From positions 1 through 64,000 of the forward strand of contig NZ_VUKC01000017.1 in NCBI RefSeq assembly GCF_009193135.1: DNA of 64,000 nt, given 5' to 3'. Source of the DNA: Georgenia satyanarayanai. Lineage in GTDB: Bacteria > Actinomycetota > Actinomycetes > Actinomycetales > Actinomycetaceae. The notes below the pieces were generated by a model. It made no database searches. It saw only the letters and a program-made list of their open reading frames with translations, and had not been told where the DNA came from. Shown in pieces: positions 1 through 64,000 of this stretch (its first letter is position 1; the number at the start of each line of letters is the position of its first letter). The translations under genes and the position numbers were made by a program.

Positions 1-796
1 CGGCGGGCGGAGGGGGCGCCGCGCCCGGCACCCGGCCGCCGACGACGATCGAGCCGCTGCCGACGGCGGGCGTGAGGGACGCGACGGCGGGGTCGACGGA
101 GGCCGGCTCGTCGTGGGTTGCCCGGTGCATGCGGGCGCGGTGCACGCGGCGCAGGCCGCTGGCGGTGAGGAGCGCGGGCAGCAGGCACACGAGCGCGAGG
201 AGCACCTGGGTCACCCACTTCCCGCGCACGTCGTCGGCGGCGTAGGGGGTCGAGGCCTCGGGGTAGCCGAGGACGGCGCGCACCGCCAGGACGACCGCCG
301 CCGCGGTGAGGAGCACGACGGCGAGGGTGCGCGGCAGCAGCGGCCGGCGCCACAGCTCACCCGCGCCGGAGGTGCGGTCGGCCGTGACCGCCTCCTCGTG
401 GGCACGTCGCGTGTCGGGGTCCGCCGTCGTCGCGTCGACGCGCCCGCCGTCGGCGCGGACGGCGGTGGCGAGCGTCCACCAGCCGGCGGTCGCCCGGACC
501 AGCGCCGACCCGGTGGCGACGACGACCCCACCGAGCACCGTGGCGGCGAGGAGCAGCCCGATCCCCGCGGCGGCGGAGCCGCCGGCGGCGACGCCCCGTC
601 CCACGAGCACCGCTCCCCCGGCGCCCAGCGCCCAGGCGAGGGCGGCGAGGCCGAGCCGGGGCCACGAGCCGAGCGCGGCGGAGAGGTCGCCGAGCGCCTC
701 GGCGCGGCGGATCATCATCGCGCCGTGGCCCGGCCACGGACGGTTGCGGGAGTCCGGCCCCAGCCAGGGGCGGGCGGCGGCGGGCGTGAGCGGCAT
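1..796 (-). CDS. Multi-pass membrane protein of the T7SS-like locus (3' part beyond window)
   Basis: The ATG at 796 lies one base after the stop of the upstream FHA gene, so the two are probably translationally coupled. The 265 visible codons have no stop and run off the left edge. Four hydrophobic segments are visible: two near residues 45-95, one near 165-185 and one near 205-225. They are followed by a basic patch and a Ser/Val/Pro-rich stretch still open at the edge. This four-helix-then-Pro-rich-linker plan matches the neighbouring FHA protein (798-2021), which suggests a paralogue that may also end in a soluble C-terminal domain; that part is inference. I do not recognise a named family. 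Its place as last visible gene of the locus suggests a membrane role in the secretion machine. Confidence 0.6.
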   Translation of the reverse strand, partial: MPLTPAAARPWLGPDSRNRPWPGHGAMMIRRAEALGDLSAALGSWPRLGLAALAWALGAGGAVLVGRGVAAGGSAAAGIGLLLAATVLGGVVVATGSALVRATAGWWTLATAVRADGGRVDATTADPDTRRAHEEAVTADRTSGAGELWRRPLLPRTLAVVLLTAAAVVLAVRAVLGYPEASTPYAADDVRGKWVTQVLLALVCLLPALLTASGLRRVHRARMHRATHDEPASVDPAVASLTPAVGSGSIVVGGRVPGAAPPPPA

Positions 797-797
797 G

Positions 798-2021
798 TCA
801 GGCGACCTCGAGCGGACGTCGGGCGGCACCGGCCCGCACGTGCAGCCGGGTCCGGCCCAGGTAGATGATCGCGGGCACCCGCACCGTCGTGACCTGCCAC
901 GGCCGGCAGCGGACGAGGGCCCCGTCCGGGGCCTCGAGCAGCGTACCGTTCGTCGACGCGCGGTCGACGACGCGCACCAGGCCGTCCTCGAGGGTGATGG
1001 CGGCGTGCGTCTTCGTCACGGTCTGGTCGGTGAGGACGACGAGGTCGTCGACGAGGTCCTCGGGCCGGGCCTGGGGCCGGCGCCCGACGAGCGTGGTGCC
1101 CGGGCGCAGGCGGCGGCCGTCGGGCAGGACGACCTCGACGGCGTCCTCGTCCCCGTGCGGGACGGCGTCCTCCGGCCGGGCGAGGACGGCACGCAGCGAG
1201 GACAGGTCGAGCTCCACGGTCGGCGGGCCGAGCGGTGCGGGCGGGACGGCGGCAGCGGCCGGGCGCGGCAGCGCCCCCGGGGACGAGCGGGGCACCGGCG
1301 CCGCGGGAGGCGGCGGGGCGAACCCCGCCGGGTGCGGTGGTGCGGCCGCGAGCTCGCTCGCCACGGTGGGGCGCGTCCAGGCCGCCTCGAGCACCGCCCG
1401 GACGCCCCCGAAGGTGCCGACGGCCACCGCGGCGGCGGTGAGCGCCGCCACCGCGAGCGCCCCGATGACGACGGCGCGGGCCGGGTCCGGCACGGCGGGG
1501 GTGCCACTCGCGGCGAGGGAGGCACCGCCGAGGGTGCCGGACCGCGCGAGCGCCCAGGCGAGGGTGACGGTGAGCGCGACGGCCGCCGCGGCGGCGACGC
1601 CCGCGAGGGCGGCGCGCCAGCGCAGGACGGCGAGCAGGCGGCCGGCGTCGGTGTCGCTCGCGCCGGCGGCGGGCACGCGCAGCCACGCCGCGGCGGCCGC
1701 GGTGAGGCGCCGGCCGGCGCGCAGGACGGCGGCGGCGGTCCACAGCCCGGCAGCGAGGAGCAGCGCTCCGACGACGGCGAGCAGCGCCGTCGTCGCCGCG
1801 GGGAGGTCCTGCCACGGGAGCACGGCGAGGAGGGTGCCGCCCGCGGCCGTCAGTGCCGAGGCGAGCACGCCGAGGAGGGTCCGGCCGGTGGAGCGGTACC
1901 CGGCGGCGAGGACGTCGAGCGCCTCGCGCCGCAGCGGGGCGAGCTCGGCGTGGTGGGTGTGCGCGGGGACCGCCACGTCCAGGTAGGGCAGCGCCGCCCG
2001 CGGCAGGAGCGCCTCGCGCAC
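798..2021 (-). CDS. Integral membrane protein with C-terminal FHA domain
   Basis: The predicted 407-residue protein has a short N-terminal cytoplasmic part and four hydrophobic segments between about residues 45 and 230. An Ala/Pro-rich linker (about 240-285) leads to a C-terminal forkhead-associated domain (about 290-407). The FHA features seen are the GRR turn, a T-K-T-H-A segment in place of the usual S-x-x-H, and the D-R-A-S-T-N-G-T loop. FHA domains bind phosphothreonine, so it may recruit a target of the kinase at 18568-20076 to the membrane. I chose the GTG at 2021 because GGAGAGG lies 9 nt upstream. A TTG at 2051 in the same frame sits inside a GTGTG/CACAC inverted repeat with no ribosome site. 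It is the gene after wxg100, separated from it by a strong hairpin. Confidence 0.75.
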   Translation of the reverse strand: MREALLPRAALPYLDVAVPAHTHHAELAPLRREALDVLAAGYRSTGRTLLGVLASALTAAGGTLLAVLPWQDLPAATTALLAVVGALLLAAGLWTAAAVLRAGRRLTAAAAAWLRVPAAGASDTDAGRLLAVLRWRAALAGVAAAAAVALTVTLAWALARSGTLGGASLAASGTPAVPDPARAVVIGALAVAALTAAAVAVGTFGGVRAVLEAAWTRPTVASELAAAPPHPAGFAPPPPAAPVPRSSPGALPRPAAAAVPPAPLGPPTVELDLSSLRAVLARPEDAVPHGDEDAVEVVLPDGRRLRPGTTLVGRRPQARPEDLVDDLVVLTDQTVTKTHAAITLEDGLVRVVDRASTNGTLLEAPDGALVRCRPWQVTTVRVPAIIYLGRTRLHVRAGAARRPLEVA

Positions 2022-2057
2022 CGTCGTCGTCCTCTCCAGTGGTGTGTGCAACGCACA

Positions 2058-2093
2058 CCGCCGGGTACGGGCCCGTGGGCCCGTACCCGGCGG
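2058..2093. terminator. Long perfect hairpin after the WXG100 gene
   Basis: The two arms are perfectly complementary over 17 bp around a GT centre. They begin 12 nt after the WXG100 stop on the minus strand. No T-tract follows, so this is either a factor-assisted or partial terminator, or an mRNA 3'-end stabiliser. Either would let wxg100 be expressed above the downstream membrane genes. Confidence 0.6.
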
Positions 2094-2104
2094 AGACGTC
2101 TGGG

Positions 2105-2401
2105 TCAGCCGCGCGCCTGGGCGGCGAGGGCCTCGTCGGTCGCCTGCATCTGGTCGGCGGCGCCGGTGAGGTAGTTCCCGAGGTTGGTGAGGTTCTCGAT
2201 GACCTCGGTGGCGTTGGTCGTGAAGCTCGAGTAGGTCTCGTTGAACGCGCCGGAGGCCTGGTCGGTGACGAAGCCGGAGTTGACGAGGTTCTCGATGTAG
2301 GTCTTGAGCTCGGCGAGCTTCGTCTGGACCTCGTCCTTGCCGTTCACCAGGTAGGTGGCGGCGTTGCGCATCTCCTCGTAGGTCACGTTGATGTTGGCCA
2401 C
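2105..2401 (-). CDS. WXG100-family protein (putative type VII secretion substrate)
   Basis: The small alpha-helical protein has 98 residues, the usual size for ESAT-6/WXG100 proteins, which form helical-hairpin dimers exported by FtsK/EccC ATPases. The GTG at 2401 follows GAAGGAG by a good distance; an upstream in-frame ATG at 2437 has no support. Two amphipathic helices flank the turn L-V-N-S-G-F-V, so the canonical Trp of W-x-G is replaced by Asn. This variant occurs in actinobacterial WXG100 relatives. The C-terminal helix ends A-L-A-A-Q-A-R-G, with no clear YxxxD/E export signal. It directly follows the FtsK gene and has its own putative promoter. Family assignment is firm; secretion is inferred. 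Confidence 0.88.
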   Translation of the reverse strand: MANINVTYEEMRNAATYLVNGKDEVQTKLAELKTYIENLVNSGFVTDQASGAFNETYSSFTTNATEVIENLTNLGNYLTGAADQMQATDEALAAQARG

Positions 2402-2458
2402 GGGATTCTCCTTCGGGTTCGGTTCCCCACCGCCCACCGGCGGGGTCTCACAGGGACA

Positions 2459-2488
2459 TTCCTACCGGGTGCGGCGCCACCTTGTCGC
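2459..2488 (-). promoter_or_regulatory. Candidate promoter for the WXG100 gene
   Basis: On the minus strand GCGACA (2483-2488) is followed after 18 nt by TAGGAA (2459-2464), a partial sigma-70 type match about 60 nt before the WXG100 start. It lies downstream of the palindrome at 2500-2513. Together they suggest wxg100 is transcribed separately from the long upstream operon. Confidence 0.35.
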
Positions 2489-2499
2489 GCCTCACCCAT

Positions 2500-2513
2500 G
2501 GGGAGATCTCCCC
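2500..2513. repeat. Perfect 14-bp palindrome GGGGAGATCTCCCC
   Basis: It sits five bases after the FtsK stop codon and just upstream of the candidate wxg100 promoter. It could be the stem of a short terminator or a dimeric regulator's operator. There is no T-tract, and I cannot tell which. Confidence 0.5.
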
Positions 2514-2518
2514 TCTCC

Positions 2519-5500
2519 TCAGCCGAGGAGGGGGAGCTGGACGCGGCGGACCTTGGCCTTGTCGACGAGCATGCCGCGGCCCACCGGGAACTCCTTGCGC
2601 TGGACGCGCGGGAAGGAGGTGCGGAAGAGCGTGTCGCCCTCGAGCTGGTCGGGCTGCAGCGCCAGGCCGCGGCGGCCGTTGCGGATCTCCGACACGAGCG
2701 GCCAGGACGCGCCCCACGTGCTCGTGTCGCCCTCGCCGATGACGAAGTGCTCGTTGCGCTTGACGGCCTTGATGACCTCGACGAGCGGCGCGTCCGCGGG
2801 CGTGGTGAGGAAGTCCGACAGCGCCTCGATGACGACGACGGTCCCCACCTGCCCCTCCGGCGGCGGCTCCTTGAGCTCGGCGACGACCGCCTTGGCGAGC
2901 TCGGCGACGTCCGCGGCCCCGGTGGCCGCCTGCTCCCACAGGTCCAGGCCGCGCAGCGCGGAGCGCCGGGCCCCGAAGTAGAGGAACCGGGCCTCGGGGT
3001 GGGCGCGCCGGACCGAGCTGACGAGCCAGTGCAGGGCGTTGGTCCGCCCGGACTGCGGCGGCCCGGCGAGCAGGAAGGTCCCCAGCGCCTCGACGCCGAC
3101 CGGCTCGAGGGAGTCGTCGGCGACCCCGACGACGGGCAGCCCGGCGAGGTCCCGGGGCATCGTGTCGGCCGGGACGAGCTCGGGCAGGCGGCGCACCGCG
3201 GGCGCCTCCGGCACCCCGGCGCGCCGCAGGGTGCCGGCGAGCTTCTCGATCGCGCGGACCTGCTCGGCGAGGTTGGGCGATCCCCCGAGCACGGCGACCT
3301 GCATCTCCAGCCCCCCGGCGATGGCGCGCCCGGGCGGGGAGGACTCGTCCAGGACGTCCTTGGGAGCCCCGAGCATCGCGTAGGCGTTGGCGTCGACCTG
3401 CCGCATGACGACCTTGCGCGGGAGGCTGCCGGCCACCGAGGACGGGATGGACCCGGCACGGTCGGCGGTGACGACGACGTGCACCCCGGCCCCGCGGCCG
3501 TCGACGAGGAGCTGGAGGAAGAGCTGGTAGTAGGGCATGCGGGCGCCCACGGACTCCCACTCGCTGCGGAAGGCCCCGTAGCCGTCGATGAGGAGGAGGA
3601 TGCGGGGCTCGTCGGGGCGGCCGGCGATCTCGCGGTACTCCTCGATCGTGCTGGCGCGGGCGGCGGCGTAGCGCGCCGAGCGCTCCTCGACGGTCTCGCG
3701 CAGCTGGCGCAGCAGGCGCTGGACGCGCTCGGCGTCGTCGCCGTCGATGACCGAGCCCACGTGCGGCAGCCCCTCGAGGGCGGCGAGCCCACCGGAGGAG
3801 AAGTCCATCGCGTACACCTGGACCGGGCCGCCCTTGGGGGTGATGCCGGCGGCGATGGCGAGGGTGCGCAGCGCCGTCGACTTCCCCGACCCGCTGGCGC
3901 CGTAGAAGGCGATGTTGCCGTCGACGTCGGGACGGTAGTACGTCGTGACCTGGCGCTGGTGGGCGGGGTCGTCGACGACGCCGAGGGGCAGCGCGGAGTC
4001 GGTGCGCGGGTGGAGCGCGGACAGGTCCTGGACCTCGGCGAGGGTGGGCAGCCACGGCTTGCGCGGCTCGGGCACCGCGGCGCCGAGGGCGGCGGCGCGG
4101 ATCGAGTCGACCACCCGCCGGATGTCGGTGGGCCCCTCGTCGGCGGGACCGGTCTCGAGCTCCTCGGGCTTCTCTGGCCGCTCCCAGCGGGTGCCGGCGC
4201 CCATCGCGAGGGTCTCGACCTCGACCTGCGGCTTGGGGCGCGCCGTCGTCGAGCGGCCGCCGGCGTAGCCGGTCTGGAACATCGTCACCCGGCCCGGGCC
4301 GGTGCGGGCGGCGCCGCGTCCGGGCAGGGACGGGTCGAAGCCGGCGGCAACGGGCAGCCCGAGGACGTCCTTGGAGTCGGACTCGTCGTTCATCCGCAGC
4401 GCGACGCGCAGGTTGGTGTTGGCGCGCAGGTTGTCCTTGATGACGCCGGCGGGGCGCTGCGTCGCGAGGACGAGGTGCAGGCCCAGGGAGCGGCCGCGCT
4501 GGGCGACGTCGACGACGCCGTCGACGAACTCGGGCACCTCGGTGGCGAGCGCCGCGAACTCGTCGACGATGATGATGAGGCTCGGCGGGCACTCCGGGTC
4601 CCCGGTCCGCTCGAGCGCGAGGAGGTCCTTGGCCCCCTTGCGGTTGAGGAGGTGCTCGCGGAAGTGCAGCTCCGCGCGCAGGGAGGTGAGCGCGCGGCGC
4701 ACGAGGTGCGGGGACAGGTCGGTGACGAGGCCGACCGTGTGGGGCAGGTCGACGCAGTCGGCGAAGGCCGAGCCGCCCTTGTAGTCGACGAAGAGGAAGG
4801 TCACCCGGTCCGGGCTGTGCGCGGCGGCCATGCCGAGCACCCAGGACTGGAGGAACTCCGACTTGCCCGCACCGGTCGTGCCGCCGACGAGCGCGTGGGG
4901 GCCCTGGGTGCGCAGGTCGAGGGTGAAGGGCTCGGTGGCCGCCTGGCCGATGAGCGCCCGGAGGTTGGCGTCGTGGCGGCGCCGCTGGGGCGGGGTGCCG
5001 TCACGCGGGACGAGCGACCCGTTCTCGCGCCAGCGCTCGAGGGTGGCGGCGGGCCCCTCCGCCGTCTCCGGGCCGACAAGACCGAGGTAGGAGACGCGGG
5101 CGGGCAGGTCGGAGGCGTCGTCGACGGGCGCGCCGGCGTCGACGACGGCGGCGAGGTGCTTGGCCAGGGCGAGGACCTGGTCCTCGCTCGCCGTGTCGCA
5201 CGCGAGCGGGCGGATCGCGGCGCCCTGCTGGACGTAGCCGGCCGTCGCGCCGTCCGCCGCCGTCGAGACGGTGACGAAGGTGCGGCACACGGCGGGCAGG
5301 CGCTCCTGCGCGGGGGCGCACCACAGGACGTGGATCCCGACGGCGGGCCCCTCCTCCGCGATCCGCACGAGCCGCCCGCGCTCGATGGGGGCGTCGTCCT
5401 CGACGAGGAGGACGACGGTGGGCAGCTGGAGCGTACGGGAGGCCCCGGCCGCGCGGCGGCGCGCGTCGAGGAGCCCCTCGATCCGGCCGACGAGCTGGAT

Positions 5501-6940
5501 GACCCCGGCCTGGTTGGACCCGACGTGCGCGCCGTCGAGCGGGGAGTGCACCGAGCCGACGTGCGGCAGCCACTTCGTCCAGTCCCAGCGCGCCGCGCTC
5601 GCGGCGGAGGTCGCGACGGTGAGGACGAGCTCGGCCGGGGAGTGAAGGGTGACGAGCTGGGCGACGGCCGCGCGGGCGACGTCGTCCAGGACGTGGCGCG
5701 GCCCGGCGAGGCCGAGCGCGCCGCTCTCGCGCAGCTGGACGGTGGCGGGGACCCCGTCGACCTCCCGGAAGTCCTCCCGCAGGGCCGCGACCATCTCCCA
5801 GTGCTCGGGGATGGCGGCGTTGCGCGCGGGCAGCGAGACCTCGTTGCGCGAGGGCAGCGTGCCCAGGCCCAGGCGCAGGTCGAGGTAGGCGTCGTGCTCG
5901 GGCCGGCGGGTCCACAGGAGCGGCTCGAGGGCGAGCACGGAGCCGCGGATGTCCTGGACGGCCGGCGACTCCCCCAGCCGTGTCACCCGCTCCCGCTCGC
6001 GCTCGGCCTCGAGCTCGGCGCGCATCGCGTCGACCGACTGGCCGAACTGCTCGATGGCGGCCCGGTACTCGCGCTTGTTCGTCGTCCGCTTGTCGAGGTA
6101 GTTGCCCACGACCATGAGCGGCATCATCGCCATGAACACCAGGCCCAGGGCGCCGCGGCCGAAGTAGATGAACACGGGCGCCATGAGGAGCGGGATCATG
6201 AGGATGACGAAGGGGAACTTCGCCGGCTTCGGCGGCTCGGGCGGCTTGGGGGCGTCGCGCTCCTCCCCCGCGTAGACCGGTGCCAGGCGCGGGGAGCGGT
6301 TGAACTCGACGTGCGCGGCGCCGGGCGCCGCGTGGCGGCTCGCGGCGATGCGGGTGACGCGGATCGTCGTGTCCCCGAGGGTGACGGTGTCCTCCGGGAG
6401 CAGCGCGGCCCGCTGGACGAGGCCGTCGCCCATGAGCAGGCCGTTGGCGCTGCGCAGGTCGACGACCTCGATGATGTCGGTGACGGCGAGGCGCGCGTGC
6501 TCCTTGGAGACCGTGGGGTCCGAGAGCCGCACGTCGCAGCCCTTGCCGCGGCCGATGATCGAGGTGCCCTCCGGGAGGGTGACCTCCAGGCCGGCGTCGG
6601 GGCCGTCGATGACGGTGAGGCGCGCGGCGGCGGGCAGGTCCCCGCCGGCGCCGTCGAAGCGGGCCGCGGCCTGCGCGAGGGAGACGACCGAGCCGGAGCG
6701 GACCGTCTCGGCGGCGGCGTCCTCGGGCAGCAGCAGCCGGGTGGAGCGGTCCTCCGAGCCGGGGGTGCCGTGGACGCGCAGGGTGAGCTCGCGCCGCTCC
6801 TGCTCGGACAGCAGCGTGGGGACGGGGTCGGTCTCGGCGAGCGCGCGCGCGAGCTCGGCGACCGTGGCGGTGCCGTCGACGGTGACCGCGAGGTCGGCCG
6901 GCTCGGCGGCGGTGCGCAGCAGCGTGAGCTTGATCCGCAT
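2519..6940 (-). CDS. FHA-FtsK/SpoIIIE translocase ATPase (EccC/EssC-like), type VII secretion motor
   Basis: This 1473-residue protein is the motor that would export WXG100-type substrates. Order: an N-terminal region of about 85 residues that looks like a small beta-grasp fold; an FHA domain (about 105-195) with G-R-G-K and S-K-E-H motifs; two adjacent hydrophobic helices (about 240-275); then three FtsK-type ATPase modules. Module 1 is canonical: G-G-T-T-G-A-G-K-S near 687 and I-I-V-D-E-F near 790. Module 2 has G-A-S-G-S-G-K-S near 1015, but its Walker B reads L-L-I-D-G-Y, without the glutamate. Module 3 has G-P-P-Q-S-G-R-T near 1293, with Arg for the Walker Lys. In EccC/EssC only the first module is the main ATPase and the others are regulatory, which fits. 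The single-chain layout with N-terminal FHA resembles Firmicutes EssC more than split mycobacterial EccCa/Cb. The ATG at 6940 overlaps the upstream stop by one base. Confidence 0.93.
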   Translation of the reverse strand: MRIKLTLLRTAAEPADLAVTVDGTATVAELARALAETDPVPTLLSEQERRELTLRVHGTPGSEDRSTRLLLPEDAAAETVRSGSVVSLAQAAARFDGAGGDLPAAARLTVIDGPDAGLEVTLPEGTSIIGRGKGCDVRLSDPTVSKEHARLAVTDIIEVVDLRSANGLLMGDGLVQRAALLPEDTVTLGDTTIRVTRIAASRHAAPGAAHVEFNRSPRLAPVYAGEERDAPKPPEPPKPAKFPFVILMIPLLMAPVFIYFGRGALGLVFMAMMPLMVVGNYLDKRTTNKREYRAAIEQFGQSVDAMRAELEAERERERVTRLGESPAVQDIRGSVLALEPLLWTRRPEHDAYLDLRLGLGTLPSRNEVSLPARNAAIPEHWEMVAALREDFREVDGVPATVQLRESGALGLAGPRHVLDDVARAAVAQLVTLHSPAELVLTVATSAASAARWDWTKWLPHVGSVHSPLDGAHVGSNQAGVIQLVGRIEGLLDARRRAAGASRTLQLPTVVLLVEDDAPIERGRLVRIAEEGPAVGIHVLWCAPAQERLPAVCRTFVTVSTAADGATAGYVQQGAAIRPLACDTASEDQVLALAKHLAAVVDAGAPVDDASDLPARVSYLGLVGPETAEGPAATLERWRENGSLVPRDGTPPQRRRHDANLRALIGQAATEPFTLDLRTQGPHALVGGTTGAGKSEFLQSWVLGMAAAHSPDRVTFLFVDYKGGSAFADCVDLPHTVGLVTDLSPHLVRRALTSLRAELHFREHLLNRKGAKDLLALERTGDPECPPSLIIIVDEFAALATEVPEFVDGVVDVAQRGRSLGLHLVLATQRPAGVIKDNLRANTNLRVALRMNDESDSKDVLGLPVAAGFDPSLPGRGAARTGPGRVTMFQTGYAGGRSTTARPKPQVEVETLAMGAGTRWERPEKPEELETGPADEGPTDIRRVVDSIRAAALGAAVPEPRKPWLPTLAEVQDLSALHPRTDSALPLGVVDDPAHQRQVTTYYRPDVDGNIAFYGASGSGKSTALRTLAIAAGITPKGGPVQVYAMDFSSGGLAALEGLPHVGSVIDGDDAERVQRLLRQLRETVEERSARYAAARASTIEEYREIAGRPDEPRILLLIDGYGAFRSEWESVGARMPYYQLFLQLLVDGRGAGVHVVVTADRAGSIPSSVAGSLPRKVVMRQVDANAYAMLGAPKDVLDESSPPGRAIAGGLEMQVAVLGGSPNLAEQVRAIEKLAGTLRRAGVPEAPAVRRLPELVPADTMPRDLAGLPVVGVADDSLEPVGVEALGTFLLAGPPQSGRTNALHWLVSSVRRAHPEARFLYFGARRSALRGLDLWEQAATGAADVAELAKAVVAELKEPPPEGQVGTVVVIEALSDFLTTPADAPLVEVIKAVKRNEHFVIGEGDTSTWGASWPLVSEIRNGRRGLALQPDQLEGDTLFRTSFPRVQRKEFPVGRGMLVDKAKVRRVQLPLLG

Positions 6941-9198
6941 CAGCGGCCCTTTCGCAGTGAGGTGAGCGAGACCCGTGAGCGTAGCCAGCGGCGCCGGCCC
7001 ACGGCCCGGCGCAGGCGGCCCTCGGTGGACTGGACGTGCTCCCAGTACCCGGTGACAGCACCCTCGTCCGGCAGCACCGGGCCGAAGACGCCGGCGTCGG
7101 CGTGCCGGGCGAGCGAGCCGGCGTCGAGCCCGGAGACGTCCACCGGCCGCGTGCCGCGGCGCCGGGTGCTGCGCCCGCCGGCGAGGCTGTCCTCGAGCTC
7201 CCGGGCCTGCTCGTGGCGGGTGCCCGACCCGGTGACCGGGACACCGAGGTCACGGGCGCGGTCGACGACCTCGTCCCAGCCGCCGGCGACGCGGCCGGAG
7301 CCGCTGCCGCGGGTGCGGCGCCGGCGCCGGCGCAGCACCTTGAGCAGGACGATGAGGAGGAGCGGCAGGAGGAGGACGAGGAGCGAGACCCCCACGCCGA
7401 GGACGATGAGCAGGGTGTAGCTCAGCGGCTCGTCCTCGGGGACGTCCTCCTCGTCGGCGTCGACCTCGTCGCGGTCCATCGGCGGCGCGTCGGGCGGCTC
7501 CTGGGCGGGTGGCGGCGGCTGGAGCACCTGCGGCTGCGGGCGGTCCTGCGGCTCGGGCTCCTCGACCTGCGGGATGCGGTCCTCGTCCGGCGTCGGGTAG
7601 AAGGGCACCCAGCCGTGGTCCTCGAAGGCGACCTCGACCCAGGCGGTGACGTCGTCGCCGGTGATCTCCACCGGGCCGCTGCCGCCCGCCGCCTCCGGCA
7701 CGAAACCCATGACCACCCGGGTGGGCAGGCCGACGGCGCGGCCGAGGAGGCCCATGAGCGCCGCGTACTGCTCCTCGTCCCCGATCATGAGCTCCTCGGT
7801 GACCATCTGGGCGAGCCGGGCGGCGCCGTGGCCGGCGAGGGAGGGCGCGTCGCCCTCGAGGCCGTGGGAGAAGTAGCCCTCCTGCAGGCTGCCGACGAGG
7901 GCCTGGACCCGCGCGAGCGGCGTCTCGGCGGCCGCGATCATCGACGACGCCTCGGCGATGACCATCTCCGGGACCCCGGACAGCTCGGGCTGGTCGACGC
8001 GGCCGAGCGGCGCGCCCTCGAGCGCGCTGACGGGCGGCTCGACGACGGGCGTGGCGAGCAGGGAGTAGCTGTCGCCGCCGCGCAGGCCGCTCGTGACGAT
8101 GCCGGTGGACGAGGCGCGGTTGAAGTAGAGGTTGCGGGCGGTCTCGGTCGCGTCCGGGCCGGCGAACTCGACGTCGTAGGTGCGGCCCACCGTCGGCAGC
8201 CACACCCCGGCGTACTCGCCGAGCTCCACCTCGACCGTCGTCGCGTCGTCGGGCACGGTGGCCTCGACGCGCTCCCCGATCCGGGTGAAGGTGCCCGAGC
8301 CGGCGGCGTTGCCGTCCGCGCTGCCCGCGACGGCCCAGGTGGTGCCGTCGTAGGCGTCCATCGTCGCCAGCCGCACCGGCGCCCCGGCGGGCAGTCCGGT
8401 CACCGTGAGGATCGTGTCCTCGCGGTGGTCCTTGAGGTAGGAGCGGAAGCCGGCGAGCGGGCTGGGGTAGTCGTGCGGGTCGAGCGGCGGCTCGATGATC
8501 TCGCGCAGGACGACGCGGTGGGTGTCACCGGGGGCGAGGAGCCCGACGCCGGTGCCGCCGGCCGCGGCGACCGCGACGAGGACGAGGACCGCCACGGGGC
8601 GTCCCTGCTGCAGCCGGCCGGTGCGCCACGTCGCCCACAGCAGCCCGGTGAGGGCGCCGACGAGGGCGAGCGGGAGCGCGAGAACTTCACGGGCCGTGCC
8701 GAGGAGGATGGCTCCGGCGAGGACGACGGCGGGCGCGAGGAGCGCCCACGCGGGCCGGCGGGTGCGCAGCGAGACCGTCACCGCGACGAGCGTGGCGAGC
8801 AGGGCGAGGAGGTAGGGCGCGGTGAGCGTGGTGCCCACCGCCCCGAGCGGCGGGGCGAGGGTGACGACCTGCTTCCACGACGTCACCGCGCCGCTGCCGA
8901 CCGCCCCCAGCGTCTGGGGGGTGGGGACGATCCCGGCCAGCGCCGTCGTCGGGGCGCCGAGGGAGGACCCGAGGACGGTCGCGCCGAGGGTGGCGGCGAC
9001 CACGGTGAGGGTGGTCCAGCGGCGCCACGCGCCGAGCGTGGCGACCAGGGTGCCGAGCACCGCTCCGCCGAGCGCGGCCGCGACGAGGCGGCCGCTGCCG
9101 TAGACGGGCACGAGCGGGACGAGGGCGAGCAGGACGAGCCCGACGGGGACGAGGACGTCGACCCAGCGGGCGCGCAGCAGCGCGAGGTAGTCGCTCAC
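6940..9198 (-). CDS. TgpA-like membrane protein with a degenerate transglutaminase domain
   Basis: The 752-residue protein has about six N-terminal transmembrane helices, an extracellular transglutaminase-like domain (about residues 420-545), a Pro/Glu-rich acidic linker, one C-terminal helix (about 600-625) and a basic cytoplasmic tail. The fold is clear from V-G-L-P-T-R-V-V-M-G-F and W-V-P-F-Y-P-T-P. However, the nucleophile site normally G-x-C-E-Q reads G-D-E-E-Q, and the catalytic His site normally D-A-H-A-W reads D-V-T-A-W. Both Cys and His are therefore absent and the domain is probably non-enzymatic, perhaps a binding module. The GTG at 9198 gives a GTGA overlap with the DUF58 gene; the open frame extends to 9387 but reads antisense-like residues there. 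MoxR-DUF58-transglutaminase triplets are common in bacteria. Confidence 0.85.
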   Translation of the reverse strand: MSDYLALLRARWVDVLVPVGLVLLALVPLVPVYGSGRLVAAALGGAVLGTLVATLGAWRRWTTLTVVAATLGATVLGSSLGAPTTALAGIVPTPQTLGAVGSGAVTSWKQVVTLAPPLGAVGTTLTAPYLLALLATLVAVTVSLRTRRPAWALLAPAVVLAGAILLGTAREVLALPLALVGALTGLLWATWRTGRLQQGRPVAVLVLVAVAAAGGTGVGLLAPGDTHRVVLREIIEPPLDPHDYPSPLAGFRSYLKDHREDTILTVTGLPAGAPVRLATMDAYDGTTWAVAGSADGNAAGSGTFTRIGERVEATVPDDATTVEVELGEYAGVWLPTVGRTYDVEFAGPDATETARNLYFNRASSTGIVTSGLRGGDSYSLLATPVVEPPVSALEGAPLGRVDQPELSGVPEMVIAEASSMIAAAETPLARVQALVGSLQEGYFSHGLEGDAPSLAGHGAARLAQMVTEELMIGDEEQYAALMGLLGRAVGLPTRVVMGFVPEAAGGSGPVEITGDDVTAWVEVAFEDHGWVPFYPTPDEDRIPQVEEPEPQDRPQPQVLQPPPPAQEPPDAPPMDRDEVDADEEDVPEDEPLSYTLLIVLGVGVSLLVLLLPLLLIVLLKVLRRRRRRTRGSGSGRVAGGWDEVVDRARDLGVPVTGSGTRHEQARELEDSLAGGRSTRRRGTRPVDVSGLDAGSLARHADAGVFGPVLPDEGAVTGYWEHVQSTEGRLRRAVGRRRWLRSRVSLTSLRKGR

Positions 9199-10466
9199 CG
9201 GCGCTCGGCCTTCCGGAATCCGCGGCGCAGCTCGGAGAGCTCGCCGATCGTGAGGACGGTGACGACGCCGACAGTGTGGACGGCCGTCTCGGCGCCGGCG
9301 ACCACCTGGACGGCGAAGGCGCGCGCGTCCACGGGCAGGACGGCGCCGGCGGCCCGGATCTGCTCTGGGGTGACGGTGGAGCCGCACACGAGGACGACCA
9401 TCGAGGCGCGCTCGACCTCCCGGCTGATCTGGTGGGCGATCGACAGCACGCCGGTGGGGCCACCGTCACGCTCGACGCGGGTGAGGGCGTCGAGGTACTG
9501 GCCAGCGGAGACGGCGCGCAGGGTCTCGTGACTGGTGAGGGTGGTGAGGTCCTTCTCCTCGCGCATCGCCTGGAGGGCGAGGGAGCCGAGGGTGGAGACG
9601 GCGGTCTCGAACTCCTCGTCCTCGGCGTAGTCGCGCTCGTTTCGGCTCATCCCGACGACGAGGTGGGAGCGGCGGGTCTCCTCGAACTGGCGGACCATGA
9701 GCTTGCCGGCGCGGGCGGAGGTGCGCCAGTGGACGTAGCGGCGGTCGTCGCCGGGGACGTACTCGCGCAGGGCGTGGAAGGACAGGTCGGCGCTCGTGAC
9801 GTCACGGGTCGGCTTGCCCTCGAGGTCGTGGATGAAGCCGGCGGCGGAGGAGCTGAGCACGACGGTGCGCGGGTGGACGTAGAGCTCCTGCGGGTCGCCC
9901 CAGGCGACGCCGCGGCGCATGAGCCCGAGCGGGTCGCCGCGGACGGTGCGGACCGGACCGACCTGGATGACGCTGCGCCGGCTCGTGGGGATCGCGAAGA
10001 TCTCCTCGTGGTCCTCACCGGCACCGAGGCCGGGCAGGTGGAAGCCGACCTCGGCGGCGCCGACGGGCAGCTCGACGCGGGCGGGCAGCACCGGGTGCGC
10101 GGCGGCGTTGCGGACGGTGACCCCCGCCATCGCCCGCTCCCCGACGACGACGCGCCGGTCGCTCAGGCGCAGGCTCACCTCGTAGGGGTGGCGGCCGAGG
10201 GTGAAGACGAGCGCCGCGACGAAGGTCGTGACGAGCGTGGCGCCGAGGACGACGAGCTCGACCCAGCCGAGGCGGCGCCCGGCGACCCAGGCGAGGAGCC
10301 CGACGGCGAGCACCGCCCAGCCGGCGACGCTCACCGCCTTGGCGGCGCGCCCGATCCCGAGCCGGGGGGCGCGGGTGCGGTCGACCAGGGACCGCAGCGC
10401 GCTCGTCTCCGCGAGTCGTCCGGAGAGGGCGGCGCGGCCTCGGGTGGTGGTGGAGGGCTCGCTCAC
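9195..10466 (-). CDS. DUF58 domain protein (MoxR partner)
   Basis: The 423-residue protein has two adjacent hydrophobic helices near residues 45-90, a beta-rich middle part, and a C-terminal von Willebrand A-like DUF58 domain. Its signature is visible as F-H-A-L-R-E-Y-V-P-G-D-D followed by V-H-W-R-T-S-A-R. DUF58 proteins are usually encoded next to MoxR AAA+ ATPases and are thought to help assemble or mature envelope complexes. The GTG start at 10466 lies 3 nt after the MoxR stop, and the stop overlaps the next gene (GTGA). Family assignment is secure; the role in this locus is inferred from position. Confidence 0.88.
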   Translation of the reverse strand: MSEPSTTTRGRAALSGRLAETSALRSLVDRTRAPRLGIGRAAKAVSVAGWAVLAVGLLAWVAGRRLGWVELVVLGATLVTTFVAALVFTLGRHPYEVSLRLSDRRVVVGERAMAGVTVRNAAAHPVLPARVELPVGAAEVGFHLPGLGAGEDHEEIFAIPTSRRSVIQVGPVRTVRGDPLGLMRRGVAWGDPQELYVHPRTVVLSSSAAGFIHDLEGKPTRDVTSADLSFHALREYVPGDDRRYVHWRTSARAGKLMVRQFEETRRSHLVVGMSRNERDYAEDEEFETAVSTLGSLALQAMREEKDLTTLTSHETLRAVSAGQYLDALTRVERDGGPTGVLSIAHQISREVERASMVVLVCGSTVTPEQIRAAGAVLPVDARAFAVQVVAGAETAVHTVGVVTVLTIGELSELRRGFRKAERR

Positions 10467-10469
10467 GGC

Positions 10470-11465
10470 TTACTGGTCGCCGCCGCGGCGGGTGGGCGGG
10501 GCGATCTCGGCGAGGACGCCGCGGATCGCACCGGCCGCCGTCGCCCCCTCGAACTCCGCCTCGGCGTCGAGCACGATGCGGTGGGCGAGGACCGGCTCGG
10601 CGAGGTCCTTGATGTCGTCGGGGACGACGTAGTTGCGTCCGTGCGCGGCGGCCCACGTCTTGGCGGCGCGGATGAGGGAGATCGCGCCGCGGACGCTGAC
10701 ACCGATGGTGACGTTCTCCGCCCGGCGGGTCTCGGCGACCACGCGGGAGACGTACTCGAGGACGGCGGCGTCGACGTGGACGGTGCCGGCGAGCTCGATC
10801 ATCTCGACGACGGCAGCGCCCGTGATGACCGGCGTGACGCCGCCCGCCCGGTCCCGGGTGGAGGCGGCGGCGAGGATGCTCACCGTCGCGTTGTGGTCCG
10901 GGTAGCCGACCGAGGTCTTCATGAGGAAGCGGTCCAGCTGCGCCTCGGGCAGGCGGTAGGTGCCGGCCTGCTCGACGGGGTTCTGGGTGGCGAGCACGAT
11001 GAACGGGCGCCCGACGTCGTAGGGCACGCCGTCGAAGGTGACGCGCCCCTCCTCCATGACCTCCAGGAGTGCGGACTGCGTCTTCGGCGAGGCGCGGTTG
11101 ATCTCGTCGGCGAGGACGACGGAGGCGAAGATCGGGCCCTTGTGGAACTCGAACTGCTGGGTCTTCGGGTCGAGGATCGACACCCCGGTGACGTCGGAGG
11201 GCAGCAGGTCCGGGGTGAACTGGATCCGCGAGCTCGTCGTCTGCACGGCCGCGGCGAGCGAGCGCGCGAGCTGGGTCTTGCCCGTCCCGGGGACGTCCTC
11301 GAGGAGCACGTGGCCGCCGCTGAGCATCGTCGTGACGACGAGCCGGATGACGCCCGCCTTGCCGACGACGGCCCCGCCGACGGCGGAGACGATCCTCTCG
11401 AAGGTGTCGGCGAACCACGCCGCCTGGTCGGGCGTCATCGTGGTCTGCTGCTCGGTCGCGGTCAT
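10470..11465 (-). CDS. MoxR-family AAA+ ATPase
   Basis: The protein has 331 residues. Visible motifs are Walker A G-T-G-K-T (about residue 70), Walker B L-A-D-E-I-N-R-A, sensor A-T-Q-N-P-V-E-Q-A-G-T and the C-terminal AAA lid. MoxR ATPases act as chaperone-like remodelling factors, usually together with vWA/DUF58 proteins such as the next gene. I chose the ATG at 11465, preceded by GGAG at suitable spacing; the open frame extends upstream into non-coding-like sequence. It lies 44 nt after the giant surface-protein gene and belongs to the same operon. Confidence 0.93.
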   Translation of the reverse strand: MTATEQQTTMTPDQAAWFADTFERIVSAVGGAVVGKAGVIRLVVTTMLSGGHVLLEDVPGTGKTQLARSLAAAVQTTSSRIQFTPDLLPSDVTGVSILDPKTQQFEFHKGPIFASVVLADEINRASPKTQSALLEVMEEGRVTFDGVPYDVGRPFIVLATQNPVEQAGTYRLPEAQLDRFLMKTSVGYPDHNATVSILAAASTRDRAGGVTPVITGAAVVEMIELAGTVHVDAAVLEYVSRVVAETRRAENVTIGVSVRGAISLIRAAKTWAAAHGRNYVVPDDIKDLAEPVLAHRIVLDAEAEFEGATAAGAIRGVLAEIAPPTRRGGDQ

Positions 11466-11509
11466 GCGGGCTCCGTGTGTCTGGGCGGCGTGCGGGAAGG
11501 TCGTTCGGG

Positions 11510-14500
11510 CTACCAGGTGATCGTGTCGCAGGCGTTGACACCGTTGCCGGTGACGCACACCCCCACGCGCTCCCCGGGCTGTCCGCGGAAGGTGCCGCTC
11601 TGCCAGCTGCCGGAGCCGGAGAGCGAGCGGGTGTAGGTCCGCCAGGTGCCGTCACCGGGCTCGTTGGACGCCGTGAACCGCACGGTGTAGGTGCCGCTCG
11701 GCATGTCCGCCCACGAGAACTTGAGGAATGCGCACGAGCTGTGGGTGCACGACGGCTGGCGCGTGGCGTCGCCCTTGAGCATCCGGACGCTCGGGTCCGG
11801 CGGGGGCGGGGGCGGGCGGCGGACCGGTGCGTCGATGGTCCGCACGGAGGCGTTCGCCGTCCGCACCTCGCCGTCGGCCCGCTGGGCCCGGATCTGGGCC
11901 TCGTAGGTGGTGCCCCAGTCGCCGTCGACCTTGCGGCTGCCGTTGGCCGGGACGTTCTCCCAGCCGCCGTTGCCGATCTTCAGCTGGACGCTGGTCACCT
12001 CTCGCCCGTTGCCGTCGGGCGTGGTCCACCTGAACGTCGCACCCGGCTGCTCGGTGACGGTATCGACGTAGGTGTTGTGGGCACCGTGCCGCTGCGCGGT
12101 CATCGTCGCCTGCCCGAAGGGGCCGTAGGGCACGGCCGCCGCCGAGGCCGGGCTGGCCTCACCGCAGTAGGTGTTGCAGGCACGCACCGAGAACGTGTAG
12201 CTCGAGCCGTCGTTGAGGCCGGTGATGAGCTTGTTCGAGGCGAGCTGGCTCCACCCGCCGCCGTTGACGCTCACCTCGAAGCGGCGGATCGGGTCACCGT
12301 TGTCGGCGGGGTTCTGGTGGGCGAGCTGGACCTGGCCGTCGCTCCCGGTGGCCTGCGCGGTGACGCTCGGGACACGGTCGGGCTGGAGGAAGGACCGCAC
12401 GGACGCCGACGGCGGGCTCACCGGGGAGGTCCCGGCCTTGTTCGTCGCGGCCACGGTCACCGTGTAGTCACTGCCGGCCGGCGCGTCCTCGGTGAAGGAG
12501 GTCTGGCCCCCGGGCACCGTGAAGGACTTGAAGGCGGACCCGTCACGGCGGATGACGACGTCGTAGGACGCGATCGCGTCGCCGTTGTTCGCCGGCGGTG
12601 ACCACGAGGCGGTGATCTGGGCGTTGACCGGGGAGTCGACGCGCTGGGCGACCGGCGCGACCGGCTGCTCGGGCTTGCCGGCCGGCACCTCCGGGGCCGA
12701 CCACTCCGACCACTCGCTGGGGTCGGGGGCGTCGTTGTGGGCGCGCACGCGCACGGTGTAGGACTGCCCGTTCTGCAGACCGCTCCACGTGTGGGAGTTG
12801 CCGCTCACCGAGATCTGCCCGCCACCCGGTGACGGGGCGATCTGCAGGTCGTAGGAGGTGACGTCCGAGCCGCGGCTGACCGGCGTCGTCCAGTCCACCT
12901 CGAGCTGGCCGTCCCCGAAGGTGAGGGTCGGCGCCGCGGGGCGCTCGGGCTTGACGTCGGGGCGCGCGACCGCGGACGGACCCGAGGGCTCGGAGTCGCC
13001 GACCTTGTTGGTCGCCGTCACCGTGAAGGTGTACTCGACGTCGTTGGTGAGGCCGCCGATGGTGCACGTCGTCGTCGGGCACTGCTGGCTCACGCCGTTG
13101 GCCTCGACGCGGTACCCGGTGATCGGGGCGCCGTTGTCCGCGGGGGCGGACCAGGTGAGGACGACCGTCCGGTCGCGCACCTCCTCGACGCGCGGGGGCG
13201 CGGGGCGCTCGGGGACACCGATGACGGAGTAGGAGATGCGGCCCTCGACGTCGCGCAGCGGGTCACCCGTCGCGTCCTGGACGGTGAAGCGCACAGCGGC
13301 GCGGCCCACGAAGTCGGCTCCAGCGGTGACGGTGACCGTGTCGCCGTTCGTGACGGGCTCGGGCCCACCGGTCTCGCTGCGCGCCCCGACGACGGTGAGC
13401 GGCTCGCCGGGGAAGGGGTTGAAGGCGCCCCGGAGGACGTCGACCGACTCCGACTCGCCCTGCTCGATCTCCCCGAGGTCGACGTCGTTGACCGACGCGA
13501 GGCGCCGGTTGGACGCCGCCACGGTCACCTCGACGACGCCGGGCACCGGCTCGGCCTTGGAGTCCGAGACGGTGAGCTCGATGTTGCCCGCCGTCCCGCG
13601 CGGGGTGTCGACGGGCGCGGAGACCGTGAGGTTGGGGCCGTCCAGGCTCGCGTCGATCCCCTCGGGCACCCCGGTGAGCTCGTAGCGCAGCTGGTTGAAG
13701 TCGCCCGTGTCCGGGTCCTCCGACAGCTGGCGCAGGTTGAGCCCGACCGGCCCCTCGGCGGGCACGACCTCGATCGCGGCGCCGTCGAAGGTCGGCGGGG
13801 TGTTCTCGGTGGACTCGACGGTGATGTCCAGGGTGAGCACCGCCGTGAGGCCCTCCGGGTCCTCGGCGCTCTCGCCGTCGGTCACCTCGAAGGTGAGGGT
13901 CGCCGGCCCCGCGTAGGTGGGCGCGGAGGTGAAGGTGAGCGTCGTCGGGCCGACGACGGGCGAGCTGCCGTCGGAGTTCGTCGCGCGCACCTTCTCCGCG
14001 TCGGTGAGCCGGACCTCCTTGCCGCTCGGGGCGATGACGTAGTCCGCGAGCTCGAGCTCGCGGGTCTCCCCCGTCGCGACGACGATGGGGTCGACGTCGG
14101 TGCGCAGCACCGGCCCGGAGTCCTCCAGGCCGGGGACGTCGACGAAGGCGTAGGACGTGAGGCCGTCGAGGTCGGTCACCGAGTAGGTGAGCACCTGGCG
14201 GGACGCCTGGACGTCGACCTGCACCTCGTTGTCGACCACCCGCGCGTTCTCGGGGGAGCCCTCGAGGCCGACCGTGAGGTCCTCACGGGTGCCGTCCGGG
14301 TCGAAGTCGTTGTCGAGGACCGGGATCGTCACCCGCTCCTGGTCGAGGATGGTGATCGCCCGGACGAGGTCGTCGACGGCGACCGGGGCCTGCAGCGGCG
14401 CGTCGGCCGAGACGCTGACGGTGATGATGCCCGTCGAGGTGCCACCGCGCTGGTCGCTCACGTGGTAGGGCAGCACGAAGGTGCCCTCCTGCTCGGGGGT

Positions 14501-17500
14501 GGTGATGCGCAGGCGCCCGCTGTCGAGCTGCTCGACCTCGAGCTCCTCGACCTCGTCGAAGGCGGGGTCACCGAGGTAGAGCGGGTCACCGTCCGGGTCG
14601 GTGTCGTTGACGAGCGGGTCGAAGTCGACGATGCGGCCGGGCCTGACGAGCACCTCGTCGTCGACCGCCTGCGGCGGGCGGTTGAGCTCGGGCGGGGGGA
14701 CGACGGCGACGCGCGCCGTCGCCGAGGCGTAGGTGCCCATGCGGTCGCGCACGGCGTAGGTGAAGGTGTCGGTCCCGGTCGAGCGGGAGTAGGCCTCGTA
14801 GTCGATGTACGTGGGGCCGACCTCGACGATGCGCCCCTTCGTCGGCGCCCGGTCGGCGCCGAGGAGCTGGACGGAGTCGCCGTCGGGGTCGATGCCGAAG
14901 AGCGGGACCTGGATGCGCACCCGCTCGCCGGCGAAGGCGCGCGACTCGATGGGAAGCGGCTGCGGCGGGGCGTTGCGCTCGCCGTCGTCGGCCTGGACGT
15001 AGATCGTCACCTGGGCGGAGGCGCGCTGGTCGGCCTCGTCGACGACCTCGTAGACCGCGTTGATGGTCTGCGGCTGCTCCGGCGCGCGGAAGCGCAGCGT
15101 GTCCCCGGAGGCGAAGAGGTGCCCGGCCTGCGGCTCCTCGACGAGCTCGGGCGACAGCTCGAACTCCAGGCCCGCCGGGTGGGAGTCGTTGGACAGCACG
15201 GGGATGGTGACGAAGTCGCCGGCGCGGACGTTGGCGACGTCGGCCTGGGCGACCGGGGGCTGGACGAGCGAGTCGGGCGGCACCTGCATGACGACGACCT
15301 CGCCGGTCGCGCTCGACTCGCCGTTGGACACCTCGTACGTGAGGCGCTGGGTCGTCTGGACATCCTGGCTCGCGGTGATCTTGAGGATCCGGTGCTCGAG
15401 GACGGCGACGGTGAGCCCGGAGTCCTCCGGCACGTCGACCTGCCGCACGGCGAGGAGCTCACCGCTGGGGTCCTCGTCGTTGGCGAGGACGTCGACGAGC
15501 ACCTGGCCCCCGGCGGGCAGCAGGCCGACGTCCTGGACGGCGACCGGCGCCGCCTCGGCGGGCTCGCGCACGTCGACGCGGATGAGGCCGGTGGCCGAGG
15601 CACCGGCGTCGTTGACCACGATGTAGGTGAGGTAGTACGTCTGTGCGGTGTCCGCGGAGAAGCGGAAGGCGCCGGCGTCGTAGTCGGGGACGACCTGCGC
15701 GCCGGGCACCTGCTGGACGTCGGCCAGGCGCAGCGGCTCCGCCTCGCCGCCCGGGTCGGTGTCGTTGGCCAGCGGCTCGACGACGGTCTCCTCCCCGGCG
15801 ATGGCGGTGACGAAGTCGAAGACCGGCACGGGCGGGAGGGCACCCTCCGGACGGACGTCGACGTCGAGCTCGACCTCGGCGGTGTCCGTGCCGTCGTAGA
15901 CCTCGACCGTCACCGGCTTGATGCCGGGGGTCACGCCGGAGTCGACGAAGGTCACGGCGCCGTCGGGCGTGAAGCGGACGATGTCGTCGGTGGTGGCGGT
16001 CGCACCGACGACGACGAGCTCGTCGCCGTCGGGGTCCATGACGGTGTCGAGGACGTTGACGCTGCCGGTCGCGCCCGACACGAGCGTGAGGGTCGCCGGG
16101 CGCACCTGCTCCGGTGGCCGGTTCGCCTCCGCGGGCACGACGGTGACGCGGGCGACGGCCTCGGCCTCCCCGCCGCGCCCGTCGCTCACCGAGTAGCGCA
16201 TGGCGGCGGCGCCGCTCGCGCCGTCGGCGACCGCGATCTGCAGCGCGCGCCCGCCCATGATCGGGCGGACGGTGCCGAAGGACTCGGCCGGCGCGTCGAA
16301 GGAGGAGACGGTGAGGAGGTCGCCGTCGGGGTCGGTGTCGTTGGCGAGCACCTCGAGGACGGTCGTCGACCCGGCGCGCACGCCGAGCTCGTCGTCCTGG
16401 GCGATCGGGTCGCGGTTCTCCTGCTCGCGGTCGAGCGGGAGCTGCTCCTCGATCTGCTGCTGGGACTCCTCCTCGTCGTCGCTCGCCGCCTGCGGCGGGA
16501 CGACGTCGTCCCAGTTCTCGACGATCTCCATCGCGTCCTTGACCAGCCACACGGTGCCGGCGACGAGGTCGTTGAGGACGACGACGTCGCGGTTGACGCG
16601 GAAGACGAGCCGCGCGTCGGTGAGGGTCTTGTCGATGGGCTGCTCGACGACCTCACCGTTCCCGCAGCGGGACTGGTAGACCCCGGTGCCGCCGGCCCAG
16701 GCGCCGTGGCTGCAGCCGGCGACGACCACCGGCTCGGTCGGTGTGCCCGGCTGGGAGACGCGGTCGACGCTCGGCTCCCCGCGGCCGAGGGGCACGCGGA
16801 CGAGCCCGTCCCGGGCGGCGAGGACGACGTCGCGGGCGGCGGCGGACGGCGCCTGGAGGGCCACCTGGGCGGTGTCGGCGACGTCGGCGAGCTCGAGCGG
16901 CTCGGTCCCGGGCCGCAGGAGCGTGACGCGGTCCTGCTCGTCGCGCACGAGCACGACCGGCTCGTCGCCGACCGCGCTCACCTGGATCTCGGCGTCGGTG
17001 AGGCGCGCGGGGTCGATGCCGAGCTCGGCGACGGCGGGCTCCTCCTCGCCCTCGGGGTCGAAGCCGGCGGGGATGGTGACGAGCGTGGCGTCGCCCGGGG
17101 AGACGCCGTAGGTCGTGCCGTCCACGCCGACGGCGATGACGGCGTTGGCACCGAGCCCGGCCGTCGCCTCGCGCTCCTCGTCGGCGAGTCCGCCGGCGCC
17201 GAGGACGGGCGCGGTGTGGAGCTGGCCGCTGCGGGAGTCGAGGACGGCGAGGGTGTCGCCGGCCATCTCGATCTGGCGCGGACCGGGCAGGGAGACGGTC
17301 GTCGTCGTGAGGACGGTAGCGGGGTCGACCTGCTGGAGGACGCCGGTGCCCTCGTCGACGAGGAAGACGTCGCCGCCCTCCTGGAGGACGTCGAAGCTCG
17401 CGCTGCGGGCGGCGAGCCCACCGTCGAGGAGCTGGACCTGGCTGTTGAGGCGGCCCAGGCGCATGTGCTCCTGGCTCGTCACCCACACCCCGCCGTCGTT

Positions 17501-17716
17501 GAGGTCGACGTCCGCGGTGGCGACGCCGTCGTACAGCACCCCGGCGACGACGAGACCGGCGCCGAGGACGGTGACCGTCGCGGTGGAGACGACACGCTGG
17601 CGCCGCCTCGGGTCGGCGGCGGCGCGGCCCGGCCGCTGGGGGGTCTGGGCCCGGCGCGAGCGCCCGGGGACGTCAGGGCCGTCTGCACCGCTGTTCCGCC
17701 CGCGTCCGAGTCGCAC
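11510..17716 (-). CDS. Giant membrane-anchored surface protein with Ig-like and fibronectin III repeats
   Basis: The protein has 2068 residues. A basic N-terminus of about 40 residues precedes one transmembrane helix (about 42-62). Next is a region of about 370 residues with regularly spaced hydrophobic strands, possibly beta-propeller-like, then an acidic Gln/Glu-rich linker (about 415-440). About ten Ig/cadherin-like repeats follow, marked by the recurring motif N-D-x-D-P-x-G-D/E (about 445-1480), and then several FN3 domains (about 1500-1950) with W-x-x-P-x-x-N-G strands. A Cys-containing terminal domain of about 110 residues ends the chain. There is no LPxTG sorting signal. The N-in, long C-out design suggests a structural or adhesive element projecting from the membrane. 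The GTG at 17716 follows AGGGCGG. The 132-nt gap upstream has a TAGTCT at 17791-17796 that could be a -10 element. Confidence 0.85.
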   Translation of the reverse strand: MRLGRGRNSGADGPDVPGRSRRAQTPQRPGRAAADPRRRQRVVSTATVTVLGAGLVVAGVLYDGVATADVDLNDGGVWVTSQEHMRLGRLNSQVQLLDGGLAARSASFDVLQEGGDVFLVDEGTGVLQQVDPATVLTTTTVSLPGPRQIEMAGDTLAVLDSRSGQLHTAPVLGAGGLADEEREATAGLGANAVIAVGVDGTTYGVSPGDATLVTIPAGFDPEGEEEPAVAELGIDPARLTDAEIQVSAVGDEPVVLVRDEQDRVTLLRPGTEPLELADVADTAQVALQAPSAAARDVVLAARDGLVRVPLGRGEPSVDRVSQPGTPTEPVVVAGCSHGAWAGGTGVYQSRCGNGEVVEQPIDKTLTDARLVFRVNRDVVVLNDLVAGTVWLVKDAMEIVENWDDVVPPQAASDDEEESQQQIEEQLPLDREQENRDPIAQDDELGVRAGSTTVLEVLANDTDPDGDLLTVSSFDAPAESFGTVRPIMGGRALQIAVADGASGAAAMRYSVSDGRGGEAEAVARVTVVPAEANRPPEQVRPATLTLVSGATGSVNVLDTVMDPDGDELVVVGATATTDDIVRFTPDGAVTFVDSGVTPGIKPVTVEVYDGTDTAEVELDVDVRPEGALPPVPVFDFVTAIAGEETVVEPLANDTDPGGEAEPLRLADVQQVPGAQVVPDYDAGAFRFSADTAQTYYLTYIVVNDAGASATGLIRVDVREPAEAAPVAVQDVGLLPAGGQVLVDVLANDEDPSGELLAVRQVDVPEDSGLTVAVLEHRILKITASQDVQTTQRLTYEVSNGESSATGEVVVMQVPPDSLVQPPVAQADVANVRAGDFVTIPVLSNDSHPAGLEFELSPELVEEPQAGHLFASGDTLRFRAPEQPQTINAVYEVVDEADQRASAQVTIYVQADDGERNAPPQPLPIESRAFAGERVRIQVPLFGIDPDGDSVQLLGADRAPTKGRIVEVGPTYIDYEAYSRSTGTDTFTYAVRDRMGTYASATARVAVVPPPELNRPPQAVDDEVLVRPGRIVDFDPLVNDTDPDGDPLYLGDPAFDEVEELEVEQLDSGRLRITTPEQEGTFVLPYHVSDQRGGTSTGIITVSVSADAPLQAPVAVDDLVRAITILDQERVTIPVLDNDFDPDGTREDLTVGLEGSPENARVVDNEVQVDVQASRQVLTYSVTDLDGLTSYAFVDVPGLEDSGPVLRTDVDPIVVATGETRELELADYVIAPSGKEVRLTDAEKVRATNSDGSSPVVGPTTLTFTSAPTYAGPATLTFEVTDGESAEDPEGLTAVLTLDITVESTENTPPTFDGAAIEVVPAEGPVGLNLRQLSEDPDTGDFNQLRYELTGVPEGIDASLDGPNLTVSAPVDTPRGTAGNIELTVSDSKAEPVPGVVEVTVAASNRRLASVNDVDLGEIEQGESESVDVLRGAFNPFPGEPLTVVGARSETGGPEPVTNGDTVTVTAGADFVGRAAVRFTVQDATGDPLRDVEGRISYSVIGVPERPAPPRVEEVRDRTVVLTWSAPADNGAPITGYRVEANGVSQQCPTTTCTIGGLTNDVEYTFTVTATNKVGDSEPSGPSAVARPDVKPERPAAPTLTFGDGQLEVDWTTPVSRGSDVTSYDLQIAPSPGGGQISVSGNSHTWSGLQNGQSYTVRVRAHNDAPDPSEWSEWSAPEVPAGKPEQPVAPVAQRVDSPVNAQITASWSPPANNGDAIASYDVVIRRDGSAFKSFTVPGGQTSFTEDAPAGSDYTVTVAATNKAGTSPVSPPSASVRSFLQPDRVPSVTAQATGSDGQVQLAHQNPADNGDPIRRFEVSVNGGGWSQLASNKLITGLNDGSSYTFSVRACNTYCGEASPASAAAVPYGPFGQATMTAQRHGAHNTYVDTVTEQPGATFRWTTPDGNGREVTSVQLKIGNGGWENVPANGSRKVDGDWGTTYEAQIRAQRADGEVRTANASVRTIDAPVRRPPPPPPDPSVRMLKGDATRQPSCTHSSCAFLKFSWADMPSGTYTVRFTASNEPGDGTWRTYTRSLSGSGSWQSGTFRGQPGERVGVCVTGNGVNACDTITW

Positions 17717-17848
17717 GTGTTCCGCCCTGTGTCGTGTGTGGAGGCATGCTGGGGGCCGACGACCTCACCGGACCCCCGGCGCCGCTCCGGAGACTAGCAA
17801 AGGCAGGGGACGAAGGTCCTCCCGAGGGATGGGGAGAACTGCCCACCC

Positions 17849-18559
17849 TCAGGAGGAGGCGTTGCGGGCCTTCTCCTCGTCCAGCCCGAGCAGCTGGTCG
17901 GGGCTGACGATGCGGGAGGCGACGGCGTGCTCGACGAGCCGCGCCCGCCGGTTGACCGCCAGCTGCTGGGGGCCGCCGCGCAGCCCCCGCACACCGTTGC
18001 GGTCGAGCTTGTCGCAGACGTTGTCGAGCTTGCGGTTGAACTTCGTCAGCGCCCAGCCCAGCCGCTCGGCGGCCTGGGCTGAGGTGGGGATCGCCGCGCT
18101 CCCCCGGCCCGAGAGCACGGGCTCGGCCAGCGCGAGGACGAGGAGGTGCTGGGACTCGGTGAGGGCCACCGGCCCGATCGTCGTGTCCCCCACGTGCACC
18201 GGCTCGGCCTTGGCCGGGGCGAAGGTCGGGTCGGGGTTGACGAGGTTGATCTCGTACGTCGTCGGTCCCGCGGTGAAGAGGATCGTCGTGCCGGCGTAGA
18301 CGAGCGGGAGGCGGGCGCCGGGGGCGAGCCACGCCTGGGTGTTCCCCTCGCTGTCGGCCAGGGTCGCGGAGAGCCGCGCACCGACGTTCTCGATCCACCA
18401 CAGGTCCTCGACGAAGGCGATGCGCAGGAAGCGCCGGTGGAGGTAGGGGTTGTCGTCGATCTCGAGGACGCCCTCGCGCCCGATGTAGAACGGCTCGTCG
18501 CGGGCGATGGGGAACCACTCCCCGCAGAACTCCAGCTGCAGCGTGCTGTCCTCGCTCAT
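17849..18559 (-). CDS. FHA protein with C-terminal winged-helix-like domain
   Basis: The protein has 236 residues. The N-terminal half (about 1-110) is FHA-like: Y-I-G-R-E-G, then H-R-R-F-L-R and a later strand pattern, although the usual S-x-x-H and N-G motifs are weak. The C-terminal half (about 125-225) is helical: L-T-E-S-Q-H-L-L-V-L-A-L, then a segment that resembles a helix-turn-helix recognition region (S-A-Q-A-A-E-R-L-G-W). That would make it either a phospho-dependent DNA-binding regulator or a protein-interaction adaptor. The ATG at 18559 follows AGGGAG. It sits 8 nt after the kinase gene, a likely phosphorylation partner. Confidence 0.7.
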   Translation of the reverse strand: MSEDSTLQLEFCGEWFPIARDEPFYIGREGVLEIDDNPYLHRRFLRIAFVEDLWWIENVGARLSATLADSEGNTQAWLAPGARLPLVYAGTTILFTAGPTTYEINLVNPDPTFAPAKAEPVHVGDTTIGPVALTESQHLLVLALAEPVLSGRGSAAIPTSAQAAERLGWALTKFNRKLDNVCDKLDRNGVRGLRGGPQQLAVNRRARLVEHAVASRIVSPDQLLGLDEEKARNASS

Positions 18560-18567
18560 CGTCTCCC

Positions 18568-20076
18568 TCACTCGACGCACGCCTCGGCCGGTTCGGCCGA
18601 GACCATGCCCTGCTCGGTGATCGTGCGGACCTCGACGCACACGCGTCCGCCGGCCTCCAGCGCCAGCGGCGGCTCGTCCACCGGCTGGCTCTCCCCGACC
18701 TTGTTCCCGTCGGTGCGCACCCACGAGTAGGTCAGGTCCCCGGGCACGTCGGGCGCCGCCCAGGTGAACTCGACCCGGTTGTCGTCGACCCGCTCGCCGC
18801 GCAGGTCGACGGGGCCGGGGACGACGTCGGGGATGACGACGGTCCCGATCGTCGACGTCGGCGTCGGCTCCGGCTCCTCCTCCCCGCGCAGCTGGCCGGC
18901 CACGGCGATCCCGCCCGCGACGACGACGGCGGCGGCCGCTCCCGCGACCACCCACCGGCGCGCGGGGCGACGGCGCTCGGGGGCGGCGTCGCCGTCGTCG
19001 GTGGCGACGGCGCGGCGGCTGCGGGTGCTCTCGGTGAGGTCCTCGGGCTCCCAGGCGTCGCGGACGGGGCGCAGCACGGTGTGCGGCTCGTCGTCCGCGG
19101 GCTGCGGGGGTGGCGGCGCGCCGGTGGGGTCGACCTCGGTGACGGCGCGCACGACCGTGCGGCCCTCGTCGGAGCCGTCGTCGGGGCTGGGGGCGGCGGG
19201 CGAGAGCCACGAGGTGTCGGGCACCTCGATGTCGGTCATCGCCAGGCGCAGCTCCTGCTCGACCACCTGGAGCGCGCGGGCGAGCTCGAGCGCGGTCGCC
19301 GGCCGGGCCGCCGGCGACTTGGCCATGGCGCGCGCGAGGAGCTGCTCGAGGGAGGCGGGGACGTCGGTGCGGCCGATCGGTGGCACCGCGTCGCGCTTGA
19401 TCCGCATGGTGAAGTCGAGGCGCGAGTTCGGGCCGCCGGGCCGGGCGAAGGGCGAGCGGCCGGCGAGGAGGGTGTAGAGCGTGGCGGCGAGGGAGTAGAC
19501 GTCGCCGGCCACCCCGGCGGACTGGCCCTCGACGGCCTCGGGCGGCGCCCACGGGATCGACACGCCGCCGGACTCGTCGGCGCCGGTGAGCCCGGCGATG
19601 CCGAAGTCGGTGAGCGCGGGGCGCCCGTACTCGGTGGTGAGGATGTTCGCGGGCTTGATGTCGCGGTGGACGATGCCCGCGCGGTGGGCGGTCTCGACGG
19701 CGCCGGCCAGCCGCACCCCGATGCCGAGCACCTCGGGGACGCCGAGGGGGCGCACCTTGACGCGCTCGGCGAGGTTGGGCAGCGGGCAGTACTGCATGAC
19801 GAGGTAGGGGCGCCCGTCGGCGGCCGTGTCCGCGTGGTAGATCGTGACGATCGAGGAGTGCGTGGACAGCTGGGCCATGAGGTTGGCCTCGGCGCCGAAC
19901 TGCTCCCGGGACTGCCCCTGCGTGGCCTCGTGGGTGAGGACCTTGATCGCCACCTGCCGCTGCGGCATGCGCTGGGAGTACAGGTAGACGTCGGCGAAGC
20001 CGCCGGAGCCGAGCAGCCGCTCGACGGCGTAGCCCGGCAGCTCCGGCGCCGGCGCGGGCTGGCGCCGTGGGCTCAC
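18568..20076 (-). CDS. PknB-type transmembrane Ser/Thr protein kinase
   Basis: The protein has 502 residues. The kinase domain (about 15-270) shows the glycine loop G-S-G-G-F-A-D-V, the ATP-binding Lys in V-A-I-K-V (about 42), the catalytic loop H-R-D-I-K-P-A-N (about 138) and D-F-G. The activation segment ends A-P-P-E-A rather than the usual A-P-E. A charged linker leads to one transmembrane helix (about 375-400). An extracellular domain of about 100 residues with FN3-like strands follows, instead of PASTA repeats, so it may not sense muropeptides. The GTG at 20076 overlaps the upstream FHA gene (GTGA). With the PP2C and FHA proteins it forms a complete phospho-signalling set. Confidence 0.92.
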   Translation of the reverse strand: MSPRRQPAPAPELPGYAVERLLGSGGFADVYLYSQRMPQRQVAIKVLTHEATQGQSREQFGAEANLMAQLSTHSSIVTIYHADTAADGRPYLVMQYCPLPNLAERVKVRPLGVPEVLGIGVRLAGAVETAHRAGIVHRDIKPANILTTEYGRPALTDFGIAGLTGADESGGVSIPWAPPEAVEGQSAGVAGDVYSLAATLYTLLAGRSPFARPGGPNSRLDFTMRIKRDAVPPIGRTDVPASLEQLLARAMAKSPAARPATALELARALQVVEQELRLAMTDIEVPDTSWLSPAAPSPDDGSDEGRTVVRAVTEVDPTGAPPPPQPADDEPHTVLRPVRDAWEPEDLTESTRSRRAVATDDGDAAPERRRPARRWVVAGAAAAVVVAGGIAVAGQLRGEEEPEPTPTSTIGTVVIPDVVPGPVDLRGERVDDNRVEFTWAAPDVPGDLTYSWVRTDGNKVGESQPVDEPPLALEAGGRVCVEVRTITEQGMVSAEPAEACVE

Positions 20077-21707
20077 TGCGCGCCCTCGGGCCGCTCGACG
20101 GTCACCGTGACGCCGGTGCCGAGCTCGATGACGGCGCCCTCCCCCACCGGCACGCCCGTGCCGGGCTGGAGCCGGACGGAGGGCTGGTCGGGGCGGTGGA
20201 CGACCGTGCCGTTGGTCGAGTTGAGGTCGGTGACGACGACGTGCCCGCCGGCCGGCCGGACCTCGGCGTGCGTGGAGGAGATGTCGCGCTCGGGGTTGGA
20301 CACGCTCACCAGGCGCGGCACCTCGGTGCCGGCGAAGCGCGCCGCCTCGGGCGCGCGGCCGAGGAGCACCGGGCGGTCCATCTCGATGCGCGGCCCGGTG
20401 GACAGGACGAGCTCGAGCAGGGGCGCGGGACGCTCGACCGGCTCGACGGCGACCTCGACGTCCGTGACGGGAAGGTCCGAGGCGAGGATGGTCTCGCCGT
20501 CGTGGTCGCCGTCGTCCGGCGGGGGCGGCAGGTCGACGGGCGCGCCGGCCGGGGCGGCCGGCGGGGTGGGCAGCGCGGCCGGGACGGGCGGCGGGCCGGC
20601 AGGGCGCAGGCGGCCCGGGACGGAGTCGATGATGCCGCCGGTCGTGCCGGTGTGCTCCTCGGGCTCCGGCTCGCGGGTGGCCTCGAGGTCGGCGTGGCCG
20701 CCGTCGTCCGCCGGCTCGGGTGCGGGCAGCTCGGGAGCGGCCGGCTCGGGAGCACCCTGCTCCGCGGCCTCGGGCCCCGGCTCGGGCTCGGGGACCGGGG
20801 TCGTCTCCCGGGCCTGCACCTGCTCGGTGGACCACAGGAGGAAGTCGTAGTCGTCGGAGTCCTCGGGCTCCTCCTCGGCGACGGCCGCGGCGCCGCCGTC
20901 CCCCGCGCCGGGTGCCGGCTCCGCGGGGGGCTGCTCCGGGGTGGCCGCCGTCTCGGCGAGGGGGGCTGCCGGCTGCTGGACGGGCGTCGTGCCACCGGAG
21001 AGCCAGGCGGGCATCGCCGCCGCCGTGCCGGGCGTGCTGGGTCCCGCTCCGGCGCCCGGCGCGCCCGGCACCGCGACATCCTCGGACGCGTCGGTGGCCG
21101 CGCCCGAGACCGCGCTCGGAGACTCGGCCGGCTGCGGCGCCGGCGGGGCGACGTCGCTGGGCTGCGGCGCGTCCTCCGCCTCGGCCGGCGTGGGCGCGGA
21201 GACGCCGACCGCTGCCGCGAGGGCGGGCATGCGGGCGACGGTGAGCTCGACGTCGTCGTCCTCCTCCTCGAGCGGCGCGGCGGGCACCTCCTGGCCCACG
21301 GCGAGCCGCACGGCGGCGGCGCGGACGATGCCGCCACTGAGGGGCAGCCACCCGCCGTCGTCGGCCGCGGCACGGATCGTGACGTCGCTGGCCGCGGGCA
21401 CGACCTCCTCGCGCCAGGTCGCGTAGCCACGGGCGGAGACGACGTGGCCGGCGATGTCGACGTCGACGTCGCCGCGGACGAGGACGCGCAGGCCGTCGGG
21501 GTGCGTCTCGACCATGGCGAAGGACGGGAGGGTGGCGATGCCCCGCGCGGCGAGGTACTCGACCCAGGCGCCCAGGCGCCGCCCCGTCGTCGTCAGCTGC
21601 CACAGCTCGCGCGCGACGTCGTCGGCCACGCCGGGGTGGAGGAGCGCGAGGGCGCCGTCCGTGACGAGGGCCGTCCAGCCCCCCGGCAGGTACTCGTGCG
21701 CCGTCAT
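20073..21707 (-). CDS. FHA-domain protein with long Pro/Ala/Glu-rich linker
   Basis: The protein has 544 residues. The N-terminal globular part (about 1-170) matches no family I know; it begins with an E-Y-L-P-G-G-W motif. A disordered, acidic, Pro-rich linker of about 270 residues follows. The C-terminal FHA domain (about 435-544) is well preserved: L-L-G-R-A-P, I-S-S-T-H-A-E-V and D-L-N-S-T-N-G-T-V-V. It is a likely phosphothreonine reader for the downstream kinase. Both ends overlap neighbours by 4 nt (ATGA upstream, GTGA downstream), so phosphatase, FHA protein and kinase are tightly coupled. Confidence 0.85.
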   Translation of the reverse strand: MTAHEYLPGGWTALVTDGALALLHPGVADDVARELWQLTTTGRRLGAWVEYLAARGIATLPSFAMVETHPDGLRVLVRGDVDVDIAGHVVSARGYATWREEVVPAASDVTIRAAADDGGWLPLSGGIVRAAAVRLAVGQEVPAAPLEEEDDDVELTVARMPALAAAVGVSAPTPAEAEDAPQPSDVAPPAPQPAESPSAVSGAATDASEDVAVPGAPGAGAGPSTPGTAAAMPAWLSGGTTPVQQPAAPLAETAATPEQPPAEPAPGAGDGGAAAVAEEEPEDSDDYDFLLWSTEQVQARETTPVPEPEPGPEAAEQGAPEPAAPELPAPEPADDGGHADLEATREPEPEEHTGTTGGIIDSVPGRLRPAGPPPVPAALPTPPAAPAGAPVDLPPPPDDGDHDGETILASDLPVTDVEVAVEPVERPAPLLELVLSTGPRIEMDRPVLLGRAPEAARFAGTEVPRLVSVSNPERDISSTHAEVRPAGGHVVVTDLNSTNGTVVHRPDQPSVRLQPGTGVPVGEGAVIELGTGVTVTVERPEGAQ

Positions 21708-22507
21708 CGGCCGGCTCCTGACTCGGCGCGCGGGAGCGTCGACCCGTGGTCCTCGCTCGCCCGCCGCTCGGTGCTGTCGACGTCGTCGTCCCCTCCGGCC
21801 GCGACGACGACGACGGAGACGTTGTCGTTCGCGCCCCCGCCCTGGACGGCACGGTCGAGGAGGGTGGCGGCGGCCTCGTGGGGGTGGGCGGCCGCGGCGA
21901 CGACCTCGGCGATCTCGCCGTCGTCGAGCTCGCCGAACAGGCCGTCGCTGCACAGGACGAGACGGTCGGGGCCTCCGGCGCGGAGCATCCAGAAGTCGAT
22001 GTCGGGCACGGCACCGGTGCCGACCGCTCGGGTGATGACGTTGCGCTGCGGGTGGCGGCGGGCCTCGGCGCGGCTGATCGTGCCGGCGTCGACCATCTCC
22101 TGGACGAGGGAGTGGTCCACGCTCACCTGCTCGAGCTCCTGGGTGGTCCAGCGGTAGATGCGCGAGTCGCCGACGTTGAAGACGAGCCAGAAGGGCTGGC
22201 CGTCCTCCTCGGTGAGGATCGCCCCGGCCACGGTCGTGCCGGCCACGGCGTCCTCCCCTGCCATCGCCTCGCGGATCCGCTCGCCGGCGCGGGCGATCGC
22301 GGCGGAGACGTCCTCAGGGCGCAGCGGCCGGTCCGAGCGGGCGAGGCCCTCGAGCTCGGTGACCACCGTCCGGCTGGCCATGTCGCCGCGCGCGTGCCCG
22401 CCCATGCCGTCCGCGACCGCGAAGACCGGAGGCTGCGCGAGCACGGAGTCCTCGTTCGCCTGGCGTCGACCACCCGCGTCGGTGGCCACGCCCCAGTGGA
22501 TCTGCAT
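21704..22507 (-). CDS. PP2C-family Ser/Thr phosphatase
   Basis: The protein has 267 residues and would be cytoplasmic. The PP2C metal ligands are visible: R-x-x-N-E-D-S near 16-20, D-G-M-G-G-H near 33-38, G-D-S-R near 122-125, C-S-D-G-L-F near 184-189, and D-N near the C-terminus (A-N-D-N-V-S-V). It would oppose the kinase encoded two genes downstream. It is the first gene of the locus. The ATG at 22507 follows GAGAGGAAG, and a TAGGAT (22535-22540 complement) about 28 nt upstream is a plausible -10 element for the operon. Confidence 0.93.
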   Translation of the reverse strand: MQIHWGVATDAGGRRQANEDSVLAQPPVFAVADGMGGHARGDMASRTVVTELEGLARSDRPLRPEDVSAAIARAGERIREAMAGEDAVAGTTVAGAILTEEDGQPFWLVFNVGDSRIYRWTTQELEQVSVDHSLVQEMVDAGTISRAEARRHPQRNVITRAVGTGAVPDIDFWMLRAGGPDRLVLCSDGLFGELDDGEIAEVVAAAAHPHEAAATLLDRAVQGGGANDNVSVVVVAAGGDDDVDSTERRASEDHGSTLPRAESGAGR

Positions 22508-22563
22508 CCGCTTCCTCTCGCTGTTCCGAGGGGGATCCTACGGGAGCGCGGACGGCCCCGCGG

Positions 22564-24045
22564 TCACCAGACCGTGGGGAAGACGCCCCAGTAGCCGGCG
22601 GCGAGGAGCAGGACGAGCGCCCCGAGGTGGACCCCCACGAGCGTGATCGTCCCGACCGTCCCGGTCCGCACCCCGCTGCGCCGCACGCGCAGCCAGGTGG
22701 TGGCCGACCAGACGCCCACCGCCGTCGTCCCGATGGCGACGGCCTGCACCCCCAGCCAGCCGCCCTGGACGGCGAAGGGGTTGGTCTCGTAGTTGAGCGC
22801 GAGGTCGGCGACGACGAGCAGGTAGGAGAGGAAGAGGGTCCACACGGCGAGCACCCCCATGGCGAGCGCCCCGGTGGTCCGGGCGAGCGGGGAGGGCAGA
22901 CGCTCGCTGGGGCGGCGCACGAGCCGGGTGAGCACCCAGAGCACCGGCCCGAGCGCGAGGAGCGCGAGCGGACCCACGAGCGTGAGGACGATCATGTCGC
23001 CCGAGGCGTACCAGCGGGGACTGTCGACCGGCTCGGCACGGAAGCGCTGCTCGGGCTGGCCGCCGGCGATGCGCGGCTGGGCGTCGGCGGTCTCGGGCAG
23101 GCCCTGCACCCACCGCGCCAGCACCTCCGGGAAGCCGGGGGCGAGCTCGTCGTCCATCCGGATGCCGTGGTTGGCGCCCGCGAAGTAGCGCACGGTGTAC
23201 CCGTCGTTGCCCGCCTCGGCGAGGTCCTCGATGACCTTGGAGGGCGCCTGCACGACGGGCATCGACACGTCCTCGGTGCCGTAGACCATGAGGACGGGCT
23301 GGCCCATGCGCTGCTGGTAGGGGCTGACGTCGAAGTCGGCGTAGACGAAGCCGCCGCCGGGGATCTCGCTGCCGAGGAGGCGGGGCACGGCGCGCAGCAG
23401 CTGCTCGGGGGCGCCGAGGTTGCGCAGGTAGGTGTCGGTCGCGAGGGCGAACTGCTCCCGCGCCGGGACGACGGGCGCGGAGACGAGGACGACGTGAGCC
23501 ACCTCGGGGTTCTCCGCGGCGGCGACCGGGGCGATGAAGGCGCCCTCGCTCTCGGCGTAGAAGCCCACCCGGCCGGGGTCGACGCCCGGCCGGGCCGCGA
23601 GCTCGCGGAAGCTGTGCATGTAGTCCTCGGCCATCGCCGGGTAGTCCCGGAAGCGGGCGCTGTAGGTGTCCATCCGCTTGTCCGGCACCAGGGAGACGAC
23701 GCCCGCGCTGGCCAGCGCCTCGGTGATCTGCCAGAAGTTGTCGTGCGTGGCGGTACCGGCGCCGTGCATGAACACGAGGCCGGGGCGCAGGCCGGGCGCA
23801 CCGAGGGGCTCGTGGACCGTCGCCCGGACCGTGGCGCCGTCGAGCTCGACGGTGAAGGTCTCCGTCCGGGTCTCGTAGGTGCCGACCGGGTCGGTGGCGA
23901 CGTCACCGCCGATCGCGACGTCGGGCGTCTGGACGACGAGCGTCTGCTGGAGCGGCTGGGGGTGCCATCCCGGGCCGGCGACGGTGCCGATGAGCCCGAA
24001 CAGCAGGACCGCGACGACCGTCACGGCGACTCTCCACGACCTCAC
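22564..24045 (-). CDS. Membrane-anchored alpha/beta hydrolase with C-terminal transmembrane domain
   Basis: The protein has 493 residues. It starts with a signal-anchor helix (about 4-25), then an extracytoplasmic alpha/beta hydrolase domain (about 70-340). The domain has an oxyanion H-G-A-G-T (about 95), a nucleophile elbow G-F-Y-A-E-S-E-G-A (Ser in Y-A-E-S-E-G), an acid strand M-V-Y-G-T-E-D, and the catalytic His in G-A-N-H-G. Four transmembrane helices follow (about 360-490). Substrate is unknown; esterase, lipase or peptidase are all possible. I use the GTG at 24045 because it keeps the basic residues ahead of the helix. An alternative GTG at 24024 has GGAGAG just upstream. The start region is about 65 nt from the inverted-repeat pair at 24110-24177. 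Confidence 0.78.
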   Translation of the reverse strand: MRSWRVAVTVVAVLLFGLIGTVAGPGWHPQPLQQTLVVQTPDVAIGGDVATDPVGTYETRTETFTVELDGATVRATVHEPLGAPGLRPGLVFMHGAGTATHDNFWQITEALASAGVVSLVPDKRMDTYSARFRDYPAMAEDYMHSFRELAARPGVDPGRVGFYAESEGAFIAPVAAAENPEVAHVVLVSAPVVPAREQFALATDTYLRNLGAPEQLLRAVPRLLGSEIPGGGFVYADFDVSPYQQRMGQPVLMVYGTEDVSMPVVQAPSKVIEDLAEAGNDGYTVRYFAGANHGIRMDDELAPGFPEVLARWVQGLPETADAQPRIAGGQPEQRFRAEPVDSPRWYASGDMIVLTLVGPLALLALGPVLWVLTRLVRRPSERLPSPLARTTGALAMGVLAVWTLFLSYLLVVADLALNYETNPFAVQGGWLGVQAVAIGTTAVGVWSATTWLRVRRSGVRTGTVGTITLVGVHLGALVLLLAAGYWGVFPTVW

Positions 24046-24109
24046 CGAGCCAGGGTAGTCGCACCCCCACCCCACCCCGCCCTCCCCCCTCCTCTTCCCC
24101 CTCTCCGCC

Positions 24110-24177
24110 GAATACGCACATACGGTCAGCGGGGTGGCCTCGGAAGACCTGAAACTCGCCCATATGTGCGTACTCGC
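24110..24177. repeat. Inverted repeat pair upstream of the AbiEi/DUF559-like gene
   Basis: The left arm GAATACGCACATACGG (from 24110) and the right arm (to 24177, complement GAGTACGCACATATGG) form an imperfect hairpin with 14 of 16 positions paired. The same arm sequence recurs twice at 25348-25419 on the other side of the gene. No T-tract follows, so it does not look like an ordinary intrinsic terminator. Confidence 0.75.
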
Positions 24178-24278
24178 GTGGAGGCGGGGTGCTGCAGATG
24201 TGCGGGTCGCGACACCGGTACCCACCGGACCGCGGCACCGCCGCCGCTCGCCGGTGCGGCCGCGCGGACGATCTGCTC

Positions 24279-25346
24279 ATGGGCCTCATCATCGAACCTC
24301 GCGGCGTTCCGACCGCTTCCCTCACCTCGGTGGTCGGCAGACGTGCGGCGCGAGCAGCACTCCGGTCCGGGGAATCGGTCAGCGTGCGCCGCGGCGCACT
24401 GGTGCCACCACTGCCGGTGGGCAAGCACTGGGAGGAGGCAGAGGGCCACGCCCTGGCCATGATCGCCTCGACACAGAGCAAGCTGAGCAACGACGCCGCC
24501 TTCAGCCACGCCTCCGCAGCTCTCCTCCACGGGCTGTGGGTGCTGACCGTTCCGGAGCGCCCGGAAGTCAGCCAGAGCACCCGGCCGAACCTGCACGCCA
24601 AGAGCTCCCTCTGGCGTAGTCACGCGAGGCTCGCGCACAACGACGTGACCACCCTCGACGGACGACGCGTCACGACGCTCGAACGCACGATCGCGGACTG
24701 TGCCCGCACCATGCGCCCACGAGACGCGCTCGCCGTCGCAGACAGCGGCATGCGCGCGGTCCTCCACGCCGATCGACGGACCAAGGAGGCGGAGGTTGCG
24801 CGCGTCGCCGAGCTGCGGCGCTGCCTCCGGCAGATGGTGGACACGGGACCACCGCGAGGCCGACGGCAAGCGCGTGCCGTCATCGCCGCTGCCGACCCGT
24901 ACGCCGAGTCGCCGATGGAATCGGTGCTCCGATGGGTCGCCGTCTCCCGTGGCCTGCCCGCACCCGAGGTGCAGATGCCGGTGCACACCCGTGAGGGGAC
25001 CTTCTACGTCGACCTCGGATGGAGATGGACCCTGCGGCGCGCTGACGGCTCGACCGTCGTCTACGTCGTCCTCCTCGAGTACGACGGCGAGGTCAAGTAC
25101 GTGCCGGGCGACGGCCTGGTGGACTCGCTCGACGGAGCAGTGGCCGCAGTCCTGGCGGAGAAGCACCGCGAGAACCTCATCCGCGAGAACCCGGACAACA
25201 CACTCCGGCGGTTCAGCAAGCGCGACGTGTTCGACCCGGACCGCACCTTCGCACGCATGCTCTCGGCACTCCCGCGCGAGGTGCGCGCAGAGCTGACCCC
25301 CGTACCGGAGCTCCTGTACGGCACCGCCCTCCGCCCCCACTCCTGA
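24279..25346 (+). CDS. AbiEi-like winged-helix protein with DUF559/Vsr-like nuclease domain
   Basis: The protein has 355 residues. The N-terminal region (about 10-110) has the layout of the AbiEi-type winged-helix found in type IV toxin-antitoxin antitoxins: G-R-R-A-A-R-A-A-L-R-S-G, then V-R-R-G-A-L-V-P. The C-terminal part (about 210-330) resembles DUF559/Vsr-fold endonucleases: E-S-P-M-E-S-V-L-R, then V-D-L-G-W and L-E-Y-D-G-E-V-K-Y, which supply candidate E, D and E...K metal-site residues. Codon use is less GC3-biased than its neighbours by eye. No AbiEii toxin gene is adjacent, so it stands alone. It is bracketed within 1-100 nt by matching inverted repeats. The ATG at 24279 has only a weak ribosome site; upstream in-frame codons run into the repeat region. 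The family call is moderate; actual nuclease activity is inferred. Confidence 0.72.
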   Translation: MGLIIEPRGVPTASLTSVVGRRAARAALRSGESVSVRRGALVPPLPVGKHWEEAEGHALAMIASTQSKLSNDAAFSHASAALLHGLWVLTVPERPEVSQSTRPNLHAKSSLWRSHARLAHNDVTTLDGRRVTTLERTIADCARTMRPRDALAVADSGMRAVLHADRRTKEAEVARVAELRRCLRQMVDTGPPRGRRQARAVIAAADPYAESPMESVLRWVAVSRGLPAPEVQMPVHTREGTFYVDLGWRWTLRRADGSTVVYVVLLEYDGEVKYVPGDGLVDSLDGAVAAVLAEKHRENLIRENPDNTLRRFSKRDVFDPDRTFARMLSALPREVRAELTPVPELLYGTALRPHS

Positions 25347-25347
25347 A

Positions 25348-25419
25348 CGCGAGTACGCACATACGGCCAGTCTGACGCCGTTTTGCGACGACGGCCATGA
25401 CCGTAAGTGCGTACTCGCG
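25348..25419. repeat. Inverted repeat pair downstream of the AbiEi/DUF559-like gene
   Basis: The left arm GAGTACGCACATACGG (25351-25366) and the right arm ending at 25419 (complement GAGTACGCACTTACGG) pair at 15 of 16 positions; the extended arms pair at about 20 of 22. It begins one base after the stop codon and lies between that gene and the 3' end of era. The sequence matches the arms at 24110-24177. Confidence 0.78.
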
Positions 25420-25436
25420 AGACGAGGGGGTGCGGG

Positions 25437-26342
25437 TCAGAAGCCGAGGCGGCCGAGGAGCTTGGGGTCGCGCTGCCAGTCCTTGGCCACCTTGACGTGG
25501 AGGTCGAGGTACACCCGGGTGCCGAGGAGCATCTCGATGCCGCGGCGGCTACGGGTGCCGACCTCGCGCAGGCGCGAGCCGGCCCGGCCGATGATGATCG
25601 CCTTCTGCGAGTCCCGCTCGACGTAGAGGTTGACGCGCACGTCGAGGAGGTCCTTGCGGCCCTCACGCTCGACGATCTCCTCGACCACGACGGCCAGCGA
25701 GTGCGGCAGCTCGTCGCGCACGCCCTCGAGGGCGGCCTCGCGCACGAGCTCGGCGATCATCACGACCTCCGGCTCGTCGGTGAGCTCCCCCTCGGGGTAC
25801 AGCGGCGGCGACTCGGGCATCTGCGCGAGCAGGACGTCGGCGAGGACGTCGACCTGCTCGCCCTTCCTCGCCGACACCGGCACGATCTCGGCCCAGTCGC
25901 CGAGCGCGTCGATCTCGAGGAGGTGCTCGGCGAGCCGCTCGCGGTTCACCGTGTCGCTCTTCGTCGCGACGGCGACGACGGGCGTGCGCAGCTCGGCGAG
26001 CTCGCGGGCGATGAACTTGTCACCCGGGCCGATCTTCTCGTCGGCGGGCAGGCAGAAGACGACGACGTCGACCTCGCTCATCGTGTCGCGCACGAGGTCG
26101 TTGAGCCGCTCCCCCAGCAGGGTGCGCGGCCGGTGCAGGCCCGGGGTGTCGACGAGCACGAGCTGGCCGTCCTCCCGGTGCACGATGCCGCGGACGGCGT
26201 GCCGCGTGGTCTGCGGTCGGCCGGAGGTGATCGCCACCTTCTGCCCGACCAGCGCGTTTGTCAGCGTCGACTTGCCCGCGTTGGGGCGTCCGACCATCGA
26301 GGCGAACCCCGCCCGGTAGCCCTCGGGCCACGAGTACGTCAT
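25437..26342 (-). CDS. era: GTPase Era
   Basis: The protein has 301 residues, the normal length. It binds 16S rRNA and helps 30S subunit assembly. G1 G-R-P-N-A-G-K-S-T (about 18-26), G2 around T-T-R-H, G3 D-T-P-G (about 65), G4 T-K-S-D (about 127) and G5 V-S-A-R-K are present. The KH RNA-binding domain occupies the C-terminal 90 residues, with G-R-A-G-S in place of the usual GxxG loop. The ATG at 26342 overlaps the stop of the corC-like gene (ATGA), so it closes the phoH-ybeY-corC-era operon. Confidence 0.97.
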   Translation of the reverse strand: MTYSWPEGYRAGFASMVGRPNAGKSTLTNALVGQKVAITSGRPQTTRHAVRGIVHREDGQLVLVDTPGLHRPRTLLGERLNDLVRDTMSEVDVVVFCLPADEKIGPGDKFIARELAELRTPVVAVATKSDTVNRERLAEHLLEIDALGDWAEIVPVSARKGEQVDVLADVLLAQMPESPPLYPEGELTDEPEVVMIAELVREAALEGVRDELPHSLAVVVEEIVEREGRKDLLDVRVNLYVERDSQKAIIIGRAGSRLREVGTRSRRGIEMLLGTRVYLDLHVKVAKDWQRDPKLLGRLGF

Positions 26343-27643
26343 GAGCTCTCGTTCTCCTCGTCAGGCTCGGGCGCCTCGACGGCCCGGGCCAGGATGGTGG
26401 CGATCTGGCGGCGTCGTCCGCCGGCGCGCTCGGCCTGCAGGTGCAGGCCGGCGACCTCGACCTCGGCCCCGGGGATCGGGACCTTGCCCAGCGCCTTGGC
26501 GAGCAGGCCGCCCGCGGAGTCGACGTCGTCGTCGTCGAGCTCGAGGCCGAAGAGCTCACCGAGCTCGTCGACGGGCAGCCGGGCGGGGACGCGCACGAGG
26601 CCGTCGTCGAGCTCCTCGACGACGGGCTCGGCGCGGTCGTGCTCGTCGGTGAGCTCACCGACGAGCTCCTCGAGCAGGTCCTCGATGGTGACGAGCCCGG
26701 CGATGCCGCCGTACTCGTCGACGACCATCGCGATGTGGAAGTTCTTCGCCTGCATGTCGCGCAGGAGGTCGTCGACGAGGATCGTCTCGGGCACGAAGAC
26801 GGCCTCGCGGACCACGGACTCGACGAGGTCGGACCCGGCGTCGGGCCGCATGTGCGTGCGGCGCAGGACGTCCTTGAGGTAGAGGATCCCGCACACGTCG
26901 TCGACGGACTCCCCCACGACCGGCACGCGGGAGAAGCCGGAGCGCACGAACAGGGCGAGGGCCTTGGTGAGCGGGCGGCCGGCGTCCATCGTCACCATGT
27001 CCGGCCGCGGCACCATGACCTCGCGCACGAGAGTGCTGCCGAGCTCGAACATCGACTGGAGCATCGTGCGCTCCTCGTCGGCGAGCTGCTCGGACTGGCT
27101 CACGCGGTCGACCATGTCGCGCAGGTCCTCGGCGGCCTCCTCGCGGGCCTCCGCCTCGGTGAGTCTCGGCTTGGGCGTGAGCGCCCGGGCGACGACGACG
27201 GCGGGGCGGGTGACGGCGAGGACGACACCGACGAGCGGCAGGAGGGCGTGGAGCACCCGGCCGGGCTGGCGGGTGCCCAGGCGCCGCGGGCCGGAGCCGG
27301 CGACGATGGCCACGAGCAGGGCCGTGACGACGACGGCGGCGAGCAGCACCTGCCACCACTCGGGCACGAGGTCGGCGACGACGAGCGTGATGGCGACCGC
27401 CGTCGTCATCTCCGCGAGGACACGTGCCAGGGCCAGGGCGGGCAGCGCGGCCTCGCGCGCGTCGGCGAGCTGCTCGACACGGTCGGCGCGGGGCCGGCCG
27501 GCGACGTGCAGCTCGCTGAGAGCGGTGCGCCCGATGCGCCGCAGCGCCGCCTCGGCCGCGACGAGCACGGCGGTGAGGACGAGGGCGACGAGCGCGAGGA
27601 CGAGCAACCACCACTCGGGGATGTCGGAGAGCAGTCCGTCCAT
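26339..27643 (-). CDS. CorC/HlyC-family CNNM-like membrane protein with CBS pair
   Basis: The protein has 434 residues. Three or four hydrophobic segments occupy residues 10-150, the place of the DUF21/CNNM domain. Two CBS motifs follow (about 215-335): V-M-V-P-R-P-D-M at the start and V-D-E-Y-G-G-I-A-G-L-V-T-I-E-D-L-L-E-E near the end. A CorC/HlyC C-terminal domain (about 345-425) closes it. The family is linked to magnesium efflux or homeostasis; the older haemolysin label is not informative. Position between ybeY and era is conserved in actinobacteria. The ATG at 27643 is one base after the ybeY stop. Confidence 0.9.
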   Translation of the reverse strand: MDGLLSDIPEWWLLVLALVALVLTAVLVAAEAALRRIGRTALSELHVAGRPRADRVEQLADAREAALPALALARVLAEMTTAVAITLVVADLVPEWWQVLLAAVVVTALLVAIVAGSGPRRLGTRQPGRVLHALLPLVGVVLAVTRPAVVVARALTPKPRLTEAEAREEAAEDLRDMVDRVSQSEQLADEERTMLQSMFELGSTLVREVMVPRPDMVTMDAGRPLTKALALFVRSGFSRVPVVGESVDDVCGILYLKDVLRRTHMRPDAGSDLVESVVREAVFVPETILVDDLLRDMQAKNFHIAMVVDEYGGIAGLVTIEDLLEELVGELTDEHDRAEPVVEELDDGLVRVPARLPVDELGELFGLELDDDDVDSAGGLLAKALGKVPIPGAEVEVAGLHLQAERAGGRRRQIATILARAVEAPEPDEENESS

Positions 27644-27644
27644 G

Positions 27645-28097
27645 TCAGCGCTCGGCGAGGAAGGTGAGCAGCAGCTTGCGCTGCAGCGCGAACATCTCCT
27701 TCTCCTCCTCGGGCTCGGCGTGGTCGTAGCCGAGGAGGTGGAGGATGCCGTGCGTGGTGAGGAGGAGGAGCTCCTCGGCGGTGCTGTGGCCGGCGGCCTT
27801 GGCCTGCGCGGCGGCGACCTCGGGGCACAGCACGATGTCCCCGAGCATGCCCTCGGTGGGCTCCTCGCCCGGCTGGCCGGGGCGCAGCTCGTCCATGGGG
27901 AAGGACAGGACGTCGGTGGGGCCCGGCTCGTCCATCCACTTGACGTGGAGCTCGGTCATGACGTCGCTGGTGACGAACATGATCGACAGCTCGGCCTGGG
28001 GGTGGACATGCATCTGCTCGAGGACGTAGCGGGCGAGGGCGGCGAACTCCTGCTCGTCGACCTCGTAGCCGGACTCGTTGGCGACCTCGGTGCTCAT
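27645..28097 (-). CDS. ybeY: Endoribonuclease YbeY (rRNA maturation)
   Basis: The protein has 150 residues, typical for the family. The zinc-binding signature [11 protein letters not shown] (about 117-127) is complete, and the conserved Arg/Lys-facing T-D-V-L-S-F-P motif is present. YbeY processes rRNA 3' ends and takes part in ribosome quality control, consistent with era nearby. The ATG at 28097 overlaps the phoH stop by 4 nt. Confidence 0.96.
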
Positions 28098-29140
28098 GCC
28101 CGTCCCTCCCGGCGCGCGCCGGTCCGTCGCTGCGCGCGGTTGCTGCCGCTCGGCCCGGCGTCCCAGCGCTCGTAGGCGTCGATGATCTCCGAGACCAGAC
28201 GGTGGCGGACGACGTCCGCCGAGGTGAGGCGGCAGAACGCGACGTCCTCGATGCCGTCGAGGATGCCCTCCACGACGCGCAGCCCGGAGGACGTGCCGCT
28301 GGGCAGGTCGACCTGCGTGACGTCACCGGTGACGACGACGCGCGAGTTGAAACCGAGCCGGGTGAGGAACATCTTCATCTGCTCGGGCGAGGTGTTCTGG
28401 GCCTCGTCGAGGATGATGAAGGCGTCGTTGAGCGTGCGGCCGCGCATGTAGGCGAGCGGCGCGACCTCGATGGTCCCCGCGGCCATGAGCTTGGGGATCG
28501 ACTCGGGGTCGAGCATGTCGTGCAGGGCGTCGTACAACGGCCGCAGGTAGGGGTCGATCTTGTCGTTGAGCGTGCCCGGCAGGTAGCCCAGCCGCTCCCC
28601 CGCCTCGACGGCCGGGCGGGTGAGGACGATGCGGTTGACGCGCTTGGACTGCAGGGCGTGCACGGCCTTGGCCATGGCGAGGTAGGTCTTGCCGGTGCCG
28701 GCCGGGCCCACGCCGAAGGTGATGGTGTGCTCGTCGATCGCGTCGACGTACGACTTCTGGCCCAGCGTCTTCGGCCGGATGGTGCGACCGCGGCTGGAGA
28801 GGATGTCGAAGGTGAGGACGTCGGCGGGACGCTCGGCGGTGGGCGCGGTGAGCATCCGGACGGCGCGCTCGACGGCGTCGGCGGTCAGCGCCTGGCCGCT
28901 GCGGGCGACCTCGGCGAGCTCGTCGACGAGGCGCTCGGCGAGCGCGACGTCACCGGCCGGGCCGGAGAAGGAGACGATGTTGCCGCGGACGTGGATGTCG
29001 ACCGCCTGGAAGCCCGACTCGACGGCCCGGAGGACCTCGTCACGCTGGCCGAGGAGGAAGACCATGGGCACGTCGTCGGGGATCGTGATCTGGTGCTGGA
29101 GCATCGCGTCCGGCCTGGACGCGTCGTCACTGTGTGGCAT
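28094..29140 (-). CDS. phoH: PhoH-family ATPase
   Basis: The predicted protein has 348 residues. The N-terminal KH-like part is followed by the PhoH ATPase domain with Walker [10 protein letters not shown], a motif near I-I-L-D-E-A-Q-N (Walker B), and [10 protein letters not shown]. PhoH proteins are probable RNA helicase or nucleotidase ATPases and are commonly encoded next to ybeY. Start choice is uncertain: ATG at 29140 is used, ATG at 29104 is the alternative, and an AGGAGG lies about 20 nt before 29140 with a GGGGC-GCCCC hairpin between. The open frame reaches 29299, but that extension is over the intergenic repeat and is rejected. Confidence 0.92.
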
Positions 29141-29251
29141 GGGCAGGGGCGCGGCCCCGGTTCCTCCTGGCTGGGCTGAAGACGTACACACGAGCATAAC
29201 GGCGAGGTCGAGCGGAAACTTCCCGGTTCGCACCCGTCCCCGCTTCCAGCT

Positions 29252-29335
29252 CCCCCCGAACTTCGCAGTTGGTGAGTTGGGCGACTGCTCAGCAGCCATA
29301 ACCGTCAGTCAGGTCACCAACTGCGAAAGTGGGGG
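29252..29335. repeat. Long inverted repeat between phoH and rsmE
   Basis: The arms share CTTCGCAGTTGGTGA exactly (15 bp; 29261-29275 and the complement at 29314-29328), extended by C-run and G-run tails (29252-29257 and 29331-29335). The inner 38 nt contain a second small palindrome CTGCTCAGCAG. The right arm touches the rsmE stop codon, so on the minus strand it follows rsmE. There is no T-tract. The layout recalls the arm pairs around 24279-25346, with a different arm sequence. Confidence 0.75.
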
Positions 29336-30094
29336 TCAGGACCAGCGGGCCAGGCGGTCGGCCAGCAGGGCGGCGGCGACCGGGCCGGCGGTCGAGGTGC
29401 GCATGACGTGGGGGCCGAGGCGGACGACGACGGCGCCCCGCTCGGACAGGTCGCGCACCTCGCGCGCGCTGAGGCCCCCCTCGGGGCCGACGACGAGGAG
29501 CACCTCGCCCGCCTCCGGCAGCGCGGCGGCAGCGAGGGGCACGGTCGCCTCCTCGTGGAGGACGACGACGGCGCCCCCGGCGTCGACGACGGACGCGACC
29601 CGGGCGAGCAGCTGCTTGCCGACGACGAGCTCCTCGACCTCCGGCACCCTGGCCCGGCGGGACTGCTTGGTCGCGGCGAGCGCGACGGCCTGCCACCGCT
29701 CGCGGCCCTTGGCGGCCTTCTTCCCGGCCCACACGGACACGCAGCGCTCGCTCTGCCACGGCACGACGGCGTCGATCCCCACCTCGGTGGCGGTCTCCAC
29801 GGCCTGCTCGTCGCGCCCGCCCTTGGCCAGGGCCTGGACGAGGACGAGCCGCACCGCGGGCGCGGGCTCGCGGGTGACCTCTGTGACCCGGACGGCGAGC
29901 TCCTCCCCCGCGGCGGAGGCGACCTCGCCGCGGGCGCGGGTGCCCTCGCCGTCGACGACGTCGACGACCTCACCGGCGCGCACGCGACGGACCGTGACGG
30001 CGTGACGCGCCTCGGGGCCGCGGACGGTGAGCACCGCCCCGGCCTGGGCGGCCGCGAGGTCGGCGGGCGCGCCGAGGAAGACGGGCGCGCTCAT
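29336..30094 (-). CDS. rsmE: 16S rRNA (uracil-1498-N3)-methyltransferase RsmE
   Basis: The protein has 252 residues. It has an N-terminal PUA-like domain (about 1-75) and a C-terminal SPOUT methyltransferase domain. The SAM-binding knot motifs are visible: V-V-G-P-E-G-G-L-S (about 203-211) and R-L-G-P-H-V-M-R-T-S-T-A (about 228-239). A Q-A-L-A-K-G-G-R motif is typical of the family. It is placed directly after dnaJ, whose stop abuts its ATG at 30094, as in many actinobacteria. Confidence 0.96.
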   Translation of the reverse strand: MSAPVFLGAPADLAAAQAGAVLTVRGPEARHAVTVRRVRAGEVVDVVDGEGTRARGEVASAAGEELAVRVTEVTREPAPAVRLVLVQALAKGGRDEQAVETATEVGIDAVVPWQSERCVSVWAGKKAAKGRERWQAVALAATKQSRRARVPEVEELVVGKQLLARVASVVDAGGAVVVLHEEATVPLAAAALPEAGEVLLVVGPEGGLSAREVRDLSERGAVVVRLGPHVMRTSTAGPVAAALLADRLARWS

Positions 30095-31212
30095 CAGCGG
30101 CCGGAGAAGCGGTCCCGCAGGCGGGAGAAGACGCCGCTGGAGGCGGGGGTGAGGCGGGGCTCGGCCCGCTCCTCACCGCGCAGCGTGGCGAGCTGGAGCA
30201 GCAGCTCGCGCTGGCGGTCGTCCAGCGCGGTGGGGACCTCGACGTCGACCTGCACCTTGAGGTCGCCGCGCCCGGGCCCGTTGAGGCGGCCCACGCCGAG
30301 GCCCTCGAGCGTGATGACCTCCTCCGGCTGGGTGCCGGGGGCGATGTCGATCTCCTCGTGGCCGTCGAAGGTCTCGAGGTGGAGGACGGTGCCGAGGGCG
30401 GCAGCCGTCATGGGGATCTCGACGCGGGCGTAGAGGTCGTCGCCGCGCCGCGCGAAGACGGGGTGGTTGCGCACCTTGAGCTCGACGTAGAGGTCGCCGG
30501 CCGGGCCACCGCCGGGACCGACCTCGCCGCTGCCGGTCAGCTTGATCCGGTTGCCCGTGTCGACGCCCGCAGGCACCGAGACGGGGATCGTGCGGCGGTT
30601 GCGCACGCGTCCCTGGCCGGAGCACTCGGGACAGGGGTCGGGGATGGTGGTGCCGTGGCCGCCGCAGGCGGAGCAGGGCGAGGTCGTCATGACGTTGCCG
30701 AGGAAGGAGCGCGCCACCCGCTGGACCGAGCCGCGGCCGTGGCACACGGCGCAGGTCTGGACGCTGGTGCCCGGGCGGGTGCACGTGCCGTTGCAGGTGC
30801 CGCACAGGACGGCGGTGTCGACCTGGACCTCCTCCTCGACGCCGAAGACGGCGTCCCGCAGCTCGACCTCGAGGCGGATGAGGGCGTCCTGGCCGCGTCG
30901 GCCGCGCGGCGCGGGGCCGCGGCCGGCGCCGCTGGCCGCGCCGAAGAAGGTCTCGAAGATGTCGGAGAACCCGAAGCCGGCCCCGCCCCCGCCGTTGCCG
31001 CCGAGCGCCGACTCCCCGCCGAGGTCGTACATCTGCCGCTTCTCGGGGTTGGAGAGGACCTCGTAGGCGCGCCCGACCTCCTTGAACTGGTCCTCCGCCT
31101 CCGGCCCGGCGACGTCCGGGTGGAGCTTGCGCGCCAGCTTGCGGTAGGCACGCTTGATCTCCTCCTGCGTCGCGGTACGCGGCACGCCGAGGATCTCGTA
31201 GTAGTCGTTCAC
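30094..31212 (-). CDS. dnaJ: Chaperone DnaJ
   Basis: The protein has 372 residues. The J domain (1-70) carries the HPD motif in L-H-P-D-V. The Gly-rich region follows (about 72-100). The zinc domain has four C-x-x-C-x-G-x-G-like repeats (about 137-200: [28 protein letters not shown]); the first is irregular, C-G-T-C-N-G-T-C. Two C-terminal client-binding beta domains complete it. It is the DnaJ2 type found next to hrcA in actinobacteria, so it is under HrcA/CIRCE control. The start is at 31212. Confidence 0.97.
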
Positions 31213-31257
31213 CAGGTCACTTCCTGTGGGGGTTCTGCGGGCGGTGTCGGGTGCCGG

Positions 31258-32274
31258 TCAGCCGGCGAGGATCCGCGACAGGTAACGGGCCACGGCCCGC
31301 ACGGAGGTCATGGCCGAGGGGTAGTCCATGCGTGTGGGGCCCAGCACACCGAGGCGGGCCACTCCCTCGCTGCTCCCCCCACCGTAGGCGGTCGCCACGA
31401 TCGATGCCTCGGACAGCGACTCGTGCCGGTTCTCCTCGCCGATGCTCACGGCGACGGCGTCGTCCTCGGCCATCTCGTGGAGCAGCCGCAGGAGCACCAC
31501 CTGCTCCTCGAGCGCCTCGAGGACGGGCCCGATGGTGCGGGAGAAGTCGACGTCGGAGCGGGCGAGGTTCGCGGTCCCCGCCATGACGATGCGCTCCTCG
31601 GCGTCCATCCGCAGCGTCTCGGTCAGCGCCTCGACGACGCGGGCGACGAGCGGGCGGTGCTCGGGGGCGAAGCGGTTCGAGGTGTGCTCGAGCGCGGAGC
31701 CGATGTCGGCCGCACGCCGCCCGATGCTGCCGGCGTTGATGCGCGCGCGGAGCTCGGCGACGACGCCGAGGTCGAGCGGGGTGTCGACCTCGAGCGCACG
31801 CTGCTCCACGCGGCCGGCGTCGGTGATGATGACGACGAGGAGCCGGTGCTCGGAGAGCGGGACGAGCTCGACGTGCCGCAGCGCGGAGTTGCGCAGCGAG
31901 GGGTACTGGACGACGGCGACCTGGTGGGTGAGCTGGGCGAGCAGGCGCACGGTGCGCTCGACGACGTCGTCGAGGTCGACCGCGCCCTCGAGCAGGTGCT
32001 GGATGGCGCCCCGCTCGGCCTGCGACAGCGGCTTGAAGGTGGACAGCTGGTCGACGAAGAGCCGGTACCCCTTGTCGGTGGGCACGCGCCCGGCGGAGGT
32101 GTGCGGCTGGTGGATGTACCCGCTCTCCTCCAGGACGGCCATGTCGTTGCGGATGGTCGCCGGTGAGACCCCGAGCGAGTGACGCTCGACCAGTGCCTTG
32201 GAGCCCACCGGTTCACGCGTGTGGACGTAGTCCTCGACGATGGCTCTGAGCACATCGAGTCGACGGTCAGCCAA
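31258..32274 (-). CDS. hrcA: Heat-shock repressor HrcA
   Basis: The protein has 338 residues. The N-terminal winged helix (about 1-90) includes [13 protein letters not shown] and S-P-A-T-I-R-N-D-M. The GAF-like middle and C-terminal dimerisation regions follow. HrcA represses chaperone operons by binding CIRCE, and a CIRCE element lies about 50 nt upstream of this gene, so hrcA-dnaJ is autoregulated. The 45-nt gap to dnaJ suggests co-transcription. Confidence 0.97.
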
Positions 32275-32323
32275 CGGGGTCCCTCCTCACGGCGCTCGTG
32301 GCCGGCTCGGCGAGGGCCGGCGG

Positions 32324-32350
32324 TCAGCACTCGCCGGCCCGGAGTGCTAA
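32324..32350. promoter_or_regulatory. CIRCE operator
   Basis: TCAGCACTC (32324-32332), a 9-nt spacer, then GAGTGCTAA (32342-32350). It differs from the consensus TTAGCACTC-N9-GAGTGCTAA at one position. It directly abuts a TAGAAT -10 element for hrcA, so bound HrcA would block transcription start. Confidence 0.95.
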
Positions 32351-32378
32351 TTCTACGCGCCACGCCCCCGGGTGTCTC
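32350..32378 (-). promoter_or_regulatory. hrcA-dnaJ promoter
   Basis: On the minus strand GAGACA (32373-32378) is separated by 17 nt from TAGAAT (32350-32355). The -10 box touches the CIRCE element. Confidence 0.6.
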
Positions 32379-32412
32379 GTGACCTCCCCCACCGCGCGCC
32401 TACCCTGCGGGG

Positions 32413-33312
32413 GTGAAGGATCGCTACGGCTCGGACGTCCTGTCCTCCGACCCCCACCGCACCGGCTCCTACGCCCACCGTCCCACGGTCCGCGACGAGC
32501 CCGCCGAGCTCGGCCTCGTCGTCGAGGACGTCGAGACCGGCTGGGTCGGGGCGGTGACCGCCGTGGAGAAGTCCGGCGGGATGCACGTCGTCGTCCTCGA
32601 GGACCGGGCCGGGCGCACGCGCACCTTCCCGCTGGGCTCGGGCTTCTGGGTGGACGGCAAGCCGGTGCACCTCGTCCCGCCCGCGCGACGGGCAGCACCC
32701 CGCGGTCCGGTGACGGCCGGGGGGCGGCGGCTCACGGCGTCGGGCTCGATCGCCGTCGACACGAGCCGCGCACGGGTCGCCCGCGCCTCGCGGATCTGGG
32801 TCGAGGGGCGGCACGACGCCGAGCTCGTCGAGCGGGTGTGGGGTGACGACCTGCGGGTGGAGGGCGTCGTCGTCCAGCTGCTCGAGGGCGTGGACAACCT
32901 CGCCGAGGTGCTCGCCGACTTCGCGCCCGGACCCACGCGCCGCGCCGGGGTGCTCGTCGACCACCTCGTGGCGGGGTCCAAGGAGACGCGGCTCGTGCAG
33001 GAGGCGCTCGGCACGCTCGGGCGCTCCGCCCGTCACGTCAAGGTGCTCGGCCACCCCTACGTCGACGTGTGGCAGGCCGTGCGCCCCGAGCGGGTGGGGA
33101 TCGAGGCGTGGCCGGACGTGCCGCGCGGGACCGACATCAAGGTCGGCACGCTCGCCGCGCTCGGCTGGCCGCACGCCGACCAGGCCGACGTCGCGCGCGG
33201 CTGGAAGCGCATCCTCGGCACCGTCCGCAGCTACAGGGACCTCTCCCCCGCCCTGCTCGGGCGGATGGAGGAGCTCATCGACTTCGTCACCGAGGTCCCC
33301 GAGCAGGGATGA
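32413..33312 (+). CDS. DUF3097 family protein
   Basis: The protein has 299 residues. It belongs to an actinobacterial family of unknown function usually encoded beside hrcA/dnaJ. Visible features are the N-terminal segment D-R-Y-G-S-D-V-L, a central I-W-V-E-G-R-H-D-A-E-L-V-E-R-V-W-G motif (about 127-143) that resembles the first strand of a Toprim fold, and a later V-L-V-D-H-L-V-A-G-S-K-E (about 180-191). A TACCCT box at 32401-32406, six nt before the GTG, indicates a leaderless mRNA. The stop overlaps the helicase start (ATGA), so both are probably one operon. The Toprim reading is inference. Confidence 0.88.
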   Translation: MKDRYGSDVLSSDPHRTGSYAHRPTVRDEPAELGLVVEDVETGWVGAVTAVEKSGGMHVVVLEDRAGRTRTFPLGSGFWVDGKPVHLVPPARRAAPRGPVTAGGRRLTASGSIAVDTSRARVARASRIWVEGRHDAELVERVWGDDLRVEGVVVQLLEGVDNLAEVLADFAPGPTRRAGVLVDHLVAGSKETRLVQEALGTLGRSARHVKVLGHPYVDVWQAVRPERVGIEAWPDVPRGTDIKVGTLAALGWPHADQADVARGWKRILGTVRSYRDLSPALLGRMEELIDFVTEVPEQG

Positions 33313-35600
33313 CGACGACGGCGGTGCGGCCCGGCGCCGACGCCCGTGAGCTCCTCGCGGAGCGGGCCGAGCTGGTGGAGGCCGCCGCCGCGGTGCTGCG
33401 CGCGGAGGCGGCGCTGCGGGACGGTGTCGTCGCGCGCGTCGACGCATACCGGGACGAGCGGGTGCGCGGCGAGCTCGGCGGGATCGAGGTGGCCCGGCTG
33501 CGGGAGACGACCGAGCGCAACCTGCGGCTGCAGGCCCTGGAGGACGCCGGGGTGCGGACGGTGCGAGACGTCCTGGACGCGGGCGCGGAGCGGCTGGAGG
33601 CCCTGGACGGGGTCGGCCCGCACACCGCGCGGGCGGCGGCCGCCGCGGCGCAGCGGCTGGCCGGGACCTTCCGGGCGGGCGTGCCGGTGCGGATCGAGCC
33701 ACGCAGCGACGGGCCGCTCGGGCTGGGGCTCGCGTCCCTGCTGTACCGGCTGGACCGCCTGTCGGGCCCGCTGGAGGCACACCGCGACGAGCTGGCCGAC
33801 TTCGCCTCGACCGTCGCGGGACAGGTGCACCGGGCGGCCCCGGCACGCAGCCGGCTCGGGCTGCTCCTGCGCCGGCCGAGCACGCGCGACCGCGCCCGGG
33901 AGGCGCTGGAGGCGCTCGCCCGGTGGGAGCCGTGGCTCACCGCGACCGGCCTGCCCGCGACGGTGCGCGAGCTCACCGCGCTCCTCGCCGAGCCCGGCCC
34001 GCTCACCGTGTGGGAGCACCTCGAGACCCACACCGCCCGCTACTACGCGCTGCTCGACGAGCTCGTGCCCGGGCTGGGCGGCGCCGCGGCCCAGGGCACC
34101 CTCCCCGCCGAGCTCGTCGAGCGGATCGACGCCCTCCCGCTCGACGAGTCGCTCCTGCGGGCGCGGCTGCGCGGCTACCAGGCGTTCGGGGCGAGGTTCG
34201 CGCTCAACCAGGGCCGTGCGCTCATCGGGGACGAGATGGGTCTGGGCAAGACCGTCCAGGCCATCGCCGTCATGGCCCACCTCGCGGCGACGGGCGAGGA
34301 CCGGGCGCTCGTCGTATGCCCGGCGAGCGTCGTCGTCAACTGGTGCCGGGAGGTCGCGCTCCACAGCGAGCTGCGCGTCCACCGCGTCCACGGCCCCGGC
34401 CGCGAGGAGGCCCTGGCCGCCTGGCACCGCGACGGCGGCGTCGCGGTGACGACCTTCGCCACCCTCCCGGCGATCCCCCTCCCCGGCGCCCCCGCCCCCA
34501 CCCTCCCGCCGACAGCCACCCTCCCGCCGACAGCCGACCTGTCGCCGACAGCCGACTTGTCGCCGACAGCCGACTTGTCGCCATCCCCGGTGCCCGCCCT
34601 GCTCGTCGTCGACGAGGCCCACTACGTGAAGAACCCCCAGGCCCAGCGCACCCGGCAGGTCGCCGCCTGGGCCCAGCGGACCCCACGGGCGCTCCTCCTC
34701 ACCGGCACCGCGCTGCTCAACAGGGTCGAGGAGCTCCGCTCGCTGGCCCGCATGCTGCAGCCCGAGCTCGTCGCCTCCCTCCCGCCGCACCTCGGCCTCG
34801 CCGGCGCCGACACCTTCCGACGGCACCTCGCCCCGGTCTATCTGCGTCGCACCCTCGACGACGTGCTCGTCGAGCTGCCGCCGCGGGTGGTCGTCGACGA
34901 GTGGGAGACCATGACGCCGGTCGCGGAGCGGCGGTACCGGGACGCCGTCGCCGCGGGCAACCTCATGGCGATGCGCCGGGCGGACCTCACGGTTCCCGAC
35001 CCCGCCGACTCCGCGAAGCTCGAGCGGCTGCTCGAGATCGTCGCGGAGGCGCAGGACGGCGGGCAGCGCGTCGCCGTCTTCTCCTACTTCCTCGACGTCG
35101 TCGCCCGGGTGGCCGAGCAGGTGGAGCGGCTGCCCGGGGTGCACGCCTTCGGCCCGATCACGGGGTCGGTGCCCGCGGCCGAGCGGCAGGAGATCGTCGA
35201 CGCCTTCGCCGCGGGGCCGGCGGGCTCGGTCCTCGTGAGCCAGGTCGCCGCGGGCGGGGTGGGGCTCAACGTCCAGGCCGCGAGCGTCGTCGTCATCACC
35301 GAGCCGCAGCTCGTCCCGGCCGTGGAGGACCAGGCGGTCGGACGGGTGCACCGGATGGGCCAGCAGCGGCCGGTGCAGGTGCACCGGCTGCTCACCGAGG
35401 ACAGCGTCGACGAGCGCATCGAGGAGCTGCTCGCCGGCAAGCGCGAGGTCTTCGACGCCTTCGCCGGGGAGTCGAGCCTGGCGCAGGCGGCCCTCGGCGC
35501 CGTCGACGTCACCGAGGCCGAGCTCGCCACGCGCGTCGTCGCGGCCGAGCAGGCGCGCCTCGGGTACGGGCCGGCGTGGGACGGGCTCGCGGGCAGCTGA
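33309..35600 (+). CDS. SNF2/RapA-family DNA helicase-like ATPase
   Basis: The protein has 763 residues. The N-terminal 300 residues are helical, with a helix-hairpin-helix-like L-D-G-V-G-P-H-T-A-R-A-A-A (about 100-112). The SNF2 ATPase core follows: motif I D-E-M-G-L-G-K-T (about 310), motif II D-E-A-H-Y (about 436), motif III L-L-T-G-T-A, and the C-terminal helicase half with V-A-A-G-G-V-G-L-N and Q-A-V-G-R-V-H-R-M-G-Q. Between motifs Ia and II an 18-bp tandem repeat (34503-34582) encodes a Pro-Thr-Ala insertion. The ATG at 33309 overlaps the DUF3097 stop. Role: DNA-bound protein remodelling or repair; exact target unknown. Confidence 0.88.
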   Translation: MTTTAVRPGADARELLAERAELVEAAAAVLRAEAALRDGVVARVDAYRDERVRGELGGIEVARLRETTERNLRLQALEDAGVRTVRDVLDAGAERLEALDGVGPHTARAAAAAAQRLAGTFRAGVPVRIEPRSDGPLGLGLASLLYRLDRLSGPLEAHRDELADFASTVAGQVHRAAPARSRLGLLLRRPSTRDRAREALEALARWEPWLTATGLPATVRELTALLAEPGPLTVWEHLETHTARYYALLDELVPGLGGAAAQGTLPAELVERIDALPLDESLLRARLRGYQAFGARFALNQGRALIGDEMGLGKTVQAIAVMAHLAATGEDRALVVCPASVVVNWCREVALHSELRVHRVHGPGREEALAAWHRDGGVAVTTFATLPAIPLPGAPAPTLPPTATLPPTADLSPTADLSPTADLSPSPVPALLVVDEAHYVKNPQAQRTRQVAAWAQRTPRALLLTGTALLNRVEELRSLARMLQPELVASLPPHLGLAGADTFRRHLAPVYLRRTLDDVLVELPPRVVVDEWETMTPVAERRYRDAVAAGNLMAMRRADLTVPDPADSAKLERLLEIVAEAQDGGQRVAVFSYFLDVVARVAEQVERLPGVHAFGPITGSVPAAERQEIVDAFAAGPAGSVLVSQVAAGGVGLNVQAASVVVITEPQLVPAVEDQAVGRVHRMGQQRPVQVHRLLTEDSVDERIEELLAGKREVFDAFAGESSLAQAALGAVDVTEAELATRVVAAEQARLGYGPAWDGLAGS
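34503..34582 (+). repeat. 18-bp tandem repeat, 4.4 copies, inside the SNF2 gene
   Basis: The units start at 34503, 34521, 34539, 34557 and 34575. The core CGCCGACAGCC is shared by all full units. They stay in frame and encode L-P/S-P-T-A-x. The last three units have TGTCGCC and contain short complementary stretches (CGACA/TGTCG). Copy number could vary without a frameshift. Confidence 0.9.
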
Positions 35601-35884
35601 GCCGGCGCGGTTGCCGGCAGCGGCGGCGCTGTGCGTCCTCGACGCGTGCGACGGGGTCGTCCAGACGGTCAGCAGTGGCGCCCGTGTCCGCCACCGCCGG
35701 CCGACCGCGGGGACCGCTCCGCTGACCGCCACCACGCGACCGAGGGCTCTCGTGTCCTCGGCGCCGCCCGGATGAGTCCGGGCCGGGGCCGGTCCAAGCG
35801 CGTGTGTCTCGTGGACGTCCGTCCCGCGCACCCGCGACGCCCCTCTACCCTGGGTGTGACCCAGCACACCGCCCCGGAGGACCC

Positions 35885-36526
35885 ATGCCCCGCCGCCACC
35901 TGCTCACCGCCGCGCTCGCCACCACTCTGCTCCTCGCTGCGTGTGGCTCCGACGACGACGGCGCGGACGTCTCCCCGGGCCCGGCCGCCGAGACCCGCAC
36001 CGTGGACGCGGCCGATCCCTCACTCCCCGCGGCGCCGGACAGGTTCGTCGCCACGACGGACGCCGGCGCGCTCGACCTGACGCCGGTCGAGCAGGGCGAC
36101 GGGACCGGGGCGCGGAGCGCGAGCCTCGAGGTGGAGGTCACCTCGGCCAGCCTGCTCCCCTCCATCCCCGCCGACCTCTACGCAGACATCGCGTCGTCGC
36201 TGCACGCGGACTTCGCGCCCGGGGACGTCGGGGCGGACGAGGTCCGCGCCGCCGATGGCCGGGTGTTCCTCGTCGCCACGTACGAGACCCGCCCGACCGG
36301 TGACTCGGGGCCGGGCACCACGGGGGTGGTCAAGCTCGAGGGGCACGACGCCGCCGTGCTCTTCGACACCGACGAGGAGGACGCTCCGCGGACCGCCACC
36401 GTCGTCGTGTCGGTGCCGGTCGAGCACACCGCGCACGACGCCGTCATCGAGATCCAGGCCGAGGGCCCGGCCCAGGCGGTGAGCCTCGTCGACGGCACGC
36501 TCGCGTGGGGCGGCGGCTCGCGCTGA
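35885..36526 (+). CDS. Putative lipoprotein
   Basis: The protein has 213 residues. A lipoprotein signal peptide is clear: M-P-R-R-H basic start, hydrophobic core, and lipobox L-A-A-C with Cys at about residue 20, then an acidic S-D-D-D-G-A-D segment. The mature part is beta-rich, with no named domain recognised. The ATG at 35885 follows CGGAGG. The 284-nt gap upstream contains no other gene; a TACCCT at about 35846-35851 may be its -10 element. It faces hemW convergently. Confidence 0.82.
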   Translation: MPRRHLLTAALATTLLLAACGSDDDGADVSPGPAAETRTVDAADPSLPAAPDRFVATTDAGALDLTPVEQGDGTGARSASLEVEVTSASLLPSIPADLYADIASSLHADFAPGDVGADEVRAADGRVFLVATYETRPTGDSGPGTTGVVKLEGHDAAVLFDTDEEDAPRTATVVVSVPVEHTAHDAVIEIQAEGPAQAVSLVDGTLAWGGGSR

Positions 36527-36556
36527 CGCGGCGGCACCGCTCCCGGCCGGAGCGGC

Positions 36557-37795
36557 TCAGTCGGTGAGCGCGCGCACGACGGTGTCGGCGAGCAGCCGCC
36601 CGTGGCGGGTGAGCAGGATCCGGCCGGCCCGGGCGGCCGGCATGTCGACGAGCCCCTCGGCGATGAGCCGGGCCACGGCCTCGCGGTGACGTCCGGGCAC
36701 GCGTCCCGTCCCCGGCGCGAGCTCCAGCCCCTCGGCCAGCCGCACGCCGAGCAGCACCCGCTCGAGCTCACGGGCGGCGTCGTCGAGGACCTCGTGCCCC
36801 GCACCGGGGCTCAGCCCCTGCTCCAGGCGGTGGGCGTAGGCGCGCGGGTGCTTGACGTTCCACCAGCGCACCCCGCCGACGTGGCTGTGCGCCCCGGGCC
36901 CGACCCCCCACCAGTCCGCACCACGCCAGTAGTTGAGGTTGTGCCGGCAGGCGTGCTCCGGCGCGGTCGCGAAGTTCGACACCTCGTACCAGGACAGTCC
37001 GGCCGAGGTGAGGACGTCGTCGGCGGCCTCGTACTTGAGGGCGGCGTCGTCGTCGTCGGGCATGGGCAGCTCCCCGCGGCGGACCTGCGCCCCCATCTTC
37101 GTGCCCGGCTCGATCCCGAGCGCGTACGCGGACACGTGGTCCGGCTCGAGGGCGACGGCGGTCTCCAGGCTGGTCCGCCAGTCCGCGGCCGACTCCCCCG
37201 GGGTGCCGTAGATGAGGTCGACGGAGACGTCGAGCCCGGCGTCGCGCGCCCAGCGGACGACGTCGGGCAGGCGCGCGGGGTCGTGCGTGCGGTCGAGGGT
37301 GGCCAGGACGTGGGGGACGGCGGACTGCATCCCGAAGGAGACGCGGGTGAAGCCGGCGGCGGCGAGCTGCTCGAGGGAGCCCGGCGTCACCGAGTCCGGG
37401 TTGGCCTCCGTCGTCACCTCGGCGCCGGCGGCCAGGCCCCACGTCGCCCGCACGTGGGCGAGCATCGCGGCGAGGTCAGCGGCCGGGAGCAGCGTGGGCG
37501 TGCCGCCCCCGACGAACACGGTGGACACCGCACGCTGGGCGACACCGGCCCGCGAGAGCACCCCGGCCGCGAGGTCGATCTCCCGGCGGGCGGTGTCGGC
37601 GTAGGCGGCCTGGCTCGCACCGCCCCCGAGCTCCGTGGCGGTGTAGGTGTTGAAGTCGCAGTACCCGCAGCGCACCCGGCAGAACGGCACGTGGAGGTAG
37701 ACGCCGAGGTCACGGTCGGCCGAGCCGACGGCGGCGGACGCGGGCAGTGCCCCGTCCGCAGGGACGGGCTCGCCCGCGGGCAGGGCGGGACTCAC
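36557..37795 (-). CDS. hemW: Radical SAM protein HemW (haem chaperone)
   Basis: The protein has 412 residues. The radical-SAM cluster motif [14 protein letters not shown] gives C-x3-C-x2-C (about 38-45) with the HemW-type DFN. F-V-G-G-G-T-P and a C-terminal HemW winged domain are present. HemW inserts haem into target proteins and is not a coproporphyrinogen oxidase; the D-F-N version after the cluster matches HemW rather than HemN. The GTG at 37795 overlaps the lepA stop (GTGA). lepA-hemW order is conserved in many bacteria. Confidence 0.93.
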
Positions 37796-39666
37796 TTCTT
37801 GCCCTTGGAGTCCTTGCCCGTCGGGGTGTCGGAGGACAGGGCGGCGATGAAGGCCTCCGGCGGAACCTCGACCCGGCCGATGTTCTTCATCCGCTTCTTG
37901 CCCTCCTTCTGCTTCTCCAGGAGCTTGCGCTTGCGGGAGATGTCACCGCCGTAGCACTTGGCGAGCATGTCCTTGCGCAGCGCGCGGATGGTCTCGCGGG
38001 CGATGATCCGGGCCCCGATCGCCGCCTGGATCGGCACCTCGAACTGCTGGCGGGGGATGATCTCGCGCAGCTTGCCGGCCATCTCGACGCCGTAGGGGTA
38101 GGCCTTGTCGCGGTGGACGATCGAGCTGAAGGCGTCGACCTTCTCCCCGTGGAGGAGGATGTCGACCTTGACGAGGTCGGCGACCTGCTCGCCGTCGGCC
38201 TCGTAGTCGAAGGACGCGTAGCCGCGGGTGCGGGACTTGAGCTGGTCGAAGAAGTCGAAGACGATCTCGGCCAGCGGCAGGTGGTAGCGCATCTCCACCC
38301 GCTCCGGGGAGAGGTAGTCCATGCCGTCCTGGGTGCCGCGCCGCTGCTGGCACAGCTCCATGACGGCGCCGATGAACTCCGACGGCGTGATGATGGTCGC
38401 GCGCACGACCGGCTCGTAGACCTCGGAGATCTTCCCGTCGGGGTACTCGCTCGGGTTGGTCACCTGGGTGCGCGTGCCGTCCTCGGTGACGACGTTGTAG
38501 ACGACGTTGGGCGCGGTGGAGATGAGGTCGAGGTCGAACTCGCGCTCGAGGCGCTCGCGCACGATCTCCAGGTGGAGCAGGCCGAGGTAGCCGCAGCGGA
38601 AGCCGAAGCCGAGCGCGACGGAGGTCTCGGGCTCGTAGGCCAGGGCCGCGTCGTTGAGCTTGAGCTTGTCCAGGGCGTCGCGCAGCACCGGGTAGTCCGA
38701 GCCGTCCACCGGGAACAGCCCGGAGTAGACCATCGGCTGCGGGTCGCGGTACTCGCCCACCGCCTCCTCGGCGGGTCGCGCCGCGTTGGTCACCGTGTCA
38801 CCGACCCGGGACTGGCGCACGTCCTTGACGCCGGTGATGAGGTAGCCGACCTCGCCGACGCCCAGGCCCTTGGTGGGCTTGGGCTCCGGGGAGCTGACGC
38901 CGATCTCGAGGAGGTCGACGCTCGTGCCGGTCGACATCATCGTGAGCTTCTCGCGGGGCTTGATCGCGCCGTCGACGACGCGCACGTAGGTGACGACGCC
39001 GCGGTAGGTGTCGTAGACCGAGTCGAAGATCATCGCCCGGGCCGGGGCGTCCGGGTCCCCGACCGGGGCCGGGATGTCGCGGACGATGCGGTCGAGGAGC
39101 TCGGGGACGCCGACGCCGGTCTTGCCCGAGACCGCCAGGCAGTCCTCCGGCTCACCGCCGATGAGGTTCGCCAGCTCCTCGGCGTAGCGCTCCGGCTGCG
39201 CGCCGGGCAGGTCGATCTTGTTGAGGACCGGGATGATCGTGAGGTCGTTCTCCATCGCCAGGTAGAGGTTGGCGAGGGTCTGTGCCTCGATGCCCTGCGC
39301 GGCGTCGACGAGGAGCAGCGCCCCCTCGCAGGCGGCGAGCGAGCGGGAGACCTCGTAGGTGAAGTCGACGTGGCCGGGCGTGTCGATCATGTTGAGCGCG
39401 TAGGCGGCCTCCCCGACCTGCCACGGCATGCGCACGGCCTGGGACTTGATCGTGATGCCGCGCTCCCGCTCGATGTCCATCCGGTCGAGGTACTGGGCGC
39501 GCATCGCGCGGTCCTCGACGACCCCGGTGAGCTGGAGCATGCGGTCGGCCAGCGTCGACTTGCCGTGGTCGATGTGCGCGATGATGCAGAAGTTGCGCAG
39601 CAGCTCGGGCGCGGTCGCCGCAGGGGCGATCGCTGCGGTCAGCGCAGGGCTGGGGATCGGGGACAC
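37792..39666 (-). CDS. lepA: Elongation factor 4 (LepA)
   Basis: The protein has 624 residues, slightly longer than E. coli LepA because of an N-terminal extension of about 25 residues. GTPase motifs: A-H-I-D-H-G-K-S-T (about 31), [15 protein letters not shown] and N-K-I-D. Domains II, III, V and the LepA-specific C-terminal domain are intact, ending in a Lys-rich tail. It acts on ribosomes during initiation, back-translocation or subunit maturation. The GTG at 39666 follows AAGGAA by 6-7 nt. Confidence 0.97.
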
Positions 39667-39796
39667 TCACGTTCCTTCAAAGCGACGACGACGCGCGGAA
39701 CCGGTTCCGCGAGGACACACTGCCACCCATGGTCCCACGAGGCGGCGGCAACCGGCGCCTCCGGCAGGGCCTGTCCACCGAGGAGAGGAATCACCG

Positions 39797-39940
39797 ATGT
39801 CCAACCTGCCCGACGAGCCCACCGTCAACGCGCCGTCCGCCCACTTCGAGGACCCCGTGGTGCTCGAGGAGGACGAGACGGTCCCGCCGCGGCCCGAGGA
39901 GGAGATCGCCGACGAGCTGCGCGCCGAGCCGCAGCCGTAG
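39797..39940 (+). CDS. Small acidic protein of unknown function (47 aa)
   Basis: The ATG at 39797 follows GGAGAGGAA with good spacing, which is the main reason to accept it. The protein is highly acidic (P-V-V-L-E-E-D-E-T-V-P-P-R-P-E-E-E) with no membrane segment or Cys. It is divergent from lepA and convergent with the membrane protein at 39964-40527. I recognise no family. Confidence 0.6.
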   Translation: MSNLPDEPTVNAPSAHFEDPVVLEEDETVPPRPEEEIADELRAEPQP

Positions 39941-39963
39941 CCGTCCCACCCGCTCGGCGTCGC

Positions 39964-40527
39964 TCAGGTCAGCAGCAGGGCGAAGGCGCTCATGAAGGAG
40001 CCGAGGACGCCGAGCGGGATCGCGGCGACCGTGCCGAGGAAGGCGACGAGCGTGACGCGCAGGTCGTCCCGCAGGTAGGGCGCCCGGACGGGGCCGCCCG
40101 CCGCGCGCAGCAGGGCGCGCTGGGTGGCCTCGACCCGCGGGAACCACCGGGCGGTGCGGACCCGTCCCTCGTCCATCGCGTCGGTGAGCGTGGCGAGCTC
40201 CTCCTCGAGGGCCGCCTGGGTCGGCTCGCCCGTCACGACGACGACGCCACCCGCCGTCGTCACCGGACCGTCCCCGATGTCCGCCGTCGCGCGCTGCAGC
40301 CGCTCCCGGCGGACGGCGAGGACGGCGACCGGGACGGCGAGCACGACCGCGAGGGCGAAGGGGACCCACCCGGTCCACGACACGGCGTCCAGGCCGAGGA
40401 GCACGCCGAACAGGAGGAAGACACCGACGGGCACCGCGGCGCCGACGAGGAGGAGGTACCCCGGCCGGCGCGCGAGGCGCACGACGTTGACGACGATCTG
40501 GTTCATCGCGTCGTTGGTCGCACTCAT
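39964..40527 (-). CDS. Conserved membrane protein of unknown function
   Basis: The protein has 187 residues. Two hydrophobic helices at about 22-70 are followed by a soluble segment (about 75-150) with T-D-A-M-D-E-G-R-V-R-T-A-R-W-F-P-R, then one C-terminal helix (about 160-185). The ATG at 40527 follows GGGAGG. I recognise no family. It is divergently arranged to the BCCT transporter, 98 nt away, and may share a control region with it. Confidence 0.72.
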   Translation of the reverse strand: MSATNDAMNQIVVNVVRLARRPGYLLLVGAAVPVGVFLLFGVLLGLDAVSWTGWVPFALAVVLAVPVAVLAVRRERLQRATADIGDGPVTTAGGVVVVTGEPTQAALEEELATLTDAMDEGRVRTARWFPRVEATQRALLRAAGGPVRAPYLRDDLRVTLVAFLGTVAAIPLGVLGSFMSAFALLLT

Positions 40528-40625
40528 GGCACCAGCCTCCCACGCTGCCCGGGAGGCGGTCCCCCGGGCCCCCGGTTAACGTCGGGGCGACCATTCCGGT
40601 TCCCCACGGAGGAGCTCTCCCCACC

Positions 40626-42353
40626 ATGAAGCCGCTCGACCGGATGCACGACGCGCTCGGACTGCGCACCAGTCCCCGGATCTTCTTCCCAGCGGCACTG
40701 ATCGCGATCCTCTTCGTCGTCGGCACGATCCTGTTCACCGACCAGGTGGACGCGGCCTTCGCCGGTGCGTCGGGATGGATCATGTCGAACCTCGGGTGGT
40801 TCTACATCCTGGGGGTCACGGTCTTCCTGCTCTTCCTCGTCTACCTCGCGGCGAGCCGCTTCGGGCGGGTGCGGTTGGGCGACACGAAGCCCGAGCACTC
40901 CGGTGTCGCCTGGTTCGCCATGCTCTTCGCGGCCGGCATCGGCTCGATCCTCATGTTCTGGGGCGTGGCGGAGCCGATCAACCACTACGCCAACCCGCCG
41001 ATGCAGGACGTCGCGGGCCAGACGCAGGCGGCTGCACGCGAGGCCATCGCCTTCACGCTGTACCACTTCGGGCTGCACACGTGGGCGATCTTCGCCCTCC
41101 CGGCGCTGGGCTTCGCCTACTTCATGTACCGGCGCAACCTGCCCCCTCGGGTGAGCTCGATCTTCCAGCCGCTCCTCGGGGAGAAGATCCACGGCCCCGT
41201 GGGCGCGGCCATCGACGTCGTCGCCGTCGTCGGCACGATCTTCGGCGTCGGGGTCTCGGTGGGTCTGGGCACCCTGCAGATCAACAGCGGCCTCAACTCG
41301 CTGTGGGGGCTGGGCGAGAGCCGGCTCGTCCAGGTGCTCATCATCGTCGCGGTCTCCGCGATCGCCGTCGTCTCGGTGAGCGTGGGGCTGGAGAAGGGCA
41401 TCAAGCGCCTGTCCAACTTCAACATCGTCCTCGCCGTGGGCCTGCTGTGCTTCGTCGTCGCCACCGGTCCCACGCTCTTCCTCGTCAAGGGCACGATCGA
41501 GTCGGTGGGGATCTACGCCTCCGCGCTGCCGCAGCTCGCCTTCTGGAACGACACCGCGAACGGCTCGGGCTGGCAGAACCAGTGGACGGTCTTCTACTGG
41601 GCGTGGACGATCTCGTGGTCCCCCTTCACCGGCATCTTCATCGCGAAGATCTCCAAGGGCCGCACCATCCGCCAGTTCGTCAGCGGTGTGCTCGCCGCGC
41701 CCGTGCTCTTCAGCATCGTGTGGTTCGGCGTCTTCGGCTGGGCGTCCTTCGGGATCGAGCAGGAGACGCCGGGTGAGCTCGTCGGCCCGGTGGTCGAGCA
41801 GGGCGACGTCGCGACGGCCCTGTTCGTCTTCCTCGAGCACTTCCCGTGGACCACGGCGACGCAGATCCTCGCCGTCGTCCTCGTCGTCATCTTCTTCACG
41901 ACGTCGGTCGACTCCGCCGGCCTCGTCATCGACTCGATCAGCAACGGCTACGAGGAGGAGGCACCCGGCCGCCAGCGGGTGTTCTGGACGATCGCCATGG
42001 GTGCCGTCGCCGCGACCATGCTCGCGGCCACCGGCGAGGGCGGGCTCGCGGCGCTCCAGCAGGTGATCATCGTCGTCGGCCTGCCGTTCTTCATCATCGG
42101 GTACGTGATGATCTACACGATCCTCGCCGCCCTCAAGGAGGACGCGGGGGAGGCGCCACCCATCCGCGCGCTGCGCTGGCGGCGGGTGCTGCCGCCGGAG
42201 GAGGCGGCGCGTCGCGCCGAGGACGACGAGTACGACAACGACACCTTCACCGTCGTCCCGGAGATCGAGCCGGGCCAGGACCCCATCCCGGTCGACCCCG
42301 TCATGGCCGGGGACGACGACGATCCGACGACGCCGGACCCCGCCCGCGGATGA
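40626..42353 (+). CDS. BCCT-family transporter (glycine betaine/choline/carnitine type)
   Basis: The protein has 575 residues and about 12 transmembrane helices. The family signature is clear at about residue 325-350: F-Y-W-A-W-T-I-S-W-S-P-F-T-G-I-F-I-A, with the Trp box of the substrate site. F-G-V-G-V-S-V-G-L-G-T-L-Q in the fourth or fifth helix is also typical. A hydrophilic acidic C-terminal tail of about 70 residues follows, as in osmoregulated BetP-like members. Substrate is probably betaine or a similar quaternary amine taken up with sodium; it cannot be fixed from sequence. The ATG at 40626 follows CGGAGGAG. Confidence 0.93.
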   Translation: MKPLDRMHDALGLRTSPRIFFPAALIAILFVVGTILFTDQVDAAFAGASGWIMSNLGWFYILGVTVFLLFLVYLAASRFGRVRLGDTKPEHSGVAWFAMLFAAGIGSILMFWGVAEPINHYANPPMQDVAGQTQAAAREAIAFTLYHFGLHTWAIFALPALGFAYFMYRRNLPPRVSSIFQPLLGEKIHGPVGAAIDVVAVVGTIFGVGVSVGLGTLQINSGLNSLWGLGESRLVQVLIIVAVSAIAVVSVSVGLEKGIKRLSNFNIVLAVGLLCFVVATGPTLFLVKGTIESVGIYASALPQLAFWNDTANGSGWQNQWTVFYWAWTISWSPFTGIFIAKISKGRTIRQFVSGVLAAPVLFSIVWFGVFGWASFGIEQETPGELVGPVVEQGDVATALFVFLEHFPWTTATQILAVVLVVIFFTTSVDSAGLVIDSISNGYEEEAPGRQRVFWTIAMGAVAATMLAATGEGGLAALQQVIIVVGLPFFIIGYVMIYTILAALKEDAGEAPPIRALRWRRVLPPEEAARRAEDDEYDNDTFTVVPEIEPGQDPIPVDPVMAGDDDDPTTPDPARG

Positions 42354-42388
42354 CGGGCGCCACACCGGCCCCGCACCGGCCCGGCACC

Positions 42389-42397
42389 TGGTAAAGT
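42389..42397 (+). promoter_or_regulatory. rpsT promoter, extended -10 TGGTAAAGT
   Basis: An extended -10 element (TGn followed by TAAAGT) stands about 140 nt before rpsT with no evident -35. The resulting leader of about 135 nt contains GGTCG/CGACC and GGCCG/CGGCC pairings, possibly for S20 autocontrol; I see no known element in it. Confidence 0.45.
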
Positions 42398-42539
42398 ACC
42401 TCGCTGAGCCTCCGCCGGTCGTGCGGGGGCCGGCTAGCGGCCGACCACGGGTGTCCCCACTCCCCAGTCCCGGTCGCTGGCACAGCCCTCACCGACCCAT
42501 TGTCTGATCGCTTCGGCGAAACGTAGGAGAAGTCCACAC

Positions 42540-42800
42540 GTGGCGAACATCAAGTCCCAGAAGAAGCGCATCCTCACCAACGAGAAGGCGCGTCTCCGCA
42601 ACAAGGCCGTGAAGTCCGAGCTCAAGACGCACGTGCGTCGGGTGCGCGAGGCGATCGCCGCCGGCGACAAGGAGACCGCGGCCACCGCGCTCCAGTCCGC
42701 CGGGCGCAAGCTCGACAAGGCCGCGAGCAAGGGCGTCATCCACGCCAACCAGGCCGCGCAGCGCAAGTCGAAGCTGGCCAAGCAGGTCGCCGGCCTGTAG
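42540..42800 (+). CDS. rpsT: 30S ribosomal protein S20
   Basis: The protein has 86 residues: the typical N-terminus [10 protein letters not shown], high Lys/Arg/Ala content and helical throughout. It binds the 16S rRNA 5' and 3' minor domains. The start is GTG at 42540, preceded by AGGAGAAG. A strong hairpin terminator follows. Confidence 0.98.
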
Positions 42801-42816
42801 AGACCCGGCCCTCCCA

Positions 42817-42855
42817 ACGACGGCGTCGTTCCCCACCGGGGAGCGGCGCCGTCGT
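42817..42855 (+). terminator. rpsT terminator hairpin
   Basis: ACGACGGCG (42817-42825) pairs with CGCCGTCGT (42847-42855), and inside it CGTTCCCC pairs with GGGGAGCG with one wobble, leaving a 3-nt loop. No T-tract, as is common in actinobacteria. Confidence 0.75.
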
Positions 42856-42887
42856 CGTCGCTCCGCCCACACGCTCGAGGAGAGCCG

Positions 42888-43844
42888 ATGCCCCACCGGA
42901 CCGCCGCCCTGCCCGTCTGGCTGGCGGCACTCCTCGCTGCCGCGATCGGCGCCGTCGTCCCCGTGCAGTCGCGCATCAACGGCGACCTCGGCGCGCAGCT
43001 GGAGGACCCGGTCCTCGCCGCCGCGATGAGCTTCGGTGGCGGGCTCGTCGTCATGACGGTGGTCGCGCTGGCACTGCCGCGCGTGCGCCGCGGGGTGCTG
43101 CGGCTGCCGGGCGCGGTGCGCCGGCGTGAGCTGCCGCCCGCCTACCTCCTCGCGGGCACCATCGGCGCCGTCCTCGTCCTCACCCAGTCCGCGGTCGTCG
43201 CCGTCCTCGGGGTCGCGGTGTTCACGGTGGCGGTCGTCGCGGGCCAGACGCTGAGCGGGCTGCTCACCGACGCCATCGGGTTCGCCCAGGACGTGCGGCG
43301 CCGGCCGACGACGCAGCGGCTGGTCGGGGCGGGTCTCGTGCTCGTGGCGGTCGTGCTCGCGGCGTCCTCCTCCTTCACCGGCGAGCGGCCGTGGCAGGAG
43401 CTGCTCCTGCCCGCCCTGCTGCCGCTCGTGGCCGGGCTGCTCACGGGTTTCCAGCACGCCGCGAACGCGCGGGTCGGGGCCGTGGGCGGCTCGCCGTTGA
43501 CGGCGACGGTGTCGAACTTCGTCGCCGGCACGGTGGCGCTCGTCGTCGCGGTGCTCGTGCGCGGCGACGGGCTGCCCGAGGAGCTGCCCGGCGAGTGGTG
43601 GCTCTACACCGGCGGGCTCTACGGCATCGTCTTCATCGCCGGCTCGGCGGCGATCGTCCCGCGCACCGGCGTGCTCGTGCTCGGGCTCGGCTCGATCGCC
43701 GGCCAGCTCATCGGGTCCCTCGCGCTCGACCTCTTCGCACCGGTGGCCGGCTCCTCCGTCAGCCCGACCACCGTGGCCGGGACGCTCCTCGCGCTCGTCG
43801 CGATCTCCCTCGCCTCCCTCCCCCGCCGCGGGGCGCGACGGTAG
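42888..43844 (+). CDS. DMT-superfamily transporter, DUF606/YdcZ type
   Basis: The protein has 318 residues and about ten hydrophobic helices arranged as two similar halves. Each half starts with a pattern close to A-A-I-G-A-V-V-P-V-Q-S-R-I-N and T-G-F-Q-H-A-A-N-A-R-V-G, as in the fused YdcZ family. Substrate is unknown. The ATG at 42888 follows GAGGAGAG. It is a separate unit after the rpsT terminator. Confidence 0.85.
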   Translation: MPHRTAALPVWLAALLAAAIGAVVPVQSRINGDLGAQLEDPVLAAAMSFGGGLVVMTVVALALPRVRRGVLRLPGAVRRRELPPAYLLAGTIGAVLVLTQSAVVAVLGVAVFTVAVVAGQTLSGLLTDAIGFAQDVRRRPTTQRLVGAGLVLVAVVLAASSSFTGERPWQELLLPALLPLVAGLLTGFQHAANARVGAVGGSPLTATVSNFVAGTVALVVAVLVRGDGLPEELPGEWWLYTGGLYGIVFIAGSAAIVPRTGVLVLGLGSIAGQLIGSLALDLFAPVAGSSVSPTTVAGTLLALVAISLASLPRRGARR

Positions 43845-43906
43845 CTGCCGCGCGGGCCTCGCGGGACGGTGCCGAGGGTGTGGGCGGTCCGTGGCACGCT
43901 TGGGGC

Positions 43907-44908
43907 GTGCCCCCGAAGACCCGCCGCAGCGCCGCCCCGTCCGGACTGAGCTGGGACGAGGCCCCGCTCGCTCCCGTCGTCCTCGTGCGCGGCGCCGAGG
44001 GCGTGCTCAGCGACCGCGCCGTCGCGCGCGTCGTCGAGCAGGCCCGGGAGGCCGACGCCGGTACGGAGGTCACCCGCCTCGACGCCGCCGCCTACGACCT
44101 CGGGCGCCTGGAGATGCTCGCCAGCCCCTCGCTGTTCGGGGAGGCACGCTGCATCGTCATCACCGGTGTCGAGAGCTGCACCGACGCCCTCATCGACGAC
44201 ACCATCACCTACCTGCGGGCCCCCGCCGACGACGTCACCCTCGTCCTCCAGCACGGCGGTGGCGTGCGCGGCAAACGCCTGCTCGACGCCGTGACCAAGG
44301 CCGGGCACCCCGTCGTCGCCTGCGAGCCGGTCAAGCGCGACGCCGAGAAGGCGGCCTTCGTCGCCGCGGAGTTCCGGCGCGCCCGGCGCCAGATCGACCA
44401 GGACGCGATCCAGGCGCTCGTCCAGGCCCTGGGCTCGGACCTGCGCGAGCTCGCCGCCGCGTGCACCCAGCTCGTCGCGGACACCACCGGCCGCATCGGC
44501 GCGGACGTCGTCGAGCGCTACCACGGCGGACGGGTGGAGGCGACGGGCTTCAAGGTCGCCGACGCCGCCATCTCGGGCCACGCCGGGCAGGCCGTCACCC
44601 TGCTGCGGCACGCCGTCGAGACGGGCGCGAACCCCGTGGTCATCGTCGCGGCGCTGGCGGTCAAGCTCCGCACCATGGCGAAGGTCGAGGCGATGTCGGG
44701 CCGCGGGGGCGCCGGCGGCCTGGGCCTGGCGCCGTGGCAGGTGGACCAGGCGCGGCGCGAGCTCGCCGGCTGGGGCCCGGAGGGGCTGGCCCGCGCGATC
44801 ACCGCCGTCGCCGCGGCGGACGCCGAGGTCAAGGGCCTGAGCCGGGACCCGGTCTTCGCCGTCGAGCGGGCGGTGCTGCGCATCGCCGCCAGCCGGGGCC
44901 GGCGGTGA
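43907..44908 (+). CDS. holA: DNA polymerase III subunit delta
   Basis: The protein has 333 residues, the usual HolA length. It opens the sliding clamp as part of the clamp loader. The N-terminal part shows the degenerate AAA pattern of delta (V-V-L-V-R-G-A-E-G-V-L); the middle has F-G-E-A-R-C-I-V-I; the C-terminal collar domain contains G-L-A-P-W-Q-V-D-Q-A-R-R-E-L. I use GTG at 43907. The stop overlaps the NUDIX start by 4 nt. It lies opposite comEC, a common holA-comEC neighbourhood. Confidence 0.94.
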   Translation: MPPKTRRSAAPSGLSWDEAPLAPVVLVRGAEGVLSDRAVARVVEQAREADAGTEVTRLDAAAYDLGRLEMLASPSLFGEARCIVITGVESCTDALIDDTITYLRAPADDVTLVLQHGGGVRGKRLLDAVTKAGHPVVACEPVKRDAEKAAFVAAEFRRARRQIDQDAIQALVQALGSDLRELAAACTQLVADTTGRIGADVVERYHGGRVEATGFKVADAAISGHAGQAVTLLRHAVETGANPVVIVAALAVKLRTMAKVEAMSGRGGAGGLGLAPWQVDQARRELAGWGPEGLARAITAVAAADAEVKGLSRDPVFAVERAVLRIAASRGRR

Positions 44909-45414
44909 GCGACGCGTCCGGTGCCGGCCCGGTCCACCGCTACCGCGTGGTGCCCGCGGCCTACGTCCTCCTCCTGCGCGCGGAGCCCGACGGCACGGAC
45001 AGCGTGCTGCTCCAGCTCCGCGCGGGCACCGGGTTCATGGACGGGCACTGGGCGTGCGGGGCGGCCGGCCACGTCGAGGCCGGGGAGAGCGTGCTCGCGG
45101 GAGCCGTGCGGGAGGCCGCCGAGGAGCTCGGCGTGGCGGTCGCTCCCGCGGACCTGCTGCCCCTCACCGTCATGCACCGCACGCAGGGCACCGGCCTGGC
45201 GATCGACGAGCGGGTCGACTTCTTCCTGGGGTGCCGCAGCTGGCGCGGCGAGCCGCGCCTCCAGGAGGACAAGGCCGCGGACCTGCGCTGGGTGCGCCTG
45301 GACGCGCTCGGCTCGCTCCCCGAGCCGGTGGTCCCGCACGAGCGGCTGGTCCTAGACGCCCTCGCTGCCGGCACGCTGACCCCCGTGACGACCTTCGGCT
45401 TCGCTCAGCACTGA
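44905..45414 (+). CDS. NUDIX hydrolase
   Basis: The protein has 169 residues. The NUDIX box is perfect: G-H-V-E-A-G-E at its start and R-E-A-A-E-E-L-G-V at its end (about 54-76). It hydrolyses a nucleoside-diphosphate-linked compound; the substrate is not readable from sequence. The GTG at 44905 overlaps holA. Its last 10 nt overlap the 3' end of comEC on the other strand. Confidence 0.9.
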   Translation: MSDASGAGPVHRYRVVPAAYVLLLRAEPDGTDSVLLQLRAGTGFMDGHWACGAAGHVEAGESVLAGAVREAAEELGVAVAPADLLPLTVMHRTQGTGLAIDERVDFFLGCRSWRGEPRLQEDKAADLRWVRLDALGSLPEPVVPHERLVLDALAAGTLTPVTTFGFAQH

Positions 45415-47768
45415 GCGGCGAGCCCGTCGTCGCCCGGCACGACGACGACGGCGCCGCACTCGTCGGTCCGCAGCACCAGGGCGCCGCCGCGTCCGTACAG
45501 CTCGAGCGTCGGCGCGGCCGGGTGCCCGAAGTCGTTGTCCGCGCCGACGCTGACGAGCGCGAGCCGCCCACCGACCGCCTCGGCGAGCGCAGGCAGCTGC
45601 GCCGCGGACCCGTGGTGCGGGACGAGGACGACGTCGACCCCGCCGGGCGGTACCGACCCGGCGACGGCGAGCTCGCTGAGGAGGCCGCGCTGCCCGTCCG
45701 GCTCGAGGTCCCCCAGCGCGAGGACCGAGAGGTCCGCGGTCTCCAGGTGCACGACGAGCGAGAGGTCGTTCGCGACGTCGTCGTCACCCCGGGTGGCGAG
45801 CTCGACCGCCCGCGGTGTCGGCCACAGGCCGCGCCACCGCACCCCGGCCACCTCACCGTCCGTCCCGGTGCCCACACGCTCGACGGTGGCCCCCTCCTCC
45901 GCGAGCGCCGCCAGGACCTGCCGCTCGGCGGTGGGCGGGCCGTCGTGGGGGGTGAGGAGGACGTGGTGGACGTCGACGGCGTCGAGGACCTCCGGCAGCC
46001 CGCCGACGTGGTCGGCGTGGAGGTGGGTGAGGACGAGGAGGTCGACCTCCCGCACCCCGGCGCCCACGAGACAGTCGGCGGCAGCCGGCCCCGCAGGTCC
46101 GACGTCGACGACGACGGCGGAGCGCGGGCCGCTGCGCAGGGCGAAGCCGCTGCCCTGGCCGACGTCGCACTGGATCGCGAGCCAGTCGCCGGGGACGCCG
46201 GCGACCAGACCGCCGATCGCCCGGCGCGGGCCGGGGACGACCGCCAGGACGAGGACGAGCGCGCCGACGCCCGCCCCGACCACCCGGGCCCGGTGCCCGC
46301 GGCTGGCGATGGCGAGGGCGAGCACCGTGACCGAGGCGAGCAGCACCGCACCGGCGAGCCCACCCAGCCACGGCAGCCGCGCGCCGGGGAGCTCGGCCCA
46401 CCCCGTCGCGACCCAGGCGATCCAACCGGTGAACCAGCCGGCCGCCGCGGCGAGCGGCTCGGTGAGGCCGGGCAGCCACGGGGAGACGACCGTGGCGACG
46501 ACGCCGAGCACGGTGGCCGGCGGCACCGCCGGTGCGGCGAGGACGTTCGCGGGTACCGCGTACGTGGCGACCGCGGGCTCGAGAAGGATGACCACCGGAG
46601 CGCAGCACACCTGCGCCGCGGCGGGCACGGCCACGACGTGGGCGAGGGTGCGCGGCAGGCGGTGGGACAGGGCGGCGGCCCACGGCCCGGCGAGGACGAC
46701 GAGGCCGGTCGTGGCGAGCACCGAGAGGACGAACCCGTAGGACCGGGCCAGCCACGGGTCGAGGACGAGCAGGAGGACGACCGCGCTGCACAGTGCGGGC
46801 AGTGCCCGCGCGGGCCGGCCGAGCAGGAGGGCGAGCAGCGCGACGGCGCCCATCGTCGCCGAGCGCAGCACGCTGGCCTCCGGCCGCACGAGGACGACGA
46901 AGCACACGAGCACCGCCCCGCCGACGGCCGCGCGCAACCAGCGCGGCGCCCAGCTGAGCCCGGCGAGCACGGCACCGAGGACGATGGCGACGTGCGCGCC
47001 GGAGACCGCGGTGACGTGGGTGAGGGAGACCGCCGTCATCGCGTCGTCCAGCTCGGGTGGCAGGCGGGAGTCGTCACCGACGGCGATGCCGGGCACGAGA
47101 CCCCGGGCCTGGGCCGGTGCGTCCTCCACGGCGGCGACGAGGCCGCCGCGCATCCGGCTCGCGAGGCGCTGGTGGGCCGGTGGCGGAGCCTCGACCTCGG
47201 GGTCGGCGTGGACGATGACGAGCGCGACGACGTCCTCCCCCGGCTCGGTGGCGACGAGCCGTCCGGTGAGGCGCACCCGCGCGCCGAGCTCGGCGTCGGC
47301 CCAGCTCGGCGGCGCGAGCAGGAGGACCGGCGCCCGCGCACGGGCGGTCAGCCCACGGCCGACGACGAGGTCGGCTCGCACCGGCACCATGGCCCGCTCA
47401 CCTCCCCCGCGCTCGGGAGGGTCCGTGAGGAGGGCGGGGTCCCCGGTCACCGGCCCGCTCACCGTGACGACGGCGCCGGCCGCGACGAGCTCGGTGAGCA
47501 GCCCGCTCGCCCGCTGGTGGACGTGCGCGCCGGCGGCTCCGAGTGTGAGCGCGGCGACGACGAGTGCGAGCGCCGCGGTGGCCTGGGGCGTGGGCCCGGC
47601 CCGGTCGCGGTGTCGTCCCCCGCCGCGCAGCGACCACGCGGTGCGGGCGGCGACGAGCAGGAGCAGCACGGCACCGGCGACGGCGACCGGTGGCGGCGGC
47701 AGCACCCCGAGGAAGGCGACCGTCCACGCGGCGAGCGCGGCGGGCACGAGGCGCAGGTCGAGGGTCAC
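45405..47768 (-). CDS. comEC: ComEC/Rec2-family DNA-uptake channel
   Basis: The protein has 787 residues. N-terminal membrane helices and an OB-like DUF4131 region come first (about 1-200). The competence-domain helices follow (about 215-500), with T-H-V-T-A-V-S-G-A-H. The C-terminal metallo-beta-lactamase domain has T-H-L-H-A-D-H-V-G-G (about 583). The channel translocates single-stranded DNA; the hydrolase domain may degrade the other strand. The GTG at 47768 overlaps the comEA stop. No pilus genes are in the window, so competence is not shown. Confidence 0.94.
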   Translation of the reverse strand: MTLDLRLVPAALAAWTVAFLGVLPPPPVAVAGAVLLLLVAARTAWSLRGGGRHRDRAGPTPQATAALALVVAALTLGAAGAHVHQRASGLLTELVAAGAVVTVSGPVTGDPALLTDPPERGGGERAMVPVRADLVVGRGLTARARAPVLLLAPPSWADAELGARVRLTGRLVATEPGEDVVALVIVHADPEVEAPPPAHQRLASRMRGGLVAAVEDAPAQARGLVPGIAVGDDSRLPPELDDAMTAVSLTHVTAVSGAHVAIVLGAVLAGLSWAPRWLRAAVGGAVLVCFVVLVRPEASVLRSATMGAVALLALLLGRPARALPALCSAVVLLLVLDPWLARSYGFVLSVLATTGLVVLAGPWAAALSHRLPRTLAHVVAVPAAAQVCCAPVVILLEPAVATYAVPANVLAAPAVPPATVLGVVATVVSPWLPGLTEPLAAAAGWFTGWIAWVATGWAELPGARLPWLGGLAGAVLLASVTVLALAIASRGHRARVVGAGVGALVLVLAVVPGPRRAIGGLVAGVPGDWLAIQCDVGQGSGFALRSGPRSAVVVDVGPAGPAAADCLVGAGVREVDLLVLTHLHADHVGGLPEVLDAVDVHHVLLTPHDGPPTAERQVLAALAEEGATVERVGTGTDGEVAGVRWRGLWPTPRAVELATRGDDDVANDLSLVVHLETADLSVLALGDLEPDGQRGLLSELAVAGSVPPGGVDVVLVPHHGSAAQLPALAEAVGGRLALVSVGADNDFGHPAAPTLELYGRGGALVLRTDECGAVVVVPGDDGLAAQC

Positions 47769-48718
47769 ACCCGCACCCGCTCCCGCAGCTTCTCCAGCGT
47801 GGCCGGACCGATGCCGGAGACCTCGAGCAGCTCCTCGACGGAGTGGAAGGGACCGTTCGCGTCGCGCCACTCGAGGATCCGCTGCGCGATCGCCGGACCC
47901 ACCCCGGGCAGGGTGTCGAGCGCGGCGAGGTCGGCCGAGTTGAGGTCGATGACCCCGCCCTCGGCGGCCGGTTCGCCCGCGACCGGTCCGCCGCCGTCGG
48001 GCACCGGTCCCTCGCCGCCCGCGCCGCCCGGTGGCGCCTCCCCCACCCGCGGCACGTACACCTGCTCACCGTCGACGAGCGGCCGGGCGAGGTTCACGGC
48101 GGCCAGCTCGGCGTCCTCCTGCCCGCCACCCGCTGCGGTGACAGCGTCGGCGACGCGGGCCCCCGTGGGCAGCTCGACCACCCCGGGCTCGTGGACGGCC
48201 CCCGCCACGTGGACGACCACGACGCCGGCCGGCTCGGGCATCTCCCCTGCCACGGGCTCGCCCTCCGCGGTCCCCTCCGAGGTCTCCGTGGCGAGCGGTT
48301 CGGGCGGTACGGCCTCGGACGGACCGGGGTCGATCATCGGGGTCACCTGCGGCACCGGGACGGCGTCGGACGGGCCGAGGGCGATCGCGCGGGCGACCAC
48401 CGCGCCGGCGAAGGCCGCCACCACGGCGAGCACGACGACGACCGCCCGGCCCGAGACCGTCCACCGGCGCACCGGCCGCTCCTGTGTGCCCTCACCCCGC
48501 CGGCCACCACCGGCACGCACCGCCGCTCCGCTGCCGGCCCGCCTGCTCACGAGGCCCTCCGCCGCGCGGTCGTCCCCCCGCTGCTCCCCGCTGACGATGC
48601 GGTCGAACTCGCGCCCGGCGTCGTCGTCGAGGTCGAGGTGCCCGGACGTAGCCGTGTAGGCGCGGCGGGTCAGCGCCCGCAGCCTGGCCGCGGAGTCCGT
48701 CCGCCTCGTCGGTGCCAT
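47765..48718 (-). CDS. comEA: ComEA-family helix-hairpin-helix DNA-binding protein
   Basis: The protein has 317 residues. A long cytoplasmic N-terminus of about 85 residues precedes one transmembrane helix (about 90-112). An SLBB domain (about 160-220) has V-V-V-H-V-A-G-A-V-H-E-P-G-V-V. A Gly/Pro linker then leads to tandem HhH motifs (about 255-317) with I-D-L-N-S-A-D and L-P-G-V-G-P-A-I-A. It is a DNA receptor for uptake. The ATG at 48718 is used; the cytoplasmic extension is longer than in Bacillus ComEA. It is co-transcribed with comEC. Confidence 0.94.
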   Translation of the reverse strand: MAPTRRTDSAARLRALTRRAYTATSGHLDLDDDAGREFDRIVSGEQRGDDRAAEGLVSRRAGSGAAVRAGGGRRGEGTQERPVRRWTVSGRAVVVVLAVVAAFAGAVVARAIALGPSDAVPVPQVTPMIDPGPSEAVPPEPLATETSEGTAEGEPVAGEMPEPAGVVVVHVAGAVHEPGVVELPTGARVADAVTAAGGGQEDAELAAVNLARPLVDGEQVYVPRVGEAPPGGAGGEGPVPDGGGPVAGEPAAEGGVIDLNSADLAALDTLPGVGPAIAQRILEWRDANGPFHSVEELLEVSGIGPATLEKLRERVRV

Positions 48719-48830
48719 GCGCGTGACCGTACGGACCGCGGCGGACGCGACCCCGACGGCGGGTGCCCCACCGGGGACTGCCCGGTCCGCCGTCGTCCTG
48801 TGGAGCAGTGCGGGCGCCGTGGACCGCGGT

Positions 48831-49730
48831 TCAGTCACCCGCCGGGGCGAGCGCCACGCCGACGACACCGGGACCCGTGTGCGCCCCGACGACGGCGGTG
48901 ACCTCGCTGCGGACGATGCTCGCCACCCGCGCACCCGTCTCGGTCAGGCGCTGCTCGAGCGCAGCGGCGAGGGCGTCGGCGGTCGTGGTGTCGGCGAAGT
49001 GGTGGACTGCCACCCGGACCGGTCCGCCGTCGCCGCGGGGCGCCGCCGCACCCGGCCCGCCCGCCGCCCGGACGGCGAGCTCGACGATCCGCCGCTGCGT
49101 CCGCGCCGCCCCGCGGGCCGTCTCGGCGACCGCCAGTCTCCCGCCCCGCAGGGCGAGGATCGGGCGGACGCCGAGGGCCGAGCCGAGGAAGACCCGTGCG
49201 GGACCGATGCGTCCTCCCCGCGCGAGGTGGTGGAGGTCCGGCACGGCGAAGAGGACGCTGCTGCGGGCCGCCGTCTCCCGTGCTGCGGCGAGGACGCCGT
49301 CGGCGCTCACCCCGCGCGCCGCACGCTCGGCTGCCGCGAGCGCCGCGAAACCCGTCCCGCCGCCGACCGTGCGGGTGTCGACGACGTGCACGGGGGTCCC
49401 GCGGCGCCCGGTGACCTCCTCGGCCGCCCGGCGGGCGTGCGCGACGGTTCCCGACAGCTCGGCCGACAGGTGCACGCACACGACGGCGGAGGCGCCGTCG
49501 TCGACGGCCGCCTCCATCGCGTCGGTGAGCGCCTGCCGGGACGGGCCGGACGTCGTCGCCGTCCCGCCCGCCCGGAGGTGCGCGGCGAGCCCCTCGCGGC
49601 TGAGGTCGTCGTCGGGGTGGTCCGCGCCGTTGATCAGGACGCGTAGGGGGACCACCCGGATCCCCAGGCGCTGCGCCGTCTGCGGCGACAGCGAGGCCGT
49701 GGAGTCGGTGAGGACCACGACGCCGGGCAT
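48831..49730 (-). CDS. DegV family protein (fatty-acid-binding)
   Basis: The protein has 299 residues. It has the DegV N-terminal motif T-D-S-T-A-S-L-S (about 8-15), then T-A-T-T-S-G-P-S-R, and a second fold half with V-G-V-A-L-A-P near the end. In Firmicutes, homologues (FakB) deliver fatty acids to a FakA kinase; no fakA is in the window, so the role here is not fixed. The ATG at 49730 is used; a GTG directly before it is possible. The 112-nt gap to comEA holds nothing recognisable. Confidence 0.9.
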   Translation of the reverse strand: MPGVVVLTDSTASLSPQTAQRLGIRVVPLRVLINGADHPDDDLSREGLAAHLRAGGTATTSGPSRQALTDAMEAAVDDGASAVVCVHLSAELSGTVAHARRAAEEVTGRRGTPVHVVDTRTVGGGTGFAALAAAERAARGVSADGVLAAARETAARSSVLFAVPDLHHLARGGRIGPARVFLGSALGVRPILALRGGRLAVAETARGAARTQRRIVELAVRAAGGPGAAAPRGDGGPVRVAVHHFADTTTADALAAALEQRLTETGARVASIVRSEVTAVVGAHTGPGVVGVALAPAGD

Positions 49731-49811
49731 CACCCCATCATCGCACCCGGGGCTCGAGCTGCCGGCCCCGGGCACGAGACCGTGCCCGGGCTCGCGGCCG
49801 CCGTCCCCGCG

Positions 49812-50783
49812 TCACGCCGGGACCGGCTGCGTCTCCGACGCTCCCGCCACGGTCACCAGGCCCCGTGCCTGCAGCGCCGGGATGATCCCCCGCAGCAGCC
49901 GCTGGACGTCGGCGGGGATGGAGCCGGGGAGGACGACGAAGCCGTCCGCGGCGCCCGCCTCGACCCACTTCTCGATGGTCGCGACGACGTCGCCCACCGT
50001 GCCGACGGCCTCGAGCGAGCCCGCCCACCCGGCGTCGCCACCGGCGATGTCGGTGAGGAGGTCCGCCCGGGCACGGGCGGACTCGTAGTCGGCCGCGATG
50101 ACGGTCCGGAGGTCGACGAGGACGCGGACGGGGCCACGGCCGGCGGCGCGCGCGGCGGAGCGCACGGCGAAGCGCAGCTCGCGCGCCCAGCTCAGGTCGG
50201 CCTCGCGGAGGCGGACGACGTCGGCGAGCTCGCCCGCGGCGGCGAGGTCGGCCTCCTCCTCGAGCGGGACGACGACGGTGGGCCGCTGGCTGGAGCGGGC
50301 CGCCGTGCTGCGGACGAGCTCCTCGAGCAGGTCCCCGAGCTGGGGCAGCGCGGCCACCGGCGCCTGCTCACCGCGCGCGATCTGCAGGCCGGCCCACGAG
50401 CCGCTCTTGCGGTTGAACTGGGCCAGCTCGGCGGCCACAGCGGAGTCGGCGCGGCCGACCTGGACGGTGGGCACGAGGCCCGTGCCGCCGGCGCTCGGGC
50501 TGATGCGGCGGGCGGCGATGACCGGGTCGAGCCAGGCGTTGGCCCGCGGTCCGACGTCGGCCCGGAGGCGGAAGTCCTCACCGAGCGTGACGAAGGAGAC
50601 CCCGCCCTTGTGAGCGGCACGGGCGTAGGAGGCGAGGCGGACGAGGTTGGCCTGCTCGGCGGGCAGGCCGGCGGCCGCCTCCCGGTCGTGGGCGGGGGCG
50701 CCGAGTCCGGAGAGGTCGAGGGCGATCGTCGCGGTGGTCGAGGTCGTCGCGGTGGTACGGGTGGGCAGGAACGCAGCAGTCAT
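49812..50783 (-). CDS. Luciferase-like (LLM) flavin-dependent monooxygenase
   Basis: The protein has about 323 residues, short for the NtaA/SsuD/DszA-like group. N-terminal strand A-L-D-L-S-G-L-G, L-A-S-Y-A-R-A-A-H-K-G-G and a TIM-barrel strand pattern are seen. The C-terminus has G-A-A-D-G-F-V-V-L-P-G-S-I-P-A-D-V and I-I-P-A-L-Q-A-R-G, typical of the class. It would use reduced FMN to cleave a C-S bond or oxidise a sulfur or nitrogen compound. The SAM-IV riboswitch and Met/Cys-rich leader upstream indicate sulfur metabolism. The ATG at 50783 has no strong ribosome site; a GTG at 50804 is an alternative. The flavin reductase at 53299-53814 is a candidate partner. Confidence 0.82.
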   Translation of the reverse strand: MTAAFLPTRTTATTSTTATIALDLSGLGAPAHDREAAAGLPAEQANLVRLASYARAAHKGGVSFVTLGEDFRLRADVGPRANAWLDPVIAARRISPSAGGTGLVPTVQVGRADSAVAAELAQFNRKSGSWAGLQIARGEQAPVAALPQLGDLLEELVRSTAARSSQRPTVVVPLEEEADLAAAGELADVVRLREADLSWARELRFAVRSAARAAGRGPVRVLVDLRTVIAADYESARARADLLTDIAGGDAGWAGSLEAVGTVGDVVATIEKWVEAGAADGFVVLPGSIPADVQRLLRGIIPALQARGLVTVAGASETQPVPA

Positions 50784-50937
50784 GGCAGCACCAATCAAGG
50801 TCACAGCGCCTGGGGGCGCCGGGAAGGACGTCGAGACCTGATACGCCTGGTCCGGCGCCTGGCGTGTCACTCGCCGGCGGCTCGGGGGCTGGATCAGGGG
50901 TGACGCGTCAGCGCGGCTCGCGCCGAGGGCGTCGCTT

Positions 50938-50964
50938 CCGTATGTCTCAGACCGACATACACGG
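50938..50964 (-). promoter_or_regulatory. Hairpin over the stop codon of the leader ORF
   Basis: GTATGTC (minus strand, complement of 50954-50960) pairs with GACATAC (complement of 50940-50946) around a 7-nt loop that contains the leader's TGA stop. A ribosome pausing on the Met/Cys codons just upstream would keep it open or closed. It could act as an attenuator or a downstream start-site control; no T-tract follows. Confidence 0.5.
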
Positions 50965-51033
50965 ACGACCGCACATGCACATGCTGCTGCCGCGACGGCT
51001 GGTGGTCTGCCGGGGGCTGAGGTGCGTGGTCAT
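50947..51033 (-). CDS. Met/Cys-rich leader peptide ORF (28 aa)
   Basis: The ORF lies between the SAM-IV riboswitch and the LLM monooxygenase. The ATG at 51033 is preceded by AAGGACG about 10 nt upstream. The peptide begins M-T-T-H-L-S-P-R and ends M-C-M-C-G-R-P-C-M-S-V, so 7 of 28 residues are Met or Cys, 6 of them in the last 11. Actinobacteria use short Cys-rich ORFs as cysteine-responsive attenuators of sulfur genes; this resembles them in position and composition. Its function as a sensor is inferred. Translation is not proven. Confidence 0.6.
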   Translation of the reverse strand: MTTHLSPRQTTSRRGSSMCMCGRPCMSV

Positions 51034-51079
51034 CCTGGTACGTCCTTCGCGTGCTGGCACCGTCACGGTGCGCTCCGTT

Positions 51080-51198
51080 GTCCCGACGGTCACGGGACCA
51101 GGTCATCACCCGGGGCACCCGCCGCACGTGGCGGGTTGCCGACCAGCAAGCCGGGGCTTAGCGCACTCGAGGTGCGCACTGGTGCTCTGAACCTGGGG
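51080..51198 (-). ncRNA. SAM-IV riboswitch aptamer
   Basis: Read on the minus strand the core contains AAGCCCCGGCTTGCTGG, CGGCAACCC and GTGCCCCGGGTGATGACC, which are the hallmark conserved segments of SAM-IV (SAM-I clan) aptamers. P1 is formed by CCAGGT (5') and ACCTGG (3'). A further hairpin GTCCCG-7 nt-CGGGAC (51080-51098) directly after P1 matches the extra 3' hairpin that distinguishes SAM-IV from SAM-I. It senses S-adenosylmethionine and usually turns off sulfur or methionine genes. The output structure before 51033 is not clear to me. Confidence 0.9.
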
Positions 51199-51201
51199 CC
51201 G

Positions 51202-51231
51202 ACGCTAGCGGGGTCTCACTTCATGTGTCAA
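51202..51231 (-). promoter_or_regulatory. Promoter of the riboswitch-LLM transcript
   Basis: A perfect TTGACA (complement of 51226-51231), 18-nt spacer and TAGCGT (complement of 51202-51207). Transcription would start about 7 nt later, right at the 5' strand of riboswitch P1. Confidence 0.8.
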
Positions 51232-51302
51232 CTGTCACGCGCTCGAATGTCAGTGGTCGGTCATACGGTGGGGTCATCAGGTTCACGGAGGTGGTGAGCA
51301 AG

Positions 51303-53183
51303 ATGGCGGCGACGCAGGCCGAGGGCCCGGGGTGGAGTGCGGCCGACCTCGCCGGTCCGCCGCCCTGGCTCGTGCTCGACGACGGTCCCGCCGAGCTCCC
51401 TCCCCTCCCAGCCGACCCCCTCCCACCGGGAACCGGCCCCGACGAGCGCTGGTCCCAGGAGATCCCCGTCGCGGACGACGGACCCGCCGAGCTCCCGCCC
51501 CTTCCGCCCGACCCGCTCGCGCTGGCCGGCCGCCCCGCCCGGCACAGGGATGCGGACCCCCTCGACGGCGACGACGGCGCAGAGCTGGGTCGCCTGCTCA
51601 CCGCCCTGCCCCCGGGGCCTGATCTCGCGGCGGCGCTCGAGGCTCTGGACCCACGCGCCGTCGACCTGTACGGGCTGGTCGAGATCGTGGCCGGCTACCA
51701 GCGGCTGTCGTCCTGGGCCACGGCCCGGGCCACCGAGCTCAGCGGGGTTCTCGCGGGGCGACCGGGCATCAACCCGCACCACCCGCTCCCGGGCGGGACG
51801 ATCGCGGCGGACTCCGCCGCCGCCGAGCTCGCTCCGCGGCTGGGGATCACGCGCTTCGCGGCGCGGCGCATGGTGGGCCACGCCCAGCTCTTCCGGGACA
51901 AGCTCGACCAGACGGCGCAGGCGCTCCGGCAGGGTGTCATCGACCCGGCCAAGGCGGCCGTGCTCGCGCGCCACCTCGCGGACCAGCCGGCGGACGTCGC
52001 CTGGGAGGTCCAGCGCGTGGTCCTGCCCGATGCCCTGCACCAGACGCCCGGCCAGCTCGCCCGCGCCGTGGAGAGGGCGATCATCGCGATCAACCCGAGC
52101 CGGGCGGTCCAGCGGCACCGGCGCGCACGCGAGGAGCGGCGGGTGGACCACCCGCGTCCGCTGCCCGACGGCATGGCCTCCATCCACGCACTCCTTCCCG
52201 CCACCGACGCCGCGGGCCTCGACCTCGCTCTGGAGGCGGCCGCGCGCAGCGCAGAGGCGGCCGGGGACGGCCGCACCATCGACCAGCTCCGTGCTGACGT
52301 CCTCGCTCTCATGGGCCACACCGCTCTCGAGCAGGGCTACGTCGGCCTGCCGGAGCCGAGCGACACGGACGTGGTGCCCGCCGCGGAGGCGGGCGGCGGG
52401 AACGCTCGGGTGGACGACGCCGACGACGGCGCGTCGGACGCCCCGTCGGCCGCCACCGGCACGCCGGACCTCCAGCCCGTCAGCGACTACCTCCGGATGC
52501 TCCACATGCCGATCGGCACCATCGGCGGGAGGCGTGCCGTCATCCGGGTGGACGTGCCGCTGTCGGTCCTCGTCCTCCCGCCGGAGACGCAGGGCGCCTT
52601 CCCCGCCTTCGGCGAGTGCCTGGACCACCTCGCGGGAGAAGCCGACAAGGCCGCAGGGGCGAGCCCTGCCCACGACCGTCCGGTGGACAGCCTTGCCGAC
52701 GAACCTGCCGACGACCCCCCGCTGGCCGAGGTCGCCGAGCTCGAGGGCTACGGCCCCATCACCCCCGACGTCGCCCGCGCGCTGGCGATGAGCGAGGGCA
52801 TCTGGCAGCGGATCGTCACGGACCCGCTGAGCGGCGAGGTCCTCGACGTCGGCCGCACCCGCTACCGCCCGCCCGCCGCCCTGGCCGAGTTCGTCCGGGT
52901 CCGCGACCGCACGTGCGTCGTCCCGGGCTGCTCCAGACCGGCGCACGGCTGCGACCTCGACCACGTCGTCCCGTTCCCCGAGGGACCCACGAGCGCCGCC
53001 AACCTCGGTGCGGGGTGCCGGCCCCACCACGTCCTCAAGACGCTCGGCCAGTTCCGCCTCGAGCACCTGGGAGGCGGCAGCTTCCGGTGGACCACCCCGA
53101 GCGGGCACGTCTACCAGCGAGACCACCACGGCCGCGTCACCTGGGTGCGGACCGGCACCGACGACTCCGCGCCGCCCTTCTGA
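51303..53183 (+). CDS. DUF222 / HNH endonuclease domain protein (13E12-like family)
   Basis: The protein has 626 residues. The N-terminal 110 residues are Pro/Asp-rich with an internal duplication D-D-G-P-A-E-L-P-P-L-P. The DUF222 helical domain follows (about 115-340). The C-terminal HNH domain (about 540-590) has C-V-V-P-G-C, D-L-D-H-V-V-P-F-P-E-G and C-R-P-H-H, with paired Cys and the catalytic D-H. These genes are present in many copies in actinobacterial genomes and are thought to be mobile or homing-like; activity is unproven. The ATG at 51303 follows ACGGAGG at 10 nt. It lies between the LLM gene and the flavin reductase. Confidence 0.9.
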   Translation: MAATQAEGPGWSAADLAGPPPWLVLDDGPAELPPLPADPLPPGTGPDERWSQEIPVADDGPAELPPLPPDPLALAGRPARHRDADPLDGDDGAELGRLLTALPPGPDLAAALEALDPRAVDLYGLVEIVAGYQRLSSWATARATELSGVLAGRPGINPHHPLPGGTIAADSAAAELAPRLGITRFAARRMVGHAQLFRDKLDQTAQALRQGVIDPAKAAVLARHLADQPADVAWEVQRVVLPDALHQTPGQLARAVERAIIAINPSRAVQRHRRAREERRVDHPRPLPDGMASIHALLPATDAAGLDLALEAAARSAEAAGDGRTIDQLRADVLALMGHTALEQGYVGLPEPSDTDVVPAAEAGGGNARVDDADDGASDAPSAATGTPDLQPVSDYLRMLHMPIGTIGGRRAVIRVDVPLSVLVLPPETQGAFPAFGECLDHLAGEADKAAGASPAHDRPVDSLADEPADDPPLAEVAELEGYGPITPDVARALAMSEGIWQRIVTDPLSGEVLDVGRTRYRPPAALAEFVRVRDRTCVVPGCSRPAHGCDLDHVVPFPEGPTSAANLGAGCRPHHVLKTLGQFRLEHLGGGSFRWTTPSGHVYQRDHHGRVTWVRTGTDDSAPPF

Positions 53184-53298
53184 GACGGGTGCCCGGGGCG
53201 CGTCCAGGGACTGGGAGGTCACACCCGCTGAGCACCCACGACGGGCACGCCTGGCCGACAATGGGACAGCCCCCTGACTCGACCGCGAAGGACCGTTC

Positions 53299-53814
53299 AT
53301 GACCGCCGAGCAGCCCGCCAGCCCCACTGCCCTGCCCCAGTCGGTGAGCAGCGAGGAGTTCAAGGCCGTCTTCCGCCGCCACCCCGCGGGCGTCGCCGTC
53401 GTCACCTGCTCCACCCCGGACGGTCCCGCGGGCTTCACCGCGACCTCGGTGATCTCCGTCGCCGCGAACCCCGCGATGCTCGCCTTCTCGGTGGCCGCCG
53501 GCTCCACGTCGCGCCGCATCCTCGACAGCGCCCCGAGCGTCGTCGTCAACTTCCTCAGCCAGGACCAGCAGGACCTCGCCCGCCGCTTCGCCGCCCGGGA
53601 CACCGACCGCTTCGCCGGCCTCGAGTTCTGCTCGCTGCCCACCGGCGAACCCGTCCTGCCGGGGACGACCGCCTGGATCAGGGGCGTCGTCGAGCAGCGC
53701 GTGCCCGTCGGCGACAGCCTGCTCATCACGCTGCGCGCGGTCCTCGCCCACCGCGAGGACGGCACGGAACCGCTCGTCTACCTCGACCGCACCTTCCCCC
53801 GCCTGGAGGGCTGA
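53299..53814 (+). CDS. Flavin reductase (HpaC/Rif17-like)
   Basis: The protein has 171 residues. It has the split beta-barrel flavin reductase fold: F-R-R-H-P-A-G-V-A-V-V-T, G-F-T-A-T-S-V-I-S-V-A-A-N-P (FMN-binding region) and V-V-V-N-F-L-S. It would supply reduced FMN or FAD to a monooxygenase, plausibly the LLM protein at 49812-50783. The ATG at 53299 has a weak GAAGGA site upstream. A terminator follows 8 nt after the stop. Confidence 0.9.
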   Translation: MTAEQPASPTALPQSVSSEEFKAVFRRHPAGVAVVTCSTPDGPAGFTATSVISVAANPAMLAFSVAAGSTSRRILDSAPSVVVNFLSQDQQDLARRFAARDTDRFAGLEFCSLPTGEPVLPGTTAWIRGVVEQRVPVGDSLLITLRAVLAHREDGTEPLVYLDRTFPRLEG

Positions 53815-53821
53815 GCAGATG

Positions 53822-53859
53822 CCGAGAGCCGGACCCCTCGCGAGGAGTCCGGCTCTCGG
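53822..53859. terminator. Bidirectional hairpin terminator between flavin reductase and leuS
   Basis: A 13-bp perfect stem CCGAGAGCCGGAC / GTCCGGCTCTCGG with an inner CCTCGCGAGG extension serves two convergent genes. A near-copy occurs at 57506-57556. Confidence 0.85.
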
Positions 53860-53874
53860 TACGTCGCGTGGTGG

Positions 53875-56784
53875 CTAGGCCGGCACCACGTTGACGAGCT
53901 TGGGGGCCCGCACGATGACCTTGCGGATCCCCCGGTCGCCGAGCGCGCGCTTGACGCCCGGGGTGTCCAGCGCCAGCCGCTCGAGCTCGTCGGCGTCGAT
54001 CGAGACCGGCACCTCGAGCTTGTCCCGCAGCTTGCCGGCCACCTGGACCACGCAGGTCACGGTGTCCTCGACGAGCAGCGCCGGGTCGGCGACCGGGAAG
54101 GGCTCGTGGGCCAGGGAGCCCTCGTGCCCGAGCCGCCGCCACAGCTCCTCGGCGATGTGCGGGGCGACGGGCGCCAGCATGAGCAGCAGCGGCTCGACGG
54201 CCTCGCGCGGGCTCGCCGCCAGGCCGGTGAGGTGGTTGTTGAGCACGATGAGACGCGCGATGGCGGTGTTGACCCGCATCGCGGCCATCTCGGTCTCGAC
54301 GTCGGTGACGGTCCGCGCGACCAGGCGGCGGGTCTCCTCGTCGGCCGGCTCGTCGGTGACGAGCAGCTCCCCGGTCTCCTCGTCGACGACGTTGCGCCAC
54401 AGCCGCTGGAGGAAGCGCTGGGAGCCGACGACGGCGCGCGTGTCCCACGGCCGCGACAGGTCCAGCGGCCCCATCGACATCTCGTACACCCGGAAGGTGT
54501 CGGCGCCGTAGGCCTCGTACATGTCGTCGGGCGTGACGATGTTCTTGAGGGACTTGCCCATCTTCCCGTACTCGCGGGTGACCTCCTGGCCCTGCCAGCG
54601 GTAGCTCACCTCACCGGAGCCGTCCTCGGCCGCGACCTCCTCGACCTCGTCCGCGGGGACGTACTGGCCGCGGGCGTCGGCGAAGGCGTACGCCTGGATG
54701 TAACCCTGGTTGAAGAGCTTGTGGAAGGGCTCGACGCTCGACACGTGCCCGAGGTCGAAGAGCACCTTCTGCCAGAAGCGCGCGTAGAGCAGGTGCAGCA
54801 CGGCGTGCTCGACGCCGCCGACGTACAGGTCGGCCCCGCCGCAGGACTTCTCTCCGGTCGGGCCCATCCAGTACTGCTCGTTGGCCGGGTCGACCAGCCG
54901 CTCGGTGTTGGTCGGGTCCAGGTACCGCAGCTCGTACCAGCACGAGCCGGCCCAGTTGGGCATCGTGTTCGTGTCGCGGCGGTAGGTCTTGACGCCGTCA
55001 CCCAGGTCGAGCTCGACGTTGACCCACTCCTCGGCCCTCCCGAGCGGGGGCTCCGGGGAGGAGGTCGCGTCGTCGGCGTCGAAGGTGCGCGGGGAGAAGT
55101 CCGGGACCTCGGGCAGGTCGACCGGCAGCATCCCCTCGGGCAGCGCGTGGACGCGGCCCTCCTCGTCGTAGACGATCGGGAAGGGCTCACCCCAGTAGCG
55201 CTGGCGGGAGAACAGCCAGTCGCGCAGCCGGTAGGTCGTGCGGGCCTCGCCCAGGCCGCGGGCCGCCAGCCAGTCGGTGATCGCGGCCTTCGCCTCGGCC
55301 ACACCCATGCCGTTGAGGGAGATCTGGTCGTTGGCGGAGTTGATGATCTCGCCGTCACCGGTCCAGGCGCCCTCGACGTGCTCGGCGGGCGGCTGCACGG
55401 TGTGGACGACGTCCAGCCCGTAGGTCTGGGCGAACTCGTAGTCGCGGGCGTCGCCGCCGGGGACGGCCATGATCGCGCCGGTGCCGTAGCCCATGAGGAC
55501 GTAGTCGGCGACGAACACGGGCAGCTGGGCGCCGTTGACGGGGTTGGTCGCGAAGGCGCCGGTGAACACGCCGGTCTTGGTGCGGCCCTCCTCCTGGCGC
55601 TCCTCGTCGGTCTTCGCGGCGGCCTGCGCACGGTAGGCGGCCACGGCCGCGACCGGGCTCGCGTGCCCACCGGTCCACGACTCCTGGGTACCCGCGGGCC
55701 ACGAGGCGGGCACGGCGTCGTCGATGAGGGGGTGCTCGGGGGCGAGCACCATGAAGGTCGCGCCGAACAGCGTGTCGGGGCGGGTGGTGAAGACGTCCAG
55801 CGCCAGGTCCGCGGCGCCGCCGGGCGCCTCCCCCGCGCTCACCCGCGAGGGCAGCGCGAAGCTGACGACGGCGCCCTCCGAGCGGCCGATCCAGTTGCGC
55901 TGCATCGTCTTGACCTTGTCCGGCCAGTCGATGTGGTCGAGGTCGTCGACGAGGCGGTCGGCGTAGGCGGTGATCCGCATCATCCACTGGCGCAGGTTGC
56001 GCTTGAACACCGGGTAGTTGCCACGTTCGGAGCGCCCGTCCGCGGTGACCTCCTCGTTGGCCAGCACGGTGCCCAGCCCGGGGCACCAGTTGACCGGCGC
56101 GTCGGAGACGTAGGCGAGGCGGTGGGCGTCCAGGGCGGCGGCGCGGGCGTCGGCGTCCATGTCGGACCAGGCCCGGCCCGACGGCGTGGGCCGGGAGCCG
56201 TCGGCGAACGCTGCCTCCAGCTCGCTGATCGGACGCGCCGCACCGCGGCCGCCGCCGGGACGCTCGGCGTCCTCGTCGTACCAGGCGTGGTACATCTGCA
56301 GGAAGATCCACTGCGTCCAGCGGACGTAGTCGGTGTCCGTCGTCGCGAAGGAGCGGCGGTCGTCGTGGCCCAGGCCCAGGCGCCGCAGCTGGCGGCGCAT
56401 GGTGGCGATGTTCTCCTCGGTGGTGATCCGGGGGTGCTGCCCGGTCTGGACGGCGTACTGCTCGGCGGGCAGGCCGAAGGCGTCGTAGGCCAGCGCGTGG
56501 AGGACGTTCCTCCCCTTCATCCGCTGGTAGCGGCCCACGACGTCGGTGGCGATGTAGCCCAGCGGGTGCCCGACGTGCAGGCCCTTGCCCGAGGGGTAGG
56601 GGAACATGTCGAGCACGTAGAAGGTCGAGTCCGTCGTGTCACCGGCGAGGTCGCCGACGGGGTTGGGCGCGTGGAAGGTGCCGAGCTCCTCCCACCGGTC
56701 CTGCCAGGCCTGCTCGATCTCGCTCGCCAGCCGGGCGGTGTAGCGGAAGCGGGGCTCCGCGGGGACGGGGGTCTCGGTGCTCAT
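53875..56784 (-). CDS. leuS: Leucyl-tRNA synthetase
   Basis: The protein has 969 residues. The HIGH motif is [10 protein letters not shown] (about 72-81). The CP1 editing domain (about 250-460) retains a G-T-G-A-I-M-A-V-P segment, and the KMSKS motif reads K-M-G-K-S. The C-terminal domain ends V-N-V-V-P-A. It charges tRNA-Leu. The ATG at 56784 follows GTGAGGATC. Its leader holds an 11-codon leader peptide and an intrinsic terminator (56822-56917), suggesting control by leucyl-tRNA supply. Confidence 0.98.
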
Positions 56785-56821
56785 GTGATCCTCACGGTGG
56801 GGGTGGTCGCTCCTGGCATGA

Positions 56822-56843
56822 GAAAACCTCCCCGCAGGGAGGT
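56822..56843 (-). terminator. Intrinsic attenuator terminator in the leuS leader
   Basis: Minus strand: ACCTCCC (56837-56843 complement), TGCG loop, GGGAGGT (56826-56832 complement), then TTTTCT. This is a true stem plus T-tract, rare in such GC-rich DNA. It lies 38 nt upstream of the leuS ATG, so read-through is required to express leuS. Confidence 0.85.
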
Positions 56844-56881
56844 GGGCCGCGCTGGCGCGGCGCCGTCGGCGCCCGCTGTGG

Positions 56882-56917
56882 TCAGCGCGGCTGCGTAAGG
56901 AGGACCCGTCGCGACAT
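56882..56917 (-). CDS. leuS leader peptide (11 aa)
   Basis: The peptide reads [11 protein letters not shown]. The Leu codons are CTC CTT; CTT is rare at this GC content, which would sharpen sensing. A TAGGGT -10 box ends 8 nt before the ATG, so the mRNA starts at or next to the ATG (leaderless). Between its stop and the terminator lie GC-rich repeats (GGCGCC-GAC-GGCGCC and CCGCGC-CA-GCGCGG) that could act as pause and anti-terminator stems. The regulatory role is inferred from this layout. Confidence 0.65.
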
Positions 56918-56924
56918 GCGGCCC

Positions 56925-56930
56925 ACCCTA
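56925..56930 (-). promoter_or_regulatory. -10 box of the leuS leader transcript
   Basis: TAGGGT on the minus strand ends 7 nt before the A of the leader ATG at 56917. No clear -35 is seen. Confidence 0.5.
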
Positions 56931-57036
56931 CCGCAGCGGCTGCGGGAGGCGGCCGCCCAGGGCCCGCCATATGCTCGACAGCGTTCGTCATCGTCGTCGC
57001 GGGCACGGGACGTGCGCCGCGGAAGGGAGAGAGCAG

Positions 57037-57495
57037 ATGGCTGCCAAGCCCACGGAGAAGGTCCTCACCAGCCTCCAGGAGACCCTCGTCGACCTCATCG
57101 ACCTGTCCCTGCAGGCCAAGCAGGCCCACTGGAACATCTACGGGTCCCACTTCCGCTCCGTCCACCTCCAGCTGGACGAGGTCACCGCCGAGGTGCGCCT
57201 CGCCTCCGACGACGTCGCCGAGCGGCTCGTCGCGATCGGCGGCGAGCCGGACGGCCGGGCCTCCACCGTGGCGAGCTCCACCCAGGTCGAGGCGCTCTCC
57301 GGCGGCCGCCTCCCCGACGACAAGGTCATCCGCCAGTTCGAGGAGCGTCTCCAGTCGGTCGCGGACCGCATCAAGTCCAAGCTCGACGCCGTCGAGGAGA
57401 GCGACCCGCTGAGCCACGACCTCCTCGTCACGGTCGCCAGCGGCCTCGAGAAGCAGGCGTGGATGTTCCGCGCCGCGAGCGGCGACCCCAGCTGA
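57037..57495 (+). CDS. Dps-family ferritin-like DNA-protection protein
   Basis: The protein has 152 residues. The ferroxidase motif is present: [19 protein letters not shown] (about 32-50). Dps dodecamers oxidise and store iron and protect DNA in stress. The ATG at 57037 follows GGAAGGGAGAG. A TATGCT at 56970-56975 could be its -10. It is divergent from leuS and ends at a bidirectional terminator. Confidence 0.93.
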
Positions 57496-57505
57496 CCCAC
57501 CCACA

Positions 57506-57556
57506 CGTACGCCGAGAGCCGGACTCCTCCAGGAGGGGTCCGGCTCGCGGCGTACG
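57506..57556. terminator. Bidirectional hairpin terminator between dps and the ABC ATPase gene
   Basis: A 19-bp stem with one mismatch: CGTACGCCG-A-GAGCCGGAC pairs with GTCCGGCTC-G-CGGCGTACG. The inner TCCT/AGGA adds four pairs. It resembles the hairpin at 53822-53859, in opposite orientation. Confidence 0.85.
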
Positions 57557-57573
57557 GGGCGCGGGTGGGCCGG

Positions 57574-58350
57574 TCAGCGGAAGCGCTGGACGGCGAGGGG
57601 CGCGGCCTCGGCCAGCTCGCGGACCGTCGGGTGCTGGTCCGTGCCGTTGAGGAGCTCGCCCAGCGGGCCTGTCGCGACGAAGCTCCCCTCGGCGAGGACG
57701 TGGACCTCACGGCAGGTGCGCTCGACGAGCTCGAGGTCGTGGGACACGAGGACGACGGCGGTGTCGAGCTCGGCGAGCAGGCCCCCCAGCCGCCGGGCCA
57801 GGTTGACGCGGGACTGCGGGTCGACCGCCGTGAGCGGCTCGTCGAGGACGAGGACCTCCGGCCGGGTGGCCAGGGCTGCCGCGAGCGCCACCCGCTGCTT
57901 CTCCCCTCCGGAGAGGGTGACGAGCCGGCGGGTGGAGAAGCCCGCGGGGAGCCCGACGGCGTCGAGCAGGTCGGCCATCGAGGTCGCGTGGGTGCGTCCC
58001 GCCTTGCGTGCCTCGCCCAGGGCGAGGCCGAGGCTGCGGGCGACGGTGAGCCGCGGGTCGGTGACCGTGAGGGAGTCCTGGGAGGTGAAGCGCACCGACG
58101 CCTTGAAGGTCTTGCCGTCGCGGCGCGGGAGGCGGTGGACGGGGCGCTCGTTGAAGGTGACCGTGCCCTGGACCGGCCGGATCTGCCCCTGCAGGGCGCG
58201 CACCAGGGTCGTCTTCCCGGCGCCGGAGGGCCCGACGATCCCGAGCGGCGCGTCGCCGGACGTCACCTCGAGGCTCACCCCGCGCAGCACGTGGGTCCCG
58301 GGGTAGCCAGCCCACAGGTCGTCGGCACGGAGGACCGCGCGAGTCGCCAT
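57574..58350 (-). CDS. ABC transporter ATP-binding protein (oligopeptide/Dpp-like), orphan
   Basis: The protein has 258 residues. Walker A G-P-S-G-A-G-K-T-T (about 40-48), signature L-S-G-G-E-K-Q-R (about 148), Walker B V-L-V-L-D-E-P-L (about 168) and the H-switch S-H-D are all present. S-Q-D-S-L-T-V resembles the Q-loop of peptide/nickel importers. No permease or binding protein gene is adjacent, so it must work with a membrane partner elsewhere or in a non-transport role. It lies 46 nt upstream of ligD on the opposite side and shares no obvious function with it. Confidence 0.88.
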   Translation of the reverse strand: MATRAVLRADDLWAGYPGTHVLRGVSLEVTSGDAPLGIVGPSGAGKTTLVRALQGQIRPVQGTVTFNERPVHRLPRRDGKTFKASVRFTSQDSLTVTDPRLTVARSLGLALGEARKAGRTHATSMADLLDAVGLPAGFSTRRLVTLSGGEKQRVALAAALATRPEVLVLDEPLTAVDPQSRVNLARRLGGLLAELDTAVVLVSHDLELVERTCREVHVLAEGSFVATGPLGELLNGTDQHPTVRELAEAAPLAVQRFR

Positions 58351-58396
58351 CCCAGCTCCTTTCGTCCGAGCGCACTCTACGTGCTCGGCCGGGCGC

Positions 58397-60946
58397 TCAG
58401 GACTCCCGGACGACGTCGGCCGGCTCCTTGTCCGGGCGCCAGCCCCGCCACCGCGGGTGGCGCAGCCGCCCCGTGGAGGTCCACTCGGCGAACTCGACCT
58501 CGGCCACCCGCCGCGGCGTCACCCAGCGCGCGTCGCGCGCCTCGGGGCGGGGCACGTCGAGCGGGGCGGTCTTGCGCTCCTCGCGGCCCAGCTCGCGGGC
58601 CCACTGCGCGGCGTCCCGCTCGGAGAAGCCGGTCCCGACCCGCCCGATGTACCGCAGCTCGCCGTCGTCGGGAAGGGCGAGGAGCAGGGACCCGACCTTG
58701 CCGGCCCGGTTCCCCTGTCCCGGCCGCCACCCGACGACGACGGCCTCCTGGGTGCTCGCGTGCTTGATCTTCAGCCACGAGCGGCTGCGCCGCCCCGGGG
58801 TGTACGTCGAGTCGCGCCGCTTGGCGACGACGCCCTCGAGCTGCCACTGCCGGCTGGCGGCGACGGCGGCCTCGAGGTCGCCGTCGAAGGCGGGGGGGAT
58901 CTCGACGAGCTCACACCCGGCCGGGTCGACGGTCTCCTCGAGCACCTCGCGCCGCTCGTCGTAGGTGCGGCGCAGCAGGCTCGTGCCGTCGACGGCGATC
59001 GCGTCGAACAGCATGAGCCGCACGGGCTTCTCCTCGGCGGCGCGGGCGATGGCCCGCGCGTCGGTGAGCTGGATGCGCTGCTGGAGGAGACCGAAGTCGG
59101 GGCGCCCGGTGTCGGTGAGCGCGACGATCTCCCCGTCGAGGACCGCAGTGCGCGCGTCGACGCAGTCCGCGAGGCCGGCGAGCTCGGGATAGGTGTCGGT
59201 GACCTCCCGCCCGCTGCGGCCGACGAGCCGCACCTGCCCGTCCTCGACGAGGACGACGGCGCGTACCCCGTCCCACTTCATCTCCACCGCCCACTCGGCG
59301 GAGGCGTCCAGGACCGTGGCGTCGCTGAGGGTGGCGAGCATGGGGACGACGAACTCGGGCGAGGCGTCGCGGGCCCCGCCGTCGGCCATCGGTGCCGCGG
59401 CGGAACCCGGCTCTCGAGGGGTGGGGCGGGTGGCGGAAGGGCTCGGCGTTCGGCGGGTGGGGCGGGAGGAGGACGGGGCGGGGTCCGGCTCTCGGCGGGA
59501 CGTGCCGGAGGAGGGCTGGTCGGGGGTCGACATGAGGTGGATGAGCCAGTGGTTCTCCTCCCCCTCGGACCGACCCCCGGTGTGGATGAGCGCGAACCGG
59601 CTCGTGCGGCCCGGGCCGTCGGGACCGGCGAGGCCGCCGTCCTCCTGGCCGGTGAGCGTGACGATGACCTCCTTGCCCTCACGCCACTTCTCGAAGGCGT
59701 AGGTGCCGGTGTCCCAGACCGTCATCTCCCCGGCGCCGTACTCGCCCTTGGGGATCGTCCCGGAGAAGGTGAGGTACTCCATCGGGTGGTCCTCGGTCTG
59801 GACGGCGAGGTGGTTCTTCCTCGGCGACGTCGGCACGCACCTGGGCAGCGCCCAGCTGACGAGGACGCCGTCGTGCGCGAGGCGCAGGTCCCAGTGCAGA
59901 CGGCTGGCGTGGTGCTCCTGGATGACGAAGGCGAGGGTGCCGTCGTCGGGGGCGACGACCGCCGGCACCGGCTCGGGGGTCTTCGCGGCGTCGCGCTTGG
60001 CGCGGTAGACCTCGAGCCGGTCGCGCCGGGGCTGCCCGCCGGCCTGGTCGGCGGCCTCCGCGAGCGCGGCCATCGGGTCACCGCGCCGCTCGACCCGCTC
60101 GACGACCTCCCGCAGGTCCAGGTGCCGCAGCTGCGGGTGGGTGAGCTCGCGCCACGTCCGCGGGGCGGCGACCATGGGCCGCTCGCGCCCGCGCAGCGAG
60201 TACGGCGCGATCGTCGTCTTGTTGGCGTTGTTCTGCGACCAGTCGACGAGCACCTTCCCGCGGCGCAGCTCCTTCTTCATGTTCGACACGACGAGGTCGG
60301 GGTGGTCGGTCTCCAGGGTGCGCGCCAGCTCCTTGGCGACCTCGCTCACCTCGTCGGAGGTGGCCGTGCCGTGCAGCGCCGCGTACAGGTGGATGCCCTT
60401 GGACCCGCTCGTCACCGGGACCGGCTCCAGGCCCATCCCCTCGAGGATGTCGCGGGCCAGCACGGCGACCTCGACGCACTCGGCGAGGCCGGCGCCCTCC
60501 CCCGGGTCGAGGTCGAGGACGAGACGGTCGGGGTTGCGGCGCTGCCCGTCGCTGCCCACCCGCCACTGCGGGACGTGGACCTCCAGGGCCGCCACCTGGG
60601 CGAGCCACGCGAGCGTCGCGGCGCTGTCGACGAGCGGGTAGGTGTTGACGTGGTCGCTGTGCTCGATCTCCACCCGCTCGACCCAGTCCGGCGCACCGGC
60701 CTCGACGTTCTTCTGGAAGAACACCTGGCCCGGGTCCTGCCCCGTGCCGGTGCCGTTCGGCCAGCGCTTGCGGGTGGCGGGACGGCCGGCGCAGTGCGGC
60801 AGCATGACCGGTGCGATCCGGGAGTAGTACTCGAGGACGTCGGCCTTGGTCGTGCCGGTGGCCGGGTAGAGGACCTTGTCGAGGTTGGTCAGGCGCAGCC
60901 GGTGGCCGCCCACCTGCACGACCACGGGTCCGCCGTCCTTCACCAT
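58397..60946 (-). CDS. ligD: NHEJ DNA ligase LigD (polymerase-phosphoesterase-ligase)
   Basis: The protein has 849 residues. Domains run Pol (about 10-290; L-V-L-D-L-D-P with the catalytic Asp pair), phosphoesterase (about 330-470; L-H-W-D-L-R-L), a low-complexity Ser/Pro/Arg/Thr linker (about 475-540) and ATP-dependent ligase (about 545-849). The ligase Lys is in M-K-W-D-G (about 557). The order matches mycobacterial LigD. It repairs double-strand breaks with Ku. The ATG at 60946 is used; the open frame continues far upstream but reads into antisense of doxX and ku. Confidence 0.96.
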   Translation of the reverse strand: MVKDGGPVVVQVGGHRLRLTNLDKVLYPATGTTKADVLEYYSRIAPVMLPHCAGRPATRKRWPNGTGTGQDPGQVFFQKNVEAGAPDWVERVEIEHSDHVNTYPLVDSAATLAWLAQVAALEVHVPQWRVGSDGQRRNPDRLVLDLDPGEGAGLAECVEVAVLARDILEGMGLEPVPVTSGSKGIHLYAALHGTATSDEVSEVAKELARTLETDHPDLVVSNMKKELRRGKVLVDWSQNNANKTTIAPYSLRGRERPMVAAPRTWRELTHPQLRHLDLREVVERVERRGDPMAALAEAADQAGGQPRRDRLEVYRAKRDAAKTPEPVPAVVAPDDGTLAFVIQEHHASRLHWDLRLAHDGVLVSWALPRCVPTSPRKNHLAVQTEDHPMEYLTFSGTIPKGEYGAGEMTVWDTGTYAFEKWREGKEVIVTLTGQEDGGLAGPDGPGRTSRFALIHTGGRSEGEENHWLIHLMSTPDQPSSGTSRREPDPAPSSSRPTRRTPSPSATRPTPREPGSAAAPMADGGARDASPEFVVPMLATLSDATVLDASAEWAVEMKWDGVRAVVLVEDGQVRLVGRSGREVTDTYPELAGLADCVDARTAVLDGEIVALTDTGRPDFGLLQQRIQLTDARAIARAAEEKPVRLMLFDAIAVDGTSLLRRTYDERREVLEETVDPAGCELVEIPPAFDGDLEAAVAASRQWQLEGVVAKRRDSTYTPGRRSRSWLKIKHASTQEAVVVGWRPGQGNRAGKVGSLLLALPDDGELRYIGRVGTGFSERDAAQWARELGREERKTAPLDVPRPEARDARWVTPRRVAEVEFAEWTSTGRLRHPRWRGWRPDKEPADVVRES

Positions 60947-60981
60947 GGCGCCATGCTGCCCGGAGCGCGGAGGAGCCGCAC

Positions 60982-61350
60982 CTACACGGGGTACTCGGTG
61001 AGCCGCAGCACCGTGAGCGCACCGGCGACGAGCGCGAGGACGAGCGGCACGGCGAAGGGCTCGCGGCGGCGCACGTGCAGGGCGGTCGCGACGAGCATCA
61101 TGACGGCCAGCGCGCCCGAGGCGATCGGCACGAGGTGGACCGAGCGTTCGAGCACGGGCGGCATGACGAGGCCGAGCGCACCGGCGAGCTCGAGCAGGCC
61201 GATGCCCTTGAGCGCCACCGGGTGGATGTCCTGGACGTAGGTCATCCCGCTCTCGTACAGCGCCTGTCGCGAGGTGACGATCTTCGAGACCCCCGATCCG
61301 AGGAAGACGACCGCCACCAGCGCGGTGACCACCCACAGCCAGATCTCCAC
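60982..61350 (-). CDS. DoxX-like small membrane protein
   Basis: The protein has 122 residues and four hydrophobic helices (about 2-20, 45-65, 70-90, 97-117). It starts with a GTG at 61350 after AGGAG. F-L-G-S-G-V-S-K-I-V and G-L-L-E-L-A-G-A-L-G-L match DoxX/DoxD family patterns. It lies 35 nt before ligD on the same strand and divergent to ku. DoxX proteins in other bacteria are linked to redox or oxidative-stress complexes; the link with NHEJ is positional only. Confidence 0.82.
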   Translation of the reverse strand: MEIWLWVVTALVAVVFLGSGVSKIVTSRQALYESGMTYVQDIHPVALKGIGLLELAGALGLVMPPVLERSVHLVPIASGALAVMMLVATALHVRRREPFAVPLVLALVAGALTVLRLTEYPV

Positions 61351-61519
61351 ACCCGCTCCTCTCGCGCGCCGCTGCGCCGGCTCCACCGTAGGGCGCAGGT
61401 GCCCGTCCCGTCCGGGTTTCGGGCGCTGCCCCTCCCGCAACTCCGCTGGCGGGAGTACGGTACGGGCACTTCACTGGGGGCAGACGGACGAGGGCCGGCA
61501 CCGCCGGCGAGGAGGCAGC

Positions 61520-62485
61520 ATGCGCGCGATCTGGAAGGGCTCGATCACCTTCGGGCTCGTCAACGTCCCGATCTCGGTCTACAGCGCCACCGAGAGCCAC
61601 GACCTTCGCCTGCACCAGGTCCACGACGCCGACGGCGGTCGCATCCGCTACCAGCGGCGCTGCGAGGTCTGCGGGGAGCCGGTCGAGTGGGACCACATCA
61701 ACAAGGCCTTCGACGACGGCGACCGCACCGTCGTCATCACCGACGACGAGCTCTCGGAGCTGCCGACCGAGAAGTCGCGCGAGATCGAGATCCTGCAGTT
61801 CGTCCCCAGCGACCAGGTCGACCCGGTGATGATGGCCAAGACCTACTACCTGGCCCCGGCCTCGACCTCCGCGAAGTCCTACGCCCTGCTGCGCCGCACG
61901 CTCGAGGAGACCGACCGGACGGCGATCGTCTCCTTCACGCTGCGCCAGCGCACCCAGCTCGGGGCGCTGCGGGTGCGGGAGGACGTCATGCTCCTCCAGA
62001 CCCTCCTGTGGGACGACGAGGTGCGCGAGCCCGACTTCGCCGGCGTCGACAAGGACGTGCGGATCAGCGCCAAGGAGCTGGAGATGAGCCAGGCGCTGGT
62101 GGAGAACTTCTCCGGTGACTTCGACCCGTCCGAGTACACCGACGAGTACCAGGCCCAGCTGCGCACCCTCGTCGAGGCCAAGCTCGAGCAGGGCGAGACC
62201 GTCGACACCGAGGAGACCTTCGGCACCGACCGCGAGGAGGGTGAGGAGGCCGAGGTCCTCGACCTCATGGAGGCCCTGCGCCGCTCCGTCTCCGCCGCGA
62301 AGGAGAAGAAGTCCGGGTCGTCCGGGTCGGGCTCCGGGTCGGGCTCCGGGTCCGGCTCGACGGCGTCGTCGTCGTCGACGAAGAAGTCCGGTCCGCCCGC
62401 CAAGGACGAGGAGAAGAAGCCGGCGCCGAAGAAGAAGACGGCCGCCACCACGCGCAAGAAGACGGCGAGCAAGAAGACCGCCTGA
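61520..62485 (+). CDS. ku: Ku protein (NHEJ)
   Basis: The protein has 321 residues. The N-terminal Ku core has W-K-G-S-I-T-F-G-L-V-N-V-P-I and R-C-E-V-C-G. It binds broken DNA ends as a homodimer and recruits LigD. The C-terminal extension (about 258-321) has an S-G repeat (G-S-G-S-G) and then Lys-rich clusters, resembling the basic tail of actinobacterial Ku that helps DNA binding. The ATG at 61520 follows GGAGG. It is divergent from the doxX-ligD operon. Confidence 0.96.
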   Translation: MRAIWKGSITFGLVNVPISVYSATESHDLRLHQVHDADGGRIRYQRRCEVCGEPVEWDHINKAFDDGDRTVVITDDELSELPTEKSREIEILQFVPSDQVDPVMMAKTYYLAPASTSAKSYALLRRTLEETDRTAIVSFTLRQRTQLGALRVREDVMLLQTLLWDDEVREPDFAGVDKDVRISAKELEMSQALVENFSGDFDPSEYTDEYQAQLRTLVEAKLEQGETVDTEETFGTDREEGEEAEVLDLMEALRRSVSAAKEKKSGSSGSGSGSGSGSGSTASSSSTKKSGPPAKDEEKKPAPKKKTAATTRKKTASKKTA

Positions 62486-62524
62486 CCGCTTGACGGAACG
62501 GCAGCGTTGCGAATTGTCGAATAG

Positions 62525-62552
62525 TTGAGGTAAGGCTTTCCTCACCTATACC
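62525..62552 (+). promoter_or_regulatory. Promoter with DtxR/IdeR-like iron box
   Basis: TTGAGG (62525-62530), 16-nt spacer, TATACC (62547-62552). Over the spacer lies TGAGGTAAGGCTTTCCTCA (62526-62544), which matches the DtxR/IdeR box TTAGGTTAGGCTAACCTAA at about 14-16 of 19 positions depending on the A/T positions. This would repress the DUF1540 gene when iron is abundant. The surrounding 170 nt are distinctly AT-richer than the rest of the window. Confidence 0.6.
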
Positions 62553-62654
62553 GCTCGCCATTTCCTGCTGCTTTCTCCGCATTTCCGGTCTATTCTCGTG
62601 CCAAGGTCGCCGCTCGACGAGACGGGCGGCACGGACAAGGCGAGGAGCACGACC

Positions 62655-62957
62655 ATGAGCGCTCTGGCGGAGCTGCCCCCGGTCACCGACTGCGCGGTGA
62701 CCGGCTGCGGGTTCAACCACGACCACGACTGTCACGCCGCCGCGGTCACCATCGCCGGGGCGAGGGGCGACGCCGCCTGCGTCACCTTCATCCCGCTCGG
62801 CACCAAGGGCGGCCTGGACACGGTGCTCGCCCACGTCGGCGCGTGCCAGCGCACCGACTGCGTGCACAACACCGACCTCGAGTGCGGCGCGACCGAGATC
62901 CGGGTGGGTGCCGGAGGCTCGGAGGCCGACTGCCTCACCTACACCGCGCGGGCCTGA
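62655..62957 (+). CDS. DUF1540 Cys-rich protein
   Basis: The protein has 100 residues with two copies of a Cys motif. Copy 1: T-D-C-A-V-T-G-C plus a later D-C-H and A-A-C. Copy 2: T-D-C-V-H-N-T-D-L-E-C with A-D-C. It is probably a small metal-binding protein, and the His cluster N-H-D-H-D-C supports that. The ATG at 62655 follows GAGGAG. The iron-box promoter upstream suggests a role in iron or other metal homeostasis; the function is not known. Confidence 0.88.
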   Translation: MSALAELPPVTDCAVTGCGFNHDHDCHAAAVTIAGARGDAACVTFIPLGTKGGLDTVLAHVGACQRTDCVHNTDLECGATEIRVGAGGSEADCLTYTARA

Positions 62958-63013
62958 GGGGCCTCGCCGGCGCCGCCGGGAAGAAGCCGGCAGCGCCCGT
63001 CGTTGGCGCCTGC

Positions 63014-63673
63014 ATGACCACCCCCGTTCACGTCGACATCTGGTCCGACATCGCCTGCCCCTGGTGCTACATCGGCAAGCGCAGGTTCGAGGCCGGCGTG
63101 GCCGCCTTCGACGGCGACGTCACCGTCACCTACCACTCCTTCGAGCTCGCACCGGACACGCCGGTCGACTTCGAGGGCAGCGCCGCGGACTTCCTCTCCC
63201 AGCACAAGGGCATGCCCCGCGAGCAGGTCGAGCAGATGCTCCAGCAGGTGACGGCGATCGCCCGTGGGGTGGGGCTGGACTACGACCTCGACGCCGTGCA
63301 CCAGACCACGACGCTCCTCGCCCACCAGTCCCTGCACCACGCGCGCGAGCAGGGCCGCCAGCTCGAGCTCGTCGAGCGGCTGTTCGAGGCGTACTTCGTC
63401 GAGGGCCGGCACGTCGGCAAGGTCGACGAGCTCGTCGCGCTCGGGGCTGACGCCGGCCTGGACGCCGGTGAGCTGCGTGCCGCACTCGAGGACGACCGGT
63501 ACGTCGGCGCCGTCGCCGCCGACCTGGACCAGGCCCGCGCGTACGGCATCCGGGGTGTCCCCTTCTACGTCATCGGCGGCAGGTACGGGGTCTCCGGCGC
63601 CCAGCGCCCGGAGGTGTTCACCCAGGCCCTCACGCAGGTGCGCCAGGAGCAGAGCCAGGTGAGGTCGTCGTGA
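63014..63673 (+). CDS. DsbA-family oxidoreductase (FrnE-like)
   Basis: The protein has 219 residues and would be cytoplasmic, with no signal peptide. The thioredoxin-fold active site is C-P-W-C (about 15-18) within D-I-A-C-P-W-C-Y-I-G. The cis-Pro loop is G-V-P-F-Y (about 182). The helical insertion is typical of FrnE/2-hydroxychromene isomerase-like DsbA proteins. It is likely a disulfide or peroxide stress enzyme. The ATG at 63014 is used. The stop overlaps a small ORF (GTGA). Confidence 0.92.
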   Translation: MTTPVHVDIWSDIACPWCYIGKRRFEAGVAAFDGDVTVTYHSFELAPDTPVDFEGSAADFLSQHKGMPREQVEQMLQQVTAIARGVGLDYDLDAVHQTTTLLAHQSLHHAREQGRQLELVERLFEAYFVEGRHVGKVDELVALGADAGLDAGELRAALEDDRYVGAVAADLDQARAYGIRGVPFYVIGGRYGVSGAQRPEVFTQALTQVRQEQSQVRSS

Positions 63674-63822
63674 GCGGGCCGCCGATCACGCCGTTCCCCG
63701 CGGTGCCCGAGCTCCGGGCGTCCGGCGGTGCCGACGGGTGCGGCGACGGCCTGTGCGCGGTGCCGGACGTCGTCGAGCGGGAGGACCGGGGCGAGGCCAC
63801 GGACGCACGAGCCGCGCGCTGA
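63670..63822 (+). CDS. Small ORF coupled to the DsbA gene (50 aa)
   Basis: The GTG at 63670 overlaps the DsbA stop by 4 nt. The product has a Pro-rich start, a C-G-D-G-L-C-A-V-P pair of Cys residues, and a charged tail. I recognise no family. Coupling and the two Cys suggest it is real and possibly redox-linked, but it could be chance. Confidence 0.45.
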   Translation: MSGPPITPFPAVPELRASGGADGCGDGLCAVPDVVEREDRGEATDARAAR

Positions 63823-63886
63823 CGCGGGTCCACGCTTGCGTCCCCGTCTACGCTGACAGCATCACACCGGCTGTGGACGGAGCGTC

Positions 63887-64000
63887 ATGAGCACGGACGA
63901 GGACGACACGGGCCGCTACACCGGACTGCGCCGCTACAACGTCCTTGCCGCCGTGGTCCACGCGGCCCAGGCCGTGATCGTGGTGCTGCTGGCGACCGAC
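63887..64000 (+). CDS. Probable heliorhodopsin, 5' end only
   Basis: Only 38 codons are in the window. The ATG at 63887 is followed by an acidic tail and then L-R-R-Y-N-V-L-A-A-V-V-H-A-A-Q-A-V, leading into a hydrophobic helix that ends L-L-A-T-D. The L-R-x-x-N-x-x-A-x-x-x-H-x-x-Q-A pattern before helix 1 is what I recall of heliorhodopsins, a family of inverted-topology retinal proteins common in actinobacteria. The retinal Lys lies beyond the window, so this is a tentative call. Confidence 0.5.
   Translation, partial: MSTDEDDTGRYTGLRRYNVLAAVVHAAQAVIVVLLATD

Follow-up and report, generated by a model that had tools for sequence, protein, structure and literature searches.

The 64,000-nt stretch of Georgenia satyanarayanai DNA analysed here (the window) carries, on the minus strand from position 51231 down to 49812, a promoter, a SAM-IV riboswitch aptamer, a short leader ORF, a structured post-leader RNA and a gene for an LLM-type flavin monooxygenase. 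A layout of promoter, SAM-IV, 28-codon ORF, stop-codon hairpin and LLM gene had been proposed earlier, and each of these parts was found where the original prediction had put it. The best named matches of the LLM protein, with 95–96% identity, come from Oceanitalea stevensii and Georgenia satyanarayanai.

The promoter (51202..51231) is made of a perfect −35 box, TTGACA (51231–51226), an 18-nt spacer and the −10 box TAGCGT (51207–51202), which matches TATAAT in only three of six positions; it is missing from the output of a simple sigma-70 scan for E. coli-type sites. The proposed promoter is a recurrent one: the pattern TTGACA/G-N17..19-TANNNT is situated just 5′ of the aptamer in 18 of the 20 loci that combine SAM-IV, leader and LLM gene (the −35 box is TTGACG in one of the 18 and TTGACA in the rest), while the remaining two loci, L011 and L219, were anchored at the wrong place by the script. 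The aptamer, which had been expected at 51080–51198, was located by the Rfam search at 51193–51069 (minus strand; RF00634, 57.7 bits with a gathering cut-off of 38, E-value 9.6e-9). The match spans the full length of the covariance model (positions 1–116), and its score above gathering identifies the element as a SAM-IV member; one of its helices carries 15 inserted nucleotides. This SAM-IV is the only one in the genome, and no other Rfam match was obtained in the region 48500–53000.

The leader ORF, MTTHLSPRQTTSRRGSSMCMCGRPCMSV, starts ∼35 nt past the aptamer and extends from ATG 51033 to TGA 50947 (50947..51033, minus strand); the 28 codons and the end MCMCGRPCMSV are as predicted. Its Shine-Dalgarno sequence GAAGGA (51043..51048, minus strand) is part of the block GAGCACGAAGGA, conserved in relatives. 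The number of internal Met/Cys codons is six, with 0.96 expected from nucleotide shuffles (p = 2.6e-4). The predicted leader therefore has the composition of an attenuator ORF: short, preceded by a Shine-Dalgarno sequence and repeating the codons of the amino acids to be sensed. The peptide is absent from the protein family libraries searched.

Upstream of LLM homologues the leader is conserved down to ∼35% protein identity, in two families. Leaders in genera g1, g8, g13 and g22 of the same GTDB family (LLM identity 46–96%) keep the Shine-Dalgarno sequence and the frame, vary in length from 28 to 31 codons by whole codons only, and typically end with SMCMCMCRSRMSA. Genus g21 (LLM identity 33–40%) has leaders ending with ...RRMRMWHKSMA or RRMYMCMHKSMA. 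The same design is carried by unlike leader sequences in L049 (genus g35) and in L184 and L192 (two genera of family f10), where leaders with the ends ...MMMCMATGCCRMSA, ...CCMCMCLCTMA and ...MCGALTAHPCMR are each found between SAM-IV and an LLM homologue. Locus L029 (genus g29) has an LLM homologue without SAM-IV and retains a leader ending with HCRMCR; leader and riboswitch can thus come apart. The expectation that Met/Cys codons would be conserved in related genomes was confirmed, with a difference between the two amino acids: Met codons are kept everywhere, while Cys codons are mostly lost or replaced in one genus, g21. In the proposed sensing of both amino acids, the invariant codons speak for Met, and tRNA-Cys is the weaker half.

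Pairwise substitutions over the whole leader show no depletion of amino-acid changes (ratio 0.86), that is, no general purifying selection. Constraint on the leader is visible only in the frame, the start region and the Met/Cys end, a pattern that is usual for leader peptides.

The LLM gene (49812..50783, minus strand, 323 aa) most likely starts with ATG 50783, ∼285 nt past the aptamer and 163 nt after the leader stop codon, close to the ∼150 nt first proposed. The protein produced no match in a Pfam scan and a weak match to TIGR03860 (NtaA/SnaA/DmoA), whose 59.4 bits, far below the curated cut-off of 279.7, do not assign it to this family. Sequence matches in the PDB, over ∼50 residues, are to YtnJ/CmoJ, MoxC, NTA monooxygenase and DszA/BdsA. 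AlphaFold2 predicts a TIM barrel (pLDDT 83), with structural matches to NTA monooxygenase, BdsA, CmoJ/YtnJ, DmoA, SfnG, MsuD and SsuD; by the Foldseek match to 3sdo (E-value 1.5e-15, TM 0.70 by query length) the model has the luciferase-like flavin monooxygenase fold. A flavin reductase gene (PF01613 by Pfam; 53299–53814, plus strand) is found 2.5 kb from the LLM gene, and the divergent pair beside the LLM gene in L220 (genus g22) presumably codes for a flavin reductase and an SsuE-like FMN reductase. Our best guess is that the LLM protein is a two-component monooxygenase for organosulfur compounds; the organosulfur role suggested originally fits the modelled fold and the gene context, and is predicted from structure matches and neighbours. 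LLM homologues in L220, L222, L223 and L224 have putative proB and/or proA genes nearby, and the presence of such neighbours in several genera of two families supports orthology of the LLM genes across families. On the other side of the gene, 37 nt past the LLM stop codon, a DegV-family gene begins, followed by ComEA-like and ComEC-like genes (49775–45405, minus strand); a read-through LLM-DegV-ComEA/ComEC operon is possible.

The stretch between the leader and the LLM gene is also conserved: it contains a covarying RNA, a third part that the original parts list lacked. This 99-position element (50836..50936, minus strand) consists of hairpins H2 and H3. The H2 stem is GACGC/GCGUC plus an inner stem in the window, and GAYGC/GCRUC across relatives; H3 has the base CCUGA/UCAGG and the tip GGCG-AGUGACA-CGCC, with AGUGACA as the apical loop. 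In 13 sequences, standard pairs fill 97.2% of the pair cells versus 89.7% in shuffles, and two-sided changes number 21 versus 6.3; in a control with the structure slid along the alignment, paired cells drop to 24–52%. A covariance-model search detected the element in 17 of 213 family genomes, as a single copy in each and always in the LLM leader; none of 297 order genomes brought in a new genus. The idea of a widespread element was dropped, as model R1 places it only upstream of the LLM gene, in four genera. Rfam searches of the window region and of seven relatives' loci yielded no match to the post-leader RNA at E<1, only the SAM-IV upstream of it. The AGUGACA loop recurs on unrelated stems in L049 and L184, and is shared by weak look-alikes of the element in L222 and L224.

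The hairpin claimed over the leader stop codon, H1 (GUAUGUC/GACAUAC; 50940..50960, minus strand), does exist and is kept in relatives, with a compensatory change to GAAUGUC/GACAUUC in genus g22. It was rejected as a universal feature, since its stability in 41 loci is no better than that of shuffles (mean z −0.25), and is retained only as a covarying feature of the LLM group. A long-range helix, P0, is suggested by the anti-Shine-Dalgarno stretch ACGUCCUUC (50823..50831, minus strand), which can pair with the leader Shine-Dalgarno sequence GAAGGACGU. The z values of P0 are −2.3 to −5.2 in the window's genus and weak elsewhere, g22 included; with a mean z of −1.2 the helix was likewise rejected as universal. 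Both of its sides are altered in L009 and L010, in a compensatory way, to GAAGGAAG(U)/(A)CUUCCUUC.

A consensus scan of 50500–51400 found no intrinsic terminator with a U-tract between leader and gene. Hairpins H2 and H3 covary but have no U-tract, and the pair of terminator and competing antiterminator that defines a classical transcriptional attenuator was not found. A pyrimidine-rich stretch is located 3′ of H3. The scan of L029 accepted no terminator after the leader; short hairpins with T-runs behind the leader of this locus (1000–1560) are below the acceptance level of the scan.

The series of SAM-IV, Met/Cys leader and gene is not peculiar to the LLM gene and recurs across many actinobacteria. 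We surveyed 145 distinct SAM-IV loci from family, order and class genomes. The first ORF preceded by a Shine-Dalgarno sequence after SAM-IV was a gene in 83 loci and a mini-ORF (up to 40 codons) in 46, with none called in 16; these proportions are not prevalence, as the sample was biased to high scores and hand-picked for genus variety. The combined share of Met and Cys is 15.9% in the mini-ORFs, 3.9% in their own shuffles and 1.3% in the N-terminal 30 residues encoded by directly controlled genes, and at least two internal Met/Cys occur in 28 of the 46 mini-ORFs. These 28 start at a mean distance of 64 nt from the aptamer (s.d. 11) and the genes at 78 nt (s.d. 16). From this similarity it follows that the mini-ORF takes the place of the direct target gene.

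The mini-ORFs include MTCRMRR, MIQRMCP, MNCRMCC, MCIRRMCCR and MCCCRMN, as well as MRCCCQ in genus g57. The shortest design that we single out, MSKRMR, is a six-codon ORF, GTGAGCAAGCGAATGCG[AC]TAG, present after SAM-IV in L081, L086, L088, L093 and L094, which belong to genus g72 (Streptomyces-type genomes of 6–11 Mb). In S. lividans, SAM-IV is reported to precede a cysteine desulfurase gene (PMC8079986), and the product of the gene behind MSKRMR is similar to that enzyme; a Pfam search with a 75-residue piece of the g72 protein gave no match. The genes behind these Met/Cys leaders belong to sulfur metabolism, with products that include MetY-type PLP enzymes (Cys/Met family), LLM proteins, a sulfur transporter and an SsuE-like FMN reductase. 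In L164, for example, a leader of the RRHVDLLRVSSALCRR type comes between SAM-IV and an FMN reductase gene (PF03358). A search elsewhere for the metL-like pattern produced one Streptomyces-type match. In L084 (genus g57) a stretch directly upstream of the ribosome-binding site of the MetY-type gene, CAGCGACAACAA, shows partial complementarity to the leader Cys codons TTGCTGTTGTCGCTG, which makes this pairing a candidate translational attenuator. In four loci, L055, L058, L060 and L064, SAM-IV stands directly before small Cys/His-containing proteins (PGH..H) with the motifs WHHHDL (L055 and L058), WQHHDL (L064) and WLLHDH (L060); L055 and L064 are from genus g22, and with L058 the window's own genus has a second SAM-IV. 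We know of no family to which these small proteins belong. The open-licence literature contained no paper that joins SAM-IV with a leader ORF, although subscription papers on SAM-IV could contain one.

The leader start lies at the distance usual for SAM-IV targets and the LLM start far outside it; SAM-IV therefore most likely acts on translation of the leader and not on the enzyme directly. We think it on balance probable that three regulatory parts of one transcript work in series, from SAM-IV through leader translation and the fold of the downstream RNA to LLM expression. SAM-IV would govern translation initiation of the leader, with SAM closing the leader start. A ribosome that has entered the leader would slow or stall at the late Met/Cys codons if charged tRNA-Met (and tRNA-Cys) is short, and the position or absence of this ribosome would set the fold of H1, H2, H3 and the anti-Shine-Dalgarno stretch and so decide on LLM expression, in a last step that may act on transcription (through Rho or an atypical terminator) or on translation. 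The gene would be OFF by default and with SAM bound, and ON at low SAM together with low Met/Cys-tRNA; the enzyme would be made for sulfur scavenging when several sulfur pools are low. The parts, their order, their conservation and their covariation are established at the level of sequence, and from them we infer the SAM response, the stalling, the sign of each switch, the switching structure and the final step. The original interpretation is upheld in part, for SAM-IV, the conserved Met/Cys codons and the sulfur role. Its two-input gate would keep both inputs, SAM and Met/Cys-tRNA, which would be read in series and not by parallel gates on one gene. Counting against the series model are the lack of a U-tract terminator, the substitution ratio in the leader, the shuffle-like stability of H1 and the restriction of P0 to one genus.

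It may be that translation of the leader is itself the signal, so that SAM is the one input and the Met/Cys codons tune timing only: at low SAM a translating ribosome would keep Rho off or open the fold, and at high SAM the untranslated leader would be terminated. This reading, which we consider unlikely though serious, has a direct actinobacterial precedent in the Mbox uORF of M. tuberculosis, whose alpha-SD/rut stretch is resembled by the pyrimidine-rich stretch after H3 (PMC12810186), and the failure to find an intrinsic terminator in 50500–51400 agrees with it. However, it does not account for why Met/Cys is four times as frequent in the mini-ORFs as in shuffles, nor for the retention of Met/Cys ends in leaders of otherwise unlike sequence.

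The mini-ORFs have one more regularity. The Arg codon that precedes Met in the Met/Cys mini-ORFs is CGA in 24 of 28 cases, versus 6.2% of Arg codons in directly controlled genes. CGA-AUG occurs, L029 included, in at least 15 genera of nine families, a spread that relatedness alone does not explain. Conservation of CGAAUG for pairing with downstream RNA was considered and rejected, since in most loci the best duplexes do not surpass those of shuffles. We take CGA before AUG to be a codon-level constraint. CGA is generally decoded by the inosine-34 tRNA-Arg, a poor decoder, and at the pair the ribosome could pause before reaching Met. These figures would also suit an arrest or tuning peptide, in which the Arg-Met end slows the ribosome irrespective of tRNA charging and SAM-IV sets the number of ribosomes. 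This we regard as improbable: the leaders of the window's own genus and of L019 are without Arg-Met and end with RPCMSV, RPCMSA or RPGMSI, and so the pair is not essential. Very improbable, finally, is control of the enzyme by SAM-IV alone, with an ORF that is not translated and only reflects the conserved structure of the RNA. Such control would suit the strong RNA conservation of the region and the lack of overall purifying selection on the peptide, but not the Shine-Dalgarno sequence, frame and Met/Cys end that leaders from several families consistently have despite their unlike nucleotide sequences, nor an LLM start far beyond the usual SAM-IV target distance.

Beyond the series model for the LLM gene, we raise tentatively, as possible rather than probable, a so far undescribed class-wide actinobacterial module: the direct target of SAM-IV would be a mini-ORF with Met/Cys codons and a CGA-AUG pair under selection, forming an AND gate of SAM and aminoacyl-tRNA on sulfur genes, to which one group would add the AGUGACA-loop RNA, perhaps sensing something or binding a protein. 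SAM riboswitches are textbook one-input switches. If, for a substantial share of the SAM-IV riboswitches in actinobacteria, the first target is indeed a Met/Cys leader ORF, then what they control and by what logic will have to be read anew. The question of attenuation in GC-rich actinobacteria, poor in intrinsic terminators, gains short testable constructs, such as the six-codon MSKRMR. The consistency of CGA-AUG suggests a codon-pair device that makes the ribosome sensitive to Met-tRNA, and the LLM enzyme gains a testable role in organosulfur use.

The aptamer of the window resembles other SAM-IV members (RF00634) in its score above the cut-off and in the spacing to the first ORF; it differs in that this ORF is a leader peptide and not an enzyme, in its lower score and in the helix insertion. 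The mgtL leader of the enterobacterial mgtA gene responds to Mg2+ through its RNA and to proline through its codons. Like the proposed system, it joins a responsive leader RNA with a codon-sensing ORF, though with other inputs and unrelated sequences. Cysteine leader peptides of mycobacteria were reportedly described by Canestrari in 2020, a study cited in PMC9094748. Such peptides have runs of Cys codons near the stop codon and no obvious terminator (PMC1262725), as in the window; they would sense cysteine only, with no riboswitch reported, whereas Met is the constant part in the window's system. The Met-rich metL leader of S. lividans, MSTTSDRTPATEATTTPGARCMCRRMCAF, located before metNIQ (PMC8079986), shares with the window a short leader with a Met/Cys-rich end before a sulfur gene and the lack of a clear terminator, but its transcript is leaderless and SAM-IV was not reported there (PMC8079986). 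The Xanthomonas SAM-I riboswitch also senses uncharged initiator tRNA-Met (PMC7270179). There, too, SAM and Met-tRNA are integrated by one leader, with the difference that the RNA itself binds the tRNA while in the window a translated ORF would be the sensor. The nearest demonstrated case for the proposed leader control is M. tuberculosis Mbox-rv1805A-pe20, where a uORF is controlled via a translational platform with Rho-dependent termination (PMC12810186); in B12 riboswitch systems, too, a riboswitch and a small upstream ORF precede the regulated gene (PMC11260477). Both are like the window in having a riboswitch with a small uORF before a gene, and the Mbox uORF is the direct target; unlike them, the window has SAM as the ligand, an ORF rich in codons for amino acids of the ligand's pathway and a conserved RNA before the gene. 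Both kinds of device, the riboswitch with a uORF and the Met/Cys leader peptide, are thus already known, and their combination here is a variant.
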